From: Candidatus Eremiobacteraceae bacterium
Lineage (GTDB): Bacteria > Vulcanimicrobiota > Vulcanimicrobiia > Eremiobacterales > Eremiobacteraceae
Direction: 5' to 3'
Length of the DNA stretch: 64,000 nucleotides
NCBI GenBank assembly: GCA_036511855.1
Contig: DATCBN010000098.1
Span: forward strand, 1-64,000
Below the pieces are notes generated by a model. That model worked only from the letters and a program-made list of their open reading frames with translations, was not told the DNA's origin and ran no database searches. The translations under genes and the position numbers were made by a program. Below are positions 1 to 64,000 of the stretch, piece after piece. The stretch's first letter is position 1. Each line of letters starts with the position of its first letter.

Positions 1-365
1 TCGACGCGATGAAGGGCGAGATGCTCGAAGTGCTGCGACGCTATTTGGAGATCGACGAGCGCGGCATGGATGTTCATTTTGAAAATGCCGAGCGCCAGTT
101 CGCGTTGCTGGCGACCATTCCGGTGCGCGAAGTACGGACGCACGACGCGATCGCCCTCGCGCGGCTGCCCGCGGCGCAACCGGCCGGCGTGCTCGAAAAC
201 GGGCGGGCGAATTCCGATCCGGTGGATCCCTCGGGCTCGTCCGAACCGATTCGTCCGCCCCAGCGCCGCCGCCGCCGGAGACGCCCGCGAGCCGCAAGTC
301 CGGCCGCGCCGCAGCCCGAGTTGCCTTCCGACCAGATTGAGGGGTCGCCGCCGCCGCCCGGATAA
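1..365 (+). CDS. minE: Cell division topological specificity factor MinE (5' partial)
   Basis: The reading frame is open from the left edge, so the start lies outside the window; an internal ATG at 9 is probably not the true start. The first 45 residues resemble the C-terminal topological domain of MinE (LEVLRRYLEIDERGMDVHF, then a hydrophobic strand ending in TIPV). MinE stimulates the MinD ATPase and keeps the Z ring at mid-cell. After the domain comes a 70-residue extension rich in Pro, Arg and Ser, including a run of nine Arg, which is not part of canonical MinE and is probably disordered. It lies 9 bp upstream of rodA, which fits a cell-shape/division cluster; minC and minD would be expected to the left. 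Assignment rests on a short domain and on context. Confidence 0.7.
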   Translation, partial: DAMKGEMLEVLRRYLEIDERGMDVHFENAERQFALLATIPVREVRTHDAIALARLPAAQPAGVLENGRANSDPVDPSGSSEPIRPPQRRRRRRRPRAASPAAPQPELPSDQIEGSPPPPG

Positions 366-374
366 GAGTCGGAC

Positions 375-1490
375 ATGCTCGAGCGTCCATGGTACCAGTC
401 GCTCAACTACGTGATGGCTGCCGTGGCGATCGCGCTTGCGGCTATGGGCCTGATGGTGATCAAAAGCGCGACGCTGCACGCCAGCGACGCGCGCACCGAT
501 TTCGATCACCAAGTGGCTTACCTCATTGTCGGCGTGATCGCGATGGCGGCGATGACGTTCACCGACTATCATCTGTGGCAACGCTTCGCGTGGCCGGTCT
601 ACGCAGCGAATCTCCTGATGTTGGCAGCCGTTCTCGCGGCCGGCCACTCCGCGCTCGGCGCACAGCGGTGGATCAGTATTGGTCCGGTCATCTTCCAGCC
701 GTCCGAACCGGCGAAGCTGTTCACAACGTTGTCGGTCGCCGCGGCGCTCGGCAATCCTAAGCGTTCGTACGACCGGTTTCAAGACTACCTCATCCCGATC
801 GTCGCGCTGGCGGTTCCCGTGCTGCTCGTGCTTGCCCAGCCCGATCTCGGCACGGCGCTCGTCCTCGTCGCGATCTTCACCGCGATGCTGTTCTTCGCGC
901 TGCCGAAGGCGCGCTATTTCGCGGTCTATGCCGGCGTGCTTGCGGGTTTGGGTACGCTCGCCGTGACCACGCCATATCTTTTGCACGGCTACCAGCGCGC
1001 GAGGCTGCTCGTCTTTCTCAATCCGCAAAACGACCCTCAAGGCGCGGGCTGGTCGCTCATCCAGTCGAAGATCGCGATCGGGTCCGGCATGATGTTCGGC
1101 AAAGGTCTATTCAACGGCACGCAGACGCAACTTGGTTTCGTACCCGAACACGCCACGGATTTCATCTTCACGGTGATCGGCGAGGAGTGGGGCTTCATCG
1201 GAGCTCTTGCGCTGCTCGTTCTGTACGCCGTCTTGCTGGCGATGGGATTGCTTTCGCTCGCGTCCGCGCGCGACCGCTACGGCGTGCTCGTCGCCGCGGG
1301 TATTACCGCGATGTTCACGTTTCACATCTTGATCAACATCGGCATGACGGTCGGGATCATGCCGATCACAGGCATTCCGCTTCCATTTATCTCGTATGGC
1401 GGATCGAGCTTGATCACGTGTCTGATGGCCGTCGGCGTGCTGCTCAACATCCATCTACAACGCGATAAGATCTCGTTCGACGACGCATGA
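375..1490 (+). CDS. rodA: Peptidoglycan glycosyltransferase RodA (SEDS family)
   Basis: A 371-residue polytopic membrane protein with about ten hydrophobic segments. SEDS hallmarks are present: GAQRWISIGPVIFQPSEPAKL-like segment near residue 100, AQPDLGTALV near 155, the extracellular loop segment with NPQNDPQGAGW, FVPEHATDFIF, GEEWGF, and the C-terminal GIPLPFISYGGSS. RodA polymerises lipid II into glycan strands in the elongasome with a class B PBP. It follows minE directly and overlaps yciH by 4 bp (ATGA), so the genes are probably co-transcribed. FtsW is the alternative, but the RodA-like GAQRWI and adjacency to min genes favour RodA. Confidence 0.93.
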   Translation: MLERPWYQSLNYVMAAVAIALAAMGLMVIKSATLHASDARTDFDHQVAYLIVGVIAMAAMTFTDYHLWQRFAWPVYAANLLMLAAVLAAGHSALGAQRWISIGPVIFQPSEPAKLFTTLSVAAALGNPKRSYDRFQDYLIPIVALAVPVLLVLAQPDLGTALVLVAIFTAMLFFALPKARYFAVYAGVLAGLGTLAVTTPYLLHGYQRARLLVFLNPQNDPQGAGWSLIQSKIAIGSGMMFGKGLFNGTQTQLGFVPEHATDFIFTVIGEEWGFIGALALLVLYAVLLAMGLLSLASARDRYGVLVAAGITAMFTFHILINIGMTVGIMPITGIPLPFISYGGSSLITCLMAVGVLLNIHLQRDKISFDDA

Positions 1491-1825
1491 CCCACGCGGC
1501 CGAAGACCGCCGCCTCGTCTATTCGACCGACGGCGGCAGCGTAGTCCCGGAGAAGACGCCTTCACCCCGGAAAACGTCAACCAACTCCGGCATTCCGGAC
1601 GACGGCGTCGTGCGCGTTTTCCGCGAGAAGCGGCGCGGCAGTTCGGTGACCGTGGTGACCGGACTGAAGGAAGCGGAGCTCCAATCGGTGGGATCGGATC
1701 TGAGGCGCCGCTGCGCGACCGGCGGCACCGCGAAGAACGGCATCGTGGAACTGCAGGGCGACAAACGCGACGCGGTGATCGCGTATTTCAAGGCGCTAGG
1801 GCGCCGTGTGAAGATCGCCGGGTGA
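1487..1825 (+). CDS. yciH: YciH/SUI1 (eIF1-like) translation factor
   Basis: A 112-residue protein with the SUI1/eIF1 fold in its C-terminal two thirds: VVRVFREKRRGSSVTVVTGL, then LRRRCATGGTAKNGIVELQG, and a closing helix/strand ending KALGRRVKI. The basic loop and the CATGGTAKNG motif are typical of bacterial YciH proteins, which affect fidelity of start selection and act as stress-related initiation inhibitors in E. coli. The N-terminal 45 residues (LVYSTDGG, low complexity) match the usual YciH leader. The ATG overlaps the rodA stop (ATGA), implying translational coupling. The gene is followed at once by a palindromic repeat array. Confidence 0.88.
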   Translation: MTHAAEDRRLVYSTDGGSVVPEKTPSPRKTSTNSGIPDDGVVRVFREKRRGSSVTVVTGLKEAELQSVGSDLRRRCATGGTAKNGIVELQGDKRDAVIAYFKALGRRVKIAG

Positions 1826-1827
1826 CC

Positions 1828-1925
1828 GTACTAGGGCAAGTATCGATTGCCCTAGTTTTTTTTACGATGGGCAAGCGATGCTTGCCCTAGTACGGCTTGC
1901 CTAGTACGGCTGGCCCTAGTACGGC
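1828..1925. repeat. Palindromic repeat array R1
   Basis: Lies between the convergent genes yciH and tpx. It contains a degenerate palindrome (GGGCAAGTATCGATTGCCC), a T8 run, a perfect GGGCAAGC-GAT-GCTTGCCC hairpin and several half units of the type CTAGTACGGCTTGCC. The T run next to a strong hairpin suggests a terminator that could serve both strands. Same family as the arrays at 7836, 12651, 14972, 20362, 27417, 50505 and 62526. Confidence 0.9.
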
Positions 1926-2474
1926 TTAGGCTCCGGCGGCTGCTTTCGCGGCGGTCATCGCCGCTTCGTAGTCCGGCTCGGATGTCGCGTCGGGGACCAG
2001 CTGAACGTAGCGAACGATACCATCGCCGCCGATGATGATGATCGCACGTGTGAGCAAGCCTTTTTCTTTGGCGCGCACGCCAAAAGCATAGCCGAAAGAA
2101 TGATCGCGGTAGTCGGACAGCATGCCGATATTCTGCACGGTCTCCGCGACGCACCATCGCTTTTGCGCGAACGGCAGATCCATGCTGACCGCATACGTCT
2201 TGAGCTTGTCCGCGGGAATCTCGTCAACGCGCTTGCTGAACTTCCCGGTCTCGAGGGAGCAAAGGCCGGTGTCCAGCGACGGTACGACAAGGAACATCAC
2301 TGCACGCTTACCTCCGTCGAGCGCATCGTTCAGCGTGACTTCCGAGAGATCGCCGCCCGAGAGCTGGAAATCCGGCGCCTTATCGCCTGCCGCCACTGCC
2401 CGGCCTTGAAGTGTGATGGGGTTGCCCTTCCAGGTGACGACGCCGGTGCGCTCAGGCGCTAGATCGATTGGCAT
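1926..2474 (-). CDS. tpx: Thiol peroxidase Tpx (atypical 2-Cys peroxiredoxin)
   Basis: A 182-residue peroxiredoxin reducing H2O2 and alkyl hydroperoxides with thioredoxin. The peroxidatic cysteine is in PSLDTGLCSLETGKF and the resolving cysteine in QKRWCVAE, the spacing used by Tpx rather than AhpC/Prx5. The N-terminal hairpin (TWKGNPITLQG, then GDKAPDF) is also Tpx-like. On the minus strand the ATG is preceded by AAAGGAA about nine bases upstream. It is monocistronic, converges with yciH, and its upstream side opens into a 534-bp non-coding stretch shared with rne. A cytoplasmic location is inferred from the lack of a signal peptide. Confidence 0.94.
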   Translation of the reverse strand: MPIDLAPERTGVVTWKGNPITLQGRAVAAGDKAPDFQLSGGDLSEVTLNDALDGGKRAVMFLVVPSLDTGLCSLETGKFSKRVDEIPADKLKTYAVSMDLPFAQKRWCVAETVQNIGMLSDYRDHSFGYAFGVRAKEKGLLTRAIIIIGGDGIVRYVQLVPDATSEPDYEAAMTAAKAAAGA

Positions 2475-2941
2475 GGGTTGTTCCTTTCACGACTGCTTTG
2501 AATGGCGCGCGTTTCGAGCCGTCCTACGCTCGTACCGCTCTCAACGCGTCGAAAAGGCCAATCCGTCCCTCCTGGAGAACCATCAGGGCGAACCGGACTA
2601 CGAGCCGGAGGCCCGTACCACGAACCGCTCGCGCGTTGCATTCACGGCGAAGACGTCGTCCAACAGTTTTCGAGCACGACGCCGCCACCGAGAAGAGTTT
2701 CTTCCCAAGATTTCACAGGTTCCGCAACGCCCCGTCTCGCGCCGTACGCTCCCGCTCCGAAGCCCGCAATAGGGCATGCCGGTTCCACGCGACGCCTTAG
2801 CTTGCGCCTGCCATACGGGCGAGCAGAGGCGAGGCTTATGCGTGCATACCGTCGCTAGAGGGCACGACGCCGATCCTACAACCGACACGATCGCCACGAT
2901 CACCTGAGAACCAGACCGATCACGCAATCGCCTTCCGCTTT
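2475..2941. other. Long intergenic region between tpx and rne; no supported gene
   Basis: This stretch holds the divergent promoters of tpx and rne. Open frames of 100-120 codons exist in several phases on both strands, but they are Arg/Ser/Pro-rich, mutually overlapping and match no family I recognise, so I regard them as chance frames of GC-rich DNA. I checked by eye for tmRNA, RNase P and SRP RNA core motifs and saw none. A long structured 5' leader of rne is possible. Confidence 0.5.
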
Positions 2942-2988
2942 CGCCGTTACACCGGCTCCTCTGAGCCGGGGTCGCGGCGTCTTTATTT
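2942..2988 (+). terminator. Two-tier hairpin followed by a U-rich tract in the rne leader
   Basis: CCGGCTC-CTCT-GAGCCGG (2952-2969) is a perfect 7-bp stem with a four-base loop, enclosed by an outer CGCCG/CGGCG pairing (2942-2946 with 2975-2979). TCTTTATTT follows directly. It ends about 20 bp before the rne start. It could be an intrinsic terminator for an upstream transcript, an attenuator, or a leader structure used by RNase E to control its own mRNA, as the rne leader is in E. coli. Confidence 0.55.
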
Positions 2989-3008
2989 CAGGTAAAAGGT
3001 AGAATGAT

Positions 3009-6000
3009 TTGAAAACCGAGTTGCTCATCTCGTGCGACGATTGGGAGAACCGCGTCGCCGTCCTCGAAGAGGGATCGTTGGCCGAGATCTACTTCGAACG
3101 TGAAGAGAAAGTCATCGGCTCCATCTATAAAGGCCGCGTCGAGAACGTCCTGCCCGGAATGGGCGCAAGTTTCGTCAACATCGGGCTCGGCCGCAACGCG
3201 TTTCTGTACGTCGACGACGTCATGCGCGATCCCATCAATATCGGCGAGACGGAGATCACCGACCGCCGCAAGGGACACACCGTCAACGAACTGCTCCATC
3301 CCGCAGACGAGATTCTCGTCCAGATCGTCAAGGAGCCGCGCGGCCTAAAAGGAGCGCGCGTCTCCACCAACATCTCACTGCCAGGGCGCTACCTCGTGCT
3401 GATGCCGACCGGCCGCTATTCAGGCGTCTCGTCGAAGATCGAGGACGAGCGCGAGCGCGATCGCCTCAAACAGATCATGCGCGATGTCCGGCCCGACGGC
3501 ATGGCCACGATCGTGCGCACCGCCGCGCGCGGCGTGAGCAAAGCGGAGCTGATCGCCGATCTCGGCGTACAATTGCGCCTCTGGCACGGCATCCTCGAAT
3601 CGTTCAAACGCGAGACTGCGCCGGCGCTGCTGCACAAGGATCTAAACCTCGTCTTCAAGGCGGTCCGCGACTTCATGACGAGCGACGTCGAGCAAGTCGT
3701 CATCGATTCGAAGGAACAATTCGACGAGATCCGCCAGACGCTCTCGCTGCTCGGACCGCAATATTTGAGCCGGCTGAAACTATTCGAAGGGCCGGGCAAC
3801 CTTTTCGAGTCGCGCGGCATCGATGACGAGCTGCAGAAACTGCTCAAACCGAAGATCATGCTGCCGTCGGGCGGCCATCTCGTGCTCGAACATACCGAAG
3901 CACTCACGGTGGTCGACGTCAATACCGGAAAGTTCACCGGTGGACGCAATCTCGAAGATACGCTGGTCCGCACGAACATCGAAGCCGCTGCGGAAATCGC
4001 GCGGCAGGTGCGGTTGCGCGACATCGGCGGCATCATCGTCGTCGACTTCATCGACATGGCGCAGGAGCGCAGCCGCCAGCAAGTCATCGACACGCTCTCC
4101 GACGCGCTGCGGCGAGATCGCACGCGCAGCACAATCCAATCGTTCTCCAACCTCGGGTTATTGGAATTCACACGCAAGCGCGTGGGCAAGGATCTCGGCG
4201 GTCAACTGCGATCGGATTGTCCGTATTGCACGGGTCTCGGCACGGTGATGTCGAGCGAATCGCTCGCCATCAAATTGCTGCGCGACATCCGGCAGCGCGC
4301 GCGCAACGGAGAACGCGACAGAAAACTCGACGTCGTCATCGACCCGTCGGTCGGCACGCAGTTGATGGGCTGGTACCGCGAAGAATTCGAAAAACTCGGA
4401 AAAGCCAGCACCTTCGACTTGCAGATGTTCGTCGAGCCCCAGCGCCATCGCGAAAATGTCTTGCTTGAAAACGGTCACCGTACCCGCAAACCGCTCACGG
4501 TCGGCCGCGAAGTCGAGACCGAGTTGCTGTCCGTCCGCATGCCCGACCCGTCGTCCGGCGTTGCCGCGGTGGACGGGAATCTGATCGAAGTCAAGGACGC
4601 CGCGAACGGCGTCGGACAGACCGTCAAGATCAAGATCACCGCGATGGCCGGCAACCTCGCCAGCGGCGAACTGGCCGAACCCCTCCAGACTGCGCAGCGC
4701 CGCCGTCGCCGGGGTCGCGGCCACGGAAAAAGCGCCGTGGAGACCGAGGCGCCGATCGCGCCGCCGGTGCCCGCGCAGCGCGATCGCGACGTCCACGAAG
4801 AACCGGCAGCACGCGCCCCGCGCCGTGCCGTGCCGTTCGGCATGGACACCGACGAGGAAGAAGATTACACGCTTCGCGGCGGCCGACAGGCCGGCGGAGC
4901 AGTCGGCAGCGGCCGCGACGAGCGCCCCGCCGCAACGGGCACGCGAGACGACCGGCCGGCCGCAGGCCGCGGCGACGGACGGAAGCGCCCGGACGGACGG
5001 CGCGACGAACCGAAACGCGAAGATGGTCGCGGTGGTCGAGGCGGTCGAGGCGGCAGTCGCGACCGGGATCGCGATGCCGACAGGCCGCAACCGCTGATCG
5101 TCGGCGGTGAAGGCGACATCGACTACGAGGATAGCGATGATGACGCGGTGGTCGTGGTGCCGGCTGCCCGCAGCCAGCGTCCGGTCACTGCTTCAGTCGC
5201 GAGCGATCGCGGCTCGGCGCCCGCGCGCGGGCGAGAGCGTGAACGAGATCACGACCGTGAGCCGGTGCGCGATCGTGCGCCGGCACGAGATCGCGACTCT
5301 GTCCGAGATCGTGAACCACTGCGCGGCCGGGAATCGTCGAGGAGCCGCGAGCCGGTCCGCGACCGCGAGCCGATTCGAGATCGCGAGCCGATCCGAGATC
5401 GCGAGCCGATCCGTAGCCGTGAACCCGTCCGTGAGCGCGAGCCTGTTCGCGGCCGTGAACCCGTCCGTGAGCGCGAGCCTGTTCGCGGCCGCGAACCATT
5501 GCGCGACCGCGAGCCTGTTCGCGGCCGAGAACCATTGAGCGACCGCGAGCCTGTTCGCAGCCGAGAATCATCGAGCGACCGCGAGCCTGTTCGCGGCCGA
5601 GAACCATTGCGTGACCGCGAATCCGTACGTGACCGCGAACCGATTCGTGACCGCGATCCGGTCCGTGACCGCGAACCCGCACGAGGGCGCGAACCGGTAC
5701 GTGACCGCGAACCCGTGCGGGGACGCGAGCCGTTGCGCGACCGCGAACCTCTCAGAGGTCGCGAACCGCTTGACGCGCGAGATGTCGATCCCGACGTGGA
5801 CGCCGATGACCGTACCGACGGCGACGCACCGCGTCGGCGGCGGCGCCGCGGCGGTCGCGGACGTTCTCTCGGCGCAGCGCCGTTGGGCGTCGATCGCGAC
5901 GCGCTCGACGTGGCCGATGCGGACGTCGAGATCGTCGACGCACCGCGGGCGCGAACGATCCAAACCGATCCCGACCGATTCCGCAGCGAGTCTCGACCTG

Positions 6001-7292
6001 TGCGCGGACGTGGCGAGCGACTCGATGTCGATCGTGTGGAACGCCCAGCCCGCAGCGATCGCGCGGACCGGCCGGAAAAAATCGGCACACATATCGATGG
6101 CGTCGATGCTGACGACCGCGACGAGCGCCCCGAAACCCGACGACGTCATAAGTTCACCGGTCCGATCCAGCAGCTCTACGGCGCGCCCGTCACGATAGAC
6201 CCTGACGATGACGAACCGCCGCGCGCGGAGCGGACGCGACCCGCCGAACGAGAGCGGCCGGTCGATCGCGGCCGTGCCGATCGGCCGGAGCGCGTGCGCC
6301 GCGAGCCGCCCGCACGAACTGGGCCGATAGATCGGACCGAACCGCCGTCGCGCGTTGAAGCGCGAGAGCGGATTCCAATCCGGGACTTTGTCGACGTCGA
6401 CGACGTCCCCGGACCGCTCGTTCGTGAGCCGCGCGGGCCGATCGGCGGACGCGGACGAGGCTCAAGACCCGGTGCGGCGTCGTTCGATCGACCTGTTCGA
6501 GAACCGGACGTTCTGCCTGGCGACTACGCCGATCTCGACGAGCCTGTGGACGATCTCGATATCGTCATCGCGCCGGACGCGCCGGCCATCGTCGACGTCG
6601 AGTTCAAACCGGACCTATTGCCTCGACGCAGACCGGCACATGACGACGCGCGTCACCGTCCCCACGACGAAGGCCGCGACGGAGCACCAATCGGCGAGCA
6701 AGTCGAGCGCCCCGAGCGCCCGCATCGCGCGGAGCGACCGGAGCGCGCCGAAACCGGCGAACCGTCACGCGGCAGAGGCCGAGATCGAGGACCGCGCGAG
6801 GTGAAGCCGCCGCGCGTCGGGCCATCGGTGAAGCAGCTCTATCCGCCAGCGGATATGGAAGACACGCCAAGACCGCCAGGCTCTCCCAAGGCGCCGCCCT
6901 TTGATTCGCGCCGCACGCCTCGCGGACCGATGATGCGCAAGCCCGGCGAGCCGCCGCCGCCGAAAGGAAAGGTCCGGCAGTTATATCCCGCGCCCGAAGG
7001 AGCAGATCTGGCGGCGCCGCCGCTGGACGACGTTCCCGTCAATGGCAGGCATGAAGGCGAAGACGTCGTTTTCGCACCGCCGGCACTCGAATTAGGGATC
7101 GAGGAGAGCGCGGCCGAGCGCGTCGACGCTGCCGCGGGTTCGATATTCGTGAGCGATGCCGACGAACTTGAAGATCGGCGACGGCGCGCGCGCGAACGCG
7201 CCGAAGAGCGCCGCCGGATCGAACCCACCGATGAGCCGGACGCGCCGGCTCCCAAGACGCCGTGGGATATCTCCGGGGAGGACAACTTCTAA
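3009..7292 (+). CDS. rne: Ribonuclease E/G with very long disordered C-terminal region
   Basis: 1427 residues, longer than E. coli RNase E (1061). The N-terminal half is the catalytic core: S1 domain about residues 35-120, DNase I-like subdomain with DVNTG (Asp303) and VVDFIDM (Asp346) for Mg2+, and the zinc link CPYC (Cys404, Cys407); these positions coincide with E. coli numbering. Residues from about 560 on are low complexity: Arg/Gly/Asp-rich blocks, then about residues 735-920 a tandem array of REP(V/L/I)R(D/G/S)R units, then acidic/basic segments carrying three copies of a (Q/K/R)QLY(G/P) motif. Such tails scaffold degradosome partners and bind RNA. The TTG start is preceded by AAGG about nine bases upstream. 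It cleaves single-stranded AU-rich RNA in mRNA decay and rRNA maturation. Confidence 0.95.
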   Translation: MKTELLISCDDWENRVAVLEEGSLAEIYFEREEKVIGSIYKGRVENVLPGMGASFVNIGLGRNAFLYVDDVMRDPINIGETEITDRRKGHTVNELLHPADEILVQIVKEPRGLKGARVSTNISLPGRYLVLMPTGRYSGVSSKIEDERERDRLKQIMRDVRPDGMATIVRTAARGVSKAELIADLGVQLRLWHGILESFKRETAPALLHKDLNLVFKAVRDFMTSDVEQVVIDSKEQFDEIRQTLSLLGPQYLSRLKLFEGPGNLFESRGIDDELQKLLKPKIMLPSGGHLVLEHTEALTVVDVNTGKFTGGRNLEDTLVRTNIEAAAEIARQVRLRDIGGIIVVDFIDMAQERSRQQVIDTLSDALRRDRTRSTIQSFSNLGLLEFTRKRVGKDLGGQLRSDCPYCTGLGTVMSSESLAIKLLRDIRQRARNGERDRKLDVVIDPSVGTQLMGWYREEFEKLGKASTFDLQMFVEPQRHRENVLLENGHRTRKPLTVGREVETELLSVRMPDPSSGVAAVDGNLIEVKDAANGVGQTVKIKITAMAGNLASGELAEPLQTAQRRRRRGRGHGKSAVETEAPIAPPVPAQRDRDVHEEPAARAPRRAVPFGMDTDEEEDYTLRGGRQAGGAVGSGRDERPAATGTRDDRPAAGRGDGRKRPDGRRDEPKREDGRGGRGGRGGSRDRDRDADRPQPLIVGGEGDIDYEDSDDDAVVVVPAARSQRPVTASVASDRGSAPARGRERERDHDREPVRDRAPARDRDSVRDREPLRGRESSRSREPVRDREPIRDREPIRDREPIRSREPVREREPVRGREPVREREPVRGREPLRDREPVRGREPLSDREPVRSRESSSDREPVRGREPLRDRESVRDREPIRDRDPVRDREPARGREPVRDREPVRGREPLRDREPLRGREPLDARDVDPDVDADDRTDGDAPRRRRRRGGRGRSLGAAPLGVDRDALDVADADVEIVDAPRARTIQTDPDRFRSESRPVRGRGERLDVDRVERPARSDRADRPEKIGTHIDGVDADDRDERPETRRRHKFTGPIQQLYGAPVTIDPDDDEPPRAERTRPAERERPVDRGRADRPERVRREPPARTGPIDRTEPPSRVEARERIPIRDFVDVDDVPGPLVREPRGPIGGRGRGSRPGAASFDRPVREPDVLPGDYADLDEPVDDLDIVIAPDAPAIVDVEFKPDLLPRRRPAHDDARHRPHDEGRDGAPIGEQVERPERPHRAERPERAETGEPSRGRGRDRGPREVKPPRVGPSVKQLYPPADMEDTPRPPGSPKAPPFDSRRTPRGPMMRKPGEPPPPKGKVRQLYPAPEGADLAAPPLDDVPVNGRHEGEDVVFAPPALELGIEESAAERVDAAAGSIFVSDADELEDRRRRARERAEERRRIEPTDEPDAPAPKTPWDISGEDNF
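5215..5770 (+). repeat. In-frame tandem repeat region in rne (RE-P-x-R units)
   Basis: Roughly 30 degenerate units of about 18 bp (cgcgagccggttcgcggc-like) encode alternating DREPVR and GREPLR hexapeptides without breaking frame. The second positions (V/L/I) and the D/G/S switch vary while charge alternation is kept. This is a coding minisatellite prone to slippage and assembly error; unit number may differ between strains. Confidence 0.9.
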
Positions 7293-7299
7293 CACCGCG

Positions 7300-7830
7300 A
7301 TGGCCCACATCCTCACGTACAACGGGAAGACGCCGAAGATCGGACGCGGCGTCTTCCTCGCTCCTAACGCCACGCTTATCGGCGACGTCGACATCGGCGA
7401 CGGGGCAAGCGTGTGGTTCGGCGCGGTGCTCCGCGCTGACGAAGCTGGGATCCGCATCGGCGCTCGCACGTCCGTGCAAGATAACGCCGTGATTCACGTC
7501 TACAAAGACCACGACACGGTTGTGGAAGAAGACGTGACCATCGGGCACGGCGCGATACTAGAAGCGTGCCACATCGGCCGCGGCGCATTGATCGGCATGA
7601 ATGCGGTGGTCCTCAATCGAGCTACGGTCGGAGAGCGTGCGTTGATCGCGGCCGGGACGGTGGTGCTCGAAGATCAGGAGATACCGGACGATGTGCTGGC
7701 TGCCGGAGCGCCTGCCAAGGTCAAGAAAAAACTTGAAGGCAGCTCACGCACGTGGTCGCAGGTTTCGACGGCGGCATACGTTCGGCTCACGGCCGAATAT
7801 CTGGCGCAAGACCTGGACAAGCGATTATAA
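7300..7830 (+). CDS. Gamma carbonic anhydrase family protein (left-handed beta-helix)
   Basis: 176 residues from the ATG 7 bp after the rne stop; a longer upstream frame overlaps rne and is not needed. Hexapeptide repeats run through the protein (GVFLAPNATLIGDVDIGDGASVWFGAV). The three metal-binding histidines expected in gamma carbonic anhydrases are seen in DNAVIH and in TIGHGAILEACHIG. The C-terminal helix (residues ~145-176) closes the trimer. Family members are CO2 hydratases or related YrdA/PaaY-type proteins; activity cannot be told from sequence. Probably co-transcribed with rne; a palindromic repeat array follows. Confidence 0.9.
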   Translation: MAHILTYNGKTPKIGRGVFLAPNATLIGDVDIGDGASVWFGAVLRADEAGIRIGARTSVQDNAVIHVYKDHDTVVEEDVTIGHGAILEACHIGRGALIGMNAVVLNRATVGERALIAAGTVVLEDQEIPDDVLAAGAPAKVKKKLEGSSRTWSQVSTAAYVRLTAEYLAQDLDKRL

Positions 7831-7835
7831 CAATA

Positions 7836-7942
7836 TGTAGGATGGCCATTGTACTAGGGCCATTGTACTAGGGCAAGCATCGCTTGCCCAAAAAATGGGT
7901 GAGCGATGCTCACCCTAGTACAGGAAATTCACCCTCCTACAG
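7836..7942. repeat. Palindromic repeat array R2 with terminal inverted repeats
   Basis: Composite element between convergent genes: GTACTAGGGC half units, GGGCAAGC-ATC-GCTTGCCC, an A6 linker, then GGGTGAGC-GAT-GCTCACCC and CTAGTAC. The outer ends TGTAGGATGG (7836) and CCCTCCTACA (7932-7941) are near-perfect inverted repeats. The right end overlaps the 3' end of the next minus-strand gene and supplies its stop codon. Confidence 0.9.
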
Positions 7943-8632
7943 GCGCGCGGCGGCGACGAGCACGTAGAGCGCGGACGTCGCAATGGCCGCGGGCACGCCG
8001 CCGGCGCCGTAGGCGAAAACGATCGCGGCAAAGCCGACCGACCGCGTCCGCTGCGTGACGATGGTTGCCGCGATCGCCGCGACGAAGACGGCAGCATCGG
8101 AATATAGATTGCCGTTGAAGAACGACATCGTGAACACGAGTGCGCCCGCGAAAATGCCGGGCGCCGATCGTCCCAACATCGTCGTCACTGCGCCGGCCGC
8201 CCCGCCCCACGCCAGCATCGCGCCCGCGAAGACGAGGCAGCCCACAAGTGTGGCGTCGACGGTCGACGTCGCGAATAATCCGTGCTCGCGATTTCCGGCG
8301 CCGCCGATCGCAAGCGCAACGCACGCCAGCACGCCGAACAACACGCCGCCGCGGGCGCGCGGCGAAAGCGACAAGCACAAATCGTCGGTAAAGCGCGCGT
8401 CCTTGCGTCGCATCACGCCGACGAGCGAACCGGCAGCCGCGAGCGCCCACAACAAGTACGTCCGCGCCGGATCTACAAGTCCGACGATGCCTTGATGAGC
8501 CGCGACGAACGCGATCGCCATGAAGAACACGGCCTGCGCGCCGCGCTGCGACATCGGACCAGGCGGTGCGGCGGCCGCGCGGGCCGTGCGGCCGGGCTCA
8601 GAGGAAGCGGCCCTACGTTTTTTCTTGGGCAT
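7937..8632 (-). CDS. Polytopic membrane protein of unknown function
   Basis: 231 residues from the ATG at 8632 (MPKKKRRA, a basic cytoplasmic N-terminus). About six or seven hydrophobic helices follow, beginning with GAQAVFFMAIAFVAAH and ending with AIATSALYVLVAAARL; loops are short and rich in Arg on the presumed cytoplasmic side. I do not recognise the family. It overlaps the MobA-like gene by 20 bp and is the last gene of the minus-strand ispE operon. The last codons (CTG TAG) lie inside the terminal inverted repeat of the adjacent palindromic array, so the C-terminus may have been defined by insertion of that element. Confidence 0.75.
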   Translation of the reverse strand: MPKKKRRAASSEPGRTARAAAAPPGPMSQRGAQAVFFMAIAFVAAHQGIVGLVDPARTYLLWALAAAGSLVGVMRRKDARFTDDLCLSLSPRARGGVLFGVLACVALAIGGAGNREHGLFATSTVDATLVGCLVFAGAMLAWGGAAGAVTTMLGRSAPGIFAGALVFTMSFFNGNLYSDAAVFVAAIAATIVTQRTRSVGFAAIVFAYGAGGVPAAIATSALYVLVAAARL

Positions 8633-9404
8633 CCAAGATCCGTTCGACCTCGCGCAGGTCCTCGAGGCGGTCGACATTGACCGCGAGTTCCGGCTCGTCG
8701 CACGCGATGCCGCGGCAGCGGCAAGACGTGATGACGTCTGCGCGCCGCTCCGCATCCGCGATGCCGAGCATGCCGAACACATAACGGAACAGCAGCGCCG
8801 GTGAGAAGATCGCGGCGAGCCGGAGCGGCGACTTGCGCGCGGCCACGATGCGCCGCAGCGCGTCGGCGAGACCAACGCCCGCGCCGGCGCGGATCGCCGA
8901 AACGCCGCCGCCGCAAAACGTTCCTTCCCGCAGACGTACCCACGTATGACGAACGCCGGGATAGCGAGCCTCATGAGGTTCGCGCCGGACAAAACCATAG
9001 GCGACGTCGCACGGCGCCGCCATAACCCGCGCGGTGAACGCGTCGACGTCCGACGGGCGAACGAGCGGGATGTCGGTGGCGACGATCAACACGAGTCGAT
9101 CTTCCGGCAACCCGGCGAGACCAGCCAGCATGCTTTCGATCAATCCGGCGCCGGGAGTCAGCACCTCGTCGCATAGATCGGCGCCGCGCGAACCGAACGC
9201 TGCGTCGAACGCCTCAGGTTGCGTGACGCAGCGGATGCGCCCGACCGACGACGCGCCGCGCAGCGACGACAGGACTCGTTCGAGCATCATCACGCCGCGT
9301 ATCGATAAGTAGGCCTTGTTCGCGACGTCGTAACCTGCGTCGCGAAAATCGCGTTCGAGTCGACCACCGGCCAGCGCCACGGCGATCATCGGTTCATTCG
9401 CCAT
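8613..9404 (-). CDS. MobA-like nucleotidyltransferase family protein
   Basis: 263 residues starting at MANEPMIAVALAGG. The N-terminus has the LAGG nucleotide-binding start of NTP transferases, but the usual RMG is replaced (LAGGRLERDF) and the lysine follows in NKAYLSI. VLIVATDIPLVRP is the expected metal-binding Asp segment. The C-terminus ends with the VNVDRLEDL segment typical of MobA-like GTP:molybdopterin guanylyltransferases and related enzymes. The variant signature makes the substrate uncertain; a sugar-nucleotide or phospho-isoprenoid substrate is possible given the neighbour ispE, which it overlaps by 11 bp. No molybdenum genes are seen nearby. Confidence 0.75.
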   Translation of the reverse strand: MANEPMIAVALAGGRLERDFRDAGYDVANKAYLSIRGVMMLERVLSSLRGASSVGRIRCVTQPEAFDAAFGSRGADLCDEVLTPGAGLIESMLAGLAGLPEDRLVLIVATDIPLVRPSDVDAFTARVMAAPCDVAYGFVRREPHEARYPGVRHTWVRLREGTFCGGGVSAIRAGAGVGLADALRRIVAARKSPLRLAAIFSPALLFRYVFGMLGIADAERRADVITSCRCRGIACDEPELAVNVDRLEDLREVERILDAQEKT

Positions 9405-10305
9405 CGCTAAATCCCGCGGCGGCCGACCATTCGTCGCGGGCAAGCGCGATGCGCGCCAGCGCGGCCTCCGCGTCCGCGACCGACCGGAAGATTCCGGCGA
9501 CCGTGGAACCGCTTCCGCACAGCATCGTCGCATCCGCACCCGCTGATCGCAGACGATCGTGCGCGCGCGCAACGTCGGGCAGGTCGCGCCGGACCATCGA
9601 ATCGAAATCGTTGTGCAGGCTCTTGCAAAATTCGGCGTACATTCCCGATCGGACGTGCGCCGATAGATCGCCCGAACGGTCGCGGCGCGCGATCGATTCG
9701 GACGATCGTTGAAGATCGTCGGCGTTCGTATCGATGAGTTTGTATGCGACTTCGGTTGAGAGACCATCAGCCGGCTTGAGCAACGCCACCCCCCATGGCG
9801 GCGAAGCGATGGATAAGGGATGCACGAGATCGCCCGTCCCCGCGATTGCTTTGAACCCGGCCAACAGGCAGGCAGGGACATCGGATCCAAGCGCCGCCGC
9901 CGCCGCATTTAACTCGGCATCGGAATATTCGACCGATCCGCCTTCCCTGGAAATGCGAGCCAGCCCGATCAACGCAGCCGCAGCGTCCGCGCTGCCGCCG
10001 CCGAGTCCCGCTCGAGCTGGGATTCGCTTGCCGACCCGAATCCTCACGCCGCGAGCTTTAACCCCAAGCGCCGCGGCGGCTCGAAAGGCGAGATTATCGC
10101 GTTCCGGGATATCTAGTCCCTCACAGATGACGCCGAAATCGCCGTCATGGGGCTCGAACAAGACGTCGTCGGCTAGGGTCAAAGAAGCCGCAAGCGAGCG
10201 TAACTCATGCAGCCCGTTTGGCAAAACGGCGCCGACGTAGAGCGTCAAATTCAACTTCGCCCGTGCTTTAAGGCGAAAAGCACGGGTCCAAGCGGCCATC
10301 GTCAA
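9394..10305 (-). CDS. ispE: 4-diphosphocytidyl-2-C-methyl-D-erythritol kinase IspE
   Basis: 303 residues of the GHMP kinase fold. The N-terminal AKLNLTLYV substrate motif, the glycine-rich ATP loop PARAGLGGGSADAAAAL near residue 100 and the C-terminal MLCGSGSTVAGIF motif are all present. It phosphorylates CDP-methylerythritol in the MEP isoprenoid pathway. It heads a minus-strand operon with a MobA-like enzyme and a membrane protein, and diverges from pilT. UppS at 49 kb uses the downstream isoprenoid precursors. Confidence 0.94.
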   Translation of the reverse strand: MTMAAWTRAFRLKARAKLNLTLYVGAVLPNGLHELRSLAASLTLADDVLFEPHDGDFGVICEGLDIPERDNLAFRAAAALGVKARGVRIRVGKRIPARAGLGGGSADAAAALIGLARISREGGSVEYSDAELNAAAAALGSDVPACLLAGFKAIAGTGDLVHPLSIASPPWGVALLKPADGLSTEVAYKLIDTNADDLQRSSESIARRDRSGDLSAHVRSGMYAEFCKSLHNDFDSMVRRDLPDVARAHDRLRSAGADATMLCGSGSTVAGIFRSVADAEAALARIALARDEWSAAAGFSDGE

Positions 10306-10390
10306 TCACGTTCGAATCGGCCATAAACCCGTCCTCCGCTGTCCCGCAGAAACGTGCGGACTTGCAATTCAGGCCGGAAGCGCCGATAAC

Positions 10391-10429
10391 ATAAGGACAT
10401 GAGCGGCCAACTCGCCGCGCAGTCCTTAT
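10391..10429 (+). promoter_or_regulatory. Inverted repeat in the pilT leader
   Basis: ATAAGGAC (10391-10398) and GTCCTTAT (10422-10429) are perfect 8-bp arms separated by 23 bp, about 30 bp before the pilT start and between divergent ispE and pilT. It may be an mRNA hairpin or a spaced operator. No clear promoter could be fixed. Confidence 0.4.
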
Positions 10430-10460
10430 TATCCCAAAACACCTTAAAGCGAGACGATGA

Positions 10461-11591
10461 GTGGATAGCTTCAACGGCCGGCCGGCACAAGGCAGAGACC
10501 TCGATGGTCTTCTGCGCGAGATGGTCGCGCTTGGTGCATCCGACATGCATCTCAAAGCCGCAGTGCCGCCGATCGTGCGCGTCCACGGCGTCCTCAAACC
10601 GCTCGGCGACAAACCGATGTCGTTGCCCGAGTGCGAGAACATCATCTTCTCTTCTATGACTCATGCGCAGCAGCAAGAGTTCATGGAGACCAAGGAACTC
10701 GACTTCGCCTACGGCCTTCACGGTCACGGCCGCTTCCGCGTCAACGCGTTTTTCCAACGCGGCACCGTGAGCGCCGCCTTTAGAACCGTGCGTCTCGATA
10801 TTCCCAGCATGGAAGAGCTTCGCGTTCCGGCCGTGCTGCGAGAACTGTGCGAACTGCAGGACGGCATCGTTTTGTTGACCGGCGCCACCGGCACCGGCAA
10901 GTCGACGACGCTCGCTGCGATGATCGATTACATCAACGCGACGCAACGCCGCCACATCGTCACCATCGAAGACCCGATCGAATATATCCACGTCGACAAG
11001 CAGTCCATCATCTCACAGCGCGAAGTGGGCATCGACACCGGCTCATTCACGATCGCGCTCAAGCAATCGCTGCGCCAGGATCCCGACGTCATTCTCATCG
11101 GCGAGATGCGCGATCCGGAAACGATCATCACTGCCCTCACCGCGGCCGAAACGGGTCACCTCGTCTTGTCGACGCTGCATACGCAGAACACGATCCAAGC
11201 GCTCGAGCGCATCATGGATGCGCTGCCCGAAGGCAATCGCAAACAGTTCACGGTGCAATTGTCGACGAGTCTTCGCGCCATCGTCTCTCAGCGTTTGCTC
11301 GTGCGTCTCGACGGCGGCGGCCGCGTGCCCGCAGTAGAAGTGCTCATCGCGACGCCGACGATTCGCAGTCTCATTCTCGAGGGTAAATTCGGCGACATGT
11401 ATCAGTACATGGCTGCCGGCAAGTACGACGGCATGCAGACGTTCACGCAGTCGTTGCTCGATTTGTACCAAAGCGGATTGGTCACGGAAAAAGAAGCGTA
11501 CTCGAAAGCGGACAAGCCCACCGAATTCCGCCTCGCCATCGAAGGTCACGTCACGAGCGGCGCCGACATGCAGGAGACCGCGGCCTGGTAG
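10461..11591 (+). CDS. pilT: Type IV pilus retraction ATPase PilT
   Basis: 376 residues; GTG start because a stop codon lies directly upstream in frame. N-terminal PAS-like half ([21 protein letters not shown]), then the secretion ATPase core: Walker [10 protein letters not shown] near residue 140, Asp box, Walker B ILIGEMRD, His box [15 protein letters not shown]. These identify PilT/PilU-type hexameric motors that depolymerise type IV pili for twitching motility. A PilT role is favoured by the length and the AIRS-like C-terminal helix region; PilU is possible. Other pilus genes are not in the window, so it stands alone. Confidence 0.92.
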
Positions 11592-11745
11592 AGCGCCCGT
11601 TCGCGCGCTCGCATTCCGCTCCGTCCCGTCAAAGCGTATCGATTGTACCTATCGGGGTACTCAAAGCGACCTCCGTTGTGCTACGTTGAATACCGATCCA
11701 ATTTTGGCCGGCTCCGTGCCAGGCCGATCCGCTCTAGGAGATGCC

Positions 11746-12630
11746 GTGAAGAACAAAGGCACTAAGAAAGTCAAACGTGGTTTGGCGCAGATGCTCAAAG
11801 GCGGCGTCATCATGGACGTCACCACGCCCGAACAGGCGATCATCGCCCAGACGGCAGGCGCCGTCGCCGTCATGGCGCTCGAACGCGTGCCCTCCGATAT
11901 CCGCAAAGACGGCGGCGTCGCGCGCATGGCCGATCTTGAAGTCGTGCAACGCATCATGGATGCCGTCACCATCCCGGTGATGGCCAAAGCGCGCATCGGT
12001 CATTTCGTCGAGGCGCAAGTGCTGCAGGCGATGGGTGTCGATTTCATCGACGAAAGCGAAGTGCTCACACCGGCGGACGACGCATATCACATCGACAAAC
12101 GAGACTTCACGGTGCCGTTCGTGTGCGGCTGCCGCAACCTCGGCGAAGCGTTGCGCCGGATCACCGAAGGCGCGGCGATGATCCGCACTAAGGGCGAAGC
12201 CGGTTCCGGCAACATCGTCGAAGCCATCCGTCATCTCCGGCAAGTGAACGACGACATCCGCCGGCTCGCATCGTTGCCCACCGAAGAGCTTGTCGCGATG
12301 GCCCGCGATCTTGGAGCGTCGGTCGAGATCGTGCGAGAGGTCGCCAAGGCTGGCCGGTTGCCGGTGGTGATGTTCGTCGCCGGCGGCGTCGCCACACCTG
12401 CCGACGCGGCGCTCTGCATGCAGCTCGGTGCCGAAGGAATCTTCGTCGGGTCCGGCATTTTCAAAGCGGCAGATCCGGAGAAGACCGCCCAAGCCATCGT
12501 GTCGGCCACGCACTTCTTCGATGACCCGGTCAAGATCATGGAGGCGTCGAAGTCGATCGGTGCGCCGATGGCCGGTCTCGAGATCTCGCAGATTCCAAAG
12601 GATCAATTGCTCGCCGGCCGCGGCTGGTAG
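11746..12630 (+). CDS. pdxS: Pyridoxal 5'-phosphate synthase lyase subunit PdxS
   Basis: 294 residues from the GTG at 11746, chosen because TAGGAG lies nine bases upstream and the length then matches the family; an upstream TTG at 11686 would add 20 unrelated residues. The Schiff-base lysine is Lys81 in [11 protein letters not shown], identical in position to B. subtilis Pdx[20 protein letters not shown] and VGSGIFK form the phosphate site. It makes PLP from ribose 5-phosphate, glyceraldehyde 3-phosphate and ammonia delivered by PdxT. A repeat array separates it from pdxT. Several PLP enzymes in the window (decarboxylase, ThrC, IlvE) depend on its product. Confidence 0.97.
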
Positions 12631-12650
12631 CCCATTTAATTACCCCTATT

Positions 12651-12710
12651 TGTAGGAGGGCAAGCATCGCTCGCCCTGTAGGAGGGCAAGCATCGCTTGC
12701 CCATGGGCGA
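12651..12710. repeat. Palindromic repeat array R3 inside the pdxS-pdxT operon
   Basis: Two successive units, each TGTAGGAGGGCAAGC followed by the GCTCGCCC or GCTTGCCC arm. It is the only copy in the window between co-directional genes, and it ends 11 bp before the pdxT start. It places two strong hairpins in the intercistronic mRNA and may adjust the relative output of pdxS and pdxT. Confidence 0.88.
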
Positions 12711-12721
12711 ACGTAGCTACC

Positions 12722-13312
12722 ATGGCCAAGAAGCTCACCATCGGCGTGCTCTCGCTACAGGGCGATGTTGAAGAACATCTCGCTGCGTTGCGCGCAGCCG
12801 GCGTGAAGGCGCGCGGCGTCAAGACCGCCGACGCACTCGAAAAAGTAGACGGTCTCATCGTTCCCGGTGGCGAGTCCACGACGCTCGGCATCGTATTGGA
12901 TCGATTCGGCCTCACCAAACCTCTGCACGATATGGCCGCACGAAACGTGCCGATTTGGGGCACGTGCATGGGCATGATCCTGCTGGCGCGCACGGTGACC
13001 GGCTCCGTGCAGCCGACCCTCGGACTGCTGGACATCGAAGTGAAACGCAATGCGTTTGGCCGCCAAGTCGAAAGCGCCGAACAAAAGCTCGAGATAAAAG
13101 GGATCGACGGCAAGCCATTCCCCGGGATTTTCATCCGTGCGCCATGGATCGAGCGGGCCGGACGCGATGCGAAGATATTGGCAAAGGTCGACGGCAAGGG
13201 CGTGATGGTCCGTCAGAATAACGTCCTCGGAACGTCCTTCCATCCCGAACTGACATCGGATCTGCGCGTGCATCGCTATTTCATCGACATGGTACTAGCG
13301 ACGCAATCCTAG
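12722..13312 (+). CDS. pdxT: Pyridoxal 5'-phosphate synthase glutaminase subunit PdxT
   Basis: 196-residue class I glutaminase. IGVLSLQGDVEEH is the diagnostic N-terminus; IVPGGESTT gives the oxyanion region; the nucleophile is Cys82 in WGTCMGMI; TSFHPEL near the C-terminus gives the catalytic His-Glu pair. It hydrolyses glutamine and channels ammonia to PdxS in a 12:12 complex. Its start follows the repeat array closely, with little room for a separate promoter. An intrinsic terminator follows. Confidence 0.97.
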   Translation: MAKKLTIGVLSLQGDVEEHLAALRAAGVKARGVKTADALEKVDGLIVPGGESTTLGIVLDRFGLTKPLHDMAARNVPIWGTCMGMILLARTVTGSVQPTLGLLDIEVKRNAFGRQVESAEQKLEIKGIDGKPFPGIFIRAPWIERAGRDAKILAKVDGKGVMVRQNNVLGTSFHPELTSDLRVHRYFIDMVLATQS

Positions 13313-13335
13313 TCCCAGCGGGCATTTCAAGGCAG

Positions 13336-13384
13336 GGGACCGCTCCGGTTCGCCCTAAATGAAGCGCGAACGGGGGTCTTTTTT
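13336..13384 (+). terminator. Rho-independent terminator of pdxST
   Basis: GTTCGC and GCGAAC arms flanking an A-rich loop extend outward through CC/GG and GACC/GGTC pairs and run straight into TTTTTT (13379-13384). The hairpin covers an in-frame ATG at 13359, which argues that the following HNH gene starts later, at 13389. Confidence 0.7.
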
Positions 13385-13388
13385 AAGC

Positions 13389-13919
13389 ATGGTGGACGTC
13401 CTTGTCCTCAACGCCACGTACGAAGCGCTGAATGTCACGTCGTTGCAGCGCGCGGTTAAGCTCGTCTTTTCGGGCAAGGCCGAGGTCCTCCACACGCACG
13501 ACCGCCCGTTGCGCGCCGCCACGTTCGAAATGCGAATGCCCTCCATCATCCGCATGCTGTACTACATCCGCAGGCCGCGCCAGCAGGTCGCGCTCACGAA
13601 GAAAAATGTGCTATTGCGCGACGACTACATGTGTCAATATTGCGGGCGCAAGGGCGAGGGCCCGATGACGGTGGACCACGTCGTCCCCAAGAGCACCGGC
13701 GGGCCGTCCACGTGGGAGAACCTCGTGTGCGCCTGTCTTGCTTGCAATAATAGGAAGAACAATCGCACGCCGCAGGATGCAAACCTCCATCTGCTGCGCA
13801 AACCGCGCACTCCCAAGTACATCCCGTGGATCCAGGTGAAGCGCCACACGCTGCCTGGCGAATGGTACAAGTACCTGTTCTTGTATCACGTCTCCATCGA
13901 CGAGCGCATCGAAGCGTAG
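13389..13919 (+). CDS. HNH endonuclease family protein
   Basis: 176 residues from MVDVLVLNATYEALNV; the earlier ATG at 13359 is inside the terminator. The N-terminal ~65 residues (LNATYEALNVTSLQRAVKLVFSGKAEV) are the domain found before HNH in a widely conserved bacterial family. The HNH site is complete: CQYCG, MTVDHVVPKSTGG, WENLVCACLACNNRK, giving the zinc-binding CxxC pairs and the DHV catalytic histidine. Many genomes carry one chromosomal copy outside restriction systems; its physiological role is unknown to me. No methylase is adjacent. Confidence 0.88.
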   Translation: MVDVLVLNATYEALNVTSLQRAVKLVFSGKAEVLHTHDRPLRAATFEMRMPSIIRMLYYIRRPRQQVALTKKNVLLRDDYMCQYCGRKGEGPMTVDHVVPKSTGGPSTWENLVCACLACNNRKNNRTPQDANLHLLRKPRTPKYIPWIQVKRHTLPGEWYKYLFLYHVSIDERIEA

Positions 13920-13949
13920 CACTTCTCTGGGTCGAAACCAATTCTGTGG

Positions 13950-13970
13950 GGCCGACCTTTATGGTCGGCC
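13950..13970. repeat. Perfect hairpin of a second palindrome type
   Basis: GGCCGACC-TTTAT-GGTCGGCC: 8-bp perfect arms with a five-base loop, 30 bp after the HNH stop. It differs from the GGGCAAGC family and occurs once in this window. An ATG inside it opens the next frame but is unlikely to be the start. Confidence 0.75.
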
Positions 13971-13990
13971 AAAATTTTGTAGGCGGAATT

Positions 13991-14449
13991 GTGAGCCAAC
14001 CTAGTGCTGATCCCGACGAAACAACCAACCTCCGCTCCATCGCAGTATGGTGGCGCGCGCTCGGCTGCGTTCCTCTTGGCGCTGTCGCCGGATTCATCTG
14101 CGCGATCGTCATCCTGTACATCCGCGGAACCGGACTGCAGCCCGGCCTCATGACGAACGCCGCTCTCTGGCCGTCGGTGTTTTACCTCGCTTTGACCAAA
14201 GGCGCGACCCTTGGCGCGATTTACTTACCCATCGCTTATCTGCTGTTCTTGCGCCGGGAAGAGCTATTGCCGGCACTGCTCGGCGCTTGCGTCGGGACTG
14301 TGCTCTTCGGCATCGTTGGGCTACTTGCCGGGCCGTTTGCGCCGCTCGCGCTGTCCGCGTCGCTCGGGTTTTGGTTGTCATGCCCCGCAATGTACGCGCA
14401 ACGTGAGCGACGTGGCGACCAATCCTGCTGGGAGTCGTACTTCAAGTGA
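13991..14449 (+). CDS. Small multi-pass membrane protein, unknown (paralogue A)
   Basis: 152 residues from the GTG at 13991, preceded by AGGCGG; the ATG at 13961 lies in a palindrome. Four or so hydrophobic segments: ALGCVPLGAVAGFICAIVIL, GATLGAIYLPIAYLLFL, LLGACVGTVLFGIVGLLAG, and LALSASLGFWLSC. No family recognised. The stop overlaps the GTG of the next gene (GTGA). The next gene encodes a protein alike in layout and in local sequence (PIAY segment), so the two are a tandem duplication. Confidence 0.7.
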   Translation: MSQPSADPDETTNLRSIAVWWRALGCVPLGAVAGFICAIVILYIRGTGLQPGLMTNAALWPSVFYLALTKGATLGAIYLPIAYLLFLRREELLPALLGACVGTVLFGIVGLLAGPFAPLALSASLGFWLSCPAMYAQRERRGDQSCWESYFK

Positions 14450-14977
14450 CCGAGGTGAAACCTAGCGCCACGCAGTTCTGGCGCAATGTCCTCATAGCGA
14501 TTCCGATCGGCTTCTTCGGCGGTGCGTTTTGCCGGTATCGTAATATATGAAGGAGCGACTGTCCCGGCGCTTTTCCGGCTCTATGTTTTGCACGTACCGC
14601 TACAATGGAGCGTGACCGACATCCTATTCGGTGCCTTATGGTGGCCAGCGATCGTCGGAGGAATGATAGGTCTCATTACCTTTCCGATTGCCTACGCGTG
14701 GGTCGCGCGCACGAATAATGTGACTTCGATTGCCGCGCCCGGCCTAGTGGCAACGATACTCGGTGCGTGGATAGGCTGGGGATCGGCATCAGTTCTGACG
14801 AATTTCGAGTTCGAGCACGTGTCTCAGATTCCAATCAGCTTGAAGTACGGAGCCTTGAATGTCGCGCACGCATTTTTGGCGTTATTGCCGGTCATCGCGA
14901 TGTTCGGTGCGTGTGCGTGGGTGGCTTCTCGGGAGCGGCGCAAAGCTGTCGGCAGACGAGTGATCGGAGTCCGGTAA
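14446..14977 (+). pseudogene. Small membrane protein, unknown (paralogue B), frameshifted
   Basis: Reading from the GTG at 14446 gives VTEVKPSATQFWRNVLIAIP and GFFGGAFC, then hits a stop at 14548-14550. Dropping one C of the CC at 14532-14533 joins it to the open frame beginning GIVIYEGATVPALF and running to 14977, restoring a protein that aligns with paralogue A (FWRNVL versus WWRALG; GFFGGAFCGIVIYEG versus GAVAGFICAIVILYI; ITFPIAYAWVAR versus IYLPIAYLLFLR). A GTG at 14522 could start a shorter product. It is either a real +1 frameshift, an assembly error, or recoding. Function unknown. Confidence 0.65.
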
Positions 14978-15030
14978 GCATCGCTTGCCCAAAAGAAAGT
15001 GTGAGCGTAGATTCAGCTCACCCTACTACG
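14972..15030. repeat. Palindromic repeat array R4 (degenerate)
   Basis: GGTAAGC-ATC-GCTTGCCC, an A-rich linker, then a GTGAGC...GCTCACCC palindrome with a longer loop, and CTACTACG in place of CTAGTACG. It lies between convergent genes, and the TAG stop of the Uma2-like gene falls in its last bases. Confidence 0.85.
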
Positions 15031-15415
15031 ATTGGACTCGCGGCGGAATTTTCTCGAAGATTTTTGCGACTTTCATGAAAAATCCGACAAGCGATCGATG
15101 TGTCACTACATCGCCGCGCCAGAACGTCTTGAGACCAAGCACACTGTGAGCGTCGACTCTTTCCCGCATAGGATCCACCATGAGGACGACGTCTGCGCCG
15201 GCCGCGAGATAGACTTGGATCTTCTCGTCGACATCGCGTCGCTGGTCACCAGGAGAGAGAATCTCGACGACGGCATTCGGTGCGACAACCGTCAATAGTG
15301 CGACGAGAAATGCCGATTGGGCGCGACTGTGCCGTTCCCTTGGTCTTTTCTTTTGTAGAGCGCAGCCGTTGACCCATTCGGTCGCCGGCTTCGTCTTTGG
15401 AACTTCAATCTCCAT
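15026..15415 (-). CDS. Uma2-family (DUF820) protein, internally shortened
   Basis: 129 residues, against about 190 for the family. The C-terminal half has the hallmark AVVEILSPGDQRRDVDEKIQVYL and ADVVLMVDPMRERVDAH segments of the restriction-endonuclease-like Uma2 fold. The N-terminus (ERHSRAQSAFLVALL) looks like the helix that normally precedes the strand with the PDV motif, but it runs directly into VVAPNAVVEILSP, so some 50-60 residues including the PD active-site strand are missing. The frame is intact, so this is probably an internally deleted, inactive remnant. Uma2 genes are often mobile and multicopy. Confidence 0.65.
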   Translation of the reverse strand: MEIEVPKTKPATEWVNGCALQKKRPRERHSRAQSAFLVALLTVVAPNAVVEILSPGDQRRDVDEKIQVYLAAGADVVLMVDPMRERVDAHSVLGLKTFWRGDVVTHRSLVGFFMKVAKIFEKIPPRVQS

Positions 15416-15458
15416 TTTCGTCGCCTATCTAAAGACCTTCGTTACGCCCCGGCCACAC

Positions 15459-16424
15459 CTATATGCTGAATACGACTTTGCCGAAGTTCTGGTTCTCTTC
15501 GACATAGCGATGGGCGTCGGCAGCCTCTTCTAATTTGAAGACGTGGTCGATTGGGACCCGTACGGCGCCGATTGAGAGCAAAGGACCGACATCGCGTGCG
15601 AACAATCGTGTCGCCTCGGCTTTTTCCTCGTACGAACGAGAGCGCAGCATCGTGCCGACGATGCGCAAACGCTTTGTCATGAGCGTCCGCAGCGACAGCG
15701 CGGCAGCCGCCCCGCCGAGCGTCGACACGCTGATGAGCCTCCCGCGAACCGCAAGCGCGTTGAGATTGTTCTCGAAATACGGAGCGCCGATGAAGTCGAT
15801 GATGACATCGATGTCGTGCGCGAGAGATTCGAAGGGGCCGACGGTGGGGTCGATCGCGACGTCGAGGCCCAGCGCCGTCGCCTTATCGAGTTTCTCTTTG
15901 CTGCGCGACGTACCGAAGACGGTGCAACCGCGCGCCTTCGCGAGTTGCAGTGCGGCGATGCCGACACCCGATCCGACGGCGTGAATCAACACGCGTTCGC
16001 CCGCGCCAAGCGCTCCCTGCACGTACAGCGCGTCGTGCGCGGTGATGTATGCCTCCGGGATTCCGCCGGCTTCGGTGTCGGAGACGCCGTCGGGGACAAG
16101 CACGACTTGGGGCTCGTTGGTCAGCACAAATTCGGCTTGTGCGCCGCCGCCGACGATGCCCATCACGCGATCGCCGATTCGCAAGTCGTGAACATCGGGG
16201 CCCACTGCGCTCACAACGCCGGCAAATTCGAGTCCCAAAATGTCCGGCGGCGAACCAGGCGGCGCTGGATAGTTGCCTTGACGCTGAAGCAAGTCAGCGC
16301 GGTTGACGCCTGCGGCGCGAACGCGCACGAGAATCTCGTCGGCGCGCGGCGGGCCGGGCGTTTCGACATCGGCGACTTCCATGACCTCGGGACCGCCGAA
16401 TCCGCGAAGGCGGAGTGCTTTCAT
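15459..16424 (-). CDS. NADPH:quinone oxidoreductase (MDR family)
   Basis: 321 residues from MKALRLRGFGGPEVMEV; the longer frame to 16586 adds unrelated residues. GroES-like N-terminal domain with NRADLLQRQGNYPAPPGSPPDILGLEFAG, no zinc cysteines; Rossmann domain with LIHAVGSGVGIAALQLAKARG as the NAD(P) loop. C-terminal NFGKVVFSI closes the family fold. This matches the Qor/PIG3 branch reducing quinones with NADPH. Single gene, divergent from the decarboxylase at 16603. Confidence 0.9.
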   Translation of the reverse strand: MKALRLRGFGGPEVMEVADVETPGPPRADEILVRVRAAGVNRADLLQRQGNYPAPPGSPPDILGLEFAGVVSAVGPDVHDLRIGDRVMGIVGGGAQAEFVLTNEPQVVLVPDGVSDTEAGGIPEAYITAHDALYVQGALGAGERVLIHAVGSGVGIAALQLAKARGCTVFGTSRSKEKLDKATALGLDVAIDPTVGPFESLAHDIDVIIDFIGAPYFENNLNALAVRGRLISVSTLGGAAAALSLRTLMTKRLRIVGTMLRSRSYEEKAEATRLFARDVGPLLSIGAVRVPIDHVFKLEEAADAHRYVEENQNFGKVVFSI

Positions 16425-16518
16425 GAAGGTCGGCCTGGCGTCGTCAGAAAATCTATATCGCGCAATGGCAAGCAATCCGCTCCTTCCTTCGTGCAGACAT
16501 TTCTGGGAGTTCTGGTAA

Positions 16519-16593
16519 CCTCCGGGCCATTCCGTTCGCGCACATGCGCCCCGGTCGATTGAACTCGACCGCAAACAACTGACCACCGGAGGG
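16519..16593 (+). promoter_or_regulatory. Putative leader structure hiding the decarboxylase ribosome binding site
   Basis: CCTCCGG (16519-16525) is exactly complementary to CCGGAGG (16586-16592), which contains the Shine-Dalgarno sequence of the TTG-started decarboxylase. Between them sits a perfect hairpin CGGTCGA-TTGAAC-TCGACCG (16552-16571). Alternative pairing could open or close the binding site. No known riboswitch consensus was recognised; polyamine or amino-acid control would fit the enzyme. Confidence 0.5.
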
Positions 16594-16602
16594 ATGTAAG
16601 CC

Positions 16603-18093
16603 TTGCCGCGCCTTGATCAAAGCCGCACGCCCTATTTTGACGCGCTCCTCGCCTACGTGGACGACCACGTCGTATCGTTTCACACGCCCGGCCACAAGCA
16701 TGGCCGAGGCATGCATCCGCGCCTGAAGGACTTCATCGGCGAGAATATCCTCAAGATCGATCTCACTCAAGTACTCGGCTTGGATGACCTCAACCAGCCC
16801 GAAGGCGCGATCAAGCACGCGCACGAGTTGGCGGCCGACGCCTACGGCGCCGACTACTCCTATTTCCTCATCAACGGTTCGACGGCCGGCAATCAGGCGA
16901 TGTTGATGACCGCTCTGCGGCCCGACGATACCGTGCTCATCCCACGCAACAGCCATAAGTCGGCGGTGAGCGCGCTGATCATGAGCGCGGCGAGGCCGGT
17001 CTACATGCAGCCAGCGGTCGATCAAGACCTGCACATCGACCACGCCGTCACCGTCGAAACTGTCAAAAACGCACTCGATAAGAACCAGGAAGCTCGCGCC
17101 GTGTTCTTGACTAGTCCCACGTACTATGGATCGGCCGCGGATGTCGCGGGAATCGAAAAGCTCGTCCATGCCCGCGGCAAGATGCTGCTGGTGGACGAAG
17201 CGTGGGGGCCGCACCTGCACTTCCATCCCGAGCTGCCGCAATCGGCGACCTCTGCAAACGTCGACGCTTGCGTCAACTCCACCCATAAGCTGACGGGCGC
17301 GATGAGCCAGTGCGCGATGCTGCACACGGTCGGCGACCGCATCGACCAAGGTAGGCTACGCAGCACGCTACGTATTTTCCAGTCCACGAGTCCCCAACTC
17401 GCGATGCTCGCCTCGCTCGATGTCGCGCGCATGCAGATGGCTACTGAAGGCGAAGCATTGCTCACCGGCGCGCTTGCGCTGGCGCGGAACGCGCGCGAGC
17501 GCCTCAATCGCATTCCCGGCGTTTTCTGCATGGGCGTCGAACATGTCGGACGTCCGGGTATCGCTGCATATGACGAGACGCGGCTCGTGATCACCGTCAA
17601 AGACTTGGGCTACACGGGCTACGAGGCGTCGAATATCCTCAGACTGCGCTACAAAGTGCAAGCCGACATGGCGGACCTGTGCAATGTGGTCGCGCTCGTG
17701 ACGTTTGGCGATACCGAAGCATCGATCGACGCGCTCATCGACGCGGTGGATCGTCTCGCCAGAGATGAAAAGCCGGCCGGGTCCGAGCCGGCGTTCGCCA
17801 TCCTCGAGCACAGGATGCAACACGGTACATATGCGATGCCGCCGATACCCGCGATGGTTCTCACACCGCGAGAGGCCTTTACGCGCGACCACGTCGAAGT
17901 GCCGTTTCGAAATAGCGCCGGCCGAATTTGCGCGGAGGTGATCACGCCGTACCCGCCCGGAATACCCATCATCTGTCCGGGCGAACGGATCGACGAAGAC
18001 ACGATCGATTATCTGCAATCCGAAATGCACGCAGGCGTCCACATCCAAGGACCGGTGGACGAAAAATTGCGCACCATAAGGGTCCTACCATAA
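16603..18093 (+). CDS. Orn/Lys/Arg decarboxylase family protein (fold type I PLP enzyme)
   Basis: 496 residues; TTG start nine bases after GGAGGG. The N-terminus has the family motif SFHTPGHKHGRG; LINGSTAGNQAM binds PLP phosphate; LLVDEAWGPHLHFHPELP gives the PLP-binding Asp; the Schiff-base lysine is in NSTHKLTGAMSQ. The C-terminal domain includes AEVITPYPPGIPIICPGE. The length matches the YaaO/SpeA-like branch without the wing domain of inducible enterobacterial enzymes. Substrate (arginine, lysine or ornithine) is not readable. It precedes an R3H ATPase and tmk, resembling yaaO-tmk-holB in Bacillus. Confidence 0.92.
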   Translation: MPRLDQSRTPYFDALLAYVDDHVVSFHTPGHKHGRGMHPRLKDFIGENILKIDLTQVLGLDDLNQPEGAIKHAHELAADAYGADYSYFLINGSTAGNQAMLMTALRPDDTVLIPRNSHKSAVSALIMSAARPVYMQPAVDQDLHIDHAVTVETVKNALDKNQEARAVFLTSPTYYGSAADVAGIEKLVHARGKMLLVDEAWGPHLHFHPELPQSATSANVDACVNSTHKLTGAMSQCAMLHTVGDRIDQGRLRSTLRIFQSTSPQLAMLASLDVARMQMATEGEALLTGALALARNARERLNRIPGVFCMGVEHVGRPGIAAYDETRLVITVKDLGYTGYEASNILRLRYKVQADMADLCNVVALVTFGDTEASIDALIDAVDRLARDEKPAGSEPAFAILEHRMQHGTYAMPPIPAMVLTPREAFTRDHVEVPFRNSAGRICAEVITPYPPGIPIICPGERIDEDTIDYLQSEMHAGVHIQGPVDEKLRTIRVLP

Positions 18094-18116
18094 CAGTCGC
18101 ACGAGGTGACGTTATC

Positions 18117-19727
18117 TTGAAAGAGGACCTCGCCCAACAACAATCTGGCGACTGGGAACTCTACGCACTCCTCGACATCTTCACACCGGCCATTCGTCAA
18201 GCGCTCGTCAACCTCCCGAATTTCAAGGATCTCATCGAAGTCATCCTCGACTTGGGCCGTTTGCCCGAAGCGCGCTTTCCAAGCGACTATTGCTACCTCT
18301 CTCAGACACCAGTCAGCCCCGACGACATCGCCGCGGTGGTCGCGCGCGTCGGCGAGTTCGGCAAAGACAATCGCGCCGGCATCGAGCAGACGCTGCACCG
18401 AATTTCGTGCTTGCGAAACCGCAACGGCAAGATCATCGGTCTCACGTGCCGGGTAGGCCGCGCTGTCTACGGCACCATCGACATCATTCTCGATGTCGTT
18501 CGGTCGGGAAAGTCCATCTTGCTCTTGGGCCGGCCGGGCGTGGGCAAGACCACCATGCTTCGTGAAGTCGCGCGCGTGCTATCCGGCGACTTGCGCAAGC
18601 GCGTCGTCATCGTGGACACGTCGAATGAGATCGCCGGCGACGGCGACGTGCCGCACGCCGGCATCGGTCATGCGCGGCGCATGCAAGTCGACGTGCCCGC
18701 CAACCAGCACGCGGTGATGATCGAGGCTGTCGAAAACCATATGCCCGAAGCGGTGGTGATCGACGAGATCGGCACCGAAGCCGAATCCATAGCCGCGCGC
18801 ACCATCGCCGAACGCGGCGTGCAGCTCATCGGCACCGCGCACGGACTAGACCTCGAAAGCATCCTCATGAATCCCACGCTTTCCGATCTCGTCGGCGGCG
18901 TGGGCGCGGTGACCCTGTCGGACGAAGAAGCCAAACGCCGCGGAACGCGTAAAACAGTGCTCGAACGCAAGGCGCCCCCCACGTTCGACGTCGTCATCGA
19001 GATCCAAGACCGGGGCCGATTGGCGCTTCACGAGCCGGTCGCGGACATCGTCGACGCCATGCTGCGCAGCCACGAACCCAAGCCCGAGATACGCGTTCGC
19101 AACGATCAAGGCGCCGTGGAAGTGGTGCAAGAAGCGGAAACGCAGACCGTGCAGCCGCGTTACGGCTCGGCACCGTCGCGCGCTCATTCGCACGGTTTCG
19201 ACCGCATGCCGGCCGCCGTATCGGTGTTCTCAGGTGCGGACGACGACGACGAAGAGCCGGCCACCGACATCATCCGCATCTTCCCGTACGGCGTGAGCCG
19301 GGCGAAGATCGAGCGCGCGGTGGCCAACCTGCGCGTGCCCGCGCTCATCGCGCGCAAGTGGGATGACGCCGACGTTGTGCTCACGCTGAAGGCGCTGGAA
19401 CGGCGAGACAACGGCAAACTGCGAGAGATCGCCGCGCAGAATATTCCTATCTATGCGCTCAAGACCAACACCACGGCGCAGATCCAGACCTGTCTCAAGG
19501 ATCTCTACGACCTTCCGACGGTGGACGACGAAGAGCTCGCCGTCCGCGAGGCCGAGGAAGCGGTGTATCAAGTGATGCTGCACCACAAATCCGTCGAGCT
19601 CTCGCCGCAGTCGTCCTACGTGCGCCGGCTGCAGCATCAGATCGTGGAGAAGTATCATCTGCAATCGCGGTCGACGGGCATCGAACCTAATCGCCGCGTC
19701 CGCGTCTACAAAGAGGCCGCGCAATAG
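18117..19727 (+). CDS. Ycf45/SpoIIIAA-like AAA ATPase with C-terminal R3H domain
   Basis: 536 residues. The TTG at 18117 is chosen because GAGGTGA lies seven bases upstream; the open frame upstream only overlaps the decarboxylase. The ATPase core has Walker A LLLGRPGVGKTTMLRE near residue 145, VVIVDTSNEIAGDGD, PEAVVIDEIGTEAE as Walker B, and QLIGTAHGLDLESILMNP. A linker of about 80 residues is followed by a domain and a C-terminal R3H (RRLQHQIVEKY with R-x3-H) for single-stranded nucleic acid binding. This architecture is that of cyanobacterial/plastid Ycf45. The role is unproven. Its stop overlaps the apparent ATA start of tmk. Confidence 0.9.
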   Translation: MKEDLAQQQSGDWELYALLDIFTPAIRQALVNLPNFKDLIEVILDLGRLPEARFPSDYCYLSQTPVSPDDIAAVVARVGEFGKDNRAGIEQTLHRISCLRNRNGKIIGLTCRVGRAVYGTIDIILDVVRSGKSILLLGRPGVGKTTMLREVARVLSGDLRKRVVIVDTSNEIAGDGDVPHAGIGHARRMQVDVPANQHAVMIEAVENHMPEAVVIDEIGTEAESIAARTIAERGVQLIGTAHGLDLESILMNPTLSDLVGGVGAVTLSDEEAKRRGTRKTVLERKAPPTFDVVIEIQDRGRLALHEPVADIVDAMLRSHEPKPEIRVRNDQGAVEVVQEAETQTVQPRYGSAPSRAHSHGFDRMPAAVSVFSGADDDDEEPATDIIRIFPYGVSRAKIERAVANLRVPALIARKWDDADVVLTLKALERRDNGKLREIAAQNIPIYALKTNTTAQIQTCLKDLYDLPTVDDEELAVREAEEAVYQVMLHHKSVELSPQSSYVRRLQHQIVEKYHLQSRSTGIEPNRRVRVYKEAAQ

Positions 19728-20353
19728 CCGCCGGTCTTTTCGTCACCTTCGAAGGGGTTGAAGGAGCCGGCAAATCGACCCAAGTCCGGCTCTTGCACGA
19801 ATATCTATCCGGCACTTCGATACCTTTTGTCTTCACGCGCGAGCCCGGCGGCACGCCGCTCGGCGAAAAGCTGCGTCAATTGCTCATCGACCCACTCGGC
19901 CAGATGGCGCCTGAGGCGGAGGCGCTGATCTTAAGCGCGTCGCGCGCGGAGTTGGTGGACAAGATCCTCGAACGCGGCCTGGCCGAAGGCAGACTCGTTG
20001 TGTGCGACCGCTTTTGGGACGCGACGCTTGCCTATCAAGGATTCGGTCGCGGACTTCCGATCGACACGCTGCTCACCATCACGATGTTCGCGGCGCGCAG
20101 GCTCCAACCGGATCTCACGTTCTTGCTCGATGTCTCAACGGCGGTGTCGCGCGAACGGTTGAAATCGCGCACCGCCATTCCCGACCGGATGGAGCGCGAA
20201 TCTAGCGCCTTTCACGAGCGAGTCGCCGCCGGGTACCGCAGACTGGCAGCCGCCGAACCCCATCGCTTTGTGACGATCGACGGTACGCGCGCAGAGGATG
20301 AGATCGCGATCGACGTGCGCCAGATGATCCTCTCGCGCTGGCAGGGTCAATAA
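19724..20353 (+). CDS. tmk: Thymidylate kinase with apparent ATA start
   Basis: About 209 residues. The P-loop FEGVEGAGKST, REPGGTPLGEKLRQLL, the DR motif CDRFWDATLAYQG and the LID region are all present, so the enzyme (dTMP to dTDP) is secure. The first ATG is at 19793, after the P-loop. In frame upstream, from the stop at 19688 to the P-loop, there is no ATG, GTG, TTG, CTG, ATT or ATC; the only table-11 start is ATA at 19724. It gives the ideal N-terminus MAAGLFVTFEG, overlaps the previous stop as ATAG, and has AGAGG upstream. Confidence 0.9.
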   Translation: MAAGLFVTFEGVEGAGKSTQVRLLHEYLSGTSIPFVFTREPGGTPLGEKLRQLLIDPLGQMAPEAEALILSASRAELVDKILERGLAEGRLVVCDRFWDATLAYQGFGRGLPIDTLLTITMFAARRLQPDLTFLLDVSTAVSRERLKSRTAIPDRMERESSAFHERVAAGYRRLAAAEPHRFVTIDGTRAEDEIAIDVRQMILSRWQGQ

Positions 20354-20361
20354 CTCAGATT

Positions 20362-20440
20362 AGTACTAGGGTAAGCCGTACTAGGGCAAGCATCGCTTGC
20401 CCATTTGGGTGAGCGTTGCTTTCCCTAGTACGGGATGCCC
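20362..20440. repeat. Palindromic repeat array R5
   Basis: GTACTAGGGTAAGC and GTACTAGGGCAAGC-ATC-GCTTGCCC, then ATTT, then a partly degenerate GGGTGAGC-GTT-GCTTTCCC and CTAGTACGGG. Between the convergent tmk and thrC genes. Confidence 0.9.
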
Positions 20441-20446
20441 ACAGCG

Positions 20447-21616
20447 TTACGGGATTGATTTAAGCCCACTGCCGGTGTTGATCGCGAGCACGCGCTCGCC
20501 GTCGCGGATCCATCCGTTCTTGCGGAGTTCTTCGGCGGCGGCGATCGTGGCCGCGCCCTCCGGGCATAGCAGGAATCCTTCAGCAGCGGCCACGCGGTGG
20601 CGGCTCGCGGCGATCGCAGTGTCGTCGACGGCGATCGCACAGCCGGCGGTCGCATAAACGGCATCGAGCACGAGAAAGTCACCGAGCGCCTTCGGCACGT
20701 TGATGCCGAATGCCGCGGTTTTCGAATCGTTCCAGAACTGCGATTCGCGCAGGCCCGCATTAAACGCGCGGACGATCGGCGCACAACCTGCGGCTTGCAC
20801 GGCCACCATGCGCGGCAGTTTGTCGATCGGAAATCCTATCTCGCGCAATTCGAGCAGCGCTTTGTATATCCCGATAAGACCGACACCGCCGCCCGTCGGA
20901 TACAAGAGCACGTCCGGAGTTCGCCAGTCGAATTGTTCGGCAAGCTCGAATCCCATCGTCTTTTTGCCTTCGATGCGATACGGTTCTTTGAGCGTCGACG
21001 CGTCGTACACGCCCGCCTCGGTCACCATTTTTGCGACGACTTTTCCAGCGTCCGAGATGACGCCGTCGACGAGCGTGACTTCTGCGCCCGCCGCTTCGCA
21101 CTCGAAGCGATGGATCGCAGGGGCGCTCTTCGGCATGACGACGCGCGCAGCGATGCCGGCACGCCGGCCGTACATGGCCCAGGCGCCGCCTGCATTTCCG
21201 TTGGTGGGCATCGCAAACGACGTCACGCCAAGTTCGCGCGCGCGCGACACGCCGACGGCGGCGCCGCGCGCCTTGAAACTGCCGGTCGGCAGCAGGCCTT
21301 CATCTTTGCAGGAGAGGCCGCCGATTCCAATGTCCGCCCCGTGACGGGTCAACGGCACGATCGGCGTGACGACTTCGCCGAGGCTCACCGTATTCCGGGC
21401 GGGGTCGCGGATCGGAAGCAATTCGCCATATCGCCACAGGCTCCACGGCCTTCGCGCGAGCCCGGAAACGGTAAGCGACGCCTTGGCTTTTGGCAGGTCG
21501 TATCGTGCAAGAAGCGGCGCACCGCACGTGCAGAGGTGTTGGATGACGTCCGCGTCATAATGGGCTTCGCATTTCGAACACTCGAGATGCGAGAGCGATG
21601 AGCGGATCGCCGTCAC
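20447..21616 (-). CDS. thrC: Threonine synthase
   Basis: 389 residues of fold type II. An N-terminal zinc-ribbon-like stretch (LECSKCEAHYD then LCTCGAPL) is usual in this branch. The PLP lysine is in TGSFKARGA; MPTNGNAGGAWA and PTGGGVGLIG are the cofactor phosphate motifs; GAEVTLVDG follows the family. It converts O-phosphohomoserine to threonine. The ATG overlaps the holB stop by 4 bp on the minus strand, so it is the last gene of mtnP-holB-thrC. Confidence 0.92.
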   Translation of the reverse strand: MTAIRSSLSHLECSKCEAHYDADVIQHLCTCGAPLLARYDLPKAKASLTVSGLARRPWSLWRYGELLPIRDPARNTVSLGEVVTPIVPLTRHGADIGIGGLSCKDEGLLPTGSFKARGAAVGVSRARELGVTSFAMPTNGNAGGAWAMYGRRAGIAARVVMPKSAPAIHRFECEAAGAEVTLVDGVISDAGKVVAKMVTEAGVYDASTLKEPYRIEGKKTMGFELAEQFDWRTPDVLLYPTGGGVGLIGIYKALLELREIGFPIDKLPRMVAVQAAGCAPIVRAFNAGLRESQFWNDSKTAAFGINVPKALGDFLVLDAVYATAGCAIAVDDTAIAASRHRVAAAEGFLLCPEGAATIAAAEELRKNGWIRDGERVLAINTGSGLKSIP

Positions 21617-22722
21617 CGGGCTGGATGCTGGCCGGTGAGCGAGCGAAGCTGGACTTGCAGCCAGCCCAATACCGTCGCGGGTGCGATGTTGGTGTCGGCC
21701 ATGCGGGTGGCTTCTTGGACGAGCTCGATCGCTCGCGCAGCTTTCATCGCCGTGGCGGGTCCTATGGCCCGTTTCGTATCCGCGTACCGGGCGCTCGCGT
21801 GAGCGTCGAAGAGTGCGCCTTCACCACCGATGGAACTCACCATAAGATCGCGCGCGCTGATCAAGGATTGCCGTAGCACGCCATTGAGCTGCGTGCGCGC
21901 ATCGTCTTTTCCGAGTTGGGGCATCGCCGGCAATCGGTCGGGTTGTGCGAGGCACGCCAGGAGCCAATCGCGCGCTCCATCGCGCGCGGCGCCGGTACTC
22001 CCGTCTCGGTCGGCGATCGCCTCGCCGAGGCTCCCCTGAGCGCGACGGGCGAGTGAAAGCGCGCGCTCGCGCGTTTCGCCGAAATGTGCCGTGAGGCGAG
22101 CGGCGATCTCGTCGTCGCCGAGCGGGCCGAAGCGCAACGCGACCGCGCGGGAGCGAATGGTCGAGAGCAACGATTCTTCCCGCTCCACGGTGAGCAGAAA
22201 CAGTTTTTGTTGGCCCGGCTCTTCGAGTTCTTTGAGAAGCGCGTTCGGCACATCCTGTTTGGTGACGTTTTCAAAATCGGGGATTATGCAGACCGGGCGG
22301 CCGCCCTCGTACGACTTGTACTGCATCCGATCGACGATCGCGCGCGCTTGCGCCATGCCCAAATCGTCGGTCTTGCGTTCGGTGGTGTCGGTGGCCTTGA
22401 TGAACGCGAGGTCGACCTCGATGATGTCACCCGACGATCCGTGAATGCCGCGTTGACACGGACCGCAGACGCCGCAGTAGCCGAGGGGAAACGAGGTAGG
22501 ATGTTCGCAGTTGAGCGTCCACGCGAGCATGCGCGCAAACGTACGCTTGCCGGTGCCGCGCGGACCGTGCAGAATGTACGCATGCGCGAGCCGGTCCGGT
22601 CCAAGCCGGGCGAAATAGTCGACGACGTGCTGCTGCCCGACGAATGGGAGCGGCGCTTGCTTTCGAGCAGGCTCATCAAGGCCTGCCTTGAGAGCCGGCC
22701 CCACATTTGATTTCCTAGCCAA
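21613..22722 (-). CDS. holB: DNA polymerase III delta' subunit
   Basis: 369 residues of the clamp-loader AAA+ fold. PFVGQQHVVDYF, then LAHAYILHGPRGTGKRTFARMLA (Walker A), a zinc module with CEHP...CGVCGPC, SSGDIIEVD, and VTKQDVPNALLKELEEPG with the sensor LLSTIRSRA. Zinc cysteines and an intact P-loop make it DnaX-like, but the length without tau domains and the context favour delta'. Overlaps thrC by 4 bp and mtnP by 8 bp. Proximity to tmk recalls the Firmicutes tmk-holB cluster, though here they face each other. Confidence 0.85.
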   Translation of the reverse strand: MARKSNVGPALKAGLDEPARKQAPLPFVGQQHVVDYFARLGPDRLAHAYILHGPRGTGKRTFARMLAWTLNCEHPTSFPLGYCGVCGPCQRGIHGSSGDIIEVDLAFIKATDTTERKTDDLGMAQARAIVDRMQYKSYEGGRPVCIIPDFENVTKQDVPNALLKELEEPGQQKLFLLTVEREESLLSTIRSRAVALRFGPLGDDEIAARLTAHFGETRERALSLARRAQGSLGEAIADRDGSTGAARDGARDWLLACLAQPDRLPAMPQLGKDDARTQLNGVLRQSLISARDLMVSSIGGEGALFDAHASARYADTKRAIGPATAMKAARAIELVQEATRMADTNIAPATVLGWLQVQLRSLTGQHPAR

Positions 22723-23518
22723 GCCTTGCGCCCGTCAGCGCATGGCCGCAGGAGCAGGTGCGCTCGCGCGGCATGCGCCCTACGATCTCGAACAGGACGT
22801 TCTTCAATTTTTCGTTGTTGGCGTTGAAGACCTCGATGACGCCCTCGTGCGTCACCGGTTCGACGCCCGCCACGCCTTCGAGGCCCGCGTCGTAGTCGGT
22901 GATCAACGCGATGTTCGCGTAACAGATCTCCAGTTCGCGCGCGAGGTACGCTTCGGGATACTGCGTCATGTTGATGACTTCCCAGCCGTGCGATGAGAAC
23001 CACCGGCTTTCGGCAAGGGTGGAAAAGCGCGGTCCCTGGATCGTGACCACCGTCCCCTTATCATGACACGTGATCCCTTGACTCTTGATGACCTCGATAG
23101 CCAGCGGCCTTATCTGCGTGCAGTATGGGTACGCGAACGAGACGTGCGTGGTGATCGGTCCGTCGTAAAACGTGTCTTTGCGGGCATTCGTACGGTCGAT
23201 CAATTGATCCGAGACCACGAAATGACCCGGCTTGACCGCCGCTTGCAACGAACCGGCAGCGCACGGCCCGATGATGCGCGTGACGCCGAGTTCTTTCATC
23301 GCCCACAGGTTTGCGCGATAGTTGATCATGTGTGGAGGCAGCGAATGGCTCTTGCCGTGGCGCGGCAGAAACGCGACGCCATGACCGGCGATTTCTCCGA
23401 GCGCGAGAACATCGCTCGGCGAACCGTACGGCGTCTCGACTTTGACCTCGTGCTTGTCTTCGAGCAGCGAGTAGAATCCCGAACCGCCGAAGATTCCGAT
23501 TTCTGCGTGATTCTTCAA
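22715..23518 (-). CDS. mtnP: S-methyl-5'-thioadenosine phosphorylase
   Basis: 267 residues. IGIFGGSGFYSLL phosphate loop, FLPRHGKSHSLPPHMINYRAN, GPCAAGSLQ and TVVTIQGPRFSTLAES are characteristic of MTA phosphorylases; NMTQYPEAYLARELE binds the nucleoside and ITDYDAGLEG carries the catalytic Asp. It cleaves methylthioadenosine from polyamine synthesis, which fits the decarboxylase upstream in the region. The C-terminus (CSCGHALTGARLG) is cysteine-containing, as in many bacterial members. First gene of the mtnP-holB-thrC operon. Confidence 0.93.
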   Translation of the reverse strand: MKNHAEIGIFGGSGFYSLLEDKHEVKVETPYGSPSDVLALGEIAGHGVAFLPRHGKSHSLPPHMINYRANLWAMKELGVTRIIGPCAAGSLQAAVKPGHFVVSDQLIDRTNARKDTFYDGPITTHVSFAYPYCTQIRPLAIEVIKSQGITCHDKGTVVTIQGPRFSTLAESRWFSSHGWEVINMTQYPEAYLARELEICYANIALITDYDAGLEGVAGVEPVTHEGVIEVFNANNEKLKNVLFEIVGRMPRERTCSCGHALTGARLG

Positions 23519-23576
23519 TCGTTCTCCAAAAAATAGCCGACCTAGACGGCCGGCCCGCGCGGGTGGTGAGCAGGCG

Positions 23577-24053
23577 CTACGACCCTCTGAAATCGCTCGG
23601 CTTCAATGTTTCGATGTACTTTTTGAAGCGCGCCATATCTTCTTCCTCGGATTTCTTGTCGACCACGGCTTCTTCGAGGGCGATCTTGTCGGTGACGAAG
23701 ATCGGCGCATCGCAGCGCAGCGCGACCGCGATGCAGTCGCTCGGACGCGCGTCGATCTCTTTGGTCTCGCCGTTGGTTTCGATCACCAGCTTGGCATAGA
23801 ACGTGCTGTCGCGCATGTCGTGGATGACGATCTTCGTGAGTTTGGCGTCGACCCCGTCCATGACCGATTTCATGAGATCGTGCGTCAGCGGGCGAGGCGC
23901 CGATTGCCCCTCGAGCGCCATCGCGATGGCGGTTGCCTCGAACGGCCCGATCAAGATCGGCAGATAATGCTTGCCGTCCATGTCTTTGAGAATGACGACC
24001 GGGTCGTGCGTGAGCAAGTCGATGCCGAGTTTATCCACTTTCATCTGACGCAT
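23577..24053 (-). CDS. DUF151 bifunctional nuclease family protein
   Basis: 158 residues. VVILKDMDGKHYLPILIGPFEATAIAMALEG is the family signature; PRPLTHDLM, STFYAKLVIE and DARPSDCIAVALRCDAPIFV follow in the usual order. Plant homologues have DNase and RNase activity; bacterial roles are unclear. The C-terminal tail (EEEDMARFKKYIETLKPSDF) is the common short helix. Single gene, divergent from mscS with about 90 bp between. Confidence 0.9.
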   Translation of the reverse strand: MRQMKVDKLGIDLLTHDPVVILKDMDGKHYLPILIGPFEATAIAMALEGQSAPRPLTHDLMKSVMDGVDAKLTKIVIHDMRDSTFYAKLVIETNGETKEIDARPSDCIAVALRCDAPIFVTDKIALEEAVVDKKSEEEDMARFKKYIETLKPSDFRGS

Positions 24054-24142
24054 GACGCGTGCGGCCTCGCTTGTCCAGGAACGACGTTATAAGCCCTTCG
24101 GTTATAAAAATGGGGGTTCCTGGAAGGCCGTGGCCGGTCCCG

Positions 24143-24988
24143 ATGGTAAAGAAGCAAGCTGGAATGTTCGCTTTGCTTCCTCCTATCAACGTCGACGATC
24201 TCGTCAATCGCGTCTGGGAATCCCTCATCGCGCTTGCGGTGGTGCTTATCGTATGGCGTATCGCCGTCATGGCGATCGATCGCCTATTCGCCAAGCGCTT
24301 TGCAGGGCGCTTCATGCCGCGCGCCATCACATTCGGCGCGCTGTTCAAATCGGCTGCGGCCGCCGTCGCCGTCATTGCTTTCATACTTGCGCTGCTCCAT
24401 ATCTGGGGCATGGACATCACGCCCGAACTGTGGTCGGCGGGAATCGTCACCGCGAGCTTGGCCTTCGGCGCCCAGTCCGTGGTGCGCGACATGTTAGCCG
24501 GCTTGATGTTCCTTTTCGAGGATGTCTACGAGATCGGCGATGCGGTCGAGATCACGACGACGGTCAACAGCGTCGTCGCGGGCACGGTTGAAAACTTGAG
24601 CTTGCGCCTGACGGTCATCACCGACCAAGGCGGGCGCCGGTACGCGATTCCCAACGGCAACATCCTGATAGTCGCCAACGCCAACAAGCTCGCGTACGGC
24701 GCGTCGCTCACCCTCACGCTGCCGCTCCGGCAGAATATCGATGCACAACGATCGCAGTTGGCCGAGATCGGCCGCGAGGCGGGCGCCGCAGCCGGCATCG
24801 ACGCAACGGCGGTCAACGTCTACGTGGACGACGTCGGGCTCGACGCCGCGACTTTTCGCATAGACTTTCCCACGACGCGCACCGATGCCGCCGTTGTGCG
24901 GTCGCGAATTCGCGAACGCGTCATCGCGGCGGCGCAGTCGCGCGGTTGGCTTCCCGGCGGCGCGACCGCGAAGACCGCCGACGCATGA
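24143..24988 (+). CDS. mscS: MscS-family mechanosensitive channel
   Basis: About 281 residues from ATG at 24143; ATGs at 24059 and 24110 in the same frame are alternatives. Three transmembrane helices: one around SLIALAVVLIVWRIAVMAI, one around AAAAVAVIAFILALLHIWG, then the pore helix GIVTASLAFGAQSVVRDMLAG with the Gly/Ala packing typical of MscS TM3. The beta domain follows (YEIGDAVEI, GTVENLSLRLTVITDQGG, IPNGNI). It releases solutes on hypo-osmotic shock. The stop overlaps the ychF start (ATGA). Confidence 0.9.
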   Translation: MVKKQAGMFALLPPINVDDLVNRVWESLIALAVVLIVWRIAVMAIDRLFAKRFAGRFMPRAITFGALFKSAAAAVAVIAFILALLHIWGMDITPELWSAGIVTASLAFGAQSVVRDMLAGLMFLFEDVYEIGDAVEITTTVNSVVAGTVENLSLRLTVITDQGGRRYAIPNGNILIVANANKLAYGASLTLTLPLRQNIDAQRSQLAEIGREAGAAAGIDATAVNVYVDDVGLDAATFRIDFPTTRTDAAVVRSRIRERVIAAAQSRGWLPGGATAKTADA

Positions 24989-26076
24989 GCCTTTCTTGCG
25001 GAATCGTCGGACTGCCGAACGTCGGCAAGTCCACGCTCTTCAATGCGATCACGCGCGCGAGCGTTGCGGCGAGCAACTATCCATTTTGCACGATCGAGCC
25101 GAACGTCGGCATCGTGCCTGTGCCGGACAAACGTCTCGACGAGCTTGCGCGCATTTTCGTCAGCAAGCAGATCGTACCGGCCACAACCACATTCACGGAC
25201 ATCGCCGGACTCGTTCGCGGCGCATCGAAGGGCGAGGGGCTTGGCAACGCATTTCTATCGCACATCCGCGAAGTCGATGCGATCGCGATGGTCGTCCGTT
25301 GCTTCGATGACGACGATGTCGTCCACGTGGACGGCGCGCCGGACCCGCTGCGCGACATCGAGACCATCACCATCGAACTCGCGCTTGCCGACCTCGTCGG
25401 TGTGGAGAAAAAGCTCGACAAGGCGCGCCAGCGCGCCAAAGCGGAGCCGAAGTTCGCGCCCGAAGTAACCGCGTTGGAAAACCTGCGCGACGCATTGGAC
25501 GCGGGCAAGGTCGCACGAGCGTTCGCCCATTCGGGGCTTGAGATGTCCCTCGCCAAGGAACTAACTTTGCTCACCGCAAAACCGACGCTCTACGTCGCGA
25601 ACGTGGACGAGGCAGGCTCCAACGCTTCGGCGGAGCGCGTCGCTGCGGTGCAGCGCTACGCACAAGCCGAGGGGGCGCAATGTGTCGTCCTTTGCGCGAA
25701 GCTCGAGGCCGAGCTGGCCGATTTGCCTCCGGATGAGGCAGCGGCGTTTGCAAAGGAGCTGGGTCTAGAACAGAGCGGACTGGATAACCTGATTCTCGCC
25801 GCCTATCGCCTGCTAGACCTGATGACTTTTCTCACCGCGGGCGAAAAGGAGACTCGCGCGTGGACGATCGCGCGAGGCACCAAAGCGCCTCAGGCCGCAG
25901 GGACGATCCATAGCGACATCGAGCGCGGGTTCATCCGGGCGGAAATCGCGGCGTACGAGGACTTGGTTCGCCTGAAGGGTTTGCAGGCCGTGCGCGAAGC
26001 CGGTCTTCTTCGTTCCGAGGGACGCGAATACGTCATGCAAGAAGGCGATGTCGTCAACTTCCGGTTCAACGTCTAA
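24985..26076 (+). CDS. ychF: Redox-regulated ATPase YchF (Obg family)
   Basis: 363 residues from MSLSCGIVGLPNVGKSTLF. G1 is GLPNVGKST; G3 DIAGLVRGASKGEGLG; the G4 position NVDE replaces NKxD, which shifts specificity to ATP. A helical coiled-coil insertion (EKKLDKARQRAKAEPKFAPEV) and the C-terminal TGS domain (IHSDIERGFIRAEI, EGREYVMQEGDVVNFRFNV) complete the family. YchF binds ribosomes and is linked to oxidative stress control. Translationally coupled to mscS. Confidence 0.96.
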   Translation: MSLSCGIVGLPNVGKSTLFNAITRASVAASNYPFCTIEPNVGIVPVPDKRLDELARIFVSKQIVPATTTFTDIAGLVRGASKGEGLGNAFLSHIREVDAIAMVVRCFDDDDVVHVDGAPDPLRDIETITIELALADLVGVEKKLDKARQRAKAEPKFAPEVTALENLRDALDAGKVARAFAHSGLEMSLAKELTLLTAKPTLYVANVDEAGSNASAERVAAVQRYAQAEGAQCVVLCAKLEAELADLPPDEAAAFAKELGLEQSGLDNLILAAYRLLDLMTFLTAGEKETRAWTIARGTKAPQAAGTIHSDIERGFIRAEIAAYEDLVRLKGLQAVREAGLLRSEGREYVMQEGDVVNFRFNV

Positions 26077-26107
26077 CGGCGTTTCACGCCGCACCAGGAG
26101 CAATGTT

Positions 26108-27403
26108 ATGTCACCCACTGCTACCGCGCCCGCATCCAGCCACGACGGTCAGGTATCGGTTTTCGGCGAAGGCATCGCGTATTTCAACGAAGCCGCCGCA
26201 AAGCTCGAACTGAACGAGAACATGAAGCGCGTCCTCACGCATCCGTCGAGGCAGGTCATCATCTCCATCCCGTTCGCCCGCGACAACGGGTCGTTTGAAG
26301 TGTTCACGGGTTTTCGCGTGCAGTACAATTTCGCGCGCGGACCTGCAAAGGGCGGCGTTCGATTCCATCCCGGCGTGACGCTGGACGAAGTGACGGCACT
26401 CGCCTTTTGGATGACGTGGAAGTGCGCGGTCGTCGACTTGCCGTTCGGCGGCGCGAAAGGTGGCGTCACGTGTGACCCGGCCACGCTGTCGCCGGCGGAG
26501 AACGAGCGGCTCACGCGGCGGTACACGGCGGAGATCATCGAGATCATCGGTCCGGACAAAGACGTACCCGCTCCGGACGTCGGCACGAATCCCCAGACGA
26601 TGGCATGGATGATGGATACCGTCTCGATGCACCTTCGCGGGTACACGCCCGGCGTCGTCACCGGCAAACCGCTCTGCGTCGGCGGATCGCGGGGCAGAGT
26701 CGAAGCCACCGGCCGCGGCGTGATGATCATGATCGAAGCGGCGCTCGAAAAGCAAGGCAAGTCGCTGAACGGCGCGACGGTCGCCGTTCAGGGTTTCGGC
26801 AATGTCGGTTCGATCTCGGCGAAGCTGCTGCACGAGCACGGCGCGAAAGTGGTCGCCATTAGCGACGCCTTCACGGGCGTCCATAATAAGGATGGGATCG
26901 ACGTTGCGGCTGCCATCAGCCACGTGACCAATCCAACGAACGTCAAGCGCAGTCTGGAAGGCTTTGCGGGCGGCGACACCATCAGCAACACGCAATTGCT
27001 CGAACTTCCGTGCGACATTCTCGTGCCGGCAGCGCTCGAGAATCAGATCACGAAGAAGAACGTCAAGAATATCAAGGCACACCTCATCGCCGAAGGCGCG
27101 AACGGCCCCACGACCGCCGACGCGAATAAGATCCTGGCCGAAGGCGGCATCACGGTGATTCCGGACATCCTTGCCAATGCGGGCGGCGTGACCGTGTCGT
27201 ACTTCGAGTGGGCGCAAGACCGGGCCGGTTACTATTGGAAGGAGAGCGAGGTCAACGAGCGGCTCAAGGACGTGCTGCGCGAGAACTTCGACGCGGTCTG
27301 GCAGACCGCAAAGGAACATGGCACGGATCTACGCACCGCCGCGTATATGGTGGCCATCCGGCGCGTCGCGGACAGCTACACCACCCGCGGCTTCTACGCA
27401 TAA
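26108..27403 (+). CDS. gdhA: Glutamate dehydrogenase (Glu/Leu/Phe/Val family)
   Basis: 431 residues; ATG at 26108 with AGGAG nine bases before. FRVQYNFARGPAKGGVRFHP carries the substrate-binding Lys; KCAVVDLPFGGAKGGV the catalytic Lys region; DVPAPDVGTN the catalytic Asp; VAVQGFGNVGS the dinucleotide loop. C-terminal ANAGGVTVSYFEW is typical of GDH rather than leucine dehydrogenase, which is shorter. Interconverts glutamate and 2-oxoglutarate; coenzyme choice not readable. Single gene ended by a repeat array. Confidence 0.94.
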   Translation: MSPTATAPASSHDGQVSVFGEGIAYFNEAAAKLELNENMKRVLTHPSRQVIISIPFARDNGSFEVFTGFRVQYNFARGPAKGGVRFHPGVTLDEVTALAFWMTWKCAVVDLPFGGAKGGVTCDPATLSPAENERLTRRYTAEIIEIIGPDKDVPAPDVGTNPQTMAWMMDTVSMHLRGYTPGVVTGKPLCVGGSRGRVEATGRGVMIMIEAALEKQGKSLNGATVAVQGFGNVGSISAKLLHEHGAKVVAISDAFTGVHNKDGIDVAAAISHVTNPTNVKRSLEGFAGGDTISNTQLLELPCDILVPAALENQITKKNVKNIKAHLIAEGANGPTTADANKILAEGGITVIPDILANAGGVTVSYFEWAQDRAGYYWKESEVNERLKDVLRENFDAVWQTAKEHGTDLRTAAYMVAIRRVADSYTTRGFYA

Positions 27404-27416
27404 TCTATCCGACTAT

Positions 27417-27492
27417 CGTATTAGGGCAAGCGATGCTTGCCCTAGTACGGCTTGCCCTAGTACGGCTCGCCACAGTTCGGCTTGTCCTACTA
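27417..27492. repeat. Palindromic repeat array R6
   Basis: GTATTAGGGCAAGC-GAT-GCTTGCCC followed by CTAGTACGGCTTGCC, CTAGTACGGCTCGCC and CGGCTTGTCC half units, decaying to the right. Between convergent gdhA and the glutaredoxin gene. Confidence 0.9.
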
Positions 27493-27496
27493 CTTA

Positions 27497-27751
27497 CTAT
27501 TTCGCGCCGTAGGTCGCTTCCAAGTACGGGATGATACGGTCGTCGTCGTCGATGACGACGTCGCCGTCGACCAAGACTGGAACTTCGGGCTGACCGGAAA
27601 TCGCCAAAACCTCGCGGCGTTGCGAGTGAGGGATTGGAACTTCTATGCCTTCATATTCCAAGCCCAGCTTGTCGAGCACGCGCATGACCCGCACGCAGTA
27701 GCCGCACCAATCGGCTTTGTACAATTTCAGTTTGGGTCGCGGCGAATCCAT
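27497..27751 (-). CDS. Glutaredoxin-like protein
   Basis: 84 residues, a minimal thioredoxin fold. The redox motif is CGYC in LYKADWCGYCVRVMRVL; the cis-proline is in QPEVPVLVDGD; IIPYLEATYG is the C-terminal helix as in the glutathione S-transferase N-domain/glutaredoxin group. It probably reduces small disulfides or mixed disulfides in the cytosol. Its partner thiol is unknown; no glutathione genes are nearby. Confidence 0.85.
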   Translation of the reverse strand: MDSPRPKLKLYKADWCGYCVRVMRVLDKLGLEYEGIEVPIPHSQRREVLAISGQPEVPVLVDGDVVIDDDDRIIPYLEATYGAK

Positions 27752-27932
27752 CTAGGGTGAGGTGCGCTTCGGGGCGGCGCGAGCCCTTGGGGGCAAGGCG
27801 GCCGAGCAAGGCTCGAGGGACGCCGCGCTGCGCTTTTCTCGGTATATGAACTCGGGGAAAGGCACCGTCCGCACCGGAGTGGAAATTGAAGCAGGCGGGT
27901 AGCCACCCGCGACCGGTTGCCGGGGAATTTGA

Positions 27933-28730
27933 ATGTTCGACCAGATTCCGGCTTCAAGCGAAGTGCTCACAGAACGACCGCGCATCCGCCGTCGTGTCAT
28001 TGTCGCGCTCGTCCTCTTCGTTGTCGGCTCCGCTCTAGTCCACATCTCGTTCGGATCATCGGTCGCAGCGATGTCCTCATTTTGGCGCAATGCGGGTCCC
28101 GCCGATGAAGGCACAGTCTCTGTCGTGACGCTCTCACGCTCGATCCGCGATTATATTCGTCCGACCCCGACCCCCACGCCACCACCCATCGTTGCCAAAC
28201 GCACCGTGCTGCATATCGCGCAATTGAAATATCGCGAACTGGGCGTTGCCGACCCGGCGCGGAGCCGAAGAACCACCTTGGCGCAACGCGTATCCCTTAT
28301 CTCGATGCAGCGGCCGGAAAAAGCAAAGACGACTCCCGAAGATAGCGCGCCTCGGGTCGCCGCCACTGAAGTTCCATCGGTTTCGTCACATTCAGCCACG
28401 TCGGCCAGCGCCGACACCGGCGGAACCGGAAACGAACTCGCAAGCGCGATCGTCTGGGGCGACGATAATCCAGCGCACATCGTGCGGCTAGCCGGATTGC
28501 CGACTGGGCTTGCCTCCACGTCGCGGCCGGCGCGCGTCGAAGTCGAAGTCGGACCCGACGGCAACGTGATCAGCGTCTCGCTCGTGCAATCGTCCGGCGA
28601 TTCGAACGTCGACGAAGCCGCGCTCGCCGCGGCCAAGCAATCGATGTACGCGCCGGCCACGCTCAACGGTCTGCCCGTGCACGGCACATGCACGGTCGAC
28701 TTCAACACCGGCGAGGCCAGCTCGACCTGA
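27933..28730 (+). CDS. TonB-like energy transducer
   Basis: 265 residues. N-terminal cytoplasmic stretch, one transmembrane helix (VIVALVLFVVGSALVHISF, residues ~23-41), a Pro/Thr-rich piece (RPTPTPTPPP) and periplasmic linker, and a C-terminal TonB domain (PARVEVEVGPDGNVISVSLVQSSGDSNVDEAALAAAKQSMYAPATLNG). It would couple inner-membrane proton motive force to outer-membrane receptors such as that at 34164. ExbB/ExbD are not in the window. The 180 bp upstream hold a GCGGGT-AGCC-ACCCGC hairpin. Confidence 0.82.
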   Translation: MFDQIPASSEVLTERPRIRRRVIVALVLFVVGSALVHISFGSSVAAMSSFWRNAGPADEGTVSVVTLSRSIRDYIRPTPTPTPPPIVAKRTVLHIAQLKYRELGVADPARSRRTTLAQRVSLISMQRPEKAKTTPEDSAPRVAATEVPSVSSHSATSASADTGGTGNELASAIVWGDDNPAHIVRLAGLPTGLASTSRPARVEVEVGPDGNVISVSLVQSSGDSNVDEAALAAAKQSMYAPATLNGLPVHGTCTVDFNTGEASST

Positions 28731-29902
28731 TCGCTCCCGGAACATCGACAGACGCGCTCGCGAAAGCGCAGATAATTTCTCATGCGCGCGAGCTTGGATT
28801 CGACCTCGTGGGCATCGCCGGGGCCGAGCCGTTCGACGTCGAGCGCCAGACGTTCGAGCGCCGAGCGGCCGCGGGTATGCTCGGTCAATGGAGCTATCCG
28901 CCCGATCGGATCGCGGTAATCGCCGATCCGCGCGCCTCTCTTCCTGGCGCTGCGTCGATCGTCTGCACCGCAACGTCGTATCTGACGGACGACGAACCGT
29001 ACGACCCGTACGCGCCCGGCCTTCGAGGCGCGGTCTCTCGCCACTCATGGGGCCGCGACTATCACCGCGTCATCGGTGGGCGTTTGCGCGCGCTGGCGAG
29101 CTGGATCGAGGCGGAGTACAGCGGCGCGAAATGTCTGCCGTGCGTCGACACAGGTCCGCTCATCGACCGAGCGGCCGCGGTGCGCGCGGGCATCGGATGG
29201 TTCGGCAAGAATGCAAACGTGCTGACGAGAGAATACGGGTCGTGGGTCTTGCTCGGCGAGGTCATCACGACGCTATCACTGCCGGCCGATGCACCGCTTG
29301 CCAAAAATTGCGGCGAGTGCGTGACGTGCGTCGCCCGCTGTCCGACCGGCGCTATCGGACCCGACGGTGCGATAGACGCCCGCCGCTGCATATCGGACCT
29401 TACGCAGCTCAAGGCGCCCATACCGCGAGAGTTGCGCTCGGCGATCGGCAACCGCATTTGGGGATGCGACGATTGTCAGTCGGTCTGTCCGGTGAACGAG
29501 CGCAAAGAACGCGACGGAGCCGGTACGAGCACGACATTCGCACCGCTTTCCGATGTCGGCACATCTGTGGACTTACCCGCCGTGCTGCGCATGACCAAAG
29601 GCGAGTTCCGACGGTGGTTCGCGCCGACATCCATGGCCTGGCGCGGGAAAGCCGTGCTTCAGCGCAATGCGGCCGTCGCTCTCGGCAATTCGCGCGACCG
29701 GCGGGCTGTCGCTCCGCTCATCGAGGCGCTGCGTGACCGCAAGCCGCTCGTGCGCGGCCACGCCGCATGGGCGCTGGGCGAGCTTGGTGCGCAAAGCGGC
29801 GACTCCGGACGAGCTGCCCTCGAAGATCTGCGCGCGAAAGAACAAGTGACATGGGTGCGTGAAGAAGCAGAGTTCGCGCTTTCGCGGTTGAGCGCCGGTT
29901 AG
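28688..29902 (+). CDS. queG: Epoxyqueuosine reductase QueG
   Basis: 404 residues from ATG 28688, or 391 from a CTG at 28727 that overlaps the tonB stop as CTGA and has GAGG upstream. Substrate/cobalamin domain with LGFDLVGIAGAEPF, PCVDTGPLIDRAAAVRAGIGWFGKN; two 4Fe-4S motifs (CGECVTCVARCPTGAI and CDDCQSVCPVNE) and C-terminal HEAT repeats (AVALGNSRDRRAVAPLIEAL). It reduces epoxyqueuosine to queuosine at tRNA wobble position 34. Confidence 0.95.
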   Translation: MHGRLQHRRGQLDLIAPGTSTDALAKAQIISHARELGFDLVGIAGAEPFDVERQTFERRAAAGMLGQWSYPPDRIAVIADPRASLPGAASIVCTATSYLTDDEPYDPYAPGLRGAVSRHSWGRDYHRVIGGRLRALASWIEAEYSGAKCLPCVDTGPLIDRAAAVRAGIGWFGKNANVLTREYGSWVLLGEVITTLSLPADAPLAKNCGECVTCVARCPTGAIGPDGAIDARRCISDLTQLKAPIPRELRSAIGNRIWGCDDCQSVCPVNERKERDGAGTSTTFAPLSDVGTSVDLPAVLRMTKGEFRRWFAPTSMAWRGKAVLQRNAAVALGNSRDRRAVAPLIEALRDRKPLVRGHAAWALGELGAQSGDSGRAALEDLRAKEQVTWVREEAEFALSRLSAG

Positions 29903-29905
29903 AAA

Positions 29906-30640
29906 TCACTGACCGGCGGCCGCGTCGATTTTCGCGGCGCCCGCGCGCAGTTCGACCGTCACAGTCCGGATCGGACGATCCGGCGCCGCATCGACGGAGA
30001 TCGACCGAGCCTCGACGACGGCGAATTCTTCCGAGCAGTGCCAGACGGGTCCGGCGTGCGAGCGATGATCGGCCGCGGTGGATCCGCCGGCGATTCCAAA
30101 CGCCCGGCGGGCTGCGAACCCGACATCGGTCGATGCAGCGAGCGAGATGATGCGCCGCTGCGCGACAGCCCAGGCATCCGCGCAGCGGGACCAACGATCA
30201 TCGGCTGAAGCGATGGCCCCGTCGCAGGCCACGAGCGTCGGCTGGTGCGCCGAATCGATCAGCGCCACGAGGCGAGCCTTCTGCGCGGCCGCGTCCGCGC
30301 GCCCGGACGAGAGCAGCGCGCAGAAAACGATGACGTACCGCCCTTCGATCGGAAACGTGATCCGGAGCGCGCCACACGGCTCTCGCACCTGGCCGAAATC
30401 AAAACGTTCCATCGATCCAACGGCGAGCGTGCCCTTCCAAAGGAGCGCGAGGCCGGCGCTATCGTCCGCACTCCACGCTTGCGTGGCGGCGCGCATCGAC
30501 CGCGGTCCTGCGAGCCGCGAAGCGCGCGCAGGCCCTATGCCGGTCAACGCCACGACGTCAGGCGCGTGCACGTCAAGTGCGGATTCGAGCTGGCTTCCAA
30601 GCGAACTCGCGTCGGCGGTGAGAATGCGGACTCGTTGCAT
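29906..30640 (-). CDS. Endonuclease/exonuclease/phosphatase-like protein, degenerate
   Basis: 244 residues from MQRVRILTAD. The start (RVRILTADASSLGSQLESALDVHAPDVVALTGIG) and SAGLALLWKGTLA resemble EEP nucleases of the AP endonuclease/synaptojanin fold, as does VIVFCALLSSG in place of the usual strand. But the usual catalytic E in the LQE motif is replaced (VALTGIG) and the later N-x-D and SDH motifs are not clear (DHRSHAGPVWH). It may be catalytically inactive. Divergent from the UPF0173 gene; ends 4 bp from queG. Confidence 0.5.
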   Translation of the reverse strand: MQRVRILTADASSLGSQLESALDVHAPDVVALTGIGPARASRLAGPRSMRAATQAWSADDSAGLALLWKGTLAVGSMERFDFGQVREPCGALRITFPIEGRYVIVFCALLSSGRADAAAQKARLVALIDSAHQPTLVACDGAIASADDRWSRCADAWAVAQRRIISLAASTDVGFAARRAFGIAGGSTAADHRSHAGPVWHCSEEFAVVEARSISVDAAPDRPIRTVTVELRAGAAKIDAAAGQ

Positions 30641-30699
30641 GAATTCTTTCGTTTTAGCGGCGGTAGGGAAAGCCCCTTTGGGACAAAAAGCCCCGCCGC

Positions 30700-31431
30700 A
30701 TGAATTTGGGCACACTAGAAATCACATTTTGCGGTCACGCGACATTCGCCATGCGATCGCCAAGCGGCAAACACATCATGGTCGACCCGTTTTTGGAGCA
30801 GAATCCGATGTGCCCGCCCAAGCTCAAGCGTCCAAGCGCGCTTGACGCGATCTTCGTCACGCACGGCCATTCCGATCACATCGCCGACGCTGTGCCGCTC
30901 GCGAAGCGTTTGAACTGCAAGGTCATCGCCATTCCCGAGACCGCCGCATGGCTTGGCGCTCAGGGCGTCGAGAACACCATCAACATGAACAAAGGCGGCA
31001 CCGTCGATGTCGACGGCATCAAAGCCACAATGACGCACGCCGTGCATAGTTGCGGAATCCAGGGTGATGGGAACACAAGACTGTACGGCGGAGAGGCAGC
31101 CGGCTACGTCTTCACATTCGAAAACGGCATTCGCGTCTATCACGCGGGCGACACGGCCGTGTTCAGCGACATGAAGATCATCGCCGATCTTTACAGTCCG
31201 GATATCCTCATGCTGCCCATCGGCGGCTATTACACCATGGATCCGCTTCAGGCGGCCTATGCCGCTCGTCTGATGAGCGCGAAAGTCGTCGTACCCATGC
31301 ACTACGGAACATTTCCGATGCTCACCGGCACGCCGGACCAACTGCGCGAATTGTCGGCCGACGTACCTGGGTTGCGCATCATCGATCTAAAACCAGGTCA
31401 GACCCTCACCGGAGAGCTCGCGATAAAGTAG
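30700..31431 (+). CDS. UPF0173 metal-dependent hydrolase (metallo-beta-lactamase fold)
   Basis: 243 residues. ITFCGHATFAM and VDPFLEQNP open the fold; THGHSDHIADAV is the zinc motif; MTHAVHS, YHAGDTAVFSDMK and VPMHYGTFPMLTG complete the ligands. This is the UPF0173/YtkL group, whose substrate is unknown. Length and motif order match the family. Single gene, 59 bp from its divergent neighbour. Confidence 0.92.
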   Translation: MNLGTLEITFCGHATFAMRSPSGKHIMVDPFLEQNPMCPPKLKRPSALDAIFVTHGHSDHIADAVPLAKRLNCKVIAIPETAAWLGAQGVENTINMNKGGTVDVDGIKATMTHAVHSCGIQGDGNTRLYGGEAAGYVFTFENGIRVYHAGDTAVFSDMKIIADLYSPDILMLPIGGYYTMDPLQAAYAARLMSAKVVVPMHYGTFPMLTGTPDQLRELSADVPGLRIIDLKPGQTLTGELAIK

Positions 31432-31442
31432 GCGCCGCCCCC

Positions 31443-32060
31443 TCAAGTCACCTTGACGACGATCTTGAGGATGAGGCGCCCGATGGCTTCAGCCCGGTCC
31501 GCACTGTTGCTCAAATGGCGGTAGATCTCGCGGCGTTTGAGCGCCGTGGGCAGATCGGGATTGTCGAATAGCCGCGTGATCGTCCGTCGGTAGACATCCT
31601 CCACGCGATGTTCCGATTGGATCGCCGCGCGCGCGCCGTCGATAGCGCGCCGCGTTTCGTGCGGCAATGAAGTGACGGCATCGAGGATGTGGTTCGACGA
31701 ATCCAACAAGATCGTGCCCATCTCGCCCATCTCCGGCGTGGCGCCGATGCCGAAGAGTTTGAGCTCGCGCGCGGCGTTGTTGAGATAGTCGAGCATGTCA
31801 TCGATCGCCTCGCTCAGCGTATAGAGATCTCCTCGATCGATCGGTGTGACGAACGTGTCTTGCAGCGCGTCGATCATGTCGCGCAAGACCTTGTCGCCGC
31901 GATTTTCAATATCGTGGACTTGCTCGGAGAGACTGGCGTCGCCGGTCTCGATGTAACGCAGCAGCTTCGCGCTGGCTTCGCCGAGCAAGGCTGCGTGATC
32001 GTGCAACAAACCATAAAACCGGTCGGACTGCGCCGGACGAAATATGTTCGTGAGCCACAT
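31443..32060 (-). CDS. DUF47/PhoU-like Pit accessory protein
   Basis: 205 residues from the ATG at 32060, which has GGGAG eight bases upstream; an upstream TTG is less likely. Mostly helical, with the metal-binding-type HDIENRGDKVLRDMIDALQDTFVTPIDRGDLYTLSEAIDDMLDYLNNAA motif of the YkaA/DUF47 family. These proteins modulate Pit phosphate transporters. The gene starts 4 bp after the pit stop, so one operon is clear. Confidence 0.93.
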   Translation of the reverse strand: MWLTNIFRPAQSDRFYGLLHDHAALLGEASAKLLRYIETGDASLSEQVHDIENRGDKVLRDMIDALQDTFVTPIDRGDLYTLSEAIDDMLDYLNNAARELKLFGIGATPEMGEMGTILLDSSNHILDAVTSLPHETRRAIDGARAAIQSEHRVEDVYRRTITRLFDNPDLPTALKRREIYRHLSNSADRAEAIGRLILKIVVKVT

Positions 32061-32064
32061 GACA

Positions 32065-33018
32065 TCATCTCCCAAAAAGACGGAGCACCGTTGTCGCGAG
32101 CGCGCCTGCGCAGAGTGCCGTGGGCGCCGTGAGCACCCAGGAGCCGACGATCCTCATCACGGTCTGCCAATGCAGCGTCCGCAAATTGTCGCTCGCACCG
32201 ACCCCGAAGATCGCGCTTGTCGCAGCCTGCGTAGAACTGACCGGCGCGCCGAATGCCGCGGCGCCGATCACGGTCGCTGCGGCCGCGAACTGGAACGCGA
32301 GTGCGTGCGGTGGGCGGATCGAGAACAGACGATTGCCGACCGTGCGCGCGATCCGGATCCCGCCGAGAATCATCCCGGTCGCAAACGTAGCCGCGGTGAG
32401 CGCGATCATCCAAAACGGCGTCGCAAACGACTGGCCGCCGGCCACGAGCACCGCAGCGGCGAAAAGCCCGACCGTCTTTTCCGCATCGTTAGCCCCGTAG
32501 CCAAGCGCTTGCAAGGCGATTGTACCCCATTGCAGCTGCATGATGCGATCGCCGGTCCGGCGCGAGACGAACGAAAGGATGAGCAAGACGACGGCATACA
32601 CAAGTGCGCCGGCGACGAACCCCACGACCGGCGAGACGACCAGTGCGATAGCGACCTTTTCGACGCCGTGCCACTCAACCGCCGCCAATCCCGGACCCGC
32701 CCATATCGCTCCAACCATCGCACCGACCAAGGCCACCGATCCGCTCGTGGGCACGCTCGCATAGTACATGATGAGGCGCGTGACGATGCCCCCGGCGATG
32801 CCGGCGCCGAGCAGCGCCGAGCCGAGGTTCTGATAGTCGGCGATGCCGCCGGCGATCGTGCTCGCGACCGCGGTGCCGAAAACGATCGGACCGAAGAGCA
32901 CACCCGCTGCGATGACGCACAGCGCTTGCCGCTGCGAAACGGTTCTGCTCGCCGCGGCCGCCGCCAGAAGATTGCCCCCGTCGCTCGCCCCCGAGATCAG
33001 GGTGTAGACGATGCCCAA
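32065..33018 (-). CDS. pit: Inorganic phosphate transporter, Pit family
   Basis: 317 residues from a TTG. About nine or ten helices and both family signatures: SGASDGGN near the N-terminus and GYGANDAEKT past the middle, plus GAPVSSTQAATSAIFG. Low-affinity, proton-coupled metal-phosphate uptake. With the TTG start the first helix is cut short; the frame continues upstream as VFSGLLALGIVY with no ATG, GTG or other TTG, and an ACG at 33051 placed behind GAGG could be the true start. Sits between arginase and the DUF47 partner. Confidence 0.88.
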   Translation of the reverse strand: MGIVYTLISGASDGGNLLAAAAASRTVSQRQALCVIAAGVLFGPIVFGTAVASTIAGGIADYQNLGSALLGAGIAGGIVTRLIMYYASVPTSGSVALVGAMVGAIWAGPGLAAVEWHGVEKVAIALVVSPVVGFVAGALVYAVVLLILSFVSRRTGDRIMQLQWGTIALQALGYGANDAEKTVGLFAAAVLVAGGQSFATPFWMIALTAATFATGMILGGIRIARTVGNRLFSIRPPHALAFQFAAAATVIGAAAFGAPVSSTQAATSAIFGVGASDNLRTLHWQTVMRIVGSWVLTAPTALCAGALATTVLRLFGR

Positions 33019-33067
33019 CGCGAGAAGGCCGGAAAAGACGGCGGGATGCGTGTGCCGATCCTCGTGC

Positions 33068-33982
33068 CTAGATGATGCGCTTGCCGAGCAGCGAGGCGAT
33101 CAGGCCGACCGCAAAGCGCGCGGTCATGTTGTGGTCGTCGAGGGCTGGGTTGACCTCGGTGAGTTCCAACGAATGCGCAATGCCGCTATCTGCAAGCATC
33201 TCCATCGCGAGGTGCGCTTCGCGATAGGTGAGTCCGCCCGGTACGGGTGTGCCGGTTCCCGGCGCCATGGCCGGATCGACCGAGTCGATGTCGAGGCTTA
33301 TGTGCGCGGTTCCGGCGCCGCGCCCGGCCGTCTCGATGGCGCGATCCATAACATGCGCCATGCCGTACCGGTCGATGTCGGTCATCGTGAACGTGCTCAT
33401 CCCGCGCTCGCGGATGGCTCGGCGCTCGTGCAGATCGAGGTCGCGCAAGCCGATGAAAACGGTTCTCGACGGATCGACTGCCGGAGTATGGAAATCGGGA
33501 TTGGGGAAGAGGTCGGGGGCATCGCCGAGCGCGGAGGCGAGCGACATCCCGTGCAGGTTTCCGGTCGGCGTGGAGTCCGGCGAGTTCATGTCCGCGTGCG
33601 CGTCGATCCAGATCAGACCTTGCGCGCCAAGGACGCGGGCGCAACCCGCCAAAGCGCCGGTCGCCAATGAGTGGTCGCCGCCCATCACCACCGGAAACGC
33701 GCCGCCGCGCAACGACGCTTCGACCGCCGCCGCGGTGTTCAGGCACATCTGCCGGATGGCGGCGACGTGACGCGGCAGGCCGGGACCGCCCAGATTTCGC
33801 TCTTCGGATTGCGGCACGACCACATTGCCGCAGTCGCGCACGTCGCAACCAATCGACTTGAGCTGCTCGAGAACGCCTGCGGCGCGAAGCGCGTCGGGAC
33901 CCAGCCGGACGCCCCGCCGCCCTGCGCCGATATCAACGGGAACGCCGATCAAATCCACGCGTCTGCCGGCAAGTCCGGCCAT
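33068..33982 (-). CDS. rocF: Arginase
   Basis: 304 residues. VDLIGVPVDIGAGRRGVRLGPDALR opens the arginase branch; manganese ligands are in VVMGGDHS, WIDAHADMN and SLDIDSVDP; SPDSTPTGNLHGM is the arginase substrate loop, which argues against agmatinase. It splits arginine to ornithine and urea. It may work beside the Orn/Lys/Arg decarboxylase in arginine breakdown or polyamine supply. First gene of a minus-strand group with pit and DUF47. Confidence 0.94.
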   Translation of the reverse strand: MAGLAGRRVDLIGVPVDIGAGRRGVRLGPDALRAAGVLEQLKSIGCDVRDCGNVVVPQSEERNLGGPGLPRHVAAIRQMCLNTAAAVEASLRGGAFPVVMGGDHSLATGALAGCARVLGAQGLIWIDAHADMNSPDSTPTGNLHGMSLASALGDAPDLFPNPDFHTPAVDPSRTVFIGLRDLDLHERRAIRERGMSTFTMTDIDRYGMAHVMDRAIETAGRGAGTAHISLDIDSVDPAMAPGTGTPVPGGLTYREAHLAMEMLADSGIAHSLELTEVNPALDDHNMTARFAVGLIASLLGKRII

Positions 33983-34065
33983 GATTGAAGGCTCGCTTTC
34001 AGGACGAAGCCGGGAAGGACCGGAATATTGTCCTGAAGGCCGGGCAAATCCGCTCGATGTCCTTA

Positions 34066-34084
34066 AATATTCTTAAGAAATATT
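34066..34084 (+). promoter_or_regulatory. AT-rich palindrome upstream of the TonB-dependent receptor
   Basis: AATATT-CTTAAG-A-AATATT, a near-perfect inverted repeat in an otherwise GC-rich stretch, 80 bp before the receptor start. Candidate operator for a nutrient or metal-responsive regulator; it does not match the E. coli Fur box well. Confidence 0.4.
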
Positions 34085-34163
34085 GGAAGGCAAGAGGCGG
34101 GTCCGCCGCGCAAACTCGCGCGTATCCCGGTTTCACTTTGTGCACTGTTATATGGAGCGTACG

Positions 34164-36752
34164 ATGTCAAAGAATTTCATTCGATGGGCAGGTGTCACCG
34201 TCGCTATTATCTCGCTTTTTGCGTTCGCGACTCCGGCAGCGGCTGCCGACGATGCTGCGGTCACCGGCACGGTCGTCAACGAGACGACGGGTGCTCCGAT
34301 CGCCGGCGCCCGGGTGGTGCTGTTGGCCAACGGAACGCCGCAAGTGAAGACTTCGGATGCGCAAGGGAAGTTTGCGTTCCAGGGCCTGGCAGCCGGCACG
34401 TACGACTTGCGCGCCTCGGCGGCGCAGTTCTTGCCGTACGACACCGCTCCGTTCGCATTGGCCGCCTCGCAGCAGTTCGATTTGGCCATGTTTCTCCAGC
34501 CGGCGAGCAGCGCGTCGATCAGTTCGCTCGGCCGCGTGACCGTCACAGGCCAACGGGTTTTGAATCATTCATCGGCGTCGAGCAGTGTGATATCGAGCCA
34601 GGCATTCGTGAATTCTGCCATTCCGCAGGTGCAAACCGCGCTCGAACAAGTCCCCGGCATCACCATCGAGCACTTCAACAACGGCTCCCCTGGCAATGTC
34701 GCGACGCTCACGATCAGGGGAGCTGGCGGCTTTGCCGGCACCAACAACACTGGCTACGAAGTTCTCGTTCTTCAGGATGGCCAGCCTATGCGCAATGGTG
34801 AATTCGGCGATTTCGACGTATCGACATTGACACCGGCGATATACAGCCGGGTCGAAGTTGTAAAGGGCGTTGGCGGCACGTCGCTGTTCGGAGCGAACAC
34901 GATCGGCGGGACGGTGAATCTCGTCACGCGCGATCCGCTGAAAACCGAGGGTGGTGAGCTTCAACTTGGATTCAGCGGCTTCGGCACATCGGACTACAAC
35001 TTCTCGGAGACCGATACGATCGGCCGATTTGGTTACCTGCTGGATTTTCACCAGTACGGCTCCGACGGATTCATCTCGCCGTCATACCGTGCCGACTTCG
35101 GCGCGCGTAAGAAAGGTCAGTTCGGATTCGTCACCAACCCGACGCTCGGCTTCAACGTGCGTTCGGGTCTGGGCAAAGTGCGCTACGATTTTTCAAATTC
35201 AACGTACGGCGTTCTCTCGGTTTCCGATGAATCCGACACGAGAGACGAGACGGGACTTTTGTCAAGCCCAAGCCCTGTTTGCTTCACAAATGATATTTCG
35301 TGCAAGCAAGACCCGGCCGGAAATACCTACTTTTTCGGCTTCCCCGGCAACTACGTTTGGAATCTGCAACCGAAATACTCGTTCGATCTCCACACTGCGC
35401 TTGCGGGCGGCAGCCTCGAACTGCGGACCTATCACCAGTGGCTCCGGCGCATCGTCGACGGCGAGAACCTCGCGACGCCAAATAGCAGCTTCAACGTCGG
35501 TTGCTGCTTCATCCAGTCGAGCGCCGATCGTCTGACCGGTCTCAGCGGCATTTGGACTCGCGATTTCGGCAACAACACGCTCGTGCTCGGCGTCGGCGGC
35601 AACGGCGACTATTATAATTTCGGCACGGCGGAGGACTTCGAAGATAAGTTTATCCCGACGTCAGCTATCAATTTCAACGGCCCCGGTAATGGGCAGGCGA
35701 CCGAAATCGAGCGTACCATTCTCGTGCGCGACGACGTGGCGATTAGTCCGAAATTCGATTTGACGGCTGCGGGCTACTACAGCGACTATGATACGCTCAA
35801 GGTAAAGCGATTCGATCCGCGCCTAGCGGTCGTCAATAAGCCGAACAACGACACCGTCCTGCGCGCGTCGATCGGCACGGGATTTGCGGCGCCACGGTTG
35901 TCGGATCTCAATCCAACTCTCGATACGAATTCGTCAGATTCGGGTACCGCTTCGGGCTGTCCGCCACCACCGAATCAGTTTTGCGCGGCAGTGCAGGGGA
36001 ATCCAAATCTCAAAGCAGAGACGGCGACTGGCGTCGATGTCGGATGGCAGCATTTGTTCGGCAACAGCAATATAGGGGTCGATCTATACCGCACAAATCT
36101 CTCGAACCACATCTTTACCGGTGCCTTTCCTGCGCCCCCGGGCCTTTGTTTTGATCCGTCCCCGACTCCGCCGACCTGCCCTGTCGGGTCGACGCCGATC
36201 CTCTTCATCCAACGTCCGATAAATCTCGCGGGTTCGGTATATAGCGGCATCGAGGCGAACGCGTCGCTTGCGTTGTCTCAAAACTTCGACTTCGAACCCT
36301 ATTACAACATCCAAACAGCTTACCCGACCTCGGTAGACCGCCAGACCCAAGTCATCTTGGGTGACGTCGTCGACAACCAGCAATATCTGGGCATTCCGAT
36401 CCACAAGGTTGGATGGCAGATCGCCTACCACAATCCCGCGCGCGCATATGCCACGATCGGCGCGGACTACTACGCACGCAACAATAGCCTCAACGTCCCG
36501 CCATTTTGGGTATACAACGGCTCGCTCAATATGCCCGTGGGAGATTCGACGGTTCACATCGGCTGGTCGAACATCACGAACACGAACGCCGGCATCTTTG
36601 AGAACTTCGAGAATGGCGTGCCGTATCCGGCGGCCGCCGGCTATACGGGCAGCTGTTTCGGCAAGGCGGGATTCGTGTGTACGAATGCCTACTCTCGCGC
36701 CCCGCACATGCTGACGATCACGTTCGACCACCGCTGGGGCTCGTTGCAGTAA
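34164..36752 (+). CDS. TonB-dependent outer membrane receptor with carboxypeptidase-regulatory-like domain
   Basis: 862 residues from MSKNFIRW, with GGAG seven bases upstream. Signal peptide (AGVTVAIISLFAFATPAAAA), then a CarboxypepD_reg-like beta domain (VTGTVVNETTGAPIAGARVVL), a plug (VNSAIPQVQTALEQVPGITI, IRGAGG, VLVLQDGQPM, IYSRVEVVKGVGGTSLFGANTIGGTVNL) and a beta-barrel ending in an aromatic-rich strand (MLTITFDHRWGSLQ). Substrate unknown. A nucleoside-type ABC importer follows 29 bp later, so uptake of a related compound through both membranes is a reasonable inference. Confidence 0.92.
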   Translation: MSKNFIRWAGVTVAIISLFAFATPAAAADDAAVTGTVVNETTGAPIAGARVVLLANGTPQVKTSDAQGKFAFQGLAAGTYDLRASAAQFLPYDTAPFALAASQQFDLAMFLQPASSASISSLGRVTVTGQRVLNHSSASSSVISSQAFVNSAIPQVQTALEQVPGITIEHFNNGSPGNVATLTIRGAGGFAGTNNTGYEVLVLQDGQPMRNGEFGDFDVSTLTPAIYSRVEVVKGVGGTSLFGANTIGGTVNLVTRDPLKTEGGELQLGFSGFGTSDYNFSETDTIGRFGYLLDFHQYGSDGFISPSYRADFGARKKGQFGFVTNPTLGFNVRSGLGKVRYDFSNSTYGVLSVSDESDTRDETGLLSSPSPVCFTNDISCKQDPAGNTYFFGFPGNYVWNLQPKYSFDLHTALAGGSLELRTYHQWLRRIVDGENLATPNSSFNVGCCFIQSSADRLTGLSGIWTRDFGNNTLVLGVGGNGDYYNFGTAEDFEDKFIPTSAINFNGPGNGQATEIERTILVRDDVAISPKFDLTAAGYYSDYDTLKVKRFDPRLAVVNKPNNDTVLRASIGTGFAAPRLSDLNPTLDTNSSDSGTASGCPPPPNQFCAAVQGNPNLKAETATGVDVGWQHLFGNSNIGVDLYRTNLSNHIFTGAFPAPPGLCFDPSPTPPTCPVGSTPILFIQRPINLAGSVYSGIEANASLALSQNFDFEPYYNIQTAYPTSVDRQTQVILGDVVDNQQYLGIPIHKVGWQIAYHNPARAYATIGADYYARNNSLNVPPFWVYNGSLNMPVGDSTVHIGWSNITNTNAGIFENFENGVPYPAAAGYTGSCFGKAGFVCTNAYSRAPHMLTITFDHRWGSLQ

Positions 36753-36781
36753 GTCATCGCGAGGCTCCGGAAGGTCCGCTC

Positions 36782-37819
36782 ATGCGGCATCTCTTAGCGT
36801 TGGCGGCGGCAGTGCTGCTCGCAGGTTGCTCCAGCGGCGGTTCCGGCGCGGGATCGCAATCGGGCACGCCTGCACGAAAGTTTGCGATGGTCACCGATGT
36901 GGGTGGACTCGGCGACAAGTCGTTCAATGACTCCGCAAATCGCGGACTGCAGATCGCGCAAAAGCAATTCGGCGCGCAGGTGACGGTTCTGCAGTCGCGC
37001 GCGGTCACCGACTACGAACCGAATCTCTCGACGTTGGCGGAGCAGGGCAACGGCCTCATCTTCGCCATCGGCTTTCTCATGCACGATTCGCTTAACGACG
37101 TGGCGCCGCGCTTTCCCAACACGCATTTTGCGATTGTCGATTCGGTTGTGGACCAGCCGAACGTCACCTCAATCACGTTCAAAGAGGAAGAGAGTTCGTT
37201 TCTGGCCGGCGTGATCGCCGGACTGACGACGAAAAAGGCTACGGTCGCCTTTCTCGGCGGCATCGAATCGCCGCTCATTGAGAAATTTCAGGCGGGCTTT
37301 GCCGCGGGCGTGGTGTCGGTCAATCCGCGCGTCGCCGTCCTTGTGAAATATACCGGTTCGTTCGATGACGTCGCAACGGGCAAGGAATACGCGAGTGTGC
37401 TCTACGATCAAGGCGCAGACATCATCTACGTCGCTGCGGGCAAGTGCGGCCTCGGGGCGATCGACGAAGCGAGATCGCGGCCGGCCGGCGACTACATCAT
37501 CGGTGTGGACTCGGACCAAGACGCGCTGGCGCCGGGCAAAGTGTTGACAAGCGCGCTCAAACATGTCGACAACGCCGTGCTCGCGCTTGCCAAGGATGCG
37601 GTCCGCGGAACGATTCCCGGCGGCACGCTCGTCTTCGGTCTTAAGGACGGCGGCGTCGGCCTCACCGAAATGAAGTACTCAAAGCAACTGCTCCCCAAAG
37701 GCGCGCTCGCGACCGAAGCGGCGTACGAAAAATTGATCGTGTCCGGGAAGCTTGTGATCCCATCCACGCTCGCGCAATTGAAGACGTTCGTTCCGTTGCA
37801 TCCGGCCGCGACGAGGTGA
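36782..37819 (+). CDS. BMP-family (PnrA-like) nucleoside-binding lipoprotein
   Basis: 345 residues. Lipobox LLAGC with the lipidated Cys16. The mature part has FAMVTDVGGLGDKSFNDSANRG, the signature of Bmp/PnrA substrate-binding proteins, then IFAIGFLMHDSLNDVAPRFPNTHFAIVD and FLAGVIAGLTTKKATVAFLGG. Such proteins deliver purine nucleosides to the ABC permeases encoded next. The gene overlaps the ATPase gene (GTGA). Confidence 0.92.
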   Translation: MRHLLALAAAVLLAGCSSGGSGAGSQSGTPARKFAMVTDVGGLGDKSFNDSANRGLQIAQKQFGAQVTVLQSRAVTDYEPNLSTLAEQGNGLIFAIGFLMHDSLNDVAPRFPNTHFAIVDSVVDQPNVTSITFKEEESSFLAGVIAGLTTKKATVAFLGGIESPLIEKFQAGFAAGVVSVNPRVAVLVKYTGSFDDVATGKEYASVLYDQGADIIYVAAGKCGLGAIDEARSRPAGDYIIGVDSDQDALAPGKVLTSALKHVDNAVLALAKDAVRGTIPGGTLVFGLKDGGVGLTEMKYSKQLLPKGALATEAAYEKLIVSGKLVIPSTLAQLKTFVPLHPAATR

Positions 37820-39351
37820 TCGCAGGCGAGCCGCCCGGCGCGGTCTTCGGCCTAGCGGCTCGCGGCATCACCAAGCGCTTCGGCGATCTTGTAGCGGTCG
37901 ACCGCGTAGATTTCGATGTGCGTGCTGGCGAAGTGCACGCGCTGATCGGCGAGAACGGCGCCGGCAAGAGCACCCTGATGAGCGTGCTCTACGGGTTGTT
38001 GCAACCGGACGGCGGCGCTATCGTGCTGCACGGCCGCGAGACGCGTTTTGCTTCGTGCGCCGACGCGATGCGCGCCGGCATCGGCATGGTCTTCCAGCAC
38101 TTCCTCCTCATCGATCGATTCACGGTCGCCGAGAACGTGCTGCTCGGCCGCGAGCCCGGCCGTGCGGGTTTCATCGACACAGCCGCCGCGCGGTCCGAGG
38201 TCGCGTCGCTCGCGCAAAAATACCAGTTTGCACTGGACTCCTCGGCGCGCGTGGAATCGCTGAGCGTCGGCGCCCGCCAACAAGTCGAATTGCTCAAAGT
38301 GCTGGAGCGCGACGCCCGGATCGTCATTCTCGACGAGCCGACGGCCGCTCTCTCGCCGGCTGAAGCAAATGCATTGTTCGTGGTCGTGCGGCGCTTGCGA
38401 GACGAAGGCCGCGCGGTCATCTTGATCGCGCACAAGCTCAAGGAAGTATTGGCGCTCGCCGATCGCGTCACCGTGCTGCGTCACGGCAAAGTGACCGGGT
38501 CGTTGCCGATAGCGGACGCGAATGCGAACACACTTGCGGCGATGATGGTGGGACGTGCGATCGATCTCAACGCGCGCGAACCGCGCAGAACGACGCCTGG
38601 CGATGTCGCGCTGTCCGTCCGCGGGCTCTGCGCCGCGCGCGACGACGGCGCGCCGGCGGTGCGCGACGCCGCCATCGACGTCCGTGCGGGCGAGATAATC
38701 GGTGTTGCCGGCGTCGAAGGCAACGGACAATTGGAGTTCGCCGAGGCGCTCTACGGATTGCGGAGCGTGTCGGCCGGCAGCATCTCACTTGACGGCGCCG
38801 ACATCACTTCCCGTTCCGCCGCCGAACGTCGCGCCGCCGGCATGCGCTACGTTCCCGCGGACCGCCAACGGGAAGGCCTGGTCCTCGACTTCGATACGGT
38901 TGAAAACGCTTTGCTCGGTGACCAGCGGCGCACGCGCGTGGGCGCGGCGGTGAACCTGCGCCTCGGTCGTGAGCGCGCCGATGCGATCGACGCGCGCTAC
39001 GCGCTGGCCGGCTACGATCCGGTCCGGCCGGCGCGCGCCTATTCCGGCGGCACGCAACAAAAACTGATCATCGGCCGCGAGATGACCGACGAAGCGCACG
39101 CGCTGATCTGCGTCGCGCCTACCCGGGGCATCGACATCGGCGCGGCTGCAACCATCCACCGACAGCTTCGCGGAGTCCGCGATCGCGGAGCGTGCGTCGT
39201 GCTCGTATCGTACGACTTGGATGAGATCCGCGCGTTGTCAGATCGGATCATCGTGTTCAGCGAAGGCCGGATCAGCGGCGTCGTCATGCCGGAGTTGGCG
39301 GACGATATCACGATGGGCAATCTCATGTCTGGCGCCGCTTCGAATGGCTGA
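37816..39351 (+). CDS. Nucleoside-type ABC transporter ATP-binding protein (two ABC domains)
   Basis: 511 residues with a GTG start overlapping the preceding stop. Domain 1 has Walker A GENGAGKSTLM, Q-loop VFQHFLLID, signature LSVGARQQVELLK and Walker B IVILDEPTAALSP. Domain 2 has a degenerate Walker A (GVEGNGQLEFAEAL), signature YSGGTQQKLIIGRE and ICVAPTRGIDIGA in place of the Walker B. This asymmetric fused pair is the rule for sugar/nucleoside importers (RbsA, NupA). Confidence 0.93.
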   Translation: MIAGEPPGAVFGLAARGITKRFGDLVAVDRVDFDVRAGEVHALIGENGAGKSTLMSVLYGLLQPDGGAIVLHGRETRFASCADAMRAGIGMVFQHFLLIDRFTVAENVLLGREPGRAGFIDTAAARSEVASLAQKYQFALDSSARVESLSVGARQQVELLKVLERDARIVILDEPTAALSPAEANALFVVVRRLRDEGRAVILIAHKLKEVLALADRVTVLRHGKVTGSLPIADANANTLAAMMVGRAIDLNAREPRRTTPGDVALSVRGLCAARDDGAPAVRDAAIDVRAGEIIGVAGVEGNGQLEFAEALYGLRSVSAGSISLDGADITSRSAAERRAAGMRYVPADRQREGLVLDFDTVENALLGDQRRTRVGAAVNLRLGRERADAIDARYALAGYDPVRPARAYSGGTQQKLIIGREMTDEAHALICVAPTRGIDIGAAATIHRQLRGVRDRGACVVLVSYDLDEIRALSDRIIVFSEGRISGVVMPELADDITMGNLMSGAASNG

Positions 39352-40387
39352 CGCGCTGCGCAGAGCCGGGGGTCCGCTCACCGCTCTCGCCGCGGCGCTC
39401 GCGTTGTCATCGTTGATCATGCTTGCTTTTCATGCCAACCCTCTGCAAGCGCTCGCGGCGTTGTTCCAAGGCGCGTTCGGGTCGGAGCAAGGCGTCGCCG
39501 AGACGTTGGTGCAGACCACCGCCCTTCTATTCGCCGGCCTGGGCGTGGCAATCGCATTTCGCGCCGGCTTGCTCAACATCGGCGCCGAAGGCCAACTCGC
39601 GGCAGGCGGTTTGTGCACGGCTGTTGCCGGCGCTTCGCTCCATCTCAACGCGCTGTTTGAAGTACCGCTGTGTCTCATCGCGGGCGCCGCCGGCGGTGCG
39701 ATTTGGGGCGGCATCGCTGGCTTCTTGCGCGCGCGATTCGGCGCAAGCGAAGTGATCACGACGATCATGCTCAACTACGTCGCGTTCTTAGGCTCCAGTT
39801 ATCTCGTCAGTGGCCCATTGCGCGGAGATGCCAACGCGCCCGAGACCGCGCCGATCTCGGCCAGCGCGGTGTTGCCGCCGCTTCTTGCGGACACCCGGCT
39901 GACGGCAGCGTTGCCCGTCGCTCTCGCGCTCGCATGTGCGCTCGCGTGGTGGCTGCGCCGGTCGGTCGCCGGCTACGAGCTTCGTGCCGTCGGCAGCGCG
40001 GAGCGCGCAGCGCGCTACGCCGGCGTGGACGCCGGGCGCGTCATCGTGCAAGCCATGGCGCTGAGCGGCGCGCTCGCCGGTTTGGCGGGTGCGACCGAGG
40101 TGCTTGGCCTGTTGCATCGCTTCAATGCCGGGCTCTCGCCCGGGTACGGATTCACGTCGATCGCCGTCGCGTTGCTCGGCGGTTCCGACCCGATCGGCGT
40201 CATCTTCAGCGCGTTCTTCTTCGGCGCGCTGCAAAATGGCGCGCTCGCGATGCAAGCGCTCGCCGGCGTGCCGAAAGATCTAGTGTCCGTCGTGGAAGGC
40301 TTGGTCATCCTCTTCATGGCAGCGCGCTGGTTCTCGAAAGGGCGCACGTGCCTGCGCCGTCCGGCAGTGGCGGCGGACGCGCCATGA
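39344..40387 (+). CDS. Nucleoside-type ABC transporter permease 1
   Basis: 347 residues from ATG 39344, overlapping the ATPase gene by 8 bp. Eight or so helices; FAGLGVAIAFRAGLLNIGAEGQLAAGG and FGASEVITTIMLNYVA, and the EAA-like loop GSAERAARYAGVDAGRVIVQAMALSGALAGLAG, mark the BPD_transp_2 family (YufP/NupP-like). It pairs with the next permease. Confidence 0.93.
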   Translation: MADALRRAGGPLTALAAALALSSLIMLAFHANPLQALAALFQGAFGSEQGVAETLVQTTALLFAGLGVAIAFRAGLLNIGAEGQLAAGGLCTAVAGASLHLNALFEVPLCLIAGAAGGAIWGGIAGFLRARFGASEVITTIMLNYVAFLGSSYLVSGPLRGDANAPETAPISASAVLPPLLADTRLTAALPVALALACALAWWLRRSVAGYELRAVGSAERAARYAGVDAGRVIVQAMALSGALAGLAGATEVLGLLHRFNAGLSPGYGFTSIAVALLGGSDPIGVIFSAFFFGALQNGALAMQALAGVPKDLVSVVEGLVILFMAARWFSKGRTCLRRPAVAADAP

Positions 40388-41250
40388 TGTCGCCAGGGAT
40401 TCTCGCCGCTGCCGTCGTCAAAGTTCTGCCCAAGAAAGCGACGCCGCTGGTTTTCGCCGCGCTCGGCGGAGTGCTTTCGGAAAATGCCGGCATCGTCAAC
40501 ATCGCGCTCGAGGGCATCATGGCGGGCGGCGCGTTCGCCGCGGTCGCGACGTCGTACTACACGCACAGCGTCGCGCTCGCACTGGCCAGTGCGCTGGTCA
40601 CGGGCGCACTGCTGGCTCTCGTGCTGGCGTACTTCGCCATCGCTCAACGTGCCGACCAGATCATCGTGGGCATGGCCATCAACATCTTCGCGATCGGCGG
40701 CACGGCCTATCTCGTGTCGGCCGTCTTCGGCCAGCCCGGCGCTTCGCCTCAAGTAGCGGGTCTGCGCGATGAATCGGCGTTGACGTGGGCCGCCGCCGCG
40801 ATCGTGGTGGCGCTGCACGTGTTCTTGTACCGCACGCGCGCCGGCACGCATCTTCGCGCGGTCGGCGAGGAGCCGCGCGCCGCGGCGACCGCGGGCATCA
40901 ACGTCGCGGCATATCGCTACGGAGCTACCATGGCCGGCGGAGCGCTCGCCGCCCTGGGTGGCGCTTACCTATCCGTGGGCGAGACCGATATTTATTCCGA
41001 CGGCATGGTGGCCGGACGGGGCTTCATCGCGCTCGCCGCGGTAATTTTCGGCAAGTGGACGCCCTTCGGCGCCGCCGGAGCCTGCGTGTTCTTCGCGTTC
41101 TTCTCCGGCCTGCAGATCGTGCTGCAGGGCGCGAACGTGCCGGCGCAACTGCTCGAAATGCTGCCCTACCTGCTGACGATCGTCGCGATCGCCGGCTTCA
41201 TCGGCCGAGCGCGCCCGCCGGCCTCGGATGGCGTGGTGTACGAACCATGA
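40384..41250 (+). CDS. Nucleoside-type ABC transporter permease 2
   Basis: 288 residues from ATGATG at 40384, overlapping permease 1 by 4 bp; a longer frame upstream is the shadow of permease 1. Family motifs GGVLSENAGIVNIALEGIMAGGAF, RADQIIVGMAINIFAIGG, GEEPRAAATAGINVAAYRYGA and VAGRGFIALAAVIFGKWTP (YufQ/NupQ-like). Completes the importer. Stop overlaps the next gene (ATGA). Confidence 0.93.
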   Translation: MMSPGILAAAVVKVLPKKATPLVFAALGGVLSENAGIVNIALEGIMAGGAFAAVATSYYTHSVALALASALVTGALLALVLAYFAIAQRADQIIVGMAINIFAIGGTAYLVSAVFGQPGASPQVAGLRDESALTWAAAAIVVALHVFLYRTRAGTHLRAVGEEPRAAATAGINVAAYRYGATMAGGALAALGGAYLSVGETDIYSDGMVAGRGFIALAAVIFGKWTPFGAAGACVFFAFFSGLQIVLQGANVPAQLLEMLPYLLTIVAIAGFIGRARPPASDGVVYEP

Positions 41251-42197
41251 ACGATAGTGCGGGAGGGCCATTATTGCGACGATACCCTATCATGATGTTG
41301 GTCAGCCGGATATTCAGCGCCGCGATGGCCTGCGCATTTTTGACTGTCTCAAACGTCGACCGTGCCGCGACGGCCGCGCTGCCCGAGAAGACTTCCGACT
41401 CGACGCTTGCCGCGTTGGCGCCCAAACTCGAACGGCTTGCCGTACACATGCCCGGCATCGTCGCGCTTTCGATAGCGGACCTCGACGGCGGCCACGAAAT
41501 CGCGATCAACGGCGACGACAACCTGCCCGCCGCGAGCACGATAAAGATACCGGTGATGGTCGAGGTATTTCGGCAAATCGCGCAAGGCCGTTTCACGCAG
41601 GCGACCACGCTCGCGTTGACCGACGGCGACCGCGACTGCGGCTACGGCAGCCTCTGCGACGCGCGGTGGGGCACACGCTACAGCATCAGCACACTTTTAT
41701 CGCTGATGATCACGCGCAGCGATAATACCGCCGCCAACATGCTGATCCGCAAAGTAGGCAGGCAAAACGTCAACGCGACTATGGCGGGACTTGGTTTGGT
41801 CCAGACGCGGCTCGGCGACAGCATCCGTTCGGACGGCGATATCCGCGAGCTTCGCACGACCACGAACGAGATGATGCAGCTGCTCATCATGATCGCCGGC
41901 CACGAAATCGTCAACGATCGGGCATGTGACGAGATGCTTGCGATCCTCATGGGCCAGCGCCATAACGAGCTTTTGCCGAAGTATCTCCCGAAAGGGCTGG
42001 CCATCGCGCACAAGACCGGCACGCTCCACGACACGCTCAACGACGTCGGCATCGTCTACCTCGACGGCGCACCGTATGTCTTCTGCGCGTTCGCCACGCA
42101 TTTGACGGATCTCGACGATGGCGAACGATTTATCCGCGCCGCGTCGAGACTGACCTACCAGGCATTCGCGTCGGAAGCGTCCACCCGACGCAGGTGA
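41247..42197 (+). CDS. Class A beta-lactamase-related serine hydrolase (no Glu166 equivalent)
   Basis: 316 residues. An N-terminal hydrophobic export segment (VSRIFSAAMACAFLTVS) is followed by the PBP-like fold: nucleophile motif STIK (PAASTIKIPVMVEVF), SDN in TRSDNTAANMLI and KTG in IAHKTGTLHDTLND. The omega loop (TRLGDSIRSDGDIRELRTTT) is about three residues shorter than in TEM and lacks the E-x-x-x-N deacylation motif. It therefore belongs with Beta-lactamase2-type hydrolases and cannot be called a resistance enzyme. Translationally coupled to the nucleoside importer, which is an odd pairing. Confidence 0.8.
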   Translation: MNDSAGGPLLRRYPIMMLVSRIFSAAMACAFLTVSNVDRAATAALPEKTSDSTLAALAPKLERLAVHMPGIVALSIADLDGGHEIAINGDDNLPAASTIKIPVMVEVFRQIAQGRFTQATTLALTDGDRDCGYGSLCDARWGTRYSISTLLSLMITRSDNTAANMLIRKVGRQNVNATMAGLGLVQTRLGDSIRSDGDIRELRTTTNEMMQLLIMIAGHEIVNDRACDEMLAILMGQRHNELLPKYLPKGLAIAHKTGTLHDTLNDVGIVYLDGAPYVFCAFATHLTDLDDGERFIRAASRLTYQAFASEASTRRR

Positions 42198-42230
42198 GAG
42201 TTCGCATCTCCGCCGGTCGAACATGTGTGT

Positions 42231-42246
42231 GTGACGTCCGTCACAA
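42231..42246. promoter_or_regulatory. Perfect CRP/FNR-type palindrome
   Basis: TGTGACGTCCGTCACA is a perfect TGTGA-N6-TCACA inverted repeat, the consensus bound by CRP-family regulators. It lies 127 bp before the HD-GYP-like gene and about 70 bp upstream of a TATATA element (42302-42307), a distance used by class I activators. The regulator is not in the window. Confidence 0.6.
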
Positions 42247-42372
42247 CCTGCGCTTACTTCCCGTGAGGTCCTGCCCAACGCGCTTTTGCACGATATTCAT
42301 TATATAGGACCTCCGTGCGAATAGTCATGCGCGCAATGACGACGCACACCGCGATGGTACGACGCCAGTTTT

Positions 42373-43761
42373 TTGAGCACGAACGTGGCCGCAGCCGGAC
42401 GGCAACATGCGACGAAGCCCGAGCGATGGCGCTACGTTGCCCGGCGAATCTTGCACGTGTTCCTGGCGCTCGCCGGAATCGCACTGATTCTCGCATTTCC
42501 GCCGATATTCGATATCCGCGCAGGCACGATCGTCGCTGTGGCGATCATCGCGGGGTTTCTCGTATTCGTCGAACGATCGCAGACCGCGGCCGGCTCGACG
42601 GTAGCGCCGCTCACCGCGATCATGACCGCATCCGCGGTGACGTTCGGACCGTGGGCGCTGGTCATCGGGTTCGTCGCGGCGGTGACGATCCAAGTGCATC
42701 GTCTTCGCACGAAGGAAATCACGAACGCATTCGCCCCGTTCCTCATCGCCTGTCAGGCCGGCGCTGCCACGATCAGCACATACGCGATGTTGGCGACGTG
42801 GGCGACGGTCCAAGATCTCATCGTCCGATGGCCTCTTGCGACCGGGCTCTTCTCGTTCGTCGGCGTCATCGCCGTCGGCTTCGCCTGGCAGACGTCGTTC
42901 AATCTCATGGTCGCATTCGAACACAAGATCGCGGGCGGGTCGTTCCCGGTGCTGGCCCTCGTGCGGCCGGGTCTTGTGGCATCGCTCTACGCGTACATGC
43001 TCGTCGCGATGTTCAACTTCGGCGGCATTTTCGCGGCCGCGCTCTTCTACGTCGTCGTCGCGCAATTCAATCTGATAGAACAAACGCTTGGCACGTCAGT
43101 CCGCTTGCTGAAGCTCGATCGAGCGCAAGAGCAGGCCACCACGCTCGCGCGCGACCTTTCGCACCTGCTCGACGCCGAAAACGTCGAGTTCGGGAGCGAG
43201 GTGCAGAACATCGCCCAAATGATCGCGCGTAAGGTCGGCATGAGCCGGCGAGAAGTGACGATGGTGGGCCTGGCGGCAGAATTGCACGAGATCGGGAAGT
43301 GCCGGTTGGCGGTGCGGGTGCGGACGAACGCCGGCCTCAATCAAGCCGAGCTCTCACAGAATCTCACATATCCGCGCCTCGGGGCGGTGATGATCCGAAG
43401 CACCGATGCACTGCTGCCGAGAGAGATCGCGGACTGGATCGAGTTCCACCGCGAACATTTCGATGGAACCGGCGGGCCGCGAGGATTGCGCGGCAATGCG
43501 ATCCCGATCGCTTCCCGCATCATCGCGATCGCGCGCCAGTACGTGGCGATGCTCACGGGCTACGATGGCGTGGAGATGACCAATAAAGAAACAGCGCTCG
43601 CGCGCCTGGCTGCAGGCGGCGGAGCGCTGTATGACCCCGAACTAGTTGAGTTGTTGGAACAACGCTTAGGGCTTGTTGGCGCCAAAGACTCCGGTGTCAT
43701 GCGGGGTAACGCCGAAGACGCCAGTGTCGAGCGTGTGCATGAAGTGGCCGATGCTGGCTAG
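42373..43761 (+). CDS. Membrane protein with degenerate HD-GYP domain
   Basis: 462 residues (TTG start; GTG at 42385 also possible). Residues ~25-240 hold about seven transmembrane helices; a short helical linker (LDRAQEQATTLARDLSHLLD) leads to an HD-GYP-like domain. Landmarks: LAAELHEIGKCRL (HD becomes HE), LTYPRLGAVMI (HP becomes YP), EFHREHFDGTGGPRGLRGNAIPIASRI (HH and GYP altered to HR and GGP) and AIARQYVAML (the late Asp lost). Most metal ligands are missing, so c-di-GMP hydrolysis is unlikely; a sensor or receptor role is inferred. Its 3' end overlaps a small opposing ORF. Confidence 0.8.
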   Translation: MSTNVAAAGRQHATKPERWRYVARRILHVFLALAGIALILAFPPIFDIRAGTIVAVAIIAGFLVFVERSQTAAGSTVAPLTAIMTASAVTFGPWALVIGFVAAVTIQVHRLRTKEITNAFAPFLIACQAGAATISTYAMLATWATVQDLIVRWPLATGLFSFVGVIAVGFAWQTSFNLMVAFEHKIAGGSFPVLALVRPGLVASLYAYMLVAMFNFGGIFAAALFYVVVAQFNLIEQTLGTSVRLLKLDRAQEQATTLARDLSHLLDAENVEFGSEVQNIAQMIARKVGMSRREVTMVGLAAELHEIGKCRLAVRVRTNAGLNQAELSQNLTYPRLGAVMIRSTDALLPREIADWIEFHREHFDGTGGPRGLRGNAIPIASRIIAIARQYVAMLTGYDGVEMTNKETALARLAAGGGALYDPELVELLEQRLGLVGAKDSGVMRGNAEDASVERVHEVADAG

Positions 43762-43821
43762 TACGCCGCCCATGTTGTTGATGACGTTTAACAGAACGCC
43801 GCCGAATTCATGAAGATGCAT
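43666..43821 (-). CDS. Putative 51-residue small protein with repeated DTGVFG motif
   Basis: ATG at 43821, preceded on the minus strand by AAAGGA about ten bases upstream; stop TAA at 43666. The peptide begins MHLHEFGGVLLNVINNMGGV, continues as a glycine-rich amphipathic segment (LASIGHFMHTL) and ends with DTGVFGVTPH-DTGVFGANKP, a tandem motif. Codons are mostly NNC, like real genes here. It overlaps the last 96 bases of the convergent HD-GYP-like gene. A TATAAT box lies 290 bp upstream. I do not know the family; peptide signal, membrane peptide or toxin are all conceivable, and a chance ORF is not excluded. Confidence 0.5.
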   Translation of the reverse strand: MHLHEFGGVLLNVINNMGGVLASIGHFMHTLDTGVFGVTPHDTGVFGANKP

Positions 43822-44195
43822 TATTAGTAGTCCTTTTCCAGTGATTCGCTCGCGAGCTCAGGATCTTTTTGACATCCGCTTCTGGGATAAGTTCACAAGA
43901 TCGCCGGCCCACGGCTATCCCGAAACTTGCCCACGGACCCGGTTTTCACAGAAGCCGCCCCACTGATTCAAGTGGTACGATTCCTTGCGCCGTGAAATTG
44001 CCGGCTCAACGATCCTCAAGAAACTTCGCTGTTCGAATCAATCTGTGTCGACAGAGCGCCCGATTCGTACATCGATGATCCGGGGCCAGCAAGTGACCCC
44101 CGTCACACATAGTATTATAGCCTATGTTCGGCTGATCGAATATTAATTATTAAGAACTACCTAGTATCCACGATGCGGAATTGCGTTGTTCCGTG
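43822..44195 (-). other. Non-coding leader region upstream of the small ORF
   Basis: No gene is supported here. Read on the minus strand it runs from the ilvE stop to the small ORF and has a promoter-like TATAAT (44119-44114), a CRP-like palindrome at the expected transcription start, and a potentially structured leader of about 285 nt including a GGAT-loop-ATCC type hairpin just before the small ORF. I could not match it to a known riboswitch. Confidence 0.45.
44092..44119 (-). promoter_or_regulatory. CRP/FNR-like palindrome overlapping a TATAAT promoter
   Basis: AGTGACCCCCGTCACA (44092-44107) matches TGTGA-N6-TCACA with one mismatch. On the minus strand a perfect TATAAT (44119-44114) would place the start of transcription within the palindrome, a position typical of repression. 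The -35 region is poor (ATTCGA-like). Confidence 0.5.
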
Positions 44196-45143
44196 TTAGG
44201 CGCGGCCTGCGACGAGCGTCGGGAAGCAAGGCGTGACCCATTTGCGGTACTTCTCTAGCTTGCCGAGTGACGCATCGCGGTAGACATCGGACAGTGCGGC
44301 GGCGATTCGGCCGACGGATCCCGTTCCGATTTGCCGGCGGTCCACTTCGACGACCGGACCAACGCCGACCGCGGTGCCCGAGAAGAATATCTCATCCGCT
44401 GCGTATAGTTCGCTCCGGTCGATGCTGCGCTCGACGACATCGATGCCGAGTTCGGCACGACAAAGTTCCATGAGCGTTTCGCGCGTGATGCCTTCGAGGA
44501 TGCTGTCGGTGACGGGCGGCGTGAAGACGACGCCGTTGCGCACGACGAAGATGTTCTCTGCGCTGCCTTCGGAGACGTGGCCATCTCCTGAGAGCAAGAT
44601 AGCCTCGTCGAAGCCGTTCGTCACGGCTTCTGTTTTGGCGAGCGCGGAGCTGACGTAGACGCCCGTGAGCTTGGCCCGCGCGGGTGCGCTGTTGTCATCG
44701 ATGCGCCGCCACGATGCGACGCAGACCTTCAAACCTTGCGTCGCGTCGAAGTACGACGTATGCGGCACGGCGACGATGGCAAAATCATCCTTGACGTTGT
44801 GCAGGCGGACGCCGATCTCTTCGGCCGCTTTGAACGCGATCGGCCGCACGTAGACGTCTTGCCGGTAATCGTTGAGCCGCGCGAGCTCCAACGTGTGATC
44901 GCACAGCGCCTTCGTGTTGGCGGGCAATTTGATGAGAAGAAGGTTGGCCGAAGCGCGCATGCGATCGTAGTGTTCGGCGAGCCTGAAGAAATACAGCTGC
45001 TTTTCCTCGGCGTTCCAATAACCCCGGATGCCCTCGAAACAGCCGGTGCCGTAATTGAGTCCGTGGGTGAGCAGGCCGACCTTCGCGTCGCGATAGGCCT
45101 TGTATTTGCCGCCGTGATAGATCTGAACGTCACCGAGGTCCAT
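44196..45143 (-). CDS. ilvE: Branched-chain amino acid aminotransferase
   Basis: 315 residues of fold type IV. HGLNYGTGCFEGIRGYW and FFRLAEHYDRMRASANLL are the N-terminal signatures; the PLP lysine is in ARAKLTGVYVSSALAKTEA; GHVSEGSAENIFVVRNG and DSILEGITRETLMELC and FFSGTAVGVGPV are the cofactor motifs. Catalyses the last step of Val, Leu and Ile synthesis. The gene is 26 bp downstream of csoR on the same strand, perhaps by read-through. Confidence 0.95.
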   Translation of the reverse strand: MDLGDVQIYHGGKYKAYRDAKVGLLTHGLNYGTGCFEGIRGYWNAEEKQLYFFRLAEHYDRMRASANLLLIKLPANTKALCDHTLELARLNDYRQDVYVRPIAFKAAEEIGVRLHNVKDDFAIVAVPHTSYFDATQGLKVCVASWRRIDDNSAPARAKLTGVYVSSALAKTEAVTNGFDEAILLSGDGHVSEGSAENIFVVRNGVVFTPPVTDSILEGITRETLMELCRAELGIDVVERSIDRSELYAADEIFFSGTAVGVGPVVEVDRRQIGTGSVGRIAAALSDVYRDASLGKLEKYRKWVTPCFPTLVAGRA

Positions 45144-45169
45144 GCGAAGTCGCGCTCCCTTTGTCGTCT

Positions 45170-45448
45170 TTACGTCTTGATGAAGCGGTTGACAGTGGCG
45201 ATCAATTCGTCAACGCGTTCTTGCCCTGTGTCGGCTTTCAGCGAATCGCGAACGCAGCCTTCGATGTGCTCTTGTAAGAGCACCATCCCAAGACTTTCGA
45301 GCGCGGATCGGGCCGATGCTATCTGCGTGAGAATATCGATGCAATACTCGTCGGACTCGACCATGCGCGCGAGACCACGGACTTGGCCTTCTATCTTGTG
45401 CAATCGCGAAACGAGCGCGGTCTTGTCTTTGAAGTACGGGTGCGCCAC
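45170..45448 (-). CDS. csoR: CsoR-family copper-sensing repressor
   Basis: 92 residues. Four-helix DUF156 fold: SRLHKIEGQVRGLARMVESDEYCIDILTQI. The Cu(I) ligands Cys36, His61 and Cys65 (YCIDIL, QEHIEGCV) have the same numbering as in M. tuberculosis CsoR, which supports copper rather than nickel or persulfide sensing. Divergent from copA, with two GC-tract palindromic sites between them, so it most likely represses both. Confidence 0.95.
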   Translation of the reverse strand: MAHPYFKDKTALVSRLHKIEGQVRGLARMVESDEYCIDILTQIASARSALESLGMVLLQEHIEGCVRDSLKADTGQERVDELIATVNRFIKT

Positions 45449-45470
45449 TATCGATCTGCTCCTGGGCGGT

Positions 45471-45484
45471 TGGGGTATACCCCA
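45471..45484. promoter_or_regulatory. CsoR-type operator (csoR side)
   Basis: TGGGGTATACCCCA is a perfect 14-bp palindrome 23 bp before the csoR start. Runs of G/C around TAT/ATA are typical of CsoR operators. Autoregulation is inferred. Confidence 0.7.
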
Positions 45485-45558
45485 TGCTGCCGCAGCCTCA
45501 TGGTACGCCTGTGGTCCGCGACTGTAAAGACATATTGACGTTCCAAAAGTCCCGATGT

Positions 45559-45583
45559 ATTATAGGGGTAGGGGGTATATTAC
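45559..45583. promoter_or_regulatory. CsoR-type operator (copA side)
   Basis: TATAGGGGTAGGGGGTATAT (45561-45580), a G-tract element framed by TATA/ATAT ends, about 40 bp before the copA start and probably overlapping its promoter. Its inverted complement matches the ATACCCCCTA type of CsoR site. Confidence 0.6.
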
Positions 45584-45619
45584 CGTCCAAACGTCGAGCC
45601 TCCTCCACGCAAAACTCCA

Positions 45620-47830
<2,211 letters not shown>

Positions 47831-47874
47831 CCACCCTCCGGCGCTTATGGGCCGCACGGCCGCAGGACATTTTG

Positions 47875-47889
47875 CTTTGTCATGCAAAG
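47875..47889. promoter_or_regulatory. CTTTG palindrome before the membrane protein/regulator pair
   Basis: CTTTG-TCATG-CAAAG, an interrupted perfect inverted repeat ending 9 bp before the ATG at 47899. Likely operator of the HTH_34-type regulator encoded in the same operon (autoregulation inferred from position). Confidence 0.55.
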
Positions 47890-47898
47890 TGAGGGCGC

Positions 47899-48510
47899 AT
47901 GGAAGTCGAACGAGCGTTAGCCGATCTCGCTGAAGTCCGCGACCGGCTGGCATCGTGCCAACAGTTCCGCGGGTATTCGGGCCCGGCCGCCTCATTCAGC
48001 GGCATCGGTGCGATCGCCGCAGGCCTCGTGCAGCTGATCGTCGCGCCGTATCCGGTCACAAGCGCACAAATCCAGGCGTATTTTCTCATCTGGAGCGTCT
48101 GCCTCGGCGTCGCGCTCGCCGCGAACTACGGGGCGCTCGCGATATGGTACGCGCGCACTGCTGGATTGCAAGAGCGCAGCCAGACGCGCACCGCGGGCTT
48201 GAGCATCTTGCCGGCCGTCGTGCTCGGGGCGATCTTGAGCGCGTCGCTCTCGCTCCACGGCATGTACTGGATGTTGCCGGGAGTCTGGTATGCGTGCTAC
48301 GCGGTCGGTCTGTTCGCATCGCGCGCGATGGTTCCGCGTCAGGTCGCGGCAGCCGGCATTTTATTCGCGATCGCCGGTGCCGCGCTCTTGCTCGTGCCGG
48401 ATCAATCGCTGCCGTTGTCGTGGTGGGTGATGCCGCTCGGATTCGGCGTTATGCAGACCTACATCGGTTGGATATTAGCTCGCGAAGAGGAGTCTCCCGT
48501 AACCGCATGA
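47899..48510 (+). CDS. Membrane protein of unknown function paired with an HTH_34 regulator
   Basis: 203 residues; GAGGGCGC precedes the ATG. The N-terminus is soluble (MEVERALADLAEVRDRLASCQQFRGY), followed by five or six helices (GIGAIAAGLVQLIVAPY, FLIWSVCLGVALAANYGAL, LPAVVLGAILSASLSL, AAGILFAIAGAALLLVP). The soluble start LADLAEVRDRLA and FRGYSGPAASFSGIGAI recur in membrane proteins next to HTH_34 regulators as far as I recall; no function is known to me. The stop overlaps the regulator start (ATGA). Confidence 0.75.
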   Translation: MEVERALADLAEVRDRLASCQQFRGYSGPAASFSGIGAIAAGLVQLIVAPYPVTSAQIQAYFLIWSVCLGVALAANYGALAIWYARTAGLQERSQTRTAGLSILPAVVLGAILSASLSLHGMYWMLPGVWYACYAVGLFASRAMVPRQVAAAGILFAIAGAALLLVPDQSLPLSWWVMPLGFGVMQTYIGWILAREEESPVTA

Positions 48511-48923
48511 GCGCGAAGAAAGCAACCAAGAAATCCGGCGGCTCGCAATCCGCCGAGGCGCCGTTCGCCTATGCCGGGCTCGAGCGGATATTCCACGAGC
48601 GCGGCCGGCTCGCGGTCTGCACGTGTCTCATCGCGCATCCGGAAGGCATGAGTTTCACTGAGTTGCAGGTCGCCTGCGGCCTGACCGACGGCAATCTCAG
48701 CCGTCATCTTCGCGCACTCGCGGATATGGACATCGTCTCGATCGTGCGGCTCACAGGTCCGGGCAGGCCGACGAGCGTCTGCCGCATCACGAAGGGCGGC
48801 CGTGCCCGCTTTCTCGCCTACGTGGATGAATTGGAGTCGGTCGTGCGCGACGTGCACGACCGCGCGGAAGACGCGCAACGTGAATCGCGAAGCCGTGCCA
48901 TGCCGCGATTGGCGACCACATAG
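48507..48923 (+). CDS. Winged-helix transcriptional regulator (HTH_34 / PF13601 type)
   Basis: 138 residues. LERIFHERGRLAVCTCLIAHPEGMSFTELQVACGLTDGNLSRHLRALADMDIVSIVRLTG is the winged-helix domain, with GNLSRHLRAL as recognition helix; RPTSVCRITKGGRARFLAYVDELESV is the wing and C-terminal helix. No ligand-binding domain is present, so it may sense through dimerisation or the membrane partner. Basic flexible N-terminus (SAKKATKKSGG). Confidence 0.85.
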   Translation: MSAKKATKKSGGSQSAEAPFAYAGLERIFHERGRLAVCTCLIAHPEGMSFTELQVACGLTDGNLSRHLRALADMDIVSIVRLTGPGRPTSVCRITKGGRARFLAYVDELESVVRDVHDRAEDAQRESRSRAMPRLATT

Positions 48924-48924
48924 C

Positions 48925-49668
48925 ATGATCATCCGCAAAACGGCGAGCGCCGCGGCCGAAGCCGCACCGCAGACATCGCCTCGTCACATCGCGATCATCA
49001 TGGATGGCAATCGCCGCTGGGCGCGCGAACGGAGCTTGCCGCTCGTCGAGGGTTACCGCCGCGGGATCATCTCGCTGCGCGAGGTGACGCGCGCATGCAG
49101 CGAGCTGCACGTGCCGTACCTGACCGTCTACGGGTTTTCGACTGAGAACTGGAAGCGCGACGATGCGGAGCTCTCCATTCTCTTCGAATTGTGCTGTGCG
49201 TTCGCGCGCAAAGAACTCGCAGGACTCGTGCGCGAAAATGTGCGCGTGCAGCTCATCGGGCATCCGGAGGAGTTGCCGCCTGCCGCACGTCGAGCGCTCG
49301 CCGATCTGGTCGACAAGACGCGCGCCAACACCGGCACGATTTTGAACCTCGCGGTCAACTACAGCGCACGTGCGGAGTTGGGCGATGCCGCTCGCGCTCT
49401 AGCCGCGGATGTCGCATCGGGAGCCGTCGCGCCGTCTGCTGTCGACGAAGACACGATCGGCCGCTACCTTCATACTCGCGGCATGCCGGATCCCGATCTG
49501 CTCATCCGGCCGGGCGGCGAAGCGCGTCTGTCCAATTTCCTGCTCTATCAGCTCGCGTACACCGAGCTTTGGTTGACCGACGTCTATTGGCCCGATTTCA
49601 CGCGCGAAACTTTCTCGCTCGCGATCGCCGATTTTGCCCGACGCGCACGCCGTTACGGCGGCGCGTAG
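48925..49668 (+). CDS. uppS: Isoprenyl (undecaprenyl) diphosphate synthase
   Basis: 247 residues. HIAIIMDGNRRWARERSLPLVEGYRRG holds the catalytic Asp of cis-prenyltransferases; LTVYGFSTENWKR, NLAVNYSARAELGDA and PDPDLLIRPGGEARLSNFLLYQLAYTELWLTDVYWPDF complete conserved regions I-V. Makes the C55 lipid carrier for peptidoglycan, from precursors of the MEP pathway (ispE). Starts just after the regulator stop. Confidence 0.95.
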   Translation: MIIRKTASAAAEAAPQTSPRHIAIIMDGNRRWARERSLPLVEGYRRGIISLREVTRACSELHVPYLTVYGFSTENWKRDDAELSILFELCCAFARKELAGLVRENVRVQLIGHPEELPPAARRALADLVDKTRANTGTILNLAVNYSARAELGDAARALAADVASGAVAPSAVDEDTIGRYLHTRGMPDPDLLIRPGGEARLSNFLLYQLAYTELWLTDVYWPDFTRETFSLAIADFARRARRYGGA

Positions 49669-49689
49669 ACTGTAAGCCGCACTGCCCGA

Positions 49690-50493
49690 TTGATCGCAGA
49701 TTTTCATCTCCATAGCAATCACAGCGACGGCGAGCTCTCGCCTTCGGCGCTTGTGGACGTGGTCGCCGACGCGGGGGTCGCGATCATGGCGCTCACCGAC
49801 CACGATACGACGTCGGGCCACGCTCAAGCGCAAGCGCGCTGCAGACAGCGCGGAATCGCGTTCGTTCGCGGCATCGAAATGACGACGTATGCGATGGACC
49901 GCGTCATACATGTCTTGGGTCTTGGGGTGCGGACGCACAACGAAGGGCTCGTCAGAGCGGGCGAAACCGCACGCGCCAACTTCGCGCAAAACCAGAAAAC
50001 TTGGGTGGACGCGCTCGCAGCACAGGGTGCCACCGTTTGGTGGCAGCGCGACTTTCCCGACGGCGCCGTGCGGCTGCCGGTCCTCATCGAACGACTGTGC
50101 CAGCGAGGCTTCGAAGGCGGCGACCCTCAGCGCGTGCACGCTGCGTTCCGGGCGTATTTTCGCGCGCTGCCGGGCAAGGCATACGCCCCGCTTCCTTCAC
50201 CACGCGCGGCGGCCGATACGATCCGCGCCGCCGGCGGGATCGCGATACTCGCGCATCCGTACAGGATCGCAGAAGATGCTTCGTGGCACGAGATCCTTGA
50301 CGGCATGGACGGCATCGAAGCGATGTATGCGACGTATCTGCCGGCGCAGCGCGAATCGCTGCTCGAAATCGCGCGGGCCAATAGCTTACTATATTCTTGC
50401 GGCAGCGACTACCATGGCCATTTCTTCGGCAAGTACCAAAATCCGAAATTCGAAGCGCCGCCCGAGCTGCTCGCACGCCTCCGCGCGTCTTGA
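49690..50493 (+). CDS. PHP-domain phosphoesterase (RNase AM/YciV-like)
   Basis: 267 residues with TTG start (ADFHLHSNHSDGELSP). PHP motifs: DFHLHSNHSDG, LTDHDTTSG, the Glu in RGIEMTTY, ILAHPYRI, and the final SDYHG. The middle insertion (FRAYFRALPGKAYAPLPSP) corresponds to the AMP-binding part of YciV-type 5'-3' exoribonucleases/3',5'-nucleotide phosphatases. Follows uppS by 21 bp. Confidence 0.85.
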   Translation: MIADFHLHSNHSDGELSPSALVDVVADAGVAIMALTDHDTTSGHAQAQARCRQRGIAFVRGIEMTTYAMDRVIHVLGLGVRTHNEGLVRAGETARANFAQNQKTWVDALAAQGATVWWQRDFPDGAVRLPVLIERLCQRGFEGGDPQRVHAAFRAYFRALPGKAYAPLPSPRAAADTIRAAGGIAILAHPYRIAEDASWHEILDGMDGIEAMYATYLPAQRESLLEIARANSLLYSCGSDYHGHFFGKYQNPKFEAPPELLARLRAS

Positions 50494-50504
50494 TGGTCAC
50501 CGTT

Positions 50505-50595
50505 CTGTAGGAGGGTGAGCAACGCTCACCCCATTTTTATTTGAAAAAAAAACGGGGCAAGCGATGCTTGCCCTAGTACAATGGCCCTCCTACAG
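50505..50595. repeat. Palindromic element R7 with perfect 11-bp terminal inverted repeats
   Basis: Begins with CTGTAGGAGGG (50505-50515) and ends with CCCTCCTACAG (50585-50595), exact inverted repeats enclosing a 91-bp unit. Inside are GGGTGAGC-AAC-GCTCACCC, an AT-rich linker with A9, GGGCAAGC-GAT-GCTTGCCC and CTAGTAC. It is the clearest complete copy of the family. The polX stop codon is inside the right end. Confidence 0.92.
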
Positions 50596-52326
50596 ATTTG
50601 ATGACTTCGAGCGCTTGGCTTTCACGAACTTCAGCACGTCGGAAAGCCGCCGCGTGTTGAGCACGTCGGCGCGGGTCAGGCCGGCTTTGCGGGCGGTGCC
50701 GACGCCGAAGTGCATATGATCGAGCATCTCGACGCTATGCGCGTCGGTGTCGATCGATATCGTGCAGCCCATCTCTTTCGCACGGCGCGCCATCGCAGCG
50801 TTGAGGTCGAGCCGTTTCGGATTGGCGTTGATCTCCATCGCGGTGCCGCTTTGAGCGGCGGCGCGGAACACCGCTTCTTGATCGAATTCGTATCCGGCGC
50901 GCTTTTCGATGAGGGCGCCGGTCGGATGCCCGATGATATTGACGAACGGATTGCGGATGGCGCGGATCAGGCGCTCCGTCTGCTCCGCTTTGGAACGCGT
51001 GAACGCGGAGTGGATCGAGGCGACGACGATGTCGAGTTCCGCAAGGATCTCGTCGGGCCAATCCAGCGATCCGTCTGCGCGGATATCGACCTCGGACGAG
51101 CAGAGCAGGCGGACGCCGAATTGGTCGCGGGCTTTCTTTATCTCGGCGATCTGCGCGTGAAGACGCTCGGCATTGAGGCCGTTCGCCACTGCACGCCCCG
51201 GCGAATGATCGGAGATCGATAGATATTCTCGTTTGCGTTCGGCGGCCGCGCGCGCCATCTGCTCGATGCTGCGCGTTCCGTCGCTCCATGTGGTGTGATC
51301 GTGCAGATCGCCGCGGATGTCGTCGAGCGTGACGAGCTGCGGCAATGAATGTTTCTTCGCGAGGTCGATCTCGTCCAATCCCACGCGCAGCTCGGGCGGG
51401 ATGTATTGGAGATCCAGCGCCGCGTAGACGTCCTCTTCGCTCTGCATCGTCCGGATTTTACCGGTGGCGATCTCTTCGACGCCGTATTCGCTCACTTTGA
51501 GGCCGCGCGCCTTAGCAAGCTCGCGCAACTGGACGTTGTGCTCTTTGTTGCCGGTGAAATGTTGAAGCAAATTGCCGAAGCACTCGTGCGCCACCACCCG
51601 GCAGTCGATCGAGATACCGGGGGCGGCCCACACCGTCGCTTTCGTGTCGCCGAGACCTGCGACGCGCTCCACCATCGGCAGGGCGGCAAAGAACGCCAGC
51701 GCCTCGCTGGGAGTCGAACTCGTGCAGATGATGTCGAGATCGCCGACCGTAGGTTCCATGCGCCGCAACGAACCGGCAGCGGTGACGTTCTTCGCTAACC
51801 CGCTTTCGGCGAGCGCCGCCACCACCGACTGCGCGATGGGCCACGCGTCGCCCAGGCGCATGCGTTTTGTCCTTTGCGCCAGTTGGGCCAGCGCCGTGCG
51901 CAGATTCTCGATGCCTTTGGCGCCGAGCCGCGGCAGATTTGCGATCGACCCGTCGTCGACCACTTTGCGCAAGCCGGCGACGCTCACGACGCCAAGGTCT
52001 TTGTAGAGGGCGACTGCGGTCTTCGTCCCGACGCCGGGCACCGTCAGCAGCTCGAGCACGGTCGGCGGATACTTGCCGCGCAGCTCATCGAGATACGGGC
52101 ATGTGCCGGTACGGTCGATCTCGTCGATCTTTATCGCGATGGCTTTTCCGACGCCGGGAAGATCCTGGAGCGTGTGCGCCTCGATCATGGAACGCGCCGT
52201 CGATTCGGCATCTTCGAGGCTTCGTTTCGCCCGTTCGTACGCCCGGATCTTGAAGAAAGGCTCGCCGTCGAACTCCATTAGCGCGGCTATCTCACCCAAA
52301 CGGGCGGCGATGTCGACGTTGTTCAT
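50590..52326 (-). CDS. polX: DNA polymerase/3'-5' exonuclease PolX
   Basis: 578 residues from MNNVDIAARLGEIAAL. N-terminal helix-hairpin-helix region (DLPGVGKAIAIKI, LLTVPGVGTKTA), polymerase X catalytic motif AGSLRRMEPTVGDLDIIC with two Asp, and a C-terminal PHP domain (DLHDHTTWSDG, SISDHSPG, SSEVDI, IDTDAHSVEMLDHM). Bacterial PolX fills gaps in base-excision repair; the PHP domain gives Mn-dependent exonuclease. The last two codons (CTG TAG) belong to the terminal inverted repeat of R7. Confidence 0.95.
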   Translation of the reverse strand: MNNVDIAARLGEIAALMEFDGEPFFKIRAYERAKRSLEDAESTARSMIEAHTLQDLPGVGKAIAIKIDEIDRTGTCPYLDELRGKYPPTVLELLTVPGVGTKTAVALYKDLGVVSVAGLRKVVDDGSIANLPRLGAKGIENLRTALAQLAQRTKRMRLGDAWPIAQSVVAALAESGLAKNVTAAGSLRRMEPTVGDLDIICTSSTPSEALAFFAALPMVERVAGLGDTKATVWAAPGISIDCRVVAHECFGNLLQHFTGNKEHNVQLRELAKARGLKVSEYGVEEIATGKIRTMQSEEDVYAALDLQYIPPELRVGLDEIDLAKKHSLPQLVTLDDIRGDLHDHTTWSDGTRSIEQMARAAAERKREYLSISDHSPGRAVANGLNAERLHAQIAEIKKARDQFGVRLLCSSEVDIRADGSLDWPDEILAELDIVVASIHSAFTRSKAEQTERLIRAIRNPFVNIIGHPTGALIEKRAGYEFDQEAVFRAAAQSGTAMEINANPKRLDLNAAMARRAKEMGCTISIDTDAHSVEMLDHMHFGVGTARKAGLTRADVLNTRRLSDVLKFVKAKRSKSSNL

Positions 52327-52385
52327 TGGAGGGGCGTTCGCGCCGCACAGGCCGCCGCCCCGCGTCGCAAGAATTGGCGGCCACC

Positions 52386-53495
52386 ATGACCCCGGCACCG
52401 GCCCGACGACGCCTCGATCCCGCCATCTTCAACTTGCCGGTCCAGAAGATGCGCGCGGGATATTATTCCGACGCCTACTTCAACCGGGTCAAGGAGATCC
52501 TCGAGCGCGACGGCCGAAATCCGCGCGTGCTGATGCAGGTCTTCAACAAGAAGGATGCTGTGCTGTGCGGCATCGACGAAGCGATCGCGATCCTCAAGTT
52601 GTGCAGCGGCCGGTCCGTCGCCGGCGGCCCGTGGCAAGAGGGCTGGAGCGCGCTCGACGTGCGCGCGCTGTATGACGGCGATCGGGTCGGACCGTACGAG
52701 ACCGTGATGACGATCGAGGGCGACTACTCGTTGTTCACGCATCTCGAAACCGACTACTTGGGCGTGCTCGCTCGCCGGACGAGGGTGGCGACGAATACGA
52801 GCGCGGTCGTCGCGGCGGCGAGCGGCAAGAATGTCCTGTTCTTTCCGGCACGTTTCGACCATCATCTCGTTCAGACGGGCGACGGCTACGCGGCATATAT
52901 CAGCGGCGCGCTCGGCGTGAGCACCGACGCGCAAGCGGAGTGGTGGGGCAGCCGCGGGTTCGGCACCGTGCCGCACGGTTTGATCGCGGCATACGGCGGC
53001 GACACGGTATTGGCGGTGAAGAAGTTCGCTCAGTATGCGGAATCGTCGGTGAATGTCATCGCGCTGGTCGATTTTGACAACGACTGCGTGAACACCGCAA
53101 AGGCGTGCGCGGCGGCGTTGGGTCCGAGGCTATGGGGCGTGCGGTTGGACACGTCGGCCACGCTCGTCGACAAGAGCCTGTTCGATCAGATGGGCACTTT
53201 CGATCCCACCGGCGTCAACGCGCAACTCGTCCTCAACGTGCGCCGCGGTTTGGACGACGCGGGATTCGACCGGGTGAAGATCATCGTATCCGGCGGATTC
53301 AACGTCGAAAAGATCCGCGCGTTCGAATCGGCGAGCATCCCAGTGGACGCCTATGCCGTCGGCTCCGTGCTGTTCGAAGGCAAATTCGATTTCACCGCCG
53401 ATATCGCGCTCGCCGAAAAAGACGGCACCATGGTGAGCTGCCACAAAGCCGGAAGACCGTACCGGCCAAACGCGCGGCTGGAAAAAGTGATCTGA
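52386..53495 (+). CDS. pncB: Nicotinate phosphoribosyltransferase
   Basis: 369 residues from ATG 52386, 60 bp from the divergent polX start. MRAGYYSDAYFNR, PYETVMTIEGDYSLFTHLETDYLGVLARRTRVATNT, FFPARFDHHLVQTGDGYAA and HGLIAAYGGDTVLAVKKF match the NAPRTase family; VSGGFNVEKIRAFE with VDAYAVGSVLF is the PRPP phosphate loop. Shorter than classical PncB, like archaeal-type enzymes. Salvages nicotinate for NAD. Confidence 0.9.
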   Translation: MTPAPARRRLDPAIFNLPVQKMRAGYYSDAYFNRVKEILERDGRNPRVLMQVFNKKDAVLCGIDEAIAILKLCSGRSVAGGPWQEGWSALDVRALYDGDRVGPYETVMTIEGDYSLFTHLETDYLGVLARRTRVATNTSAVVAAASGKNVLFFPARFDHHLVQTGDGYAAYISGALGVSTDAQAEWWGSRGFGTVPHGLIAAYGGDTVLAVKKFAQYAESSVNVIALVDFDNDCVNTAKACAAALGPRLWGVRLDTSATLVDKSLFDQMGTFDPTGVNAQLVLNVRRGLDDAGFDRVKIIVSGGFNVEKIRAFESASIPVDAYAVGSVLFEGKFDFTADIALAEKDGTMVSCHKAGRPYRPNARLEKVI

Positions 53496-53514
53496 CACTC
53501 CGGCACGCGCGTCG

Positions 53515-54150
53515 TCAAGGCAGCGCCGCGTTCTCGCCGGCGAACAAACCGTCCTCGTTCGGCAGCCACGCCCAAACAAGCAGCGCGCGTGATGCCGGAT
53601 GGACGAATGCGAAAAGAAGCGTTCCGTCGGCAGGCATCAGCCCGCGGCGGATAAGCTCCGCCGCGGTGGGTTGCGCATCGTCATCCCATTGCGCCTGCGC
53701 GTAGTATGCCTTGGCTCCGACCGTGATGTTGTAGTGCAAGTGGCGTGGGATGTCATACCACGCGCCCGGCGGCACGCTGGAAAAATCCGTGCCGAACGCC
53801 ACACCTTTCGAGAACTGATAACCGCACGCCACCAGTTGGCCGGCGTCGTTGAAGTACAATACCGTCGGATGCGCGAGATCCGGCGGATTGAAGTCGTCGT
53901 GGTTTGTGAATACGGTGCCGATGCCGGCGACAGGATCGGTGGACTGGACGTAGCCGTCCGCGCGCGCCCAGACCGACAAACGATACGGTTCAGTCGCGAC
54001 GCGCACGGCGCGGGCGAACGCAGTGTCGTAGCCGTCGTCGGCGTGCGCAGGTAATATCGTGGCGATAGACGCGAGCAGCGCTGCGATGAGCGCGATTGGC
54101 ATGGCCGACGTGCGCACCACGGTGCGATTCGACCGCCATCGATCGGGCAT
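53515..54150 (-). CDS. Secreted protein of unknown function
   Basis: 211 residues; a second ATG at 54102 would give a conventional signal peptide (MPIALIAALLASIATILPAHA, cleaved before DDGY). The mature part is rich in aromatic residues (GAWYDIPRHLHYNITVGAKAYYAQ) with no motif I recognise and one Cys. DGTLLFAFVHPASRALLVWAWLP suggests a compact beta-rich domain. It ends 20 bp from pncB and diverges from another secreted protein gene. Confidence 0.7.
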   Translation of the reverse strand: MPDRWRSNRTVVRTSAMPIALIAALLASIATILPAHADDGYDTAFARAVRVATEPYRLSVWARADGYVQSTDPVAGIGTVFTNHDDFNPPDLAHPTVLYFNDAGQLVACGYQFSKGVAFGTDFSSVPPGAWYDIPRHLHYNITVGAKAYYAQAQWDDDAQPTAAELIRRGLMPADGTLLFAFVHPASRALLVWAWLPNEDGLFAGENAALP

Positions 54151-54223
54151 GGCGAGGGTTTAGGCTCGCTTCAGGTCAAACCTGCTATGCGAGATATCAG
54201 CGCGGCACCACCGGAGAAACAGC

Positions 54224-55168
54224 ATGAAAAGAATTGTCGCGCCGGCGATCGCGGCGTGCGTGGCACTTGTCGCAGCGTCCGCAGCATTCGATAGCGGTCG
54301 CATCCTCGCAGCATCGCGGTCGATCGCGCCGGGCGACACGCTGGTGTACGATGTCACCGTCGACGTGCAGATGTACGCGCTCGGACCGAATTCTCGGACA
54401 TCCATGACGAGCGTCACGAGCGGCGCCGGCACGGAGACGCTCGCCGTCGATCGTGTTTTGTCGGACGGCACCGCCTACGCGGGCCTGACCTTGACGTATC
54501 GCGGCTCCACCGACGGCCGGCCGATAAAGTTCAACCGGTCGTGGCGCGCACAGCTCGCGCCCGATGGCGAGATCCTCTCAGTCGGCGCTCGGCCGGCGCT
54601 CAGTGACAACCTCGACCAAGCGCTTTCGTACATCAACGCGTTGGCCAAGGGACTTGGCTCGCGAGCGCTCGCATCCGGCTCGACGTGGACCTCGAAAGAA
54701 CCGCTCGGATCTTCGTCGGGCTCGATGTTCGTCACGAGCAGAGTCATCGGAGTGCAGCCGTATCACGGATTTCGCACGTTCGTCATCGAGCAGAACGGCG
54801 CTGGCTCATTCACCCAGTCGGTCGAGGGTTCTCCCGGTGTCGGAAGCGTCGCGATGGGTGGAACGGTGTACTACGACAAAGCCGACCAAGTGTTGATCGG
54901 CGGCGCGGCTCGAGGGCAAACGGAAATGGCGCTGACCCACGCCAACATCGCCCATATCAGTGCGACAACGATGGTCAACGTGCAGATGCGCTCGTGGAAC
55001 CATGCGCGGGCTGCGTCGCCGGCAGCCGCGTCGCCCACGCTGAGCGCGGCGGCGTCACCGGAACCGAGCGGATCCGCAACCGGCGATGTTTCGCCGGCGC
55101 CGGCACCCGCGTACACTCCCGCGACCGCTACGACTACCACGCCGAGTCCCATCTCGACGGGAAATTGA
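54224..55168 (+). CDS. Secreted protein of unknown function with Ala/Pro/Ser/Thr tail
   Basis: 314 residues. Signal peptide (VAPAIAACVALVAASAAF), a beta-rich body starting SIAPGDTLVYDVTVDVQMY and including SRALASGSTWTSKEPLGSSSG and VYYDKADQVLIGGAAR, then a low-complexity tail of Ala/Ser/Pro/Thr from about residue 265, as in cell-wall or surface linkers. The gene is 3 bp before another protein of like layout, so the pair is probably an operon. Confidence 0.75.
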   Translation: MKRIVAPAIAACVALVAASAAFDSGRILAASRSIAPGDTLVYDVTVDVQMYALGPNSRTSMTSVTSGAGTETLAVDRVLSDGTAYAGLTLTYRGSTDGRPIKFNRSWRAQLAPDGEILSVGARPALSDNLDQALSYINALAKGLGSRALASGSTWTSKEPLGSSSGSMFVTSRVIGVQPYHGFRTFVIEQNGAGSFTQSVEGSPGVGSVAMGGTVYYDKADQVLIGGAARGQTEMALTHANIAHISATTMVNVQMRSWNHARAASPAAASPTLSAAASPEPSGSATGDVSPAPAPAYTPATATTTTPSPISTGN

Positions 55169-55171
55169 GCG

Positions 55172-56242
55172 GTGCGTCCATCTGGTTTCGCGATCATCAT
55201 CGCCGCTTTGGGTCTTGCGTGCGTGGCCGCGGCGGCGCCCACCGGGCCGATATTTTTTCCGGGGCGCGCGTATGGATTGGGTGAGCACCAGACATACCTG
55301 ATCGACCGCGACGCTCACCTGACGGTTCGGCTCGCGCGGCCGGACGGATCGACATTATCCAAGACCGTTACGGCCGTCGACGAGAGCAGCGTGGCGTTCA
55401 CCGTCGAGGGATTCACCGACGCGGGAACGCCGGTGCTCGGCGTAGCGACCCTACGCAAGTCCGATCGCAGCGGTACGACATCCGGTCCGGCGGCGACGGC
55501 AAGTCCGGTCATCGAAAACGACGGCCGGGTGCAAAGCGAGAGCTTCGCGGACCTCGCGCCGACGGCCGCTCTCATGAACGGGTTCAATGCGCAAGCACTC
55601 GACATCGGCATGACGTGGCACGGGCGAGGCGACCTTCCACTGCCGTTCGCAACGGCGGCGTTACGGCTCAACGGCCAGGTGAATTTCAGGTCGGGCGACG
55701 CGCAGATGACCCTCTTGCAGGCGCTTCTGACGGGCGACGCCGGCATATCGGGAAGGCCGGTCGTCGCTCCATTCGGCGCGATCCGGCTTTCCGGCGACGG
55801 CGCGTTGGCGGGCACCGCATTTTTTTCGCCGGAACGGCGGCTGCTGCTCGGCATGGACTTGACTATGGTCAGCAACGGCAACGTGACTGACGCGCATAAC
55901 CGGCACGGCGCATACACTTTATTGTCGCACTGGTCGATCAAACTCGCGGGTTATGCGCCCGGCACGCTGCCGGGTCCCGGTATTTCGCCGGGCATCGGCA
56001 TTCCGGTCACGCAAATGGGCGGGGCGGCACCGGCCGCGACCAACGTGTACTCGCCAAGCTCGCCCGCCGACGTCTTCGAGCCCGCGTCGATCGATCCCGA
56101 TGTCATCGACAGACTGAACGCGAGCGCACCGCCGACGGCGGCTCCATCGCCGGACGAATCCCTGCCGCCCGTGCCCATTTCAAATCCAAGCGACCAACCG
56201 GTGGCTTCGCCTCCGCCCGGCCCCACGCCGACGTCTTCGTGA
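55172..56242 (+). CDS. Secreted protein of unknown function, partner of the preceding gene
   Basis: 356 residues (GTG start). Signal peptide (FAIIIAALGLACVAAAA), then FPGRAYGLGEHQTYLIDRDAHLTVRL, a beta-rich body with ALDIGMTWHGRGDLPLPF and TAFFSPERRLLLGMDLTMVS, and a Pro/Ser/Ala-rich tail from about residue 260. The order of elements (strand pair, late 'tW' motif, 'F-x-x-x-R-x-L-L-G' strand, Pro-rich tail) parallels the upstream protein, suggesting an old duplication. Family not recognised. Confidence 0.75.
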   Translation: MRPSGFAIIIAALGLACVAAAAPTGPIFFPGRAYGLGEHQTYLIDRDAHLTVRLARPDGSTLSKTVTAVDESSVAFTVEGFTDAGTPVLGVATLRKSDRSGTTSGPAATASPVIENDGRVQSESFADLAPTAALMNGFNAQALDIGMTWHGRGDLPLPFATAALRLNGQVNFRSGDAQMTLLQALLTGDAGISGRPVVAPFGAIRLSGDGALAGTAFFSPERRLLLGMDLTMVSNGNVTDAHNRHGAYTLLSHWSIKLAGYAPGTLPGPGISPGIGIPVTQMGGAAPAATNVYSPSSPADVFEPASIDPDVIDRLNASAPPTAAPSPDESLPPVPISNPSDQPVASPPPGPTPTSS

Positions 56243-56247
56243 CGCCG

Positions 56248-57363
56248 CTACTCTTTGACCGTGCGCCACCCGCCGTCGCCGATCAGACCGTTGACGATCT
56301 GGATCATCGAGTCGAGATCCCGCATGTCGATCACTTCCATCGAGTGTGAGTAGCGGATCGGTATTCCAAACGGAATGACGAGCGTCGACTCGCTCCAGAA
56401 GTTCTCGCCGTCATTGCCGCCGCCGGTCGCGCCGATCTGGAGCGCGATGCCCTTGGCCTTCGCCCAGGCGAGGATGCGGCGGTTCCAATCCACGGGGCTA
56501 ATGTTGGAATTGTCCAAAGCGCGCATGACGGTGCCGTGCCCTATCGGCGCGTAGGCTTCTTGAGACGTTTCGAGCGGCGTGTCCGACGTCACGAACATGT
56601 CCACGGGAAAGACGAAGTCCGGCCGGTACGATTTCGCGACCGCCGCTGCGCCGCGTGTGCCGAGCTCTTCTTGGACCGACCAGACGAAGGTCACAGTGCC
56701 GGTGAGCTTTGCCGGATCGAGCGCGCGCACCGCCTGCACGAGGGTGGTGCAGCCGAACCGGTCGTCCATCGAGCGCGCTGCGTAACGGTCGCCGGCGAGC
56801 TTGGTGAGATCTTTGCGGATCGTGATCGTATCGAGGATCTTGATGCCGAGCGAATCGACGTCCGCGCGCGAACTCGCGCCGACATCCACGAAGATCGAAG
56901 AATTGGTCACCGGGGGCGCCTCGCCCGCGGTGAGGTGAATAGATTTTGTCGCGACCACTCCTGGGACGTCGCCCTTGTCGGTGTGGATCAGCACGAGGCG
57001 GCCCTCGAACGTGCCGGGCCAAAAACCGCCGGCCGGTTCGACGCGAAGATAACCGTCTGGAGTGATGCCGGTGACGTAGTAGCCGATCTCATCCATGTGC
57101 GCGATGAACAGCAATGACGGCGAGCCGTGCCCGACGTCGAGCACGAGGTTGCCCATGGCATCGGTCTTCGGATGAGCCCAGCTGGGCAGCATGCTCTGGA
57201 CTTCGCGGCGCACGGGCGCCTCGGAGCCGCTCACGCCGTAGGCGCTCACCAGGCGGCGCAACACATCGACCGTCGTGAGCGTATCGGCCCTGGCGGGTGC
57301 CACCCAAAGGAGGCACGCGACGGCGGCCAACGCGACGGAAAACGACGACGTGCGCTTCTTCAA
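56248..57363 (-). CDS. Secreted M42-family metallopeptidase
   Basis: 371 residues. N-terminal signal peptide (SFSVALAAVACLLWVAPARA) precedes an M42 glutamyl aminopeptidase/endoglucanase fold: GVSGSEAPVRREV, metal ligands in FIAHMDEIGYYV, SMDDRFGCTTL, catalytic EE in WSVQEELGTRGAAA, Asp in FVTSDTPLE, and IPFGIPIRYSHSMEVIDMRDL. M42 enzymes are usually cytosolic, so export is unusual. Convergent with the secreted-protein pair (6 bp apart) and divergent from polB. Confidence 0.88.
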   Translation of the reverse strand: MKKRTSSFSVALAAVACLLWVAPARADTLTTVDVLRRLVSAYGVSGSEAPVRREVQSMLPSWAHPKTDAMGNLVLDVGHGSPSLLFIAHMDEIGYYVTGITPDGYLRVEPAGGFWPGTFEGRLVLIHTDKGDVPGVVATKSIHLTAGEAPPVTNSSIFVDVGASSRADVDSLGIKILDTITIRKDLTKLAGDRYAARSMDDRFGCTTLVQAVRALDPAKLTGTVTFVWSVQEELGTRGAAAVAKSYRPDFVFPVDMFVTSDTPLETSQEAYAPIGHGTVMRALDNSNISPVDWNRRILAWAKAKGIALQIGATGGGNDGENFWSESTLVIPFGIPIRYSHSMEVIDMRDLDSMIQIVNGLIGDGGWRTVKE

Positions 57364-57471
57364 AGGACACCCTTTCGCAGAGCAGGAGAGAATGCCGAAC
57401 GACTACGAGGTCGCAGATAATTAACGATTTTCAGAGAGGGACGGCGCAGCGATGCGCGGTAGGTCGCTGAC

Positions 57472-59601
57472 GTGAATCCATCCGACACGCTCCTTGCGGG
57501 GCACGGCACGACGTCGGGTATCGTCGCGGTCGAACCCAATATGCAGACCGGTATCGCGAGGACGTACGTCCGGGCCGGCGATCGTATCGACACGGTCGAT
57601 GCGCCGCTGCAAACGTGGCTGCTGGGGCGGCGACAGCTCAGCGGCTCGGTCGAGCTCAAAGGGCGCCATCCCATGCGGCATCTGCTCACGTCCGGTGGCG
57701 CCGCGCGCATCGCAAGTCTCGCCAAGGAGATGGCCGCCGACCAGCGGCTTGTGTACGTCGATCCGATCACCTCGCATCTGGTCGGAAGCGGCGAGACGTA
57801 TTTCAAAGGTCTGCAGTTCTCCGACCTCCGCCGCCTCCAATTCGACCTTGAAACCCTCGACGTCGTTCCTCATCGCGACGGCGCGGAGATATGCCTCATC
57901 GGCGTTCGCGACACGACCGGCTTCGAACGTATTCTCGCGCTCGACGAATTCGCGAACGAAGGCGCGCTCATCGCAGAATTCGTCCGGATCGTGCGCGAAC
58001 GCGATCCGGATATCATCGAAGGTCACAACGTCTTCAACTTCGACTTGTGGTACTTGGAGGAGCGCGCCCGCCGCGCGGGCGTCGCGCTGATCATGGGACG
58101 CGACGGGCGGACGCCGATGTGGCGCGACGAGTCGATCCGCCGCTCCGGCATCAACGGCATGACCGTCAAGTACTACCGGATCGAAGGACGCCAATTGGTC
58201 GACACTTTTTTCGGCGCGTTGCGCTGGGACGTCGGCCGCAGGCTTCCCAACTACAAATTGAAGACCATCGTGAGCCACCTCGGCATCGGAGACGTCGATC
58301 GCGCGCTCGTGGACGCATCGCAAATGCGGCAGCTTTGGGCCGATCCGGACGCGCGCGCGAAGCTCAAGGCGTATTGTTTGGACGATGCGCGCGACGCCGA
58401 ACGGCTGTCGGACCTCGTCTCGCCGAACGAGTTCTACCAAGCGCAATTCGTCCCCGAGTCTTTTCAAGGCTTGGCATGCGTCGGCATGGGCAGCCGCATA
58501 GAGCGGCTGATGGTCCGCGCGTACTTGCATGCGGGTGTCGCCATTCCGCGCCCGCGTCCCATCGGTCCGACTGCGGGGGGCTACACCGTCGCATTTGAAA
58601 CGGGCGTCTTCCGCGACGTGATCAAGTGCGACGTCGAGAGCCTCTATCCGTCGCTCATGATCTCGCGGCTCATCAAGCCGCAGGACGACGACCTCGACGT
58701 CTTCATCCCGATGTTGACCATGCTGCGTGAGCGCCGCATCGATGCCAAGCGGTTAGCTGAAACTGCGCGCGCCGACGGCAACGCGCGCGAGCACCTCGCC
58801 GCCGACGGATTGCAAAGCGCGTTCAAGATACTCATCAATTCGTTCTACGGATTTCTCGGCACGAACGGATTGCATTTCAACGACGCGACGGCGGCCGGCA
58901 CCGTCACCGAAGCCGGCCGGGCGGTCCTCGAGCGGATCGTTGCGGAATTGCGTGCCCAGGACTGCCGGGTGATCGAAGCCGACACCGACGGCGCGTATTT
59001 CGTCGCGCCGCGCGGAGCGGATCCCATCCTCATCATTCAGCGCGCGAACAATGCCATCGGCGAAGGCCTGCACTTGGTCTGCGAGGAGCGCTATCCGGCG
59101 ATGCTTTCGGTGAAGGCGAAGAACTACGCGCTGCGCCGCGCGGACGGTGAGATCGTCATGCGGGGTTCCGCGCTCAAGTCCAATCGCGAGGAACCGTTCG
59201 GGTCGGCGCTCTTGCGCGCCATCGCCACGTCGCTCATCGACGGGCGCCCCGACGACGTCGCGCCGATCGTGCGCGATCTTGTGGAGCGCGTACGCGACGG
59301 GCAGCTGAAGCCGATCGAATTGGCGCGGCGCGAATCGGTCACGCAAAAAACCTTCAACGCCCCGGGGAACCGCCGCCTCGCGCAGGCGCTTTTCGACAAA
59401 GGCGTCGTGGTCGGTGACAAAGTGAACATCTACCGGCGGCAGGGCGGCGAGCTTGCGCTCATGGAGGAATACGCAGGCGATGAAGACCGCGGCCACTACC
59501 TCAAACGCATCGGCGATTTCGTGGCTCGCTTCGGCGACCTGATCTCCGCCGAAGCGCGGCGCATCGCGGTCGAAGACCCGGATCAACTCACACTGCTATG
59601 A
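57472..59601 (+). CDS. Family B DNA polymerase (Pol II-like)
   Basis: 709 residues, GTG start. Proofreading motifs: Exo I RRLQFDLET, Exo II EGHNVFNFDLWYL, Exo III YCLDDARDAERL. Polymerase motifs: A KCDVESLYPSLM, B FKILINSFYGFLG, C EADTDGAYFVA; KAKNYALRRADG is the KKRY-like motif. Both catalytic Asp sites are intact. Shorter than E. coli Pol II (783). Likely translesion or repair synthesis; a replicative role is unlikely because Pol III genes exist. A Gfo/Idh gene follows at 14 bp. Confidence 0.92.
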   Translation: MNPSDTLLAGHGTTSGIVAVEPNMQTGIARTYVRAGDRIDTVDAPLQTWLLGRRQLSGSVELKGRHPMRHLLTSGGAARIASLAKEMAADQRLVYVDPITSHLVGSGETYFKGLQFSDLRRLQFDLETLDVVPHRDGAEICLIGVRDTTGFERILALDEFANEGALIAEFVRIVRERDPDIIEGHNVFNFDLWYLEERARRAGVALIMGRDGRTPMWRDESIRRSGINGMTVKYYRIEGRQLVDTFFGALRWDVGRRLPNYKLKTIVSHLGIGDVDRALVDASQMRQLWADPDARAKLKAYCLDDARDAERLSDLVSPNEFYQAQFVPESFQGLACVGMGSRIERLMVRAYLHAGVAIPRPRPIGPTAGGYTVAFETGVFRDVIKCDVESLYPSLMISRLIKPQDDDLDVFIPMLTMLRERRIDAKRLAETARADGNAREHLAADGLQSAFKILINSFYGFLGTNGLHFNDATAAGTVTEAGRAVLERIVAELRAQDCRVIEADTDGAYFVAPRGADPILIIQRANNAIGEGLHLVCEERYPAMLSVKAKNYALRRADGEIVMRGSALKSNREEPFGSALLRAIATSLIDGRPDDVAPIVRDLVERVRDGQLKPIELARRESVTQKTFNAPGNRRLAQALFDKGVVVGDKVNIYRRQGGELALMEEYAGDEDRGHYLKRIGDFVARFGDLISAEARRIAVEDPDQLTLL

Positions 59602-59614
59602 GAAATGCACTTAT

Positions 59615-60691
59615 ATGCCTGAACAGATCCGCGTAGCCGTCATCGGCACGGGATTCGGCGCCCGCTGCCAGATGCCGGCATTCGTCGCGCATCCGGATAC
59701 GAAGTTGGTCGCCGTGGTCTCGAACTCGCTCGCGCGCGCGCGCATCGCCGCCCAAACCCACGGCGCGCCGGTCTACAGCGACGACTATCGCACGGTGCTG
59801 AAACGAGACGACGTGGACCTGGTCAGCATCACCGCGCCGCCCCATCTGCACGCGCCCATCGCGCTCGCCGCGCTGAAGGCCGGCAAGCACGTGCTGTGCG
59901 AGAAGCCGATGGCGCTGAACGAACGTGAGGCGGCGCGCATGGTCGACGCAGCGCGCAAAGCGCGGCGCGTCGGCTTGATCGATCACGAATTTCGCTATCT
60001 GCCCGAGCGCGCCCGATTGCGCGACCTCGTCAACGACGGATGGCTTGGCGACGTGCAGCGCATCGCGTGGATCGAAACAACGTCGTGGATGGCGGCCGGC
60101 GGAGACTACCGCTTCGGGTGGCAATCGCAGGTCAAATGCGGCGGCGGTCTGTTGGGCGCGCTCGGTTCGCATGCCGTCGACTATTGCCGAGTCATCGCCG
60201 GCGAGATCAGCGATGTCGACGCAGCGCTCGCGACCAAGGTCAAGCGCCAGCCGCGGGCGGACGGCGGCATGGCCGAAGTCGACGCAGATGACAACGCAAG
60301 CGTGCGGCTCGTGCACTCAAGCGGCGCGATAACGACGATCGAACTATGCGCGACCGCGGCCGCGAGCGTTTTCACGGTCGTCGTGAGCGGATCGAAAGGC
60401 GTGCTGCGGATAGACGGCGATCAGCTTTTCGGCGTGCGCGGGGCGCAAGGCGCCATGCCGGTCACCGCGCCTGCGCGCACGCGCAAGAAGTTTCCGCCCG
60501 GCTCACACCGGCTGCTGCCGGCATTCTACACGTTCGTCGGCGAAGCCGTCGCGGCGGTGCGCGGCGAGCCGTCGACCGCCGCCACATTCGGCGACGGATT
60601 GCGCGTGCAGCGCGTGCTGGACGCGGCGCGGCGGTCGGCGCGTTCGCGCAAGACCATTCATATCGCGGGCCGCAAAGGCAAGGCGTCATGA
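59615..60691 (+). CDS. Gfo/Idh/MocA family oxidoreductase
   Basis: 358 residues. Rossmann start VAVIGTGFGARCQMPAFVAHPD, LVSITAPPHLHAPIALAALKAGKHVLCEKPMALN with the catalytic-type Lys of EKP, and VGLIDHEFRYLPERARLRDL. C-terminal dimer beta-sheet domain follows. NAD(P)-dependent; substrate (sugar or derivative) not readable. Overlaps the next gene by 4 bp (ATGA). Confidence 0.92.
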   Translation: MPEQIRVAVIGTGFGARCQMPAFVAHPDTKLVAVVSNSLARARIAAQTHGAPVYSDDYRTVLKRDDVDLVSITAPPHLHAPIALAALKAGKHVLCEKPMALNEREAARMVDAARKARRVGLIDHEFRYLPERARLRDLVNDGWLGDVQRIAWIETTSWMAAGGDYRFGWQSQVKCGGGLLGALGSHAVDYCRVIAGEISDVDAALATKVKRQPRADGGMAEVDADDNASVRLVHSSGAITTIELCATAAASVFTVVVSGSKGVLRIDGDQLFGVRGAQGAMPVTAPARTRKKFPPGSHRLLPAFYTFVGEAVAAVRGEPSTAATFGDGLRVQRVLDAARRSARSRKTIHIAGRKGKAS

Positions 60692-61518
60692 GCGACGCGC
60701 TCCGGGATGCGTGCCACGAGCTCAACAACGTGCTCGGCACGGTTTTGGTGAGTGCTGATGTCGGCGGCAAGCGCTCGGCCGTGGACAAGGATCGCGAGCT
60801 ATTCGACATCATCGCCGCGAGCACGCGTAGAGCCGGCGAATTGGTGGCGCGGCTTTCGCCACTCGTGGAAAGCGCGGACGACGGCGCGGCGGCGCGCGAT
60901 CTCAAGTATCTGGACGGACTGCATGCGGCGATGCCGCCGGTGGTCGCCGAACTCGAAGAACACTGCAAACGCGACGATATTCCGCTGATGGACCGCGCCG
61001 GAGTGCGGCTGCTCGCCACGATCGTGGCGGCCGTTCGCGCCGACAAAATTCTCGAACTCGGCACCGCGTATGGCTATTCAGCGCTCTGCATGGCCTTGGC
61101 GCAGGGCCCGGCTGGGCAGATCACGACGATAGACCCCGATACGGCGCGCACCGATATCGCGCGTTCGTATTTCGCACGAGCCGGCGTCGCCGGCCGCATC
61201 ACGGTCGTCAACCAGCCGGCGCTGGATGCGATCGCTTCCATGTCGCATCCGCCGTACGATTTGGTCTTCATCGACGCCGTGAAAGCGGAATACGCCGCGT
61301 ATCTCGAAGCGGCGCTGCCGCACATGCGGACTTCGGGAGTGGTCGTCGTCGACAATCTCCTGTGGAGTCATCGTTCGTCCGCCGCCCCCGCCGACCACGA
61401 CGATGCGTCCACACGCGCGATCCGCGAGTTCAACCGCACGTTCTTGTCGCATCCGGCCCTGAGCGCGGTCATCGTGCCGGTCGGCGACGGCGTCGGCTTC
61501 GGCGTCAAAGTGAAATAG
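60688..61518 (+). CDS. O-methyltransferase with N-terminal histidine-kinase-like H-box
   Basis: 276 residues from ATG 60688. Residues ~70-276 are a class I O-methyltransferase (family 3): SAM motif I KILELGTAYGYSALCMALA, ITTIDPDTARTDIARSYFARAG, and DLVFIDAVKAEYAAYLEAALPHM with the metal-binding Asp, ending VVVDNLLW. Residues ~1-65 read like a kinase dimerisation/phosphoacceptor domain: ACHELNNVLGTVLVSADVG, then ELFDIIAASTRRAGELVARLSPL, with His10 in the phosphoacceptor position, but no ATPase domain. Such a fusion is unusual. Confidence 0.88.
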   Translation: MSDALRDACHELNNVLGTVLVSADVGGKRSAVDKDRELFDIIAASTRRAGELVARLSPLVESADDGAAARDLKYLDGLHAAMPPVVAELEEHCKRDDIPLMDRAGVRLLATIVAAVRADKILELGTAYGYSALCMALAQGPAGQITTIDPDTARTDIARSYFARAGVAGRITVVNQPALDAIASMSHPPYDLVFIDAVKAEYAAYLEAALPHMRTSGVVVVDNLLWSHRSSAAPADHDDASTRAIREFNRTFLSHPALSAVIVPVGDGVGFGVKVK

Positions 61519-61528
61519 GAGAACCGGC

Positions 61529-62515
61529 ATGCGCCCACGTCACATCGTTCTCGCCGGCGCGCTATACGCCGTTGCGCTAATCTCCCGCGCTGCCGTCGCC
61601 GACCCAACCCCCGCGCCGCTTTTGGCGAAGCCGGCGATCACCGTGCCGCGGTCGCCGGGCTCGTTCGACTATCTGAGCGTGGACCTCGACCGCCGCTATC
61701 TGCTCGTGGCGCACACCGGCAGTCACACGCTGGACGTCTTCAAGCTCGACAGCGGCGCGCTGCTCCGTCAGATCATCGTGGGCGCGGCGCACGGCGCGGC
61801 CGTGGACGTGAAAGACCGCAAGTTCTTTGTCAGCACGAGCGACGGCATCCTCGCCGTCGTCGACCGCGACAACTTGGTGCTCAACGACAGAGTAAAGCTG
61901 CCCGGCCCGGGCGACGGCATAGCGTTCGATCCGAAAAACGACACGGTGTATATCGACGAAGACAATGGGACTCGCGTGTTCACGGTCAACGGCAAGACGA
62001 ATAAGCCGGGGCCGGTCGTGACGATTCCGCAAGACCCCGAGTTCGTGGACTACGATCCGGTGAGCGACAAGCTTTATCAGAACATCGTCAGCACGAATTC
62101 GGTTGTGGTCATCGATCCAGCCACGAATACCGTGACCGCCACGTGGTCGACGTTGCCGGCAACAGAGCCGCACGGGCAGGCGGTCGACTCGGCGGCAGGC
62201 CGTGTGTTCGTCGTCGGCAGCAACGGCATACTGGTGGCGATCGATATGAAGACCGGCACGGTCATCGCGCAAGCGCCAGTGACTCCGCGCGTCGATCAGA
62301 TCGTGTTCGATCCCGGCACCATGCGCATCTATTGCGCGAGCGGCACGGGCGTCGTGTCGGTGGTGCAGGAGACGACCGCGGGCCTCAGTGCGCTGGCCGA
62401 TGTGGTGGTGCCCGAACATGCGCACACGATAACGGCCGATCCCGCCATGCACAACGTCTGGATCGCGTACGGCGGCCGCCAGGACGACTTCATCATGGAG
62501 CTCACCCCACCGTAA
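61529..62515 (+). CDS. Secreted YncE-like beta-propeller protein
   Basis: 328 residues. Signal peptide (IVLAGALYAVALISRAAVA). Repeating blades of the YVTN/YncE type: DYLSVDLDRRYLLVAHTGSHTLDVFKLDSG, FVSTSDGILAVVDRD, IAFDPKNDTVYIDEDNGTRVFTVNG, NIVSTNSVVVIDPATNTV and others, about six or seven in all. Likely periplasmic; ligand unknown. Starts 10 bp after the methyltransferase stop with AGGAG near, so it is in the polB-Gfo-OMT operon. Confidence 0.85.
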   Translation: MRPRHIVLAGALYAVALISRAAVADPTPAPLLAKPAITVPRSPGSFDYLSVDLDRRYLLVAHTGSHTLDVFKLDSGALLRQIIVGAAHGAAVDVKDRKFFVSTSDGILAVVDRDNLVLNDRVKLPGPGDGIAFDPKNDTVYIDEDNGTRVFTVNGKTNKPGPVVTIPQDPEFVDYDPVSDKLYQNIVSTNSVVVIDPATNTVTATWSTLPATEPHGQAVDSAAGRVFVVGSNGILVAIDMKTGTVIAQAPVTPRVDQIVFDPGTMRIYCASGTGVVSVVQETTAGLSALADVVVPEHAHTITADPAMHNVWIAYGGRQDDFIMELTPP

Positions 62516-62525
62516 CTAACAGGAT

Positions 62526-62614
62526 TTGTGGGAGGGCCAGTTTTTGTAATAGGGTGAGCAACGCTCACCCATGGGCAAGCGATGCTTGCCCTAGTACAGG
62601 CTTGCCCTAGTACA
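62526..62614. repeat. Palindromic repeat array R8
   Basis: Starts with TTGTGGGAGGG (degenerate terminal repeat), then GGGTGAGC-AAC-GCTCACCC, AT, GGGCAAGC-GAT-GCTTGCCC and two CTAGTAC units. Between convergent yncE-like and livF genes. Confidence 0.9.
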
Positions 62615-62622
62615 AAAAGCGA

Positions 62623-63342
62623 CTAGTCTTCGCCGAGGTAAGCCTTGCGCACGTCGTCATCGTTCAACAACGCGTCCGCGCTGCCCGACTTCACGATGGC
62701 GCCCGTCTCGAGCACGTAGCCGCGCGAGGCCACCTGCAAAGCCTTTCGTGCGTTCTGTTCGATGAGCAAGATAGTGACGCCGCGCTTATTGATGTCGCGG
62801 ATCACATTGAAGATCGTGTCGACGAAGATCGGCGACAGCCCCATCGACGGCTCGTCGAGCAGCAGCACCTTCGGCTCCGACATCAGGGCGCGCGCGATGG
62901 CGAGCATCTGCTGTTCGCCGCCGGAAAGCGTGCCGCCGCGCTGCGCCATGCGCTCGTTCAGCCGCGGGAAAAGCTCGTGCACCTCGGCCAAGTCGCGCTT
63001 GATCCCGGCGCTGTCGTGACGTGCAAATGCCCCAAGCTCAAGATTCTCGCGCACGCTCATCCGCGGAAAGATGCGGCGGCCTTCGGGTGAATGCACGACA
63101 CCCATACGTGAGATCGCGTCGGCGCCGAACGGCGCAAGATCCTTGCCGCGGAAACGAATGGTGCCGCGCGCCGGCTTCATCAGACCGGAAATCGTGCGCA
63201 GCGTGGTGGTCTTGCCGGCGCCATTCGCGCCGATCAATGCGACGATCTCGCCTTCATGCACGTCGATCGTGACGCCGCGCAGCGCCTGGATGCGCCCGTA
63301 GAAAGTCTCGACGCCGCTTAGGGCCAGCAGCGGCTCGCTCAT
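62623..63342 (-). CDS. livF: Branched-chain amino acid-type ABC transporter ATPase LivF
   Basis: 239 residues from MSEPLLALSGVETFYG; the longer frame upstream is livG in another phase. Walker A GANGAGKTTTL, Q-loop region with VVHSPEGRRIFPRMSVRENLELG (PEGR typical of LivF), signature LSGGEQQMLAIARAL, Walker B VLLLDEPSMGLSP. Pairs with LivG as ATPase heterodimer for a HAAT-family importer of branched-chain amino acids or relatives. Overlaps livG by 4 bp; the permeases should lie to the right of the window. Confidence 0.93.
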   Translation of the reverse strand: MSEPLLALSGVETFYGRIQALRGVTIDVHEGEIVALIGANGAGKTTTLRTISGLMKPARGTIRFRGKDLAPFGADAISRMGVVHSPEGRRIFPRMSVRENLELGAFARHDSAGIKRDLAEVHELFPRLNERMAQRGGTLSGGEQQMLAIARALMSEPKVLLLDEPSMGLSPIFVDTIFNVIRDINKRGVTILLIEQNARKALQVASRGYVLETGAIVKSGSADALLNDDDVRKAYLGED

Positions 63343-64000
63343 GCGCCCTTGCCCAAATACGCTTCGATGACACGATGATCGTGGCGCACGACGTCGGGCT
63401 TGCCGTGCGCGATCTCCTCGCCGTAGTCGAGCACGTGCACGTAGTCGGAGATCCCCATCACAAGCTTCATGTCGTGCTCGATGAGCAGCACCGTCACGCC
63501 GCGATCGCGGATCGCCTGCACGAGCTTCATCAAACCGATCTTCTCGGCCGGGTTGGTGCCCGCAGCAGGCTCGTCGAGCAGCAGCAGCTTCGGCTCGGAT
63601 GCGAGCGCGCGCGCGATCTCGAGGCGGCGCTGCATGCCGTACGGCAGATTGCGCGCCCATTCGGTCGTGAATCTCGTGAGGCCGATCCAGTCGAGCATGG
63701 CCTGGGCGGCTTCTTCGGACGACTTCTCCTCGCGGCGCGCGAACGGAGTGCGAAACGCGCAATCCCACGGCGTCGCTCGCATTCGCGCGTGGCGGCCGAC
63801 GAGAACATTATCCAGCACCGACATGTGTGAGAAGAGCCGGATATTTTGAAAAGTGCGCGAGATGCCGAGCGATGCCACGACGTGCGGCTTCAACCCGCCG
63901 ATCGAGCGGCCATCGAACACGATCGATCCTGCGGTCGGGGCATAGATGCCCGTGATCAGATTGAACACGGTCGATTTGCCCGCGCCGTTCGGGCCGATGA
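63339..64000 (-). CDS. livG: Branched-chain amino acid-type ABC transporter ATPase LivG (5' partial)
   Basis: The frame is open to the right edge, so the N-terminus is missing; the window starts in Walker A (IGPNGAGKSTVFNLITG). Then FDGRSIGGLKPHVVASLGISRTFQNIRLFSHMSVLDNVLVG, signature LPYGMQRRLEIARALAS, Walker B LLLLDEPAAGTNP and the LivG-type C-terminus IAHGKPDVVRHDHRVIEAYLGKG. About 220 residues are visible of ~250. Confidence 0.93.
   Translation of the reverse strand, partial: IGPNGAGKSTVFNLITGIYAPTAGSIVFDGRSIGGLKPHVVASLGISRTFQNIRLFSHMSVLDNVLVGRHARMRATPWDCAFRTPFARREEKSSEEAAQAMLDWIGLTRFTTEWARNLPYGMQRRLEIARALASEPKLLLLDEPAAGTNPAEKIGLMKLVQAIRDRGVTVLLIEHDMKLVMGISDYVHVLDYGEEIAHGKPDVVRHDHRVIEAYLGKGA

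Follow-up and report, generated by a model that had tools for sequence, protein, structure and literature searches.

What is the 91-bp repeat that lies between two convergent genes at positions 50505-50595 of the window (the whole 64,000-nucleotide stretch of Candidatus Eremiobacteraceae DNA analysed here), and how did it reach this site? A sequence-only reading had taken it for a MITE-like, non-autonomous mobile unit with perfect 11-bp terminal inverted repeats and two internal hairpins, going beyond simple REP palindromes. Our analysis leaves us confident that the unit is instead a REPIN, i.e. two inverted REPs with their heads outward around an AT-rich spacer, very probably dispersed in trans by the host's REP-associated tyrosine transposase (RAYT). 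The parts of the locus are as follows.

49690-50493, plus strand: PHP-domain phosphoesterase gene, flanking and converging on the unit
50505-50595, no strand: the whole unit, a REP doublet (REPIN) of 91 bp with heads outward and exact TGTAGGAGGG at both ends, one of 12 such units in the genome
50507-50531, plus strand: left REP, head GTAGGA, TG-type hairpin GGGTGAGCAACGCTCACCC
50532-50554, no strand: AT-rich spacer of 23 nt (usual length 2-16 nt)
50555-50579, minus strand: right REP, inverted, head GTACTA, CA-type hairpin GGGCAAGCATCGCTTGCCC
50580-50595, minus strand: extra outer head CTGTAGGAGGGCCATT of the double-headed right REP
50590-52326, minus strand: PolX-like DNA polymerase gene (HHH, pol beta thumb, PHP), flanking and converging on the unit

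The unit reads CTGTAGGAGGG-TGAGCAACGCTCACCC-CATTTTTATTTGAAAAAAAAACG-GGGCAAGCGATGCTTGCCC-TAGTACAATGG-CCCTCCTACAG. The perfect 11-bp ends (CTGTAGGAGGG and its exact inverse CCCTCCTACAG) and the two hairpins (GGGTGAGCAACGCTCACCC at 50513-50531 and GGGCAAGCGATGCTTGCCC at 50555-50573) were borne out, and the unit folds far better than its shuffled versions on either strand (z = -6.2 and -7.9). It is a CA/TG heterodimer with a long 23-nt spacer. The left end, CTGTAGGAGGG, consists of the left REP's head and the first bases of its stem, while the right REP has its own GTACTA head by the spacer and a second head 15 nt farther out, within CTGTAGGAGGGCCATT. The 11-bp 'terminal inverted repeats' are thus unpaired GTAG-type REP heads, the right one being the outer head of a double-headed REP, and the unit does not go beyond REP palindromes but is a doublet of them (a REPIN or BIME). 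The TAG in the CTGTAG of the outer head (50590-50595) is also the stop codon of the PolX-like gene, and several other REPs in a 778-kb sample likewise overlap neighbouring stop codons (distances -7 to -1).

An 11-bp inverted repeat alone is weak evidence, because shuffling a 64-kb window is expected to yield about one or two perfect inverted pairs of this length within 100 bp, and as many as seven. That the unit is a real repeat follows from copy number. In the 3.07-Mb genome, whose composition predicts about 7 occurrences of TGTAGGAGGG, there are 171 (reversed control 0), and in 12 units of 63-93 bp an exact TGTAGGAGGG faces outward at either end (control 0). The claim of a multicopy, non-autonomous, mobile-element-like unit with conserved outward ends stands. 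The degenerate versions said to lie elsewhere in the window, including those at 7832-7942, 12650-12702 and 62546-62605, are real as well.

1828-1926, no strand: doublet of REPs of this family, its right side with extra heads
7832-7942, no strand: REP doublet with multiple heads and one-mismatch ends, probably the copy first labelled R2
12650-12702, plus strand: two tandem REPs in one orientation, GTAGGA heads
20363-20434, no strand: REP doublet, GTACTA heads, the left head double
27418-27482, no strand: REP with heads repeated on the inverted side
62546-62605, no strand: REP doublet with AT spacer, a one-sided copy of the ends, probably the copy first labelled R8

Elsewhere in the window, an imperfect 18-bp repeat runs head-to-tail in about 25 copies at 5218-5793.

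To describe the family we combined pattern counts over the whole genome (a draft of 112 contigs) with REP statistics from the 778-kb sample (25%), in which genes were called by a home-made script. The REP consensus spans 25 nt, with a head GTA-NN-A followed by GGG-[CA or TG]-AGC-NNN-GCT-..-CCC, or in short GTA[GG/CT]AGGG and a hairpin with an 8-bp stem and no bulge; its exact pattern, GTANNAGGGNNAGCNNNGCTNNCCC, occurs 539 times in the genome (reversed control 0). The 190 REPs of the sample (reversed control 0) carry mainly GTACTA (112), GTAGGA (36) and GTAGTA (12) heads, with minor types besides, such that the unpaired GTAG-type tetranucleotide of REPs is present but its majority form here is GTAC. 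The two main head classes are not separated by stem decay (stems perfect in 87% of the one and 83% of the other). The family has a sharp edge with unique DNA at T/GTAGG, where T precedes 51 of 61 GTAGGA heads and conservation ends beyond -3. A search of Rfam gave only chance-level matches, none near a family's gathering score.

Neighbouring REPs no more than 80 bp apart are arranged heads-outward ('+-') in 50 cases and the reverse ('-+') in 2, with 57 in tandem ('++' and '--'); at one locus, L165 (C4:124410-124770), about nine REPs follow one another in tandem every 42 bp, overlapping a predicted ORF of the opposite strand. Inverted doublets are thus mostly '+-', with spacers of 1-23 nt and a single one of 59 nt, and the '+-' spacers are short and AT-rich (AT, AATT, ATTTTTT and the like). 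CA-type and TG-type hairpins are combined in 37 of the 50 doublets and two TG types in none, where shuffling gave a mean of 23.6 mixed pairs and a maximum of 35 in 20,000 trials. Of the 112 GTACTA REPs, 52 (by a loose motif) have a further head outside, whole or as a remnant and mostly 14-20 nt upstream; of the 36 GTAGGA REPs, 1 does. These double heads may have come from slippage or from one doublet nested in another.

The autonomous partner with the same ends that the sequence-only reading called for was found, in the form of two RAYT (Y1_Tnp) loci, intact on contig C109 and frameshifted on contig C4. The C109 gene encodes 177 aa with the motifs DHVH and YITQNPVRA; it scores 95.5 bits against NCBIfam NF047646 (REP-associated tyrosine transposase, cut-off 80) and 39.6 bits against Pfam Y1_Tnp (PF01797, cut-off 23), and with its HuH motif, its tyrosine motif and a score above the curated family cut-off it is a RAYT (TnpA-REP). 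The C4 copy (L063:1504-1970), about 70% identical and split by a frameshift, is probably a pseudogene. Both genes are bracketed by outward-facing REPs of the family under study, two or three on one side and two on the other, as cognate RAYTs of REPINs are. An assignment of the C109 RAYT to GTAGGA and the C4 RAYT to GTACTA heads, suggested only by the flanks, was set aside, as stem decay gave no separation.

Elsewhere in the bacterial family, most of the RAYT loci found sit between copies of a tagged palindrome of their own, different from this one (in the case of congener G002 judged by reading the sequence). A contig scan with the RAYT, near relatives left out, recovered distant RAYTs with 27-44% identical segments in cyanobacteria, Planctomycetota, Verrucomicrobiota and others, and comparison with the PDB gave weak matches only, to IS200-type transposases. 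In RAYT subclass 2.7, defined by [ND]HVH, WQ, YI[LR][NQ]NP and long REPs (PMC6006769), the motifs come closest to the DHVH and YITQNP seen here; DHVH and the long REP fit, while YITQNP is not an exact fit, nor is the W motif, WH in place of WQ.

The expansion of the family is lineage-specific. Against the 539 exact-pattern REPs of this genome, the two congeners (G001 and G002) have 36 and 49 and the 58 other relatives 0-2, and TGTAGGAGGG occurs 0-3 times in each of the 60; the congeners' copies mostly have GTAGTAGGG heads and, by their listed positions, are nearly all singlets. Orthologous sites without the unit exist in other species: G001, G002, G003, G005 and G006 each have a PHP/PolX junction from which it is absent. 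This junction is bare, with no hairpin, in G003 and G005. The congeners' junction is not bare, G002 holding another hairpin (TGAAGGGGCC...GGCCCCTTCA) like those around its own RAYT; G009, and apparently G010 too, have REP-like palindromes of their own at the site. The REP family of G002, GGGCCGAC-N5-GTCGGCCC, has 263 copies there against 23 in G001 and 14 here; at L260 (G002:C26:1-6000) the G002 RAYT is bracketed by GGGCCGAC-ATAAA-GTCGGCCC with a CTTCA foot.

The C109 RAYT is likewise absent from the orthologous junction in both congeners, where G002 has one relic REP of the family studied here together with a doublet of its own family; in G001 the relic REP is accompanied by a 0.4-kb stretch that has G001's own REPs at both ends. 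This stretch, L262 (G001:C58, about 203735-204252), is bounded by outward-facing REPs of another family and shows no similarity to RAYTs. Judging from what these two junctions contain across relatives, the same convergent gene ends seem to have received different REP families in turn. The other REP sites of the window have no clean orthologous junctions, as the neighbouring genes differ. The site C4:43549 was rejected as a REP site shared across the genus; the congeners' REP there is opposite in orientation and so probably independent.

As for the mode of insertion, a direct repeat of at least 2 nt at the ends was found in none of 50 doublets, so that the proposed search for target duplications came out negative. 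Such an absence is expected under the single-strand chemistry of IS200/IS605-type elements and counts against a DDE-type MITE. Taken with the copy number, the geometry, the sharp boundary, the RAYT linkage, the lineage-specific expansion and the unit-free sites in relatives, it makes it very probable that these REPs were copied around by the host's single-strand transposase.

By analogy with RAYTs studied elsewhere, a series of catalytic steps and present-day activity of the RAYT may be presumed. Where a strand is single during replication or transcription, each REP would fold into a hairpin; the RAYT, a Y1 HUH enzyme, would recognize the hairpin together with its GTA-type head; its tyrosine would cleave near the head, and the doublet would be rejoined at a new site with no target-site duplication. 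Copies would then persist chiefly right after stop codons, above all between convergent genes. Cleavage of these particular REPs is suggested by published work on other RAYTs (PMC8266576). In that work a GTAC guide abolished (Sm) or redirected (Mb) cleavage. Against a ready reading of mobility, most REPs here have GTAC and not the canonical GTAG beside the hairpin. The unit-free junctions, moreover, come from other species, a comparison between species and not strains, so that any mobility at present is presumed.

An unlikely extension of the REPIN reading is that the guide has shifted from GTAG (as in the GTAGTAGGG heads of the congeners' relic REPs) and that the hairpin foot now bears GTAC, a canonical GTAG head lying 14-20 nt outward, while RAYT and REP families succeeded one another at the same convergent ends in sister species. 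If so, one genome has been caught in the middle of switching its guide tetranucleotide.

The location of the REPs is strongly biased. In the 778-kb sample, 77 of 81 REP clusters are intergenic, in keeping with the high-copy, extragenic character of REPs. Of the convergent gene pairs 43 of 117 contain REPs, of the tandem pairs 27 of 469 and of the divergent pairs 4 of 111 (convergent against the rest, Fisher P = 4e-18); among convergent gaps of at least 20 bp, about two-thirds (43 of 64) are filled. They lie about 15-17 nt from the stop codon (median 17), and in tandem pairs are nearer the upstream stop than the downstream start in 26 of 27 cases. This pattern fits that given for other species (PMC3733652), and target choice, loss of harmful copies or a function at 3' ends may each account for it; a literature search on REP heterodimers combined with convergent location returned nothing relevant.

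The last of these leads to the alternative that survives best, which is compatible with the REPIN reading and which we hold to be possible but lean against, namely that the units are now mainly functional 3'-end elements (bidirectional terminators or mRNA stabilizers) under selection, mobility being their origin only. Their concentration in convergent pairs and closeness to upstream stops, the T or A runs near the hairpins, and the presence of each species' own REP or hairpin at the same convergent ends all speak for such a role. However, TTTT lies within 14 nt of only 62 of 190 hairpins, loss of insertions in genes or promoters would give an equal location, and G003 and G005 manage with no hairpin at the same PHP/PolX junction. 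A terminator role in particular finds no support in the few spacer T-runs of tandem contexts, which are on the antisense strand (sense 0 of 5), and an intrinsic-terminator reading by T-run strand was dropped as unsupported on these five cases.

Passive origin of the doublets, as tandem or inverted duplications made by replication slippage at hairpins with no transposase, is very improbable: the '++' arrays with their 42-bp period and the heads repeated at 14-20 nt are what slippage would leave, and it may explain such local arrays, but copies lie at many unlinked sites on the contigs of this species while its congeners lack such dispersal, doublets are biased to '+-' and RAYTs are linked to the REPs, all of which argue against it. 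Scarcely credible, and largely refuted, is a classical MITE that arose by deletion from a DDE transposon and kept the 11-bp repeats as its transposase binding ends. This would suit the perfect inverted ends, the size of 63-93 bp and the multiple copies, but not the 0 of 50 target-site duplications, nor ends that are not of DDE-transposon type but REP heads joined to hairpins and found also on singlets, tandem '++' arrays and one-sided copies, nor the only genes seen with the same ends, which are Y1 HUH RAYTs and not DDE transposases.

Reading the unit as a RAYT-dispersed REPIN adds to this system a lineage that is apparently undescribed and whose RAYTs, as far as found, mostly have their own palindrome. 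The congeners offer a contrast, with 539 copies and a cognate RAYT in one species against 36-49 relics and no such RAYT in the two others, one of which has a 263-copy REP and a RAYT of its own. Strain sampling could thereby test whether RAYTs drive the spread of REPs and why REPs sit at convergent gene ends, and the presence of both GTAG and GTAC heads amounts to a natural experiment in how the cleavage site depends on the guide.

Among known systems, classical MITEs share with this unit small size, lack of autonomy, inverted ends and multiple copies, but here target-site duplications are absent, the ends are hairpin heads and an origin from a DDE transposon is not apparent. The BIMEs of Escherichia coli with TnpA-REP (PMC8266576) share the REP plus inverted REP and, presumably, a cleavable HUH-Y1 substrate with a GTAG guide; unlike them, the stem here has no bulge and pairs are nearly only heads-outward. 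The GTAG-tagged REP super-family and its REPtrons (PMC3733652; PMC6006769), the latter described as a RAYT between REPs (PMC6006769), share the tetranucleotide tag at the palindrome foot, the dimers with a preference for heterodimers, the sites after stops or between convergent genes and the RAYT flanked by REPs, but the dominant tag here is GTAC with GTAG farther out, and the published 'double foot', a reverse-complement foot at the 3' end, differs from our double heads. The REPINs of Pseudomonas fluorescens SBW25 (PMC3116915) share the inverted doublet, short spacer, predicted hairpin, hundreds of extragenic copies, cognate RAYT flanked by the same REPs and tandem clusters beside the RAYT, whereas the arms here are mostly heterodimers, with an extra outer head 14-20 nt upstream on many of them and GTAC on most copies. 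The unit is thus of a known kind of bacterial mobile repeat, the REPIN with its RAYT, here in a little-studied bacterial family in which every species has a version of its own; what is unusual is that GTAC is the majority head, that many REPs are double-headed and that REP families seem to succeed one another at given junctions.
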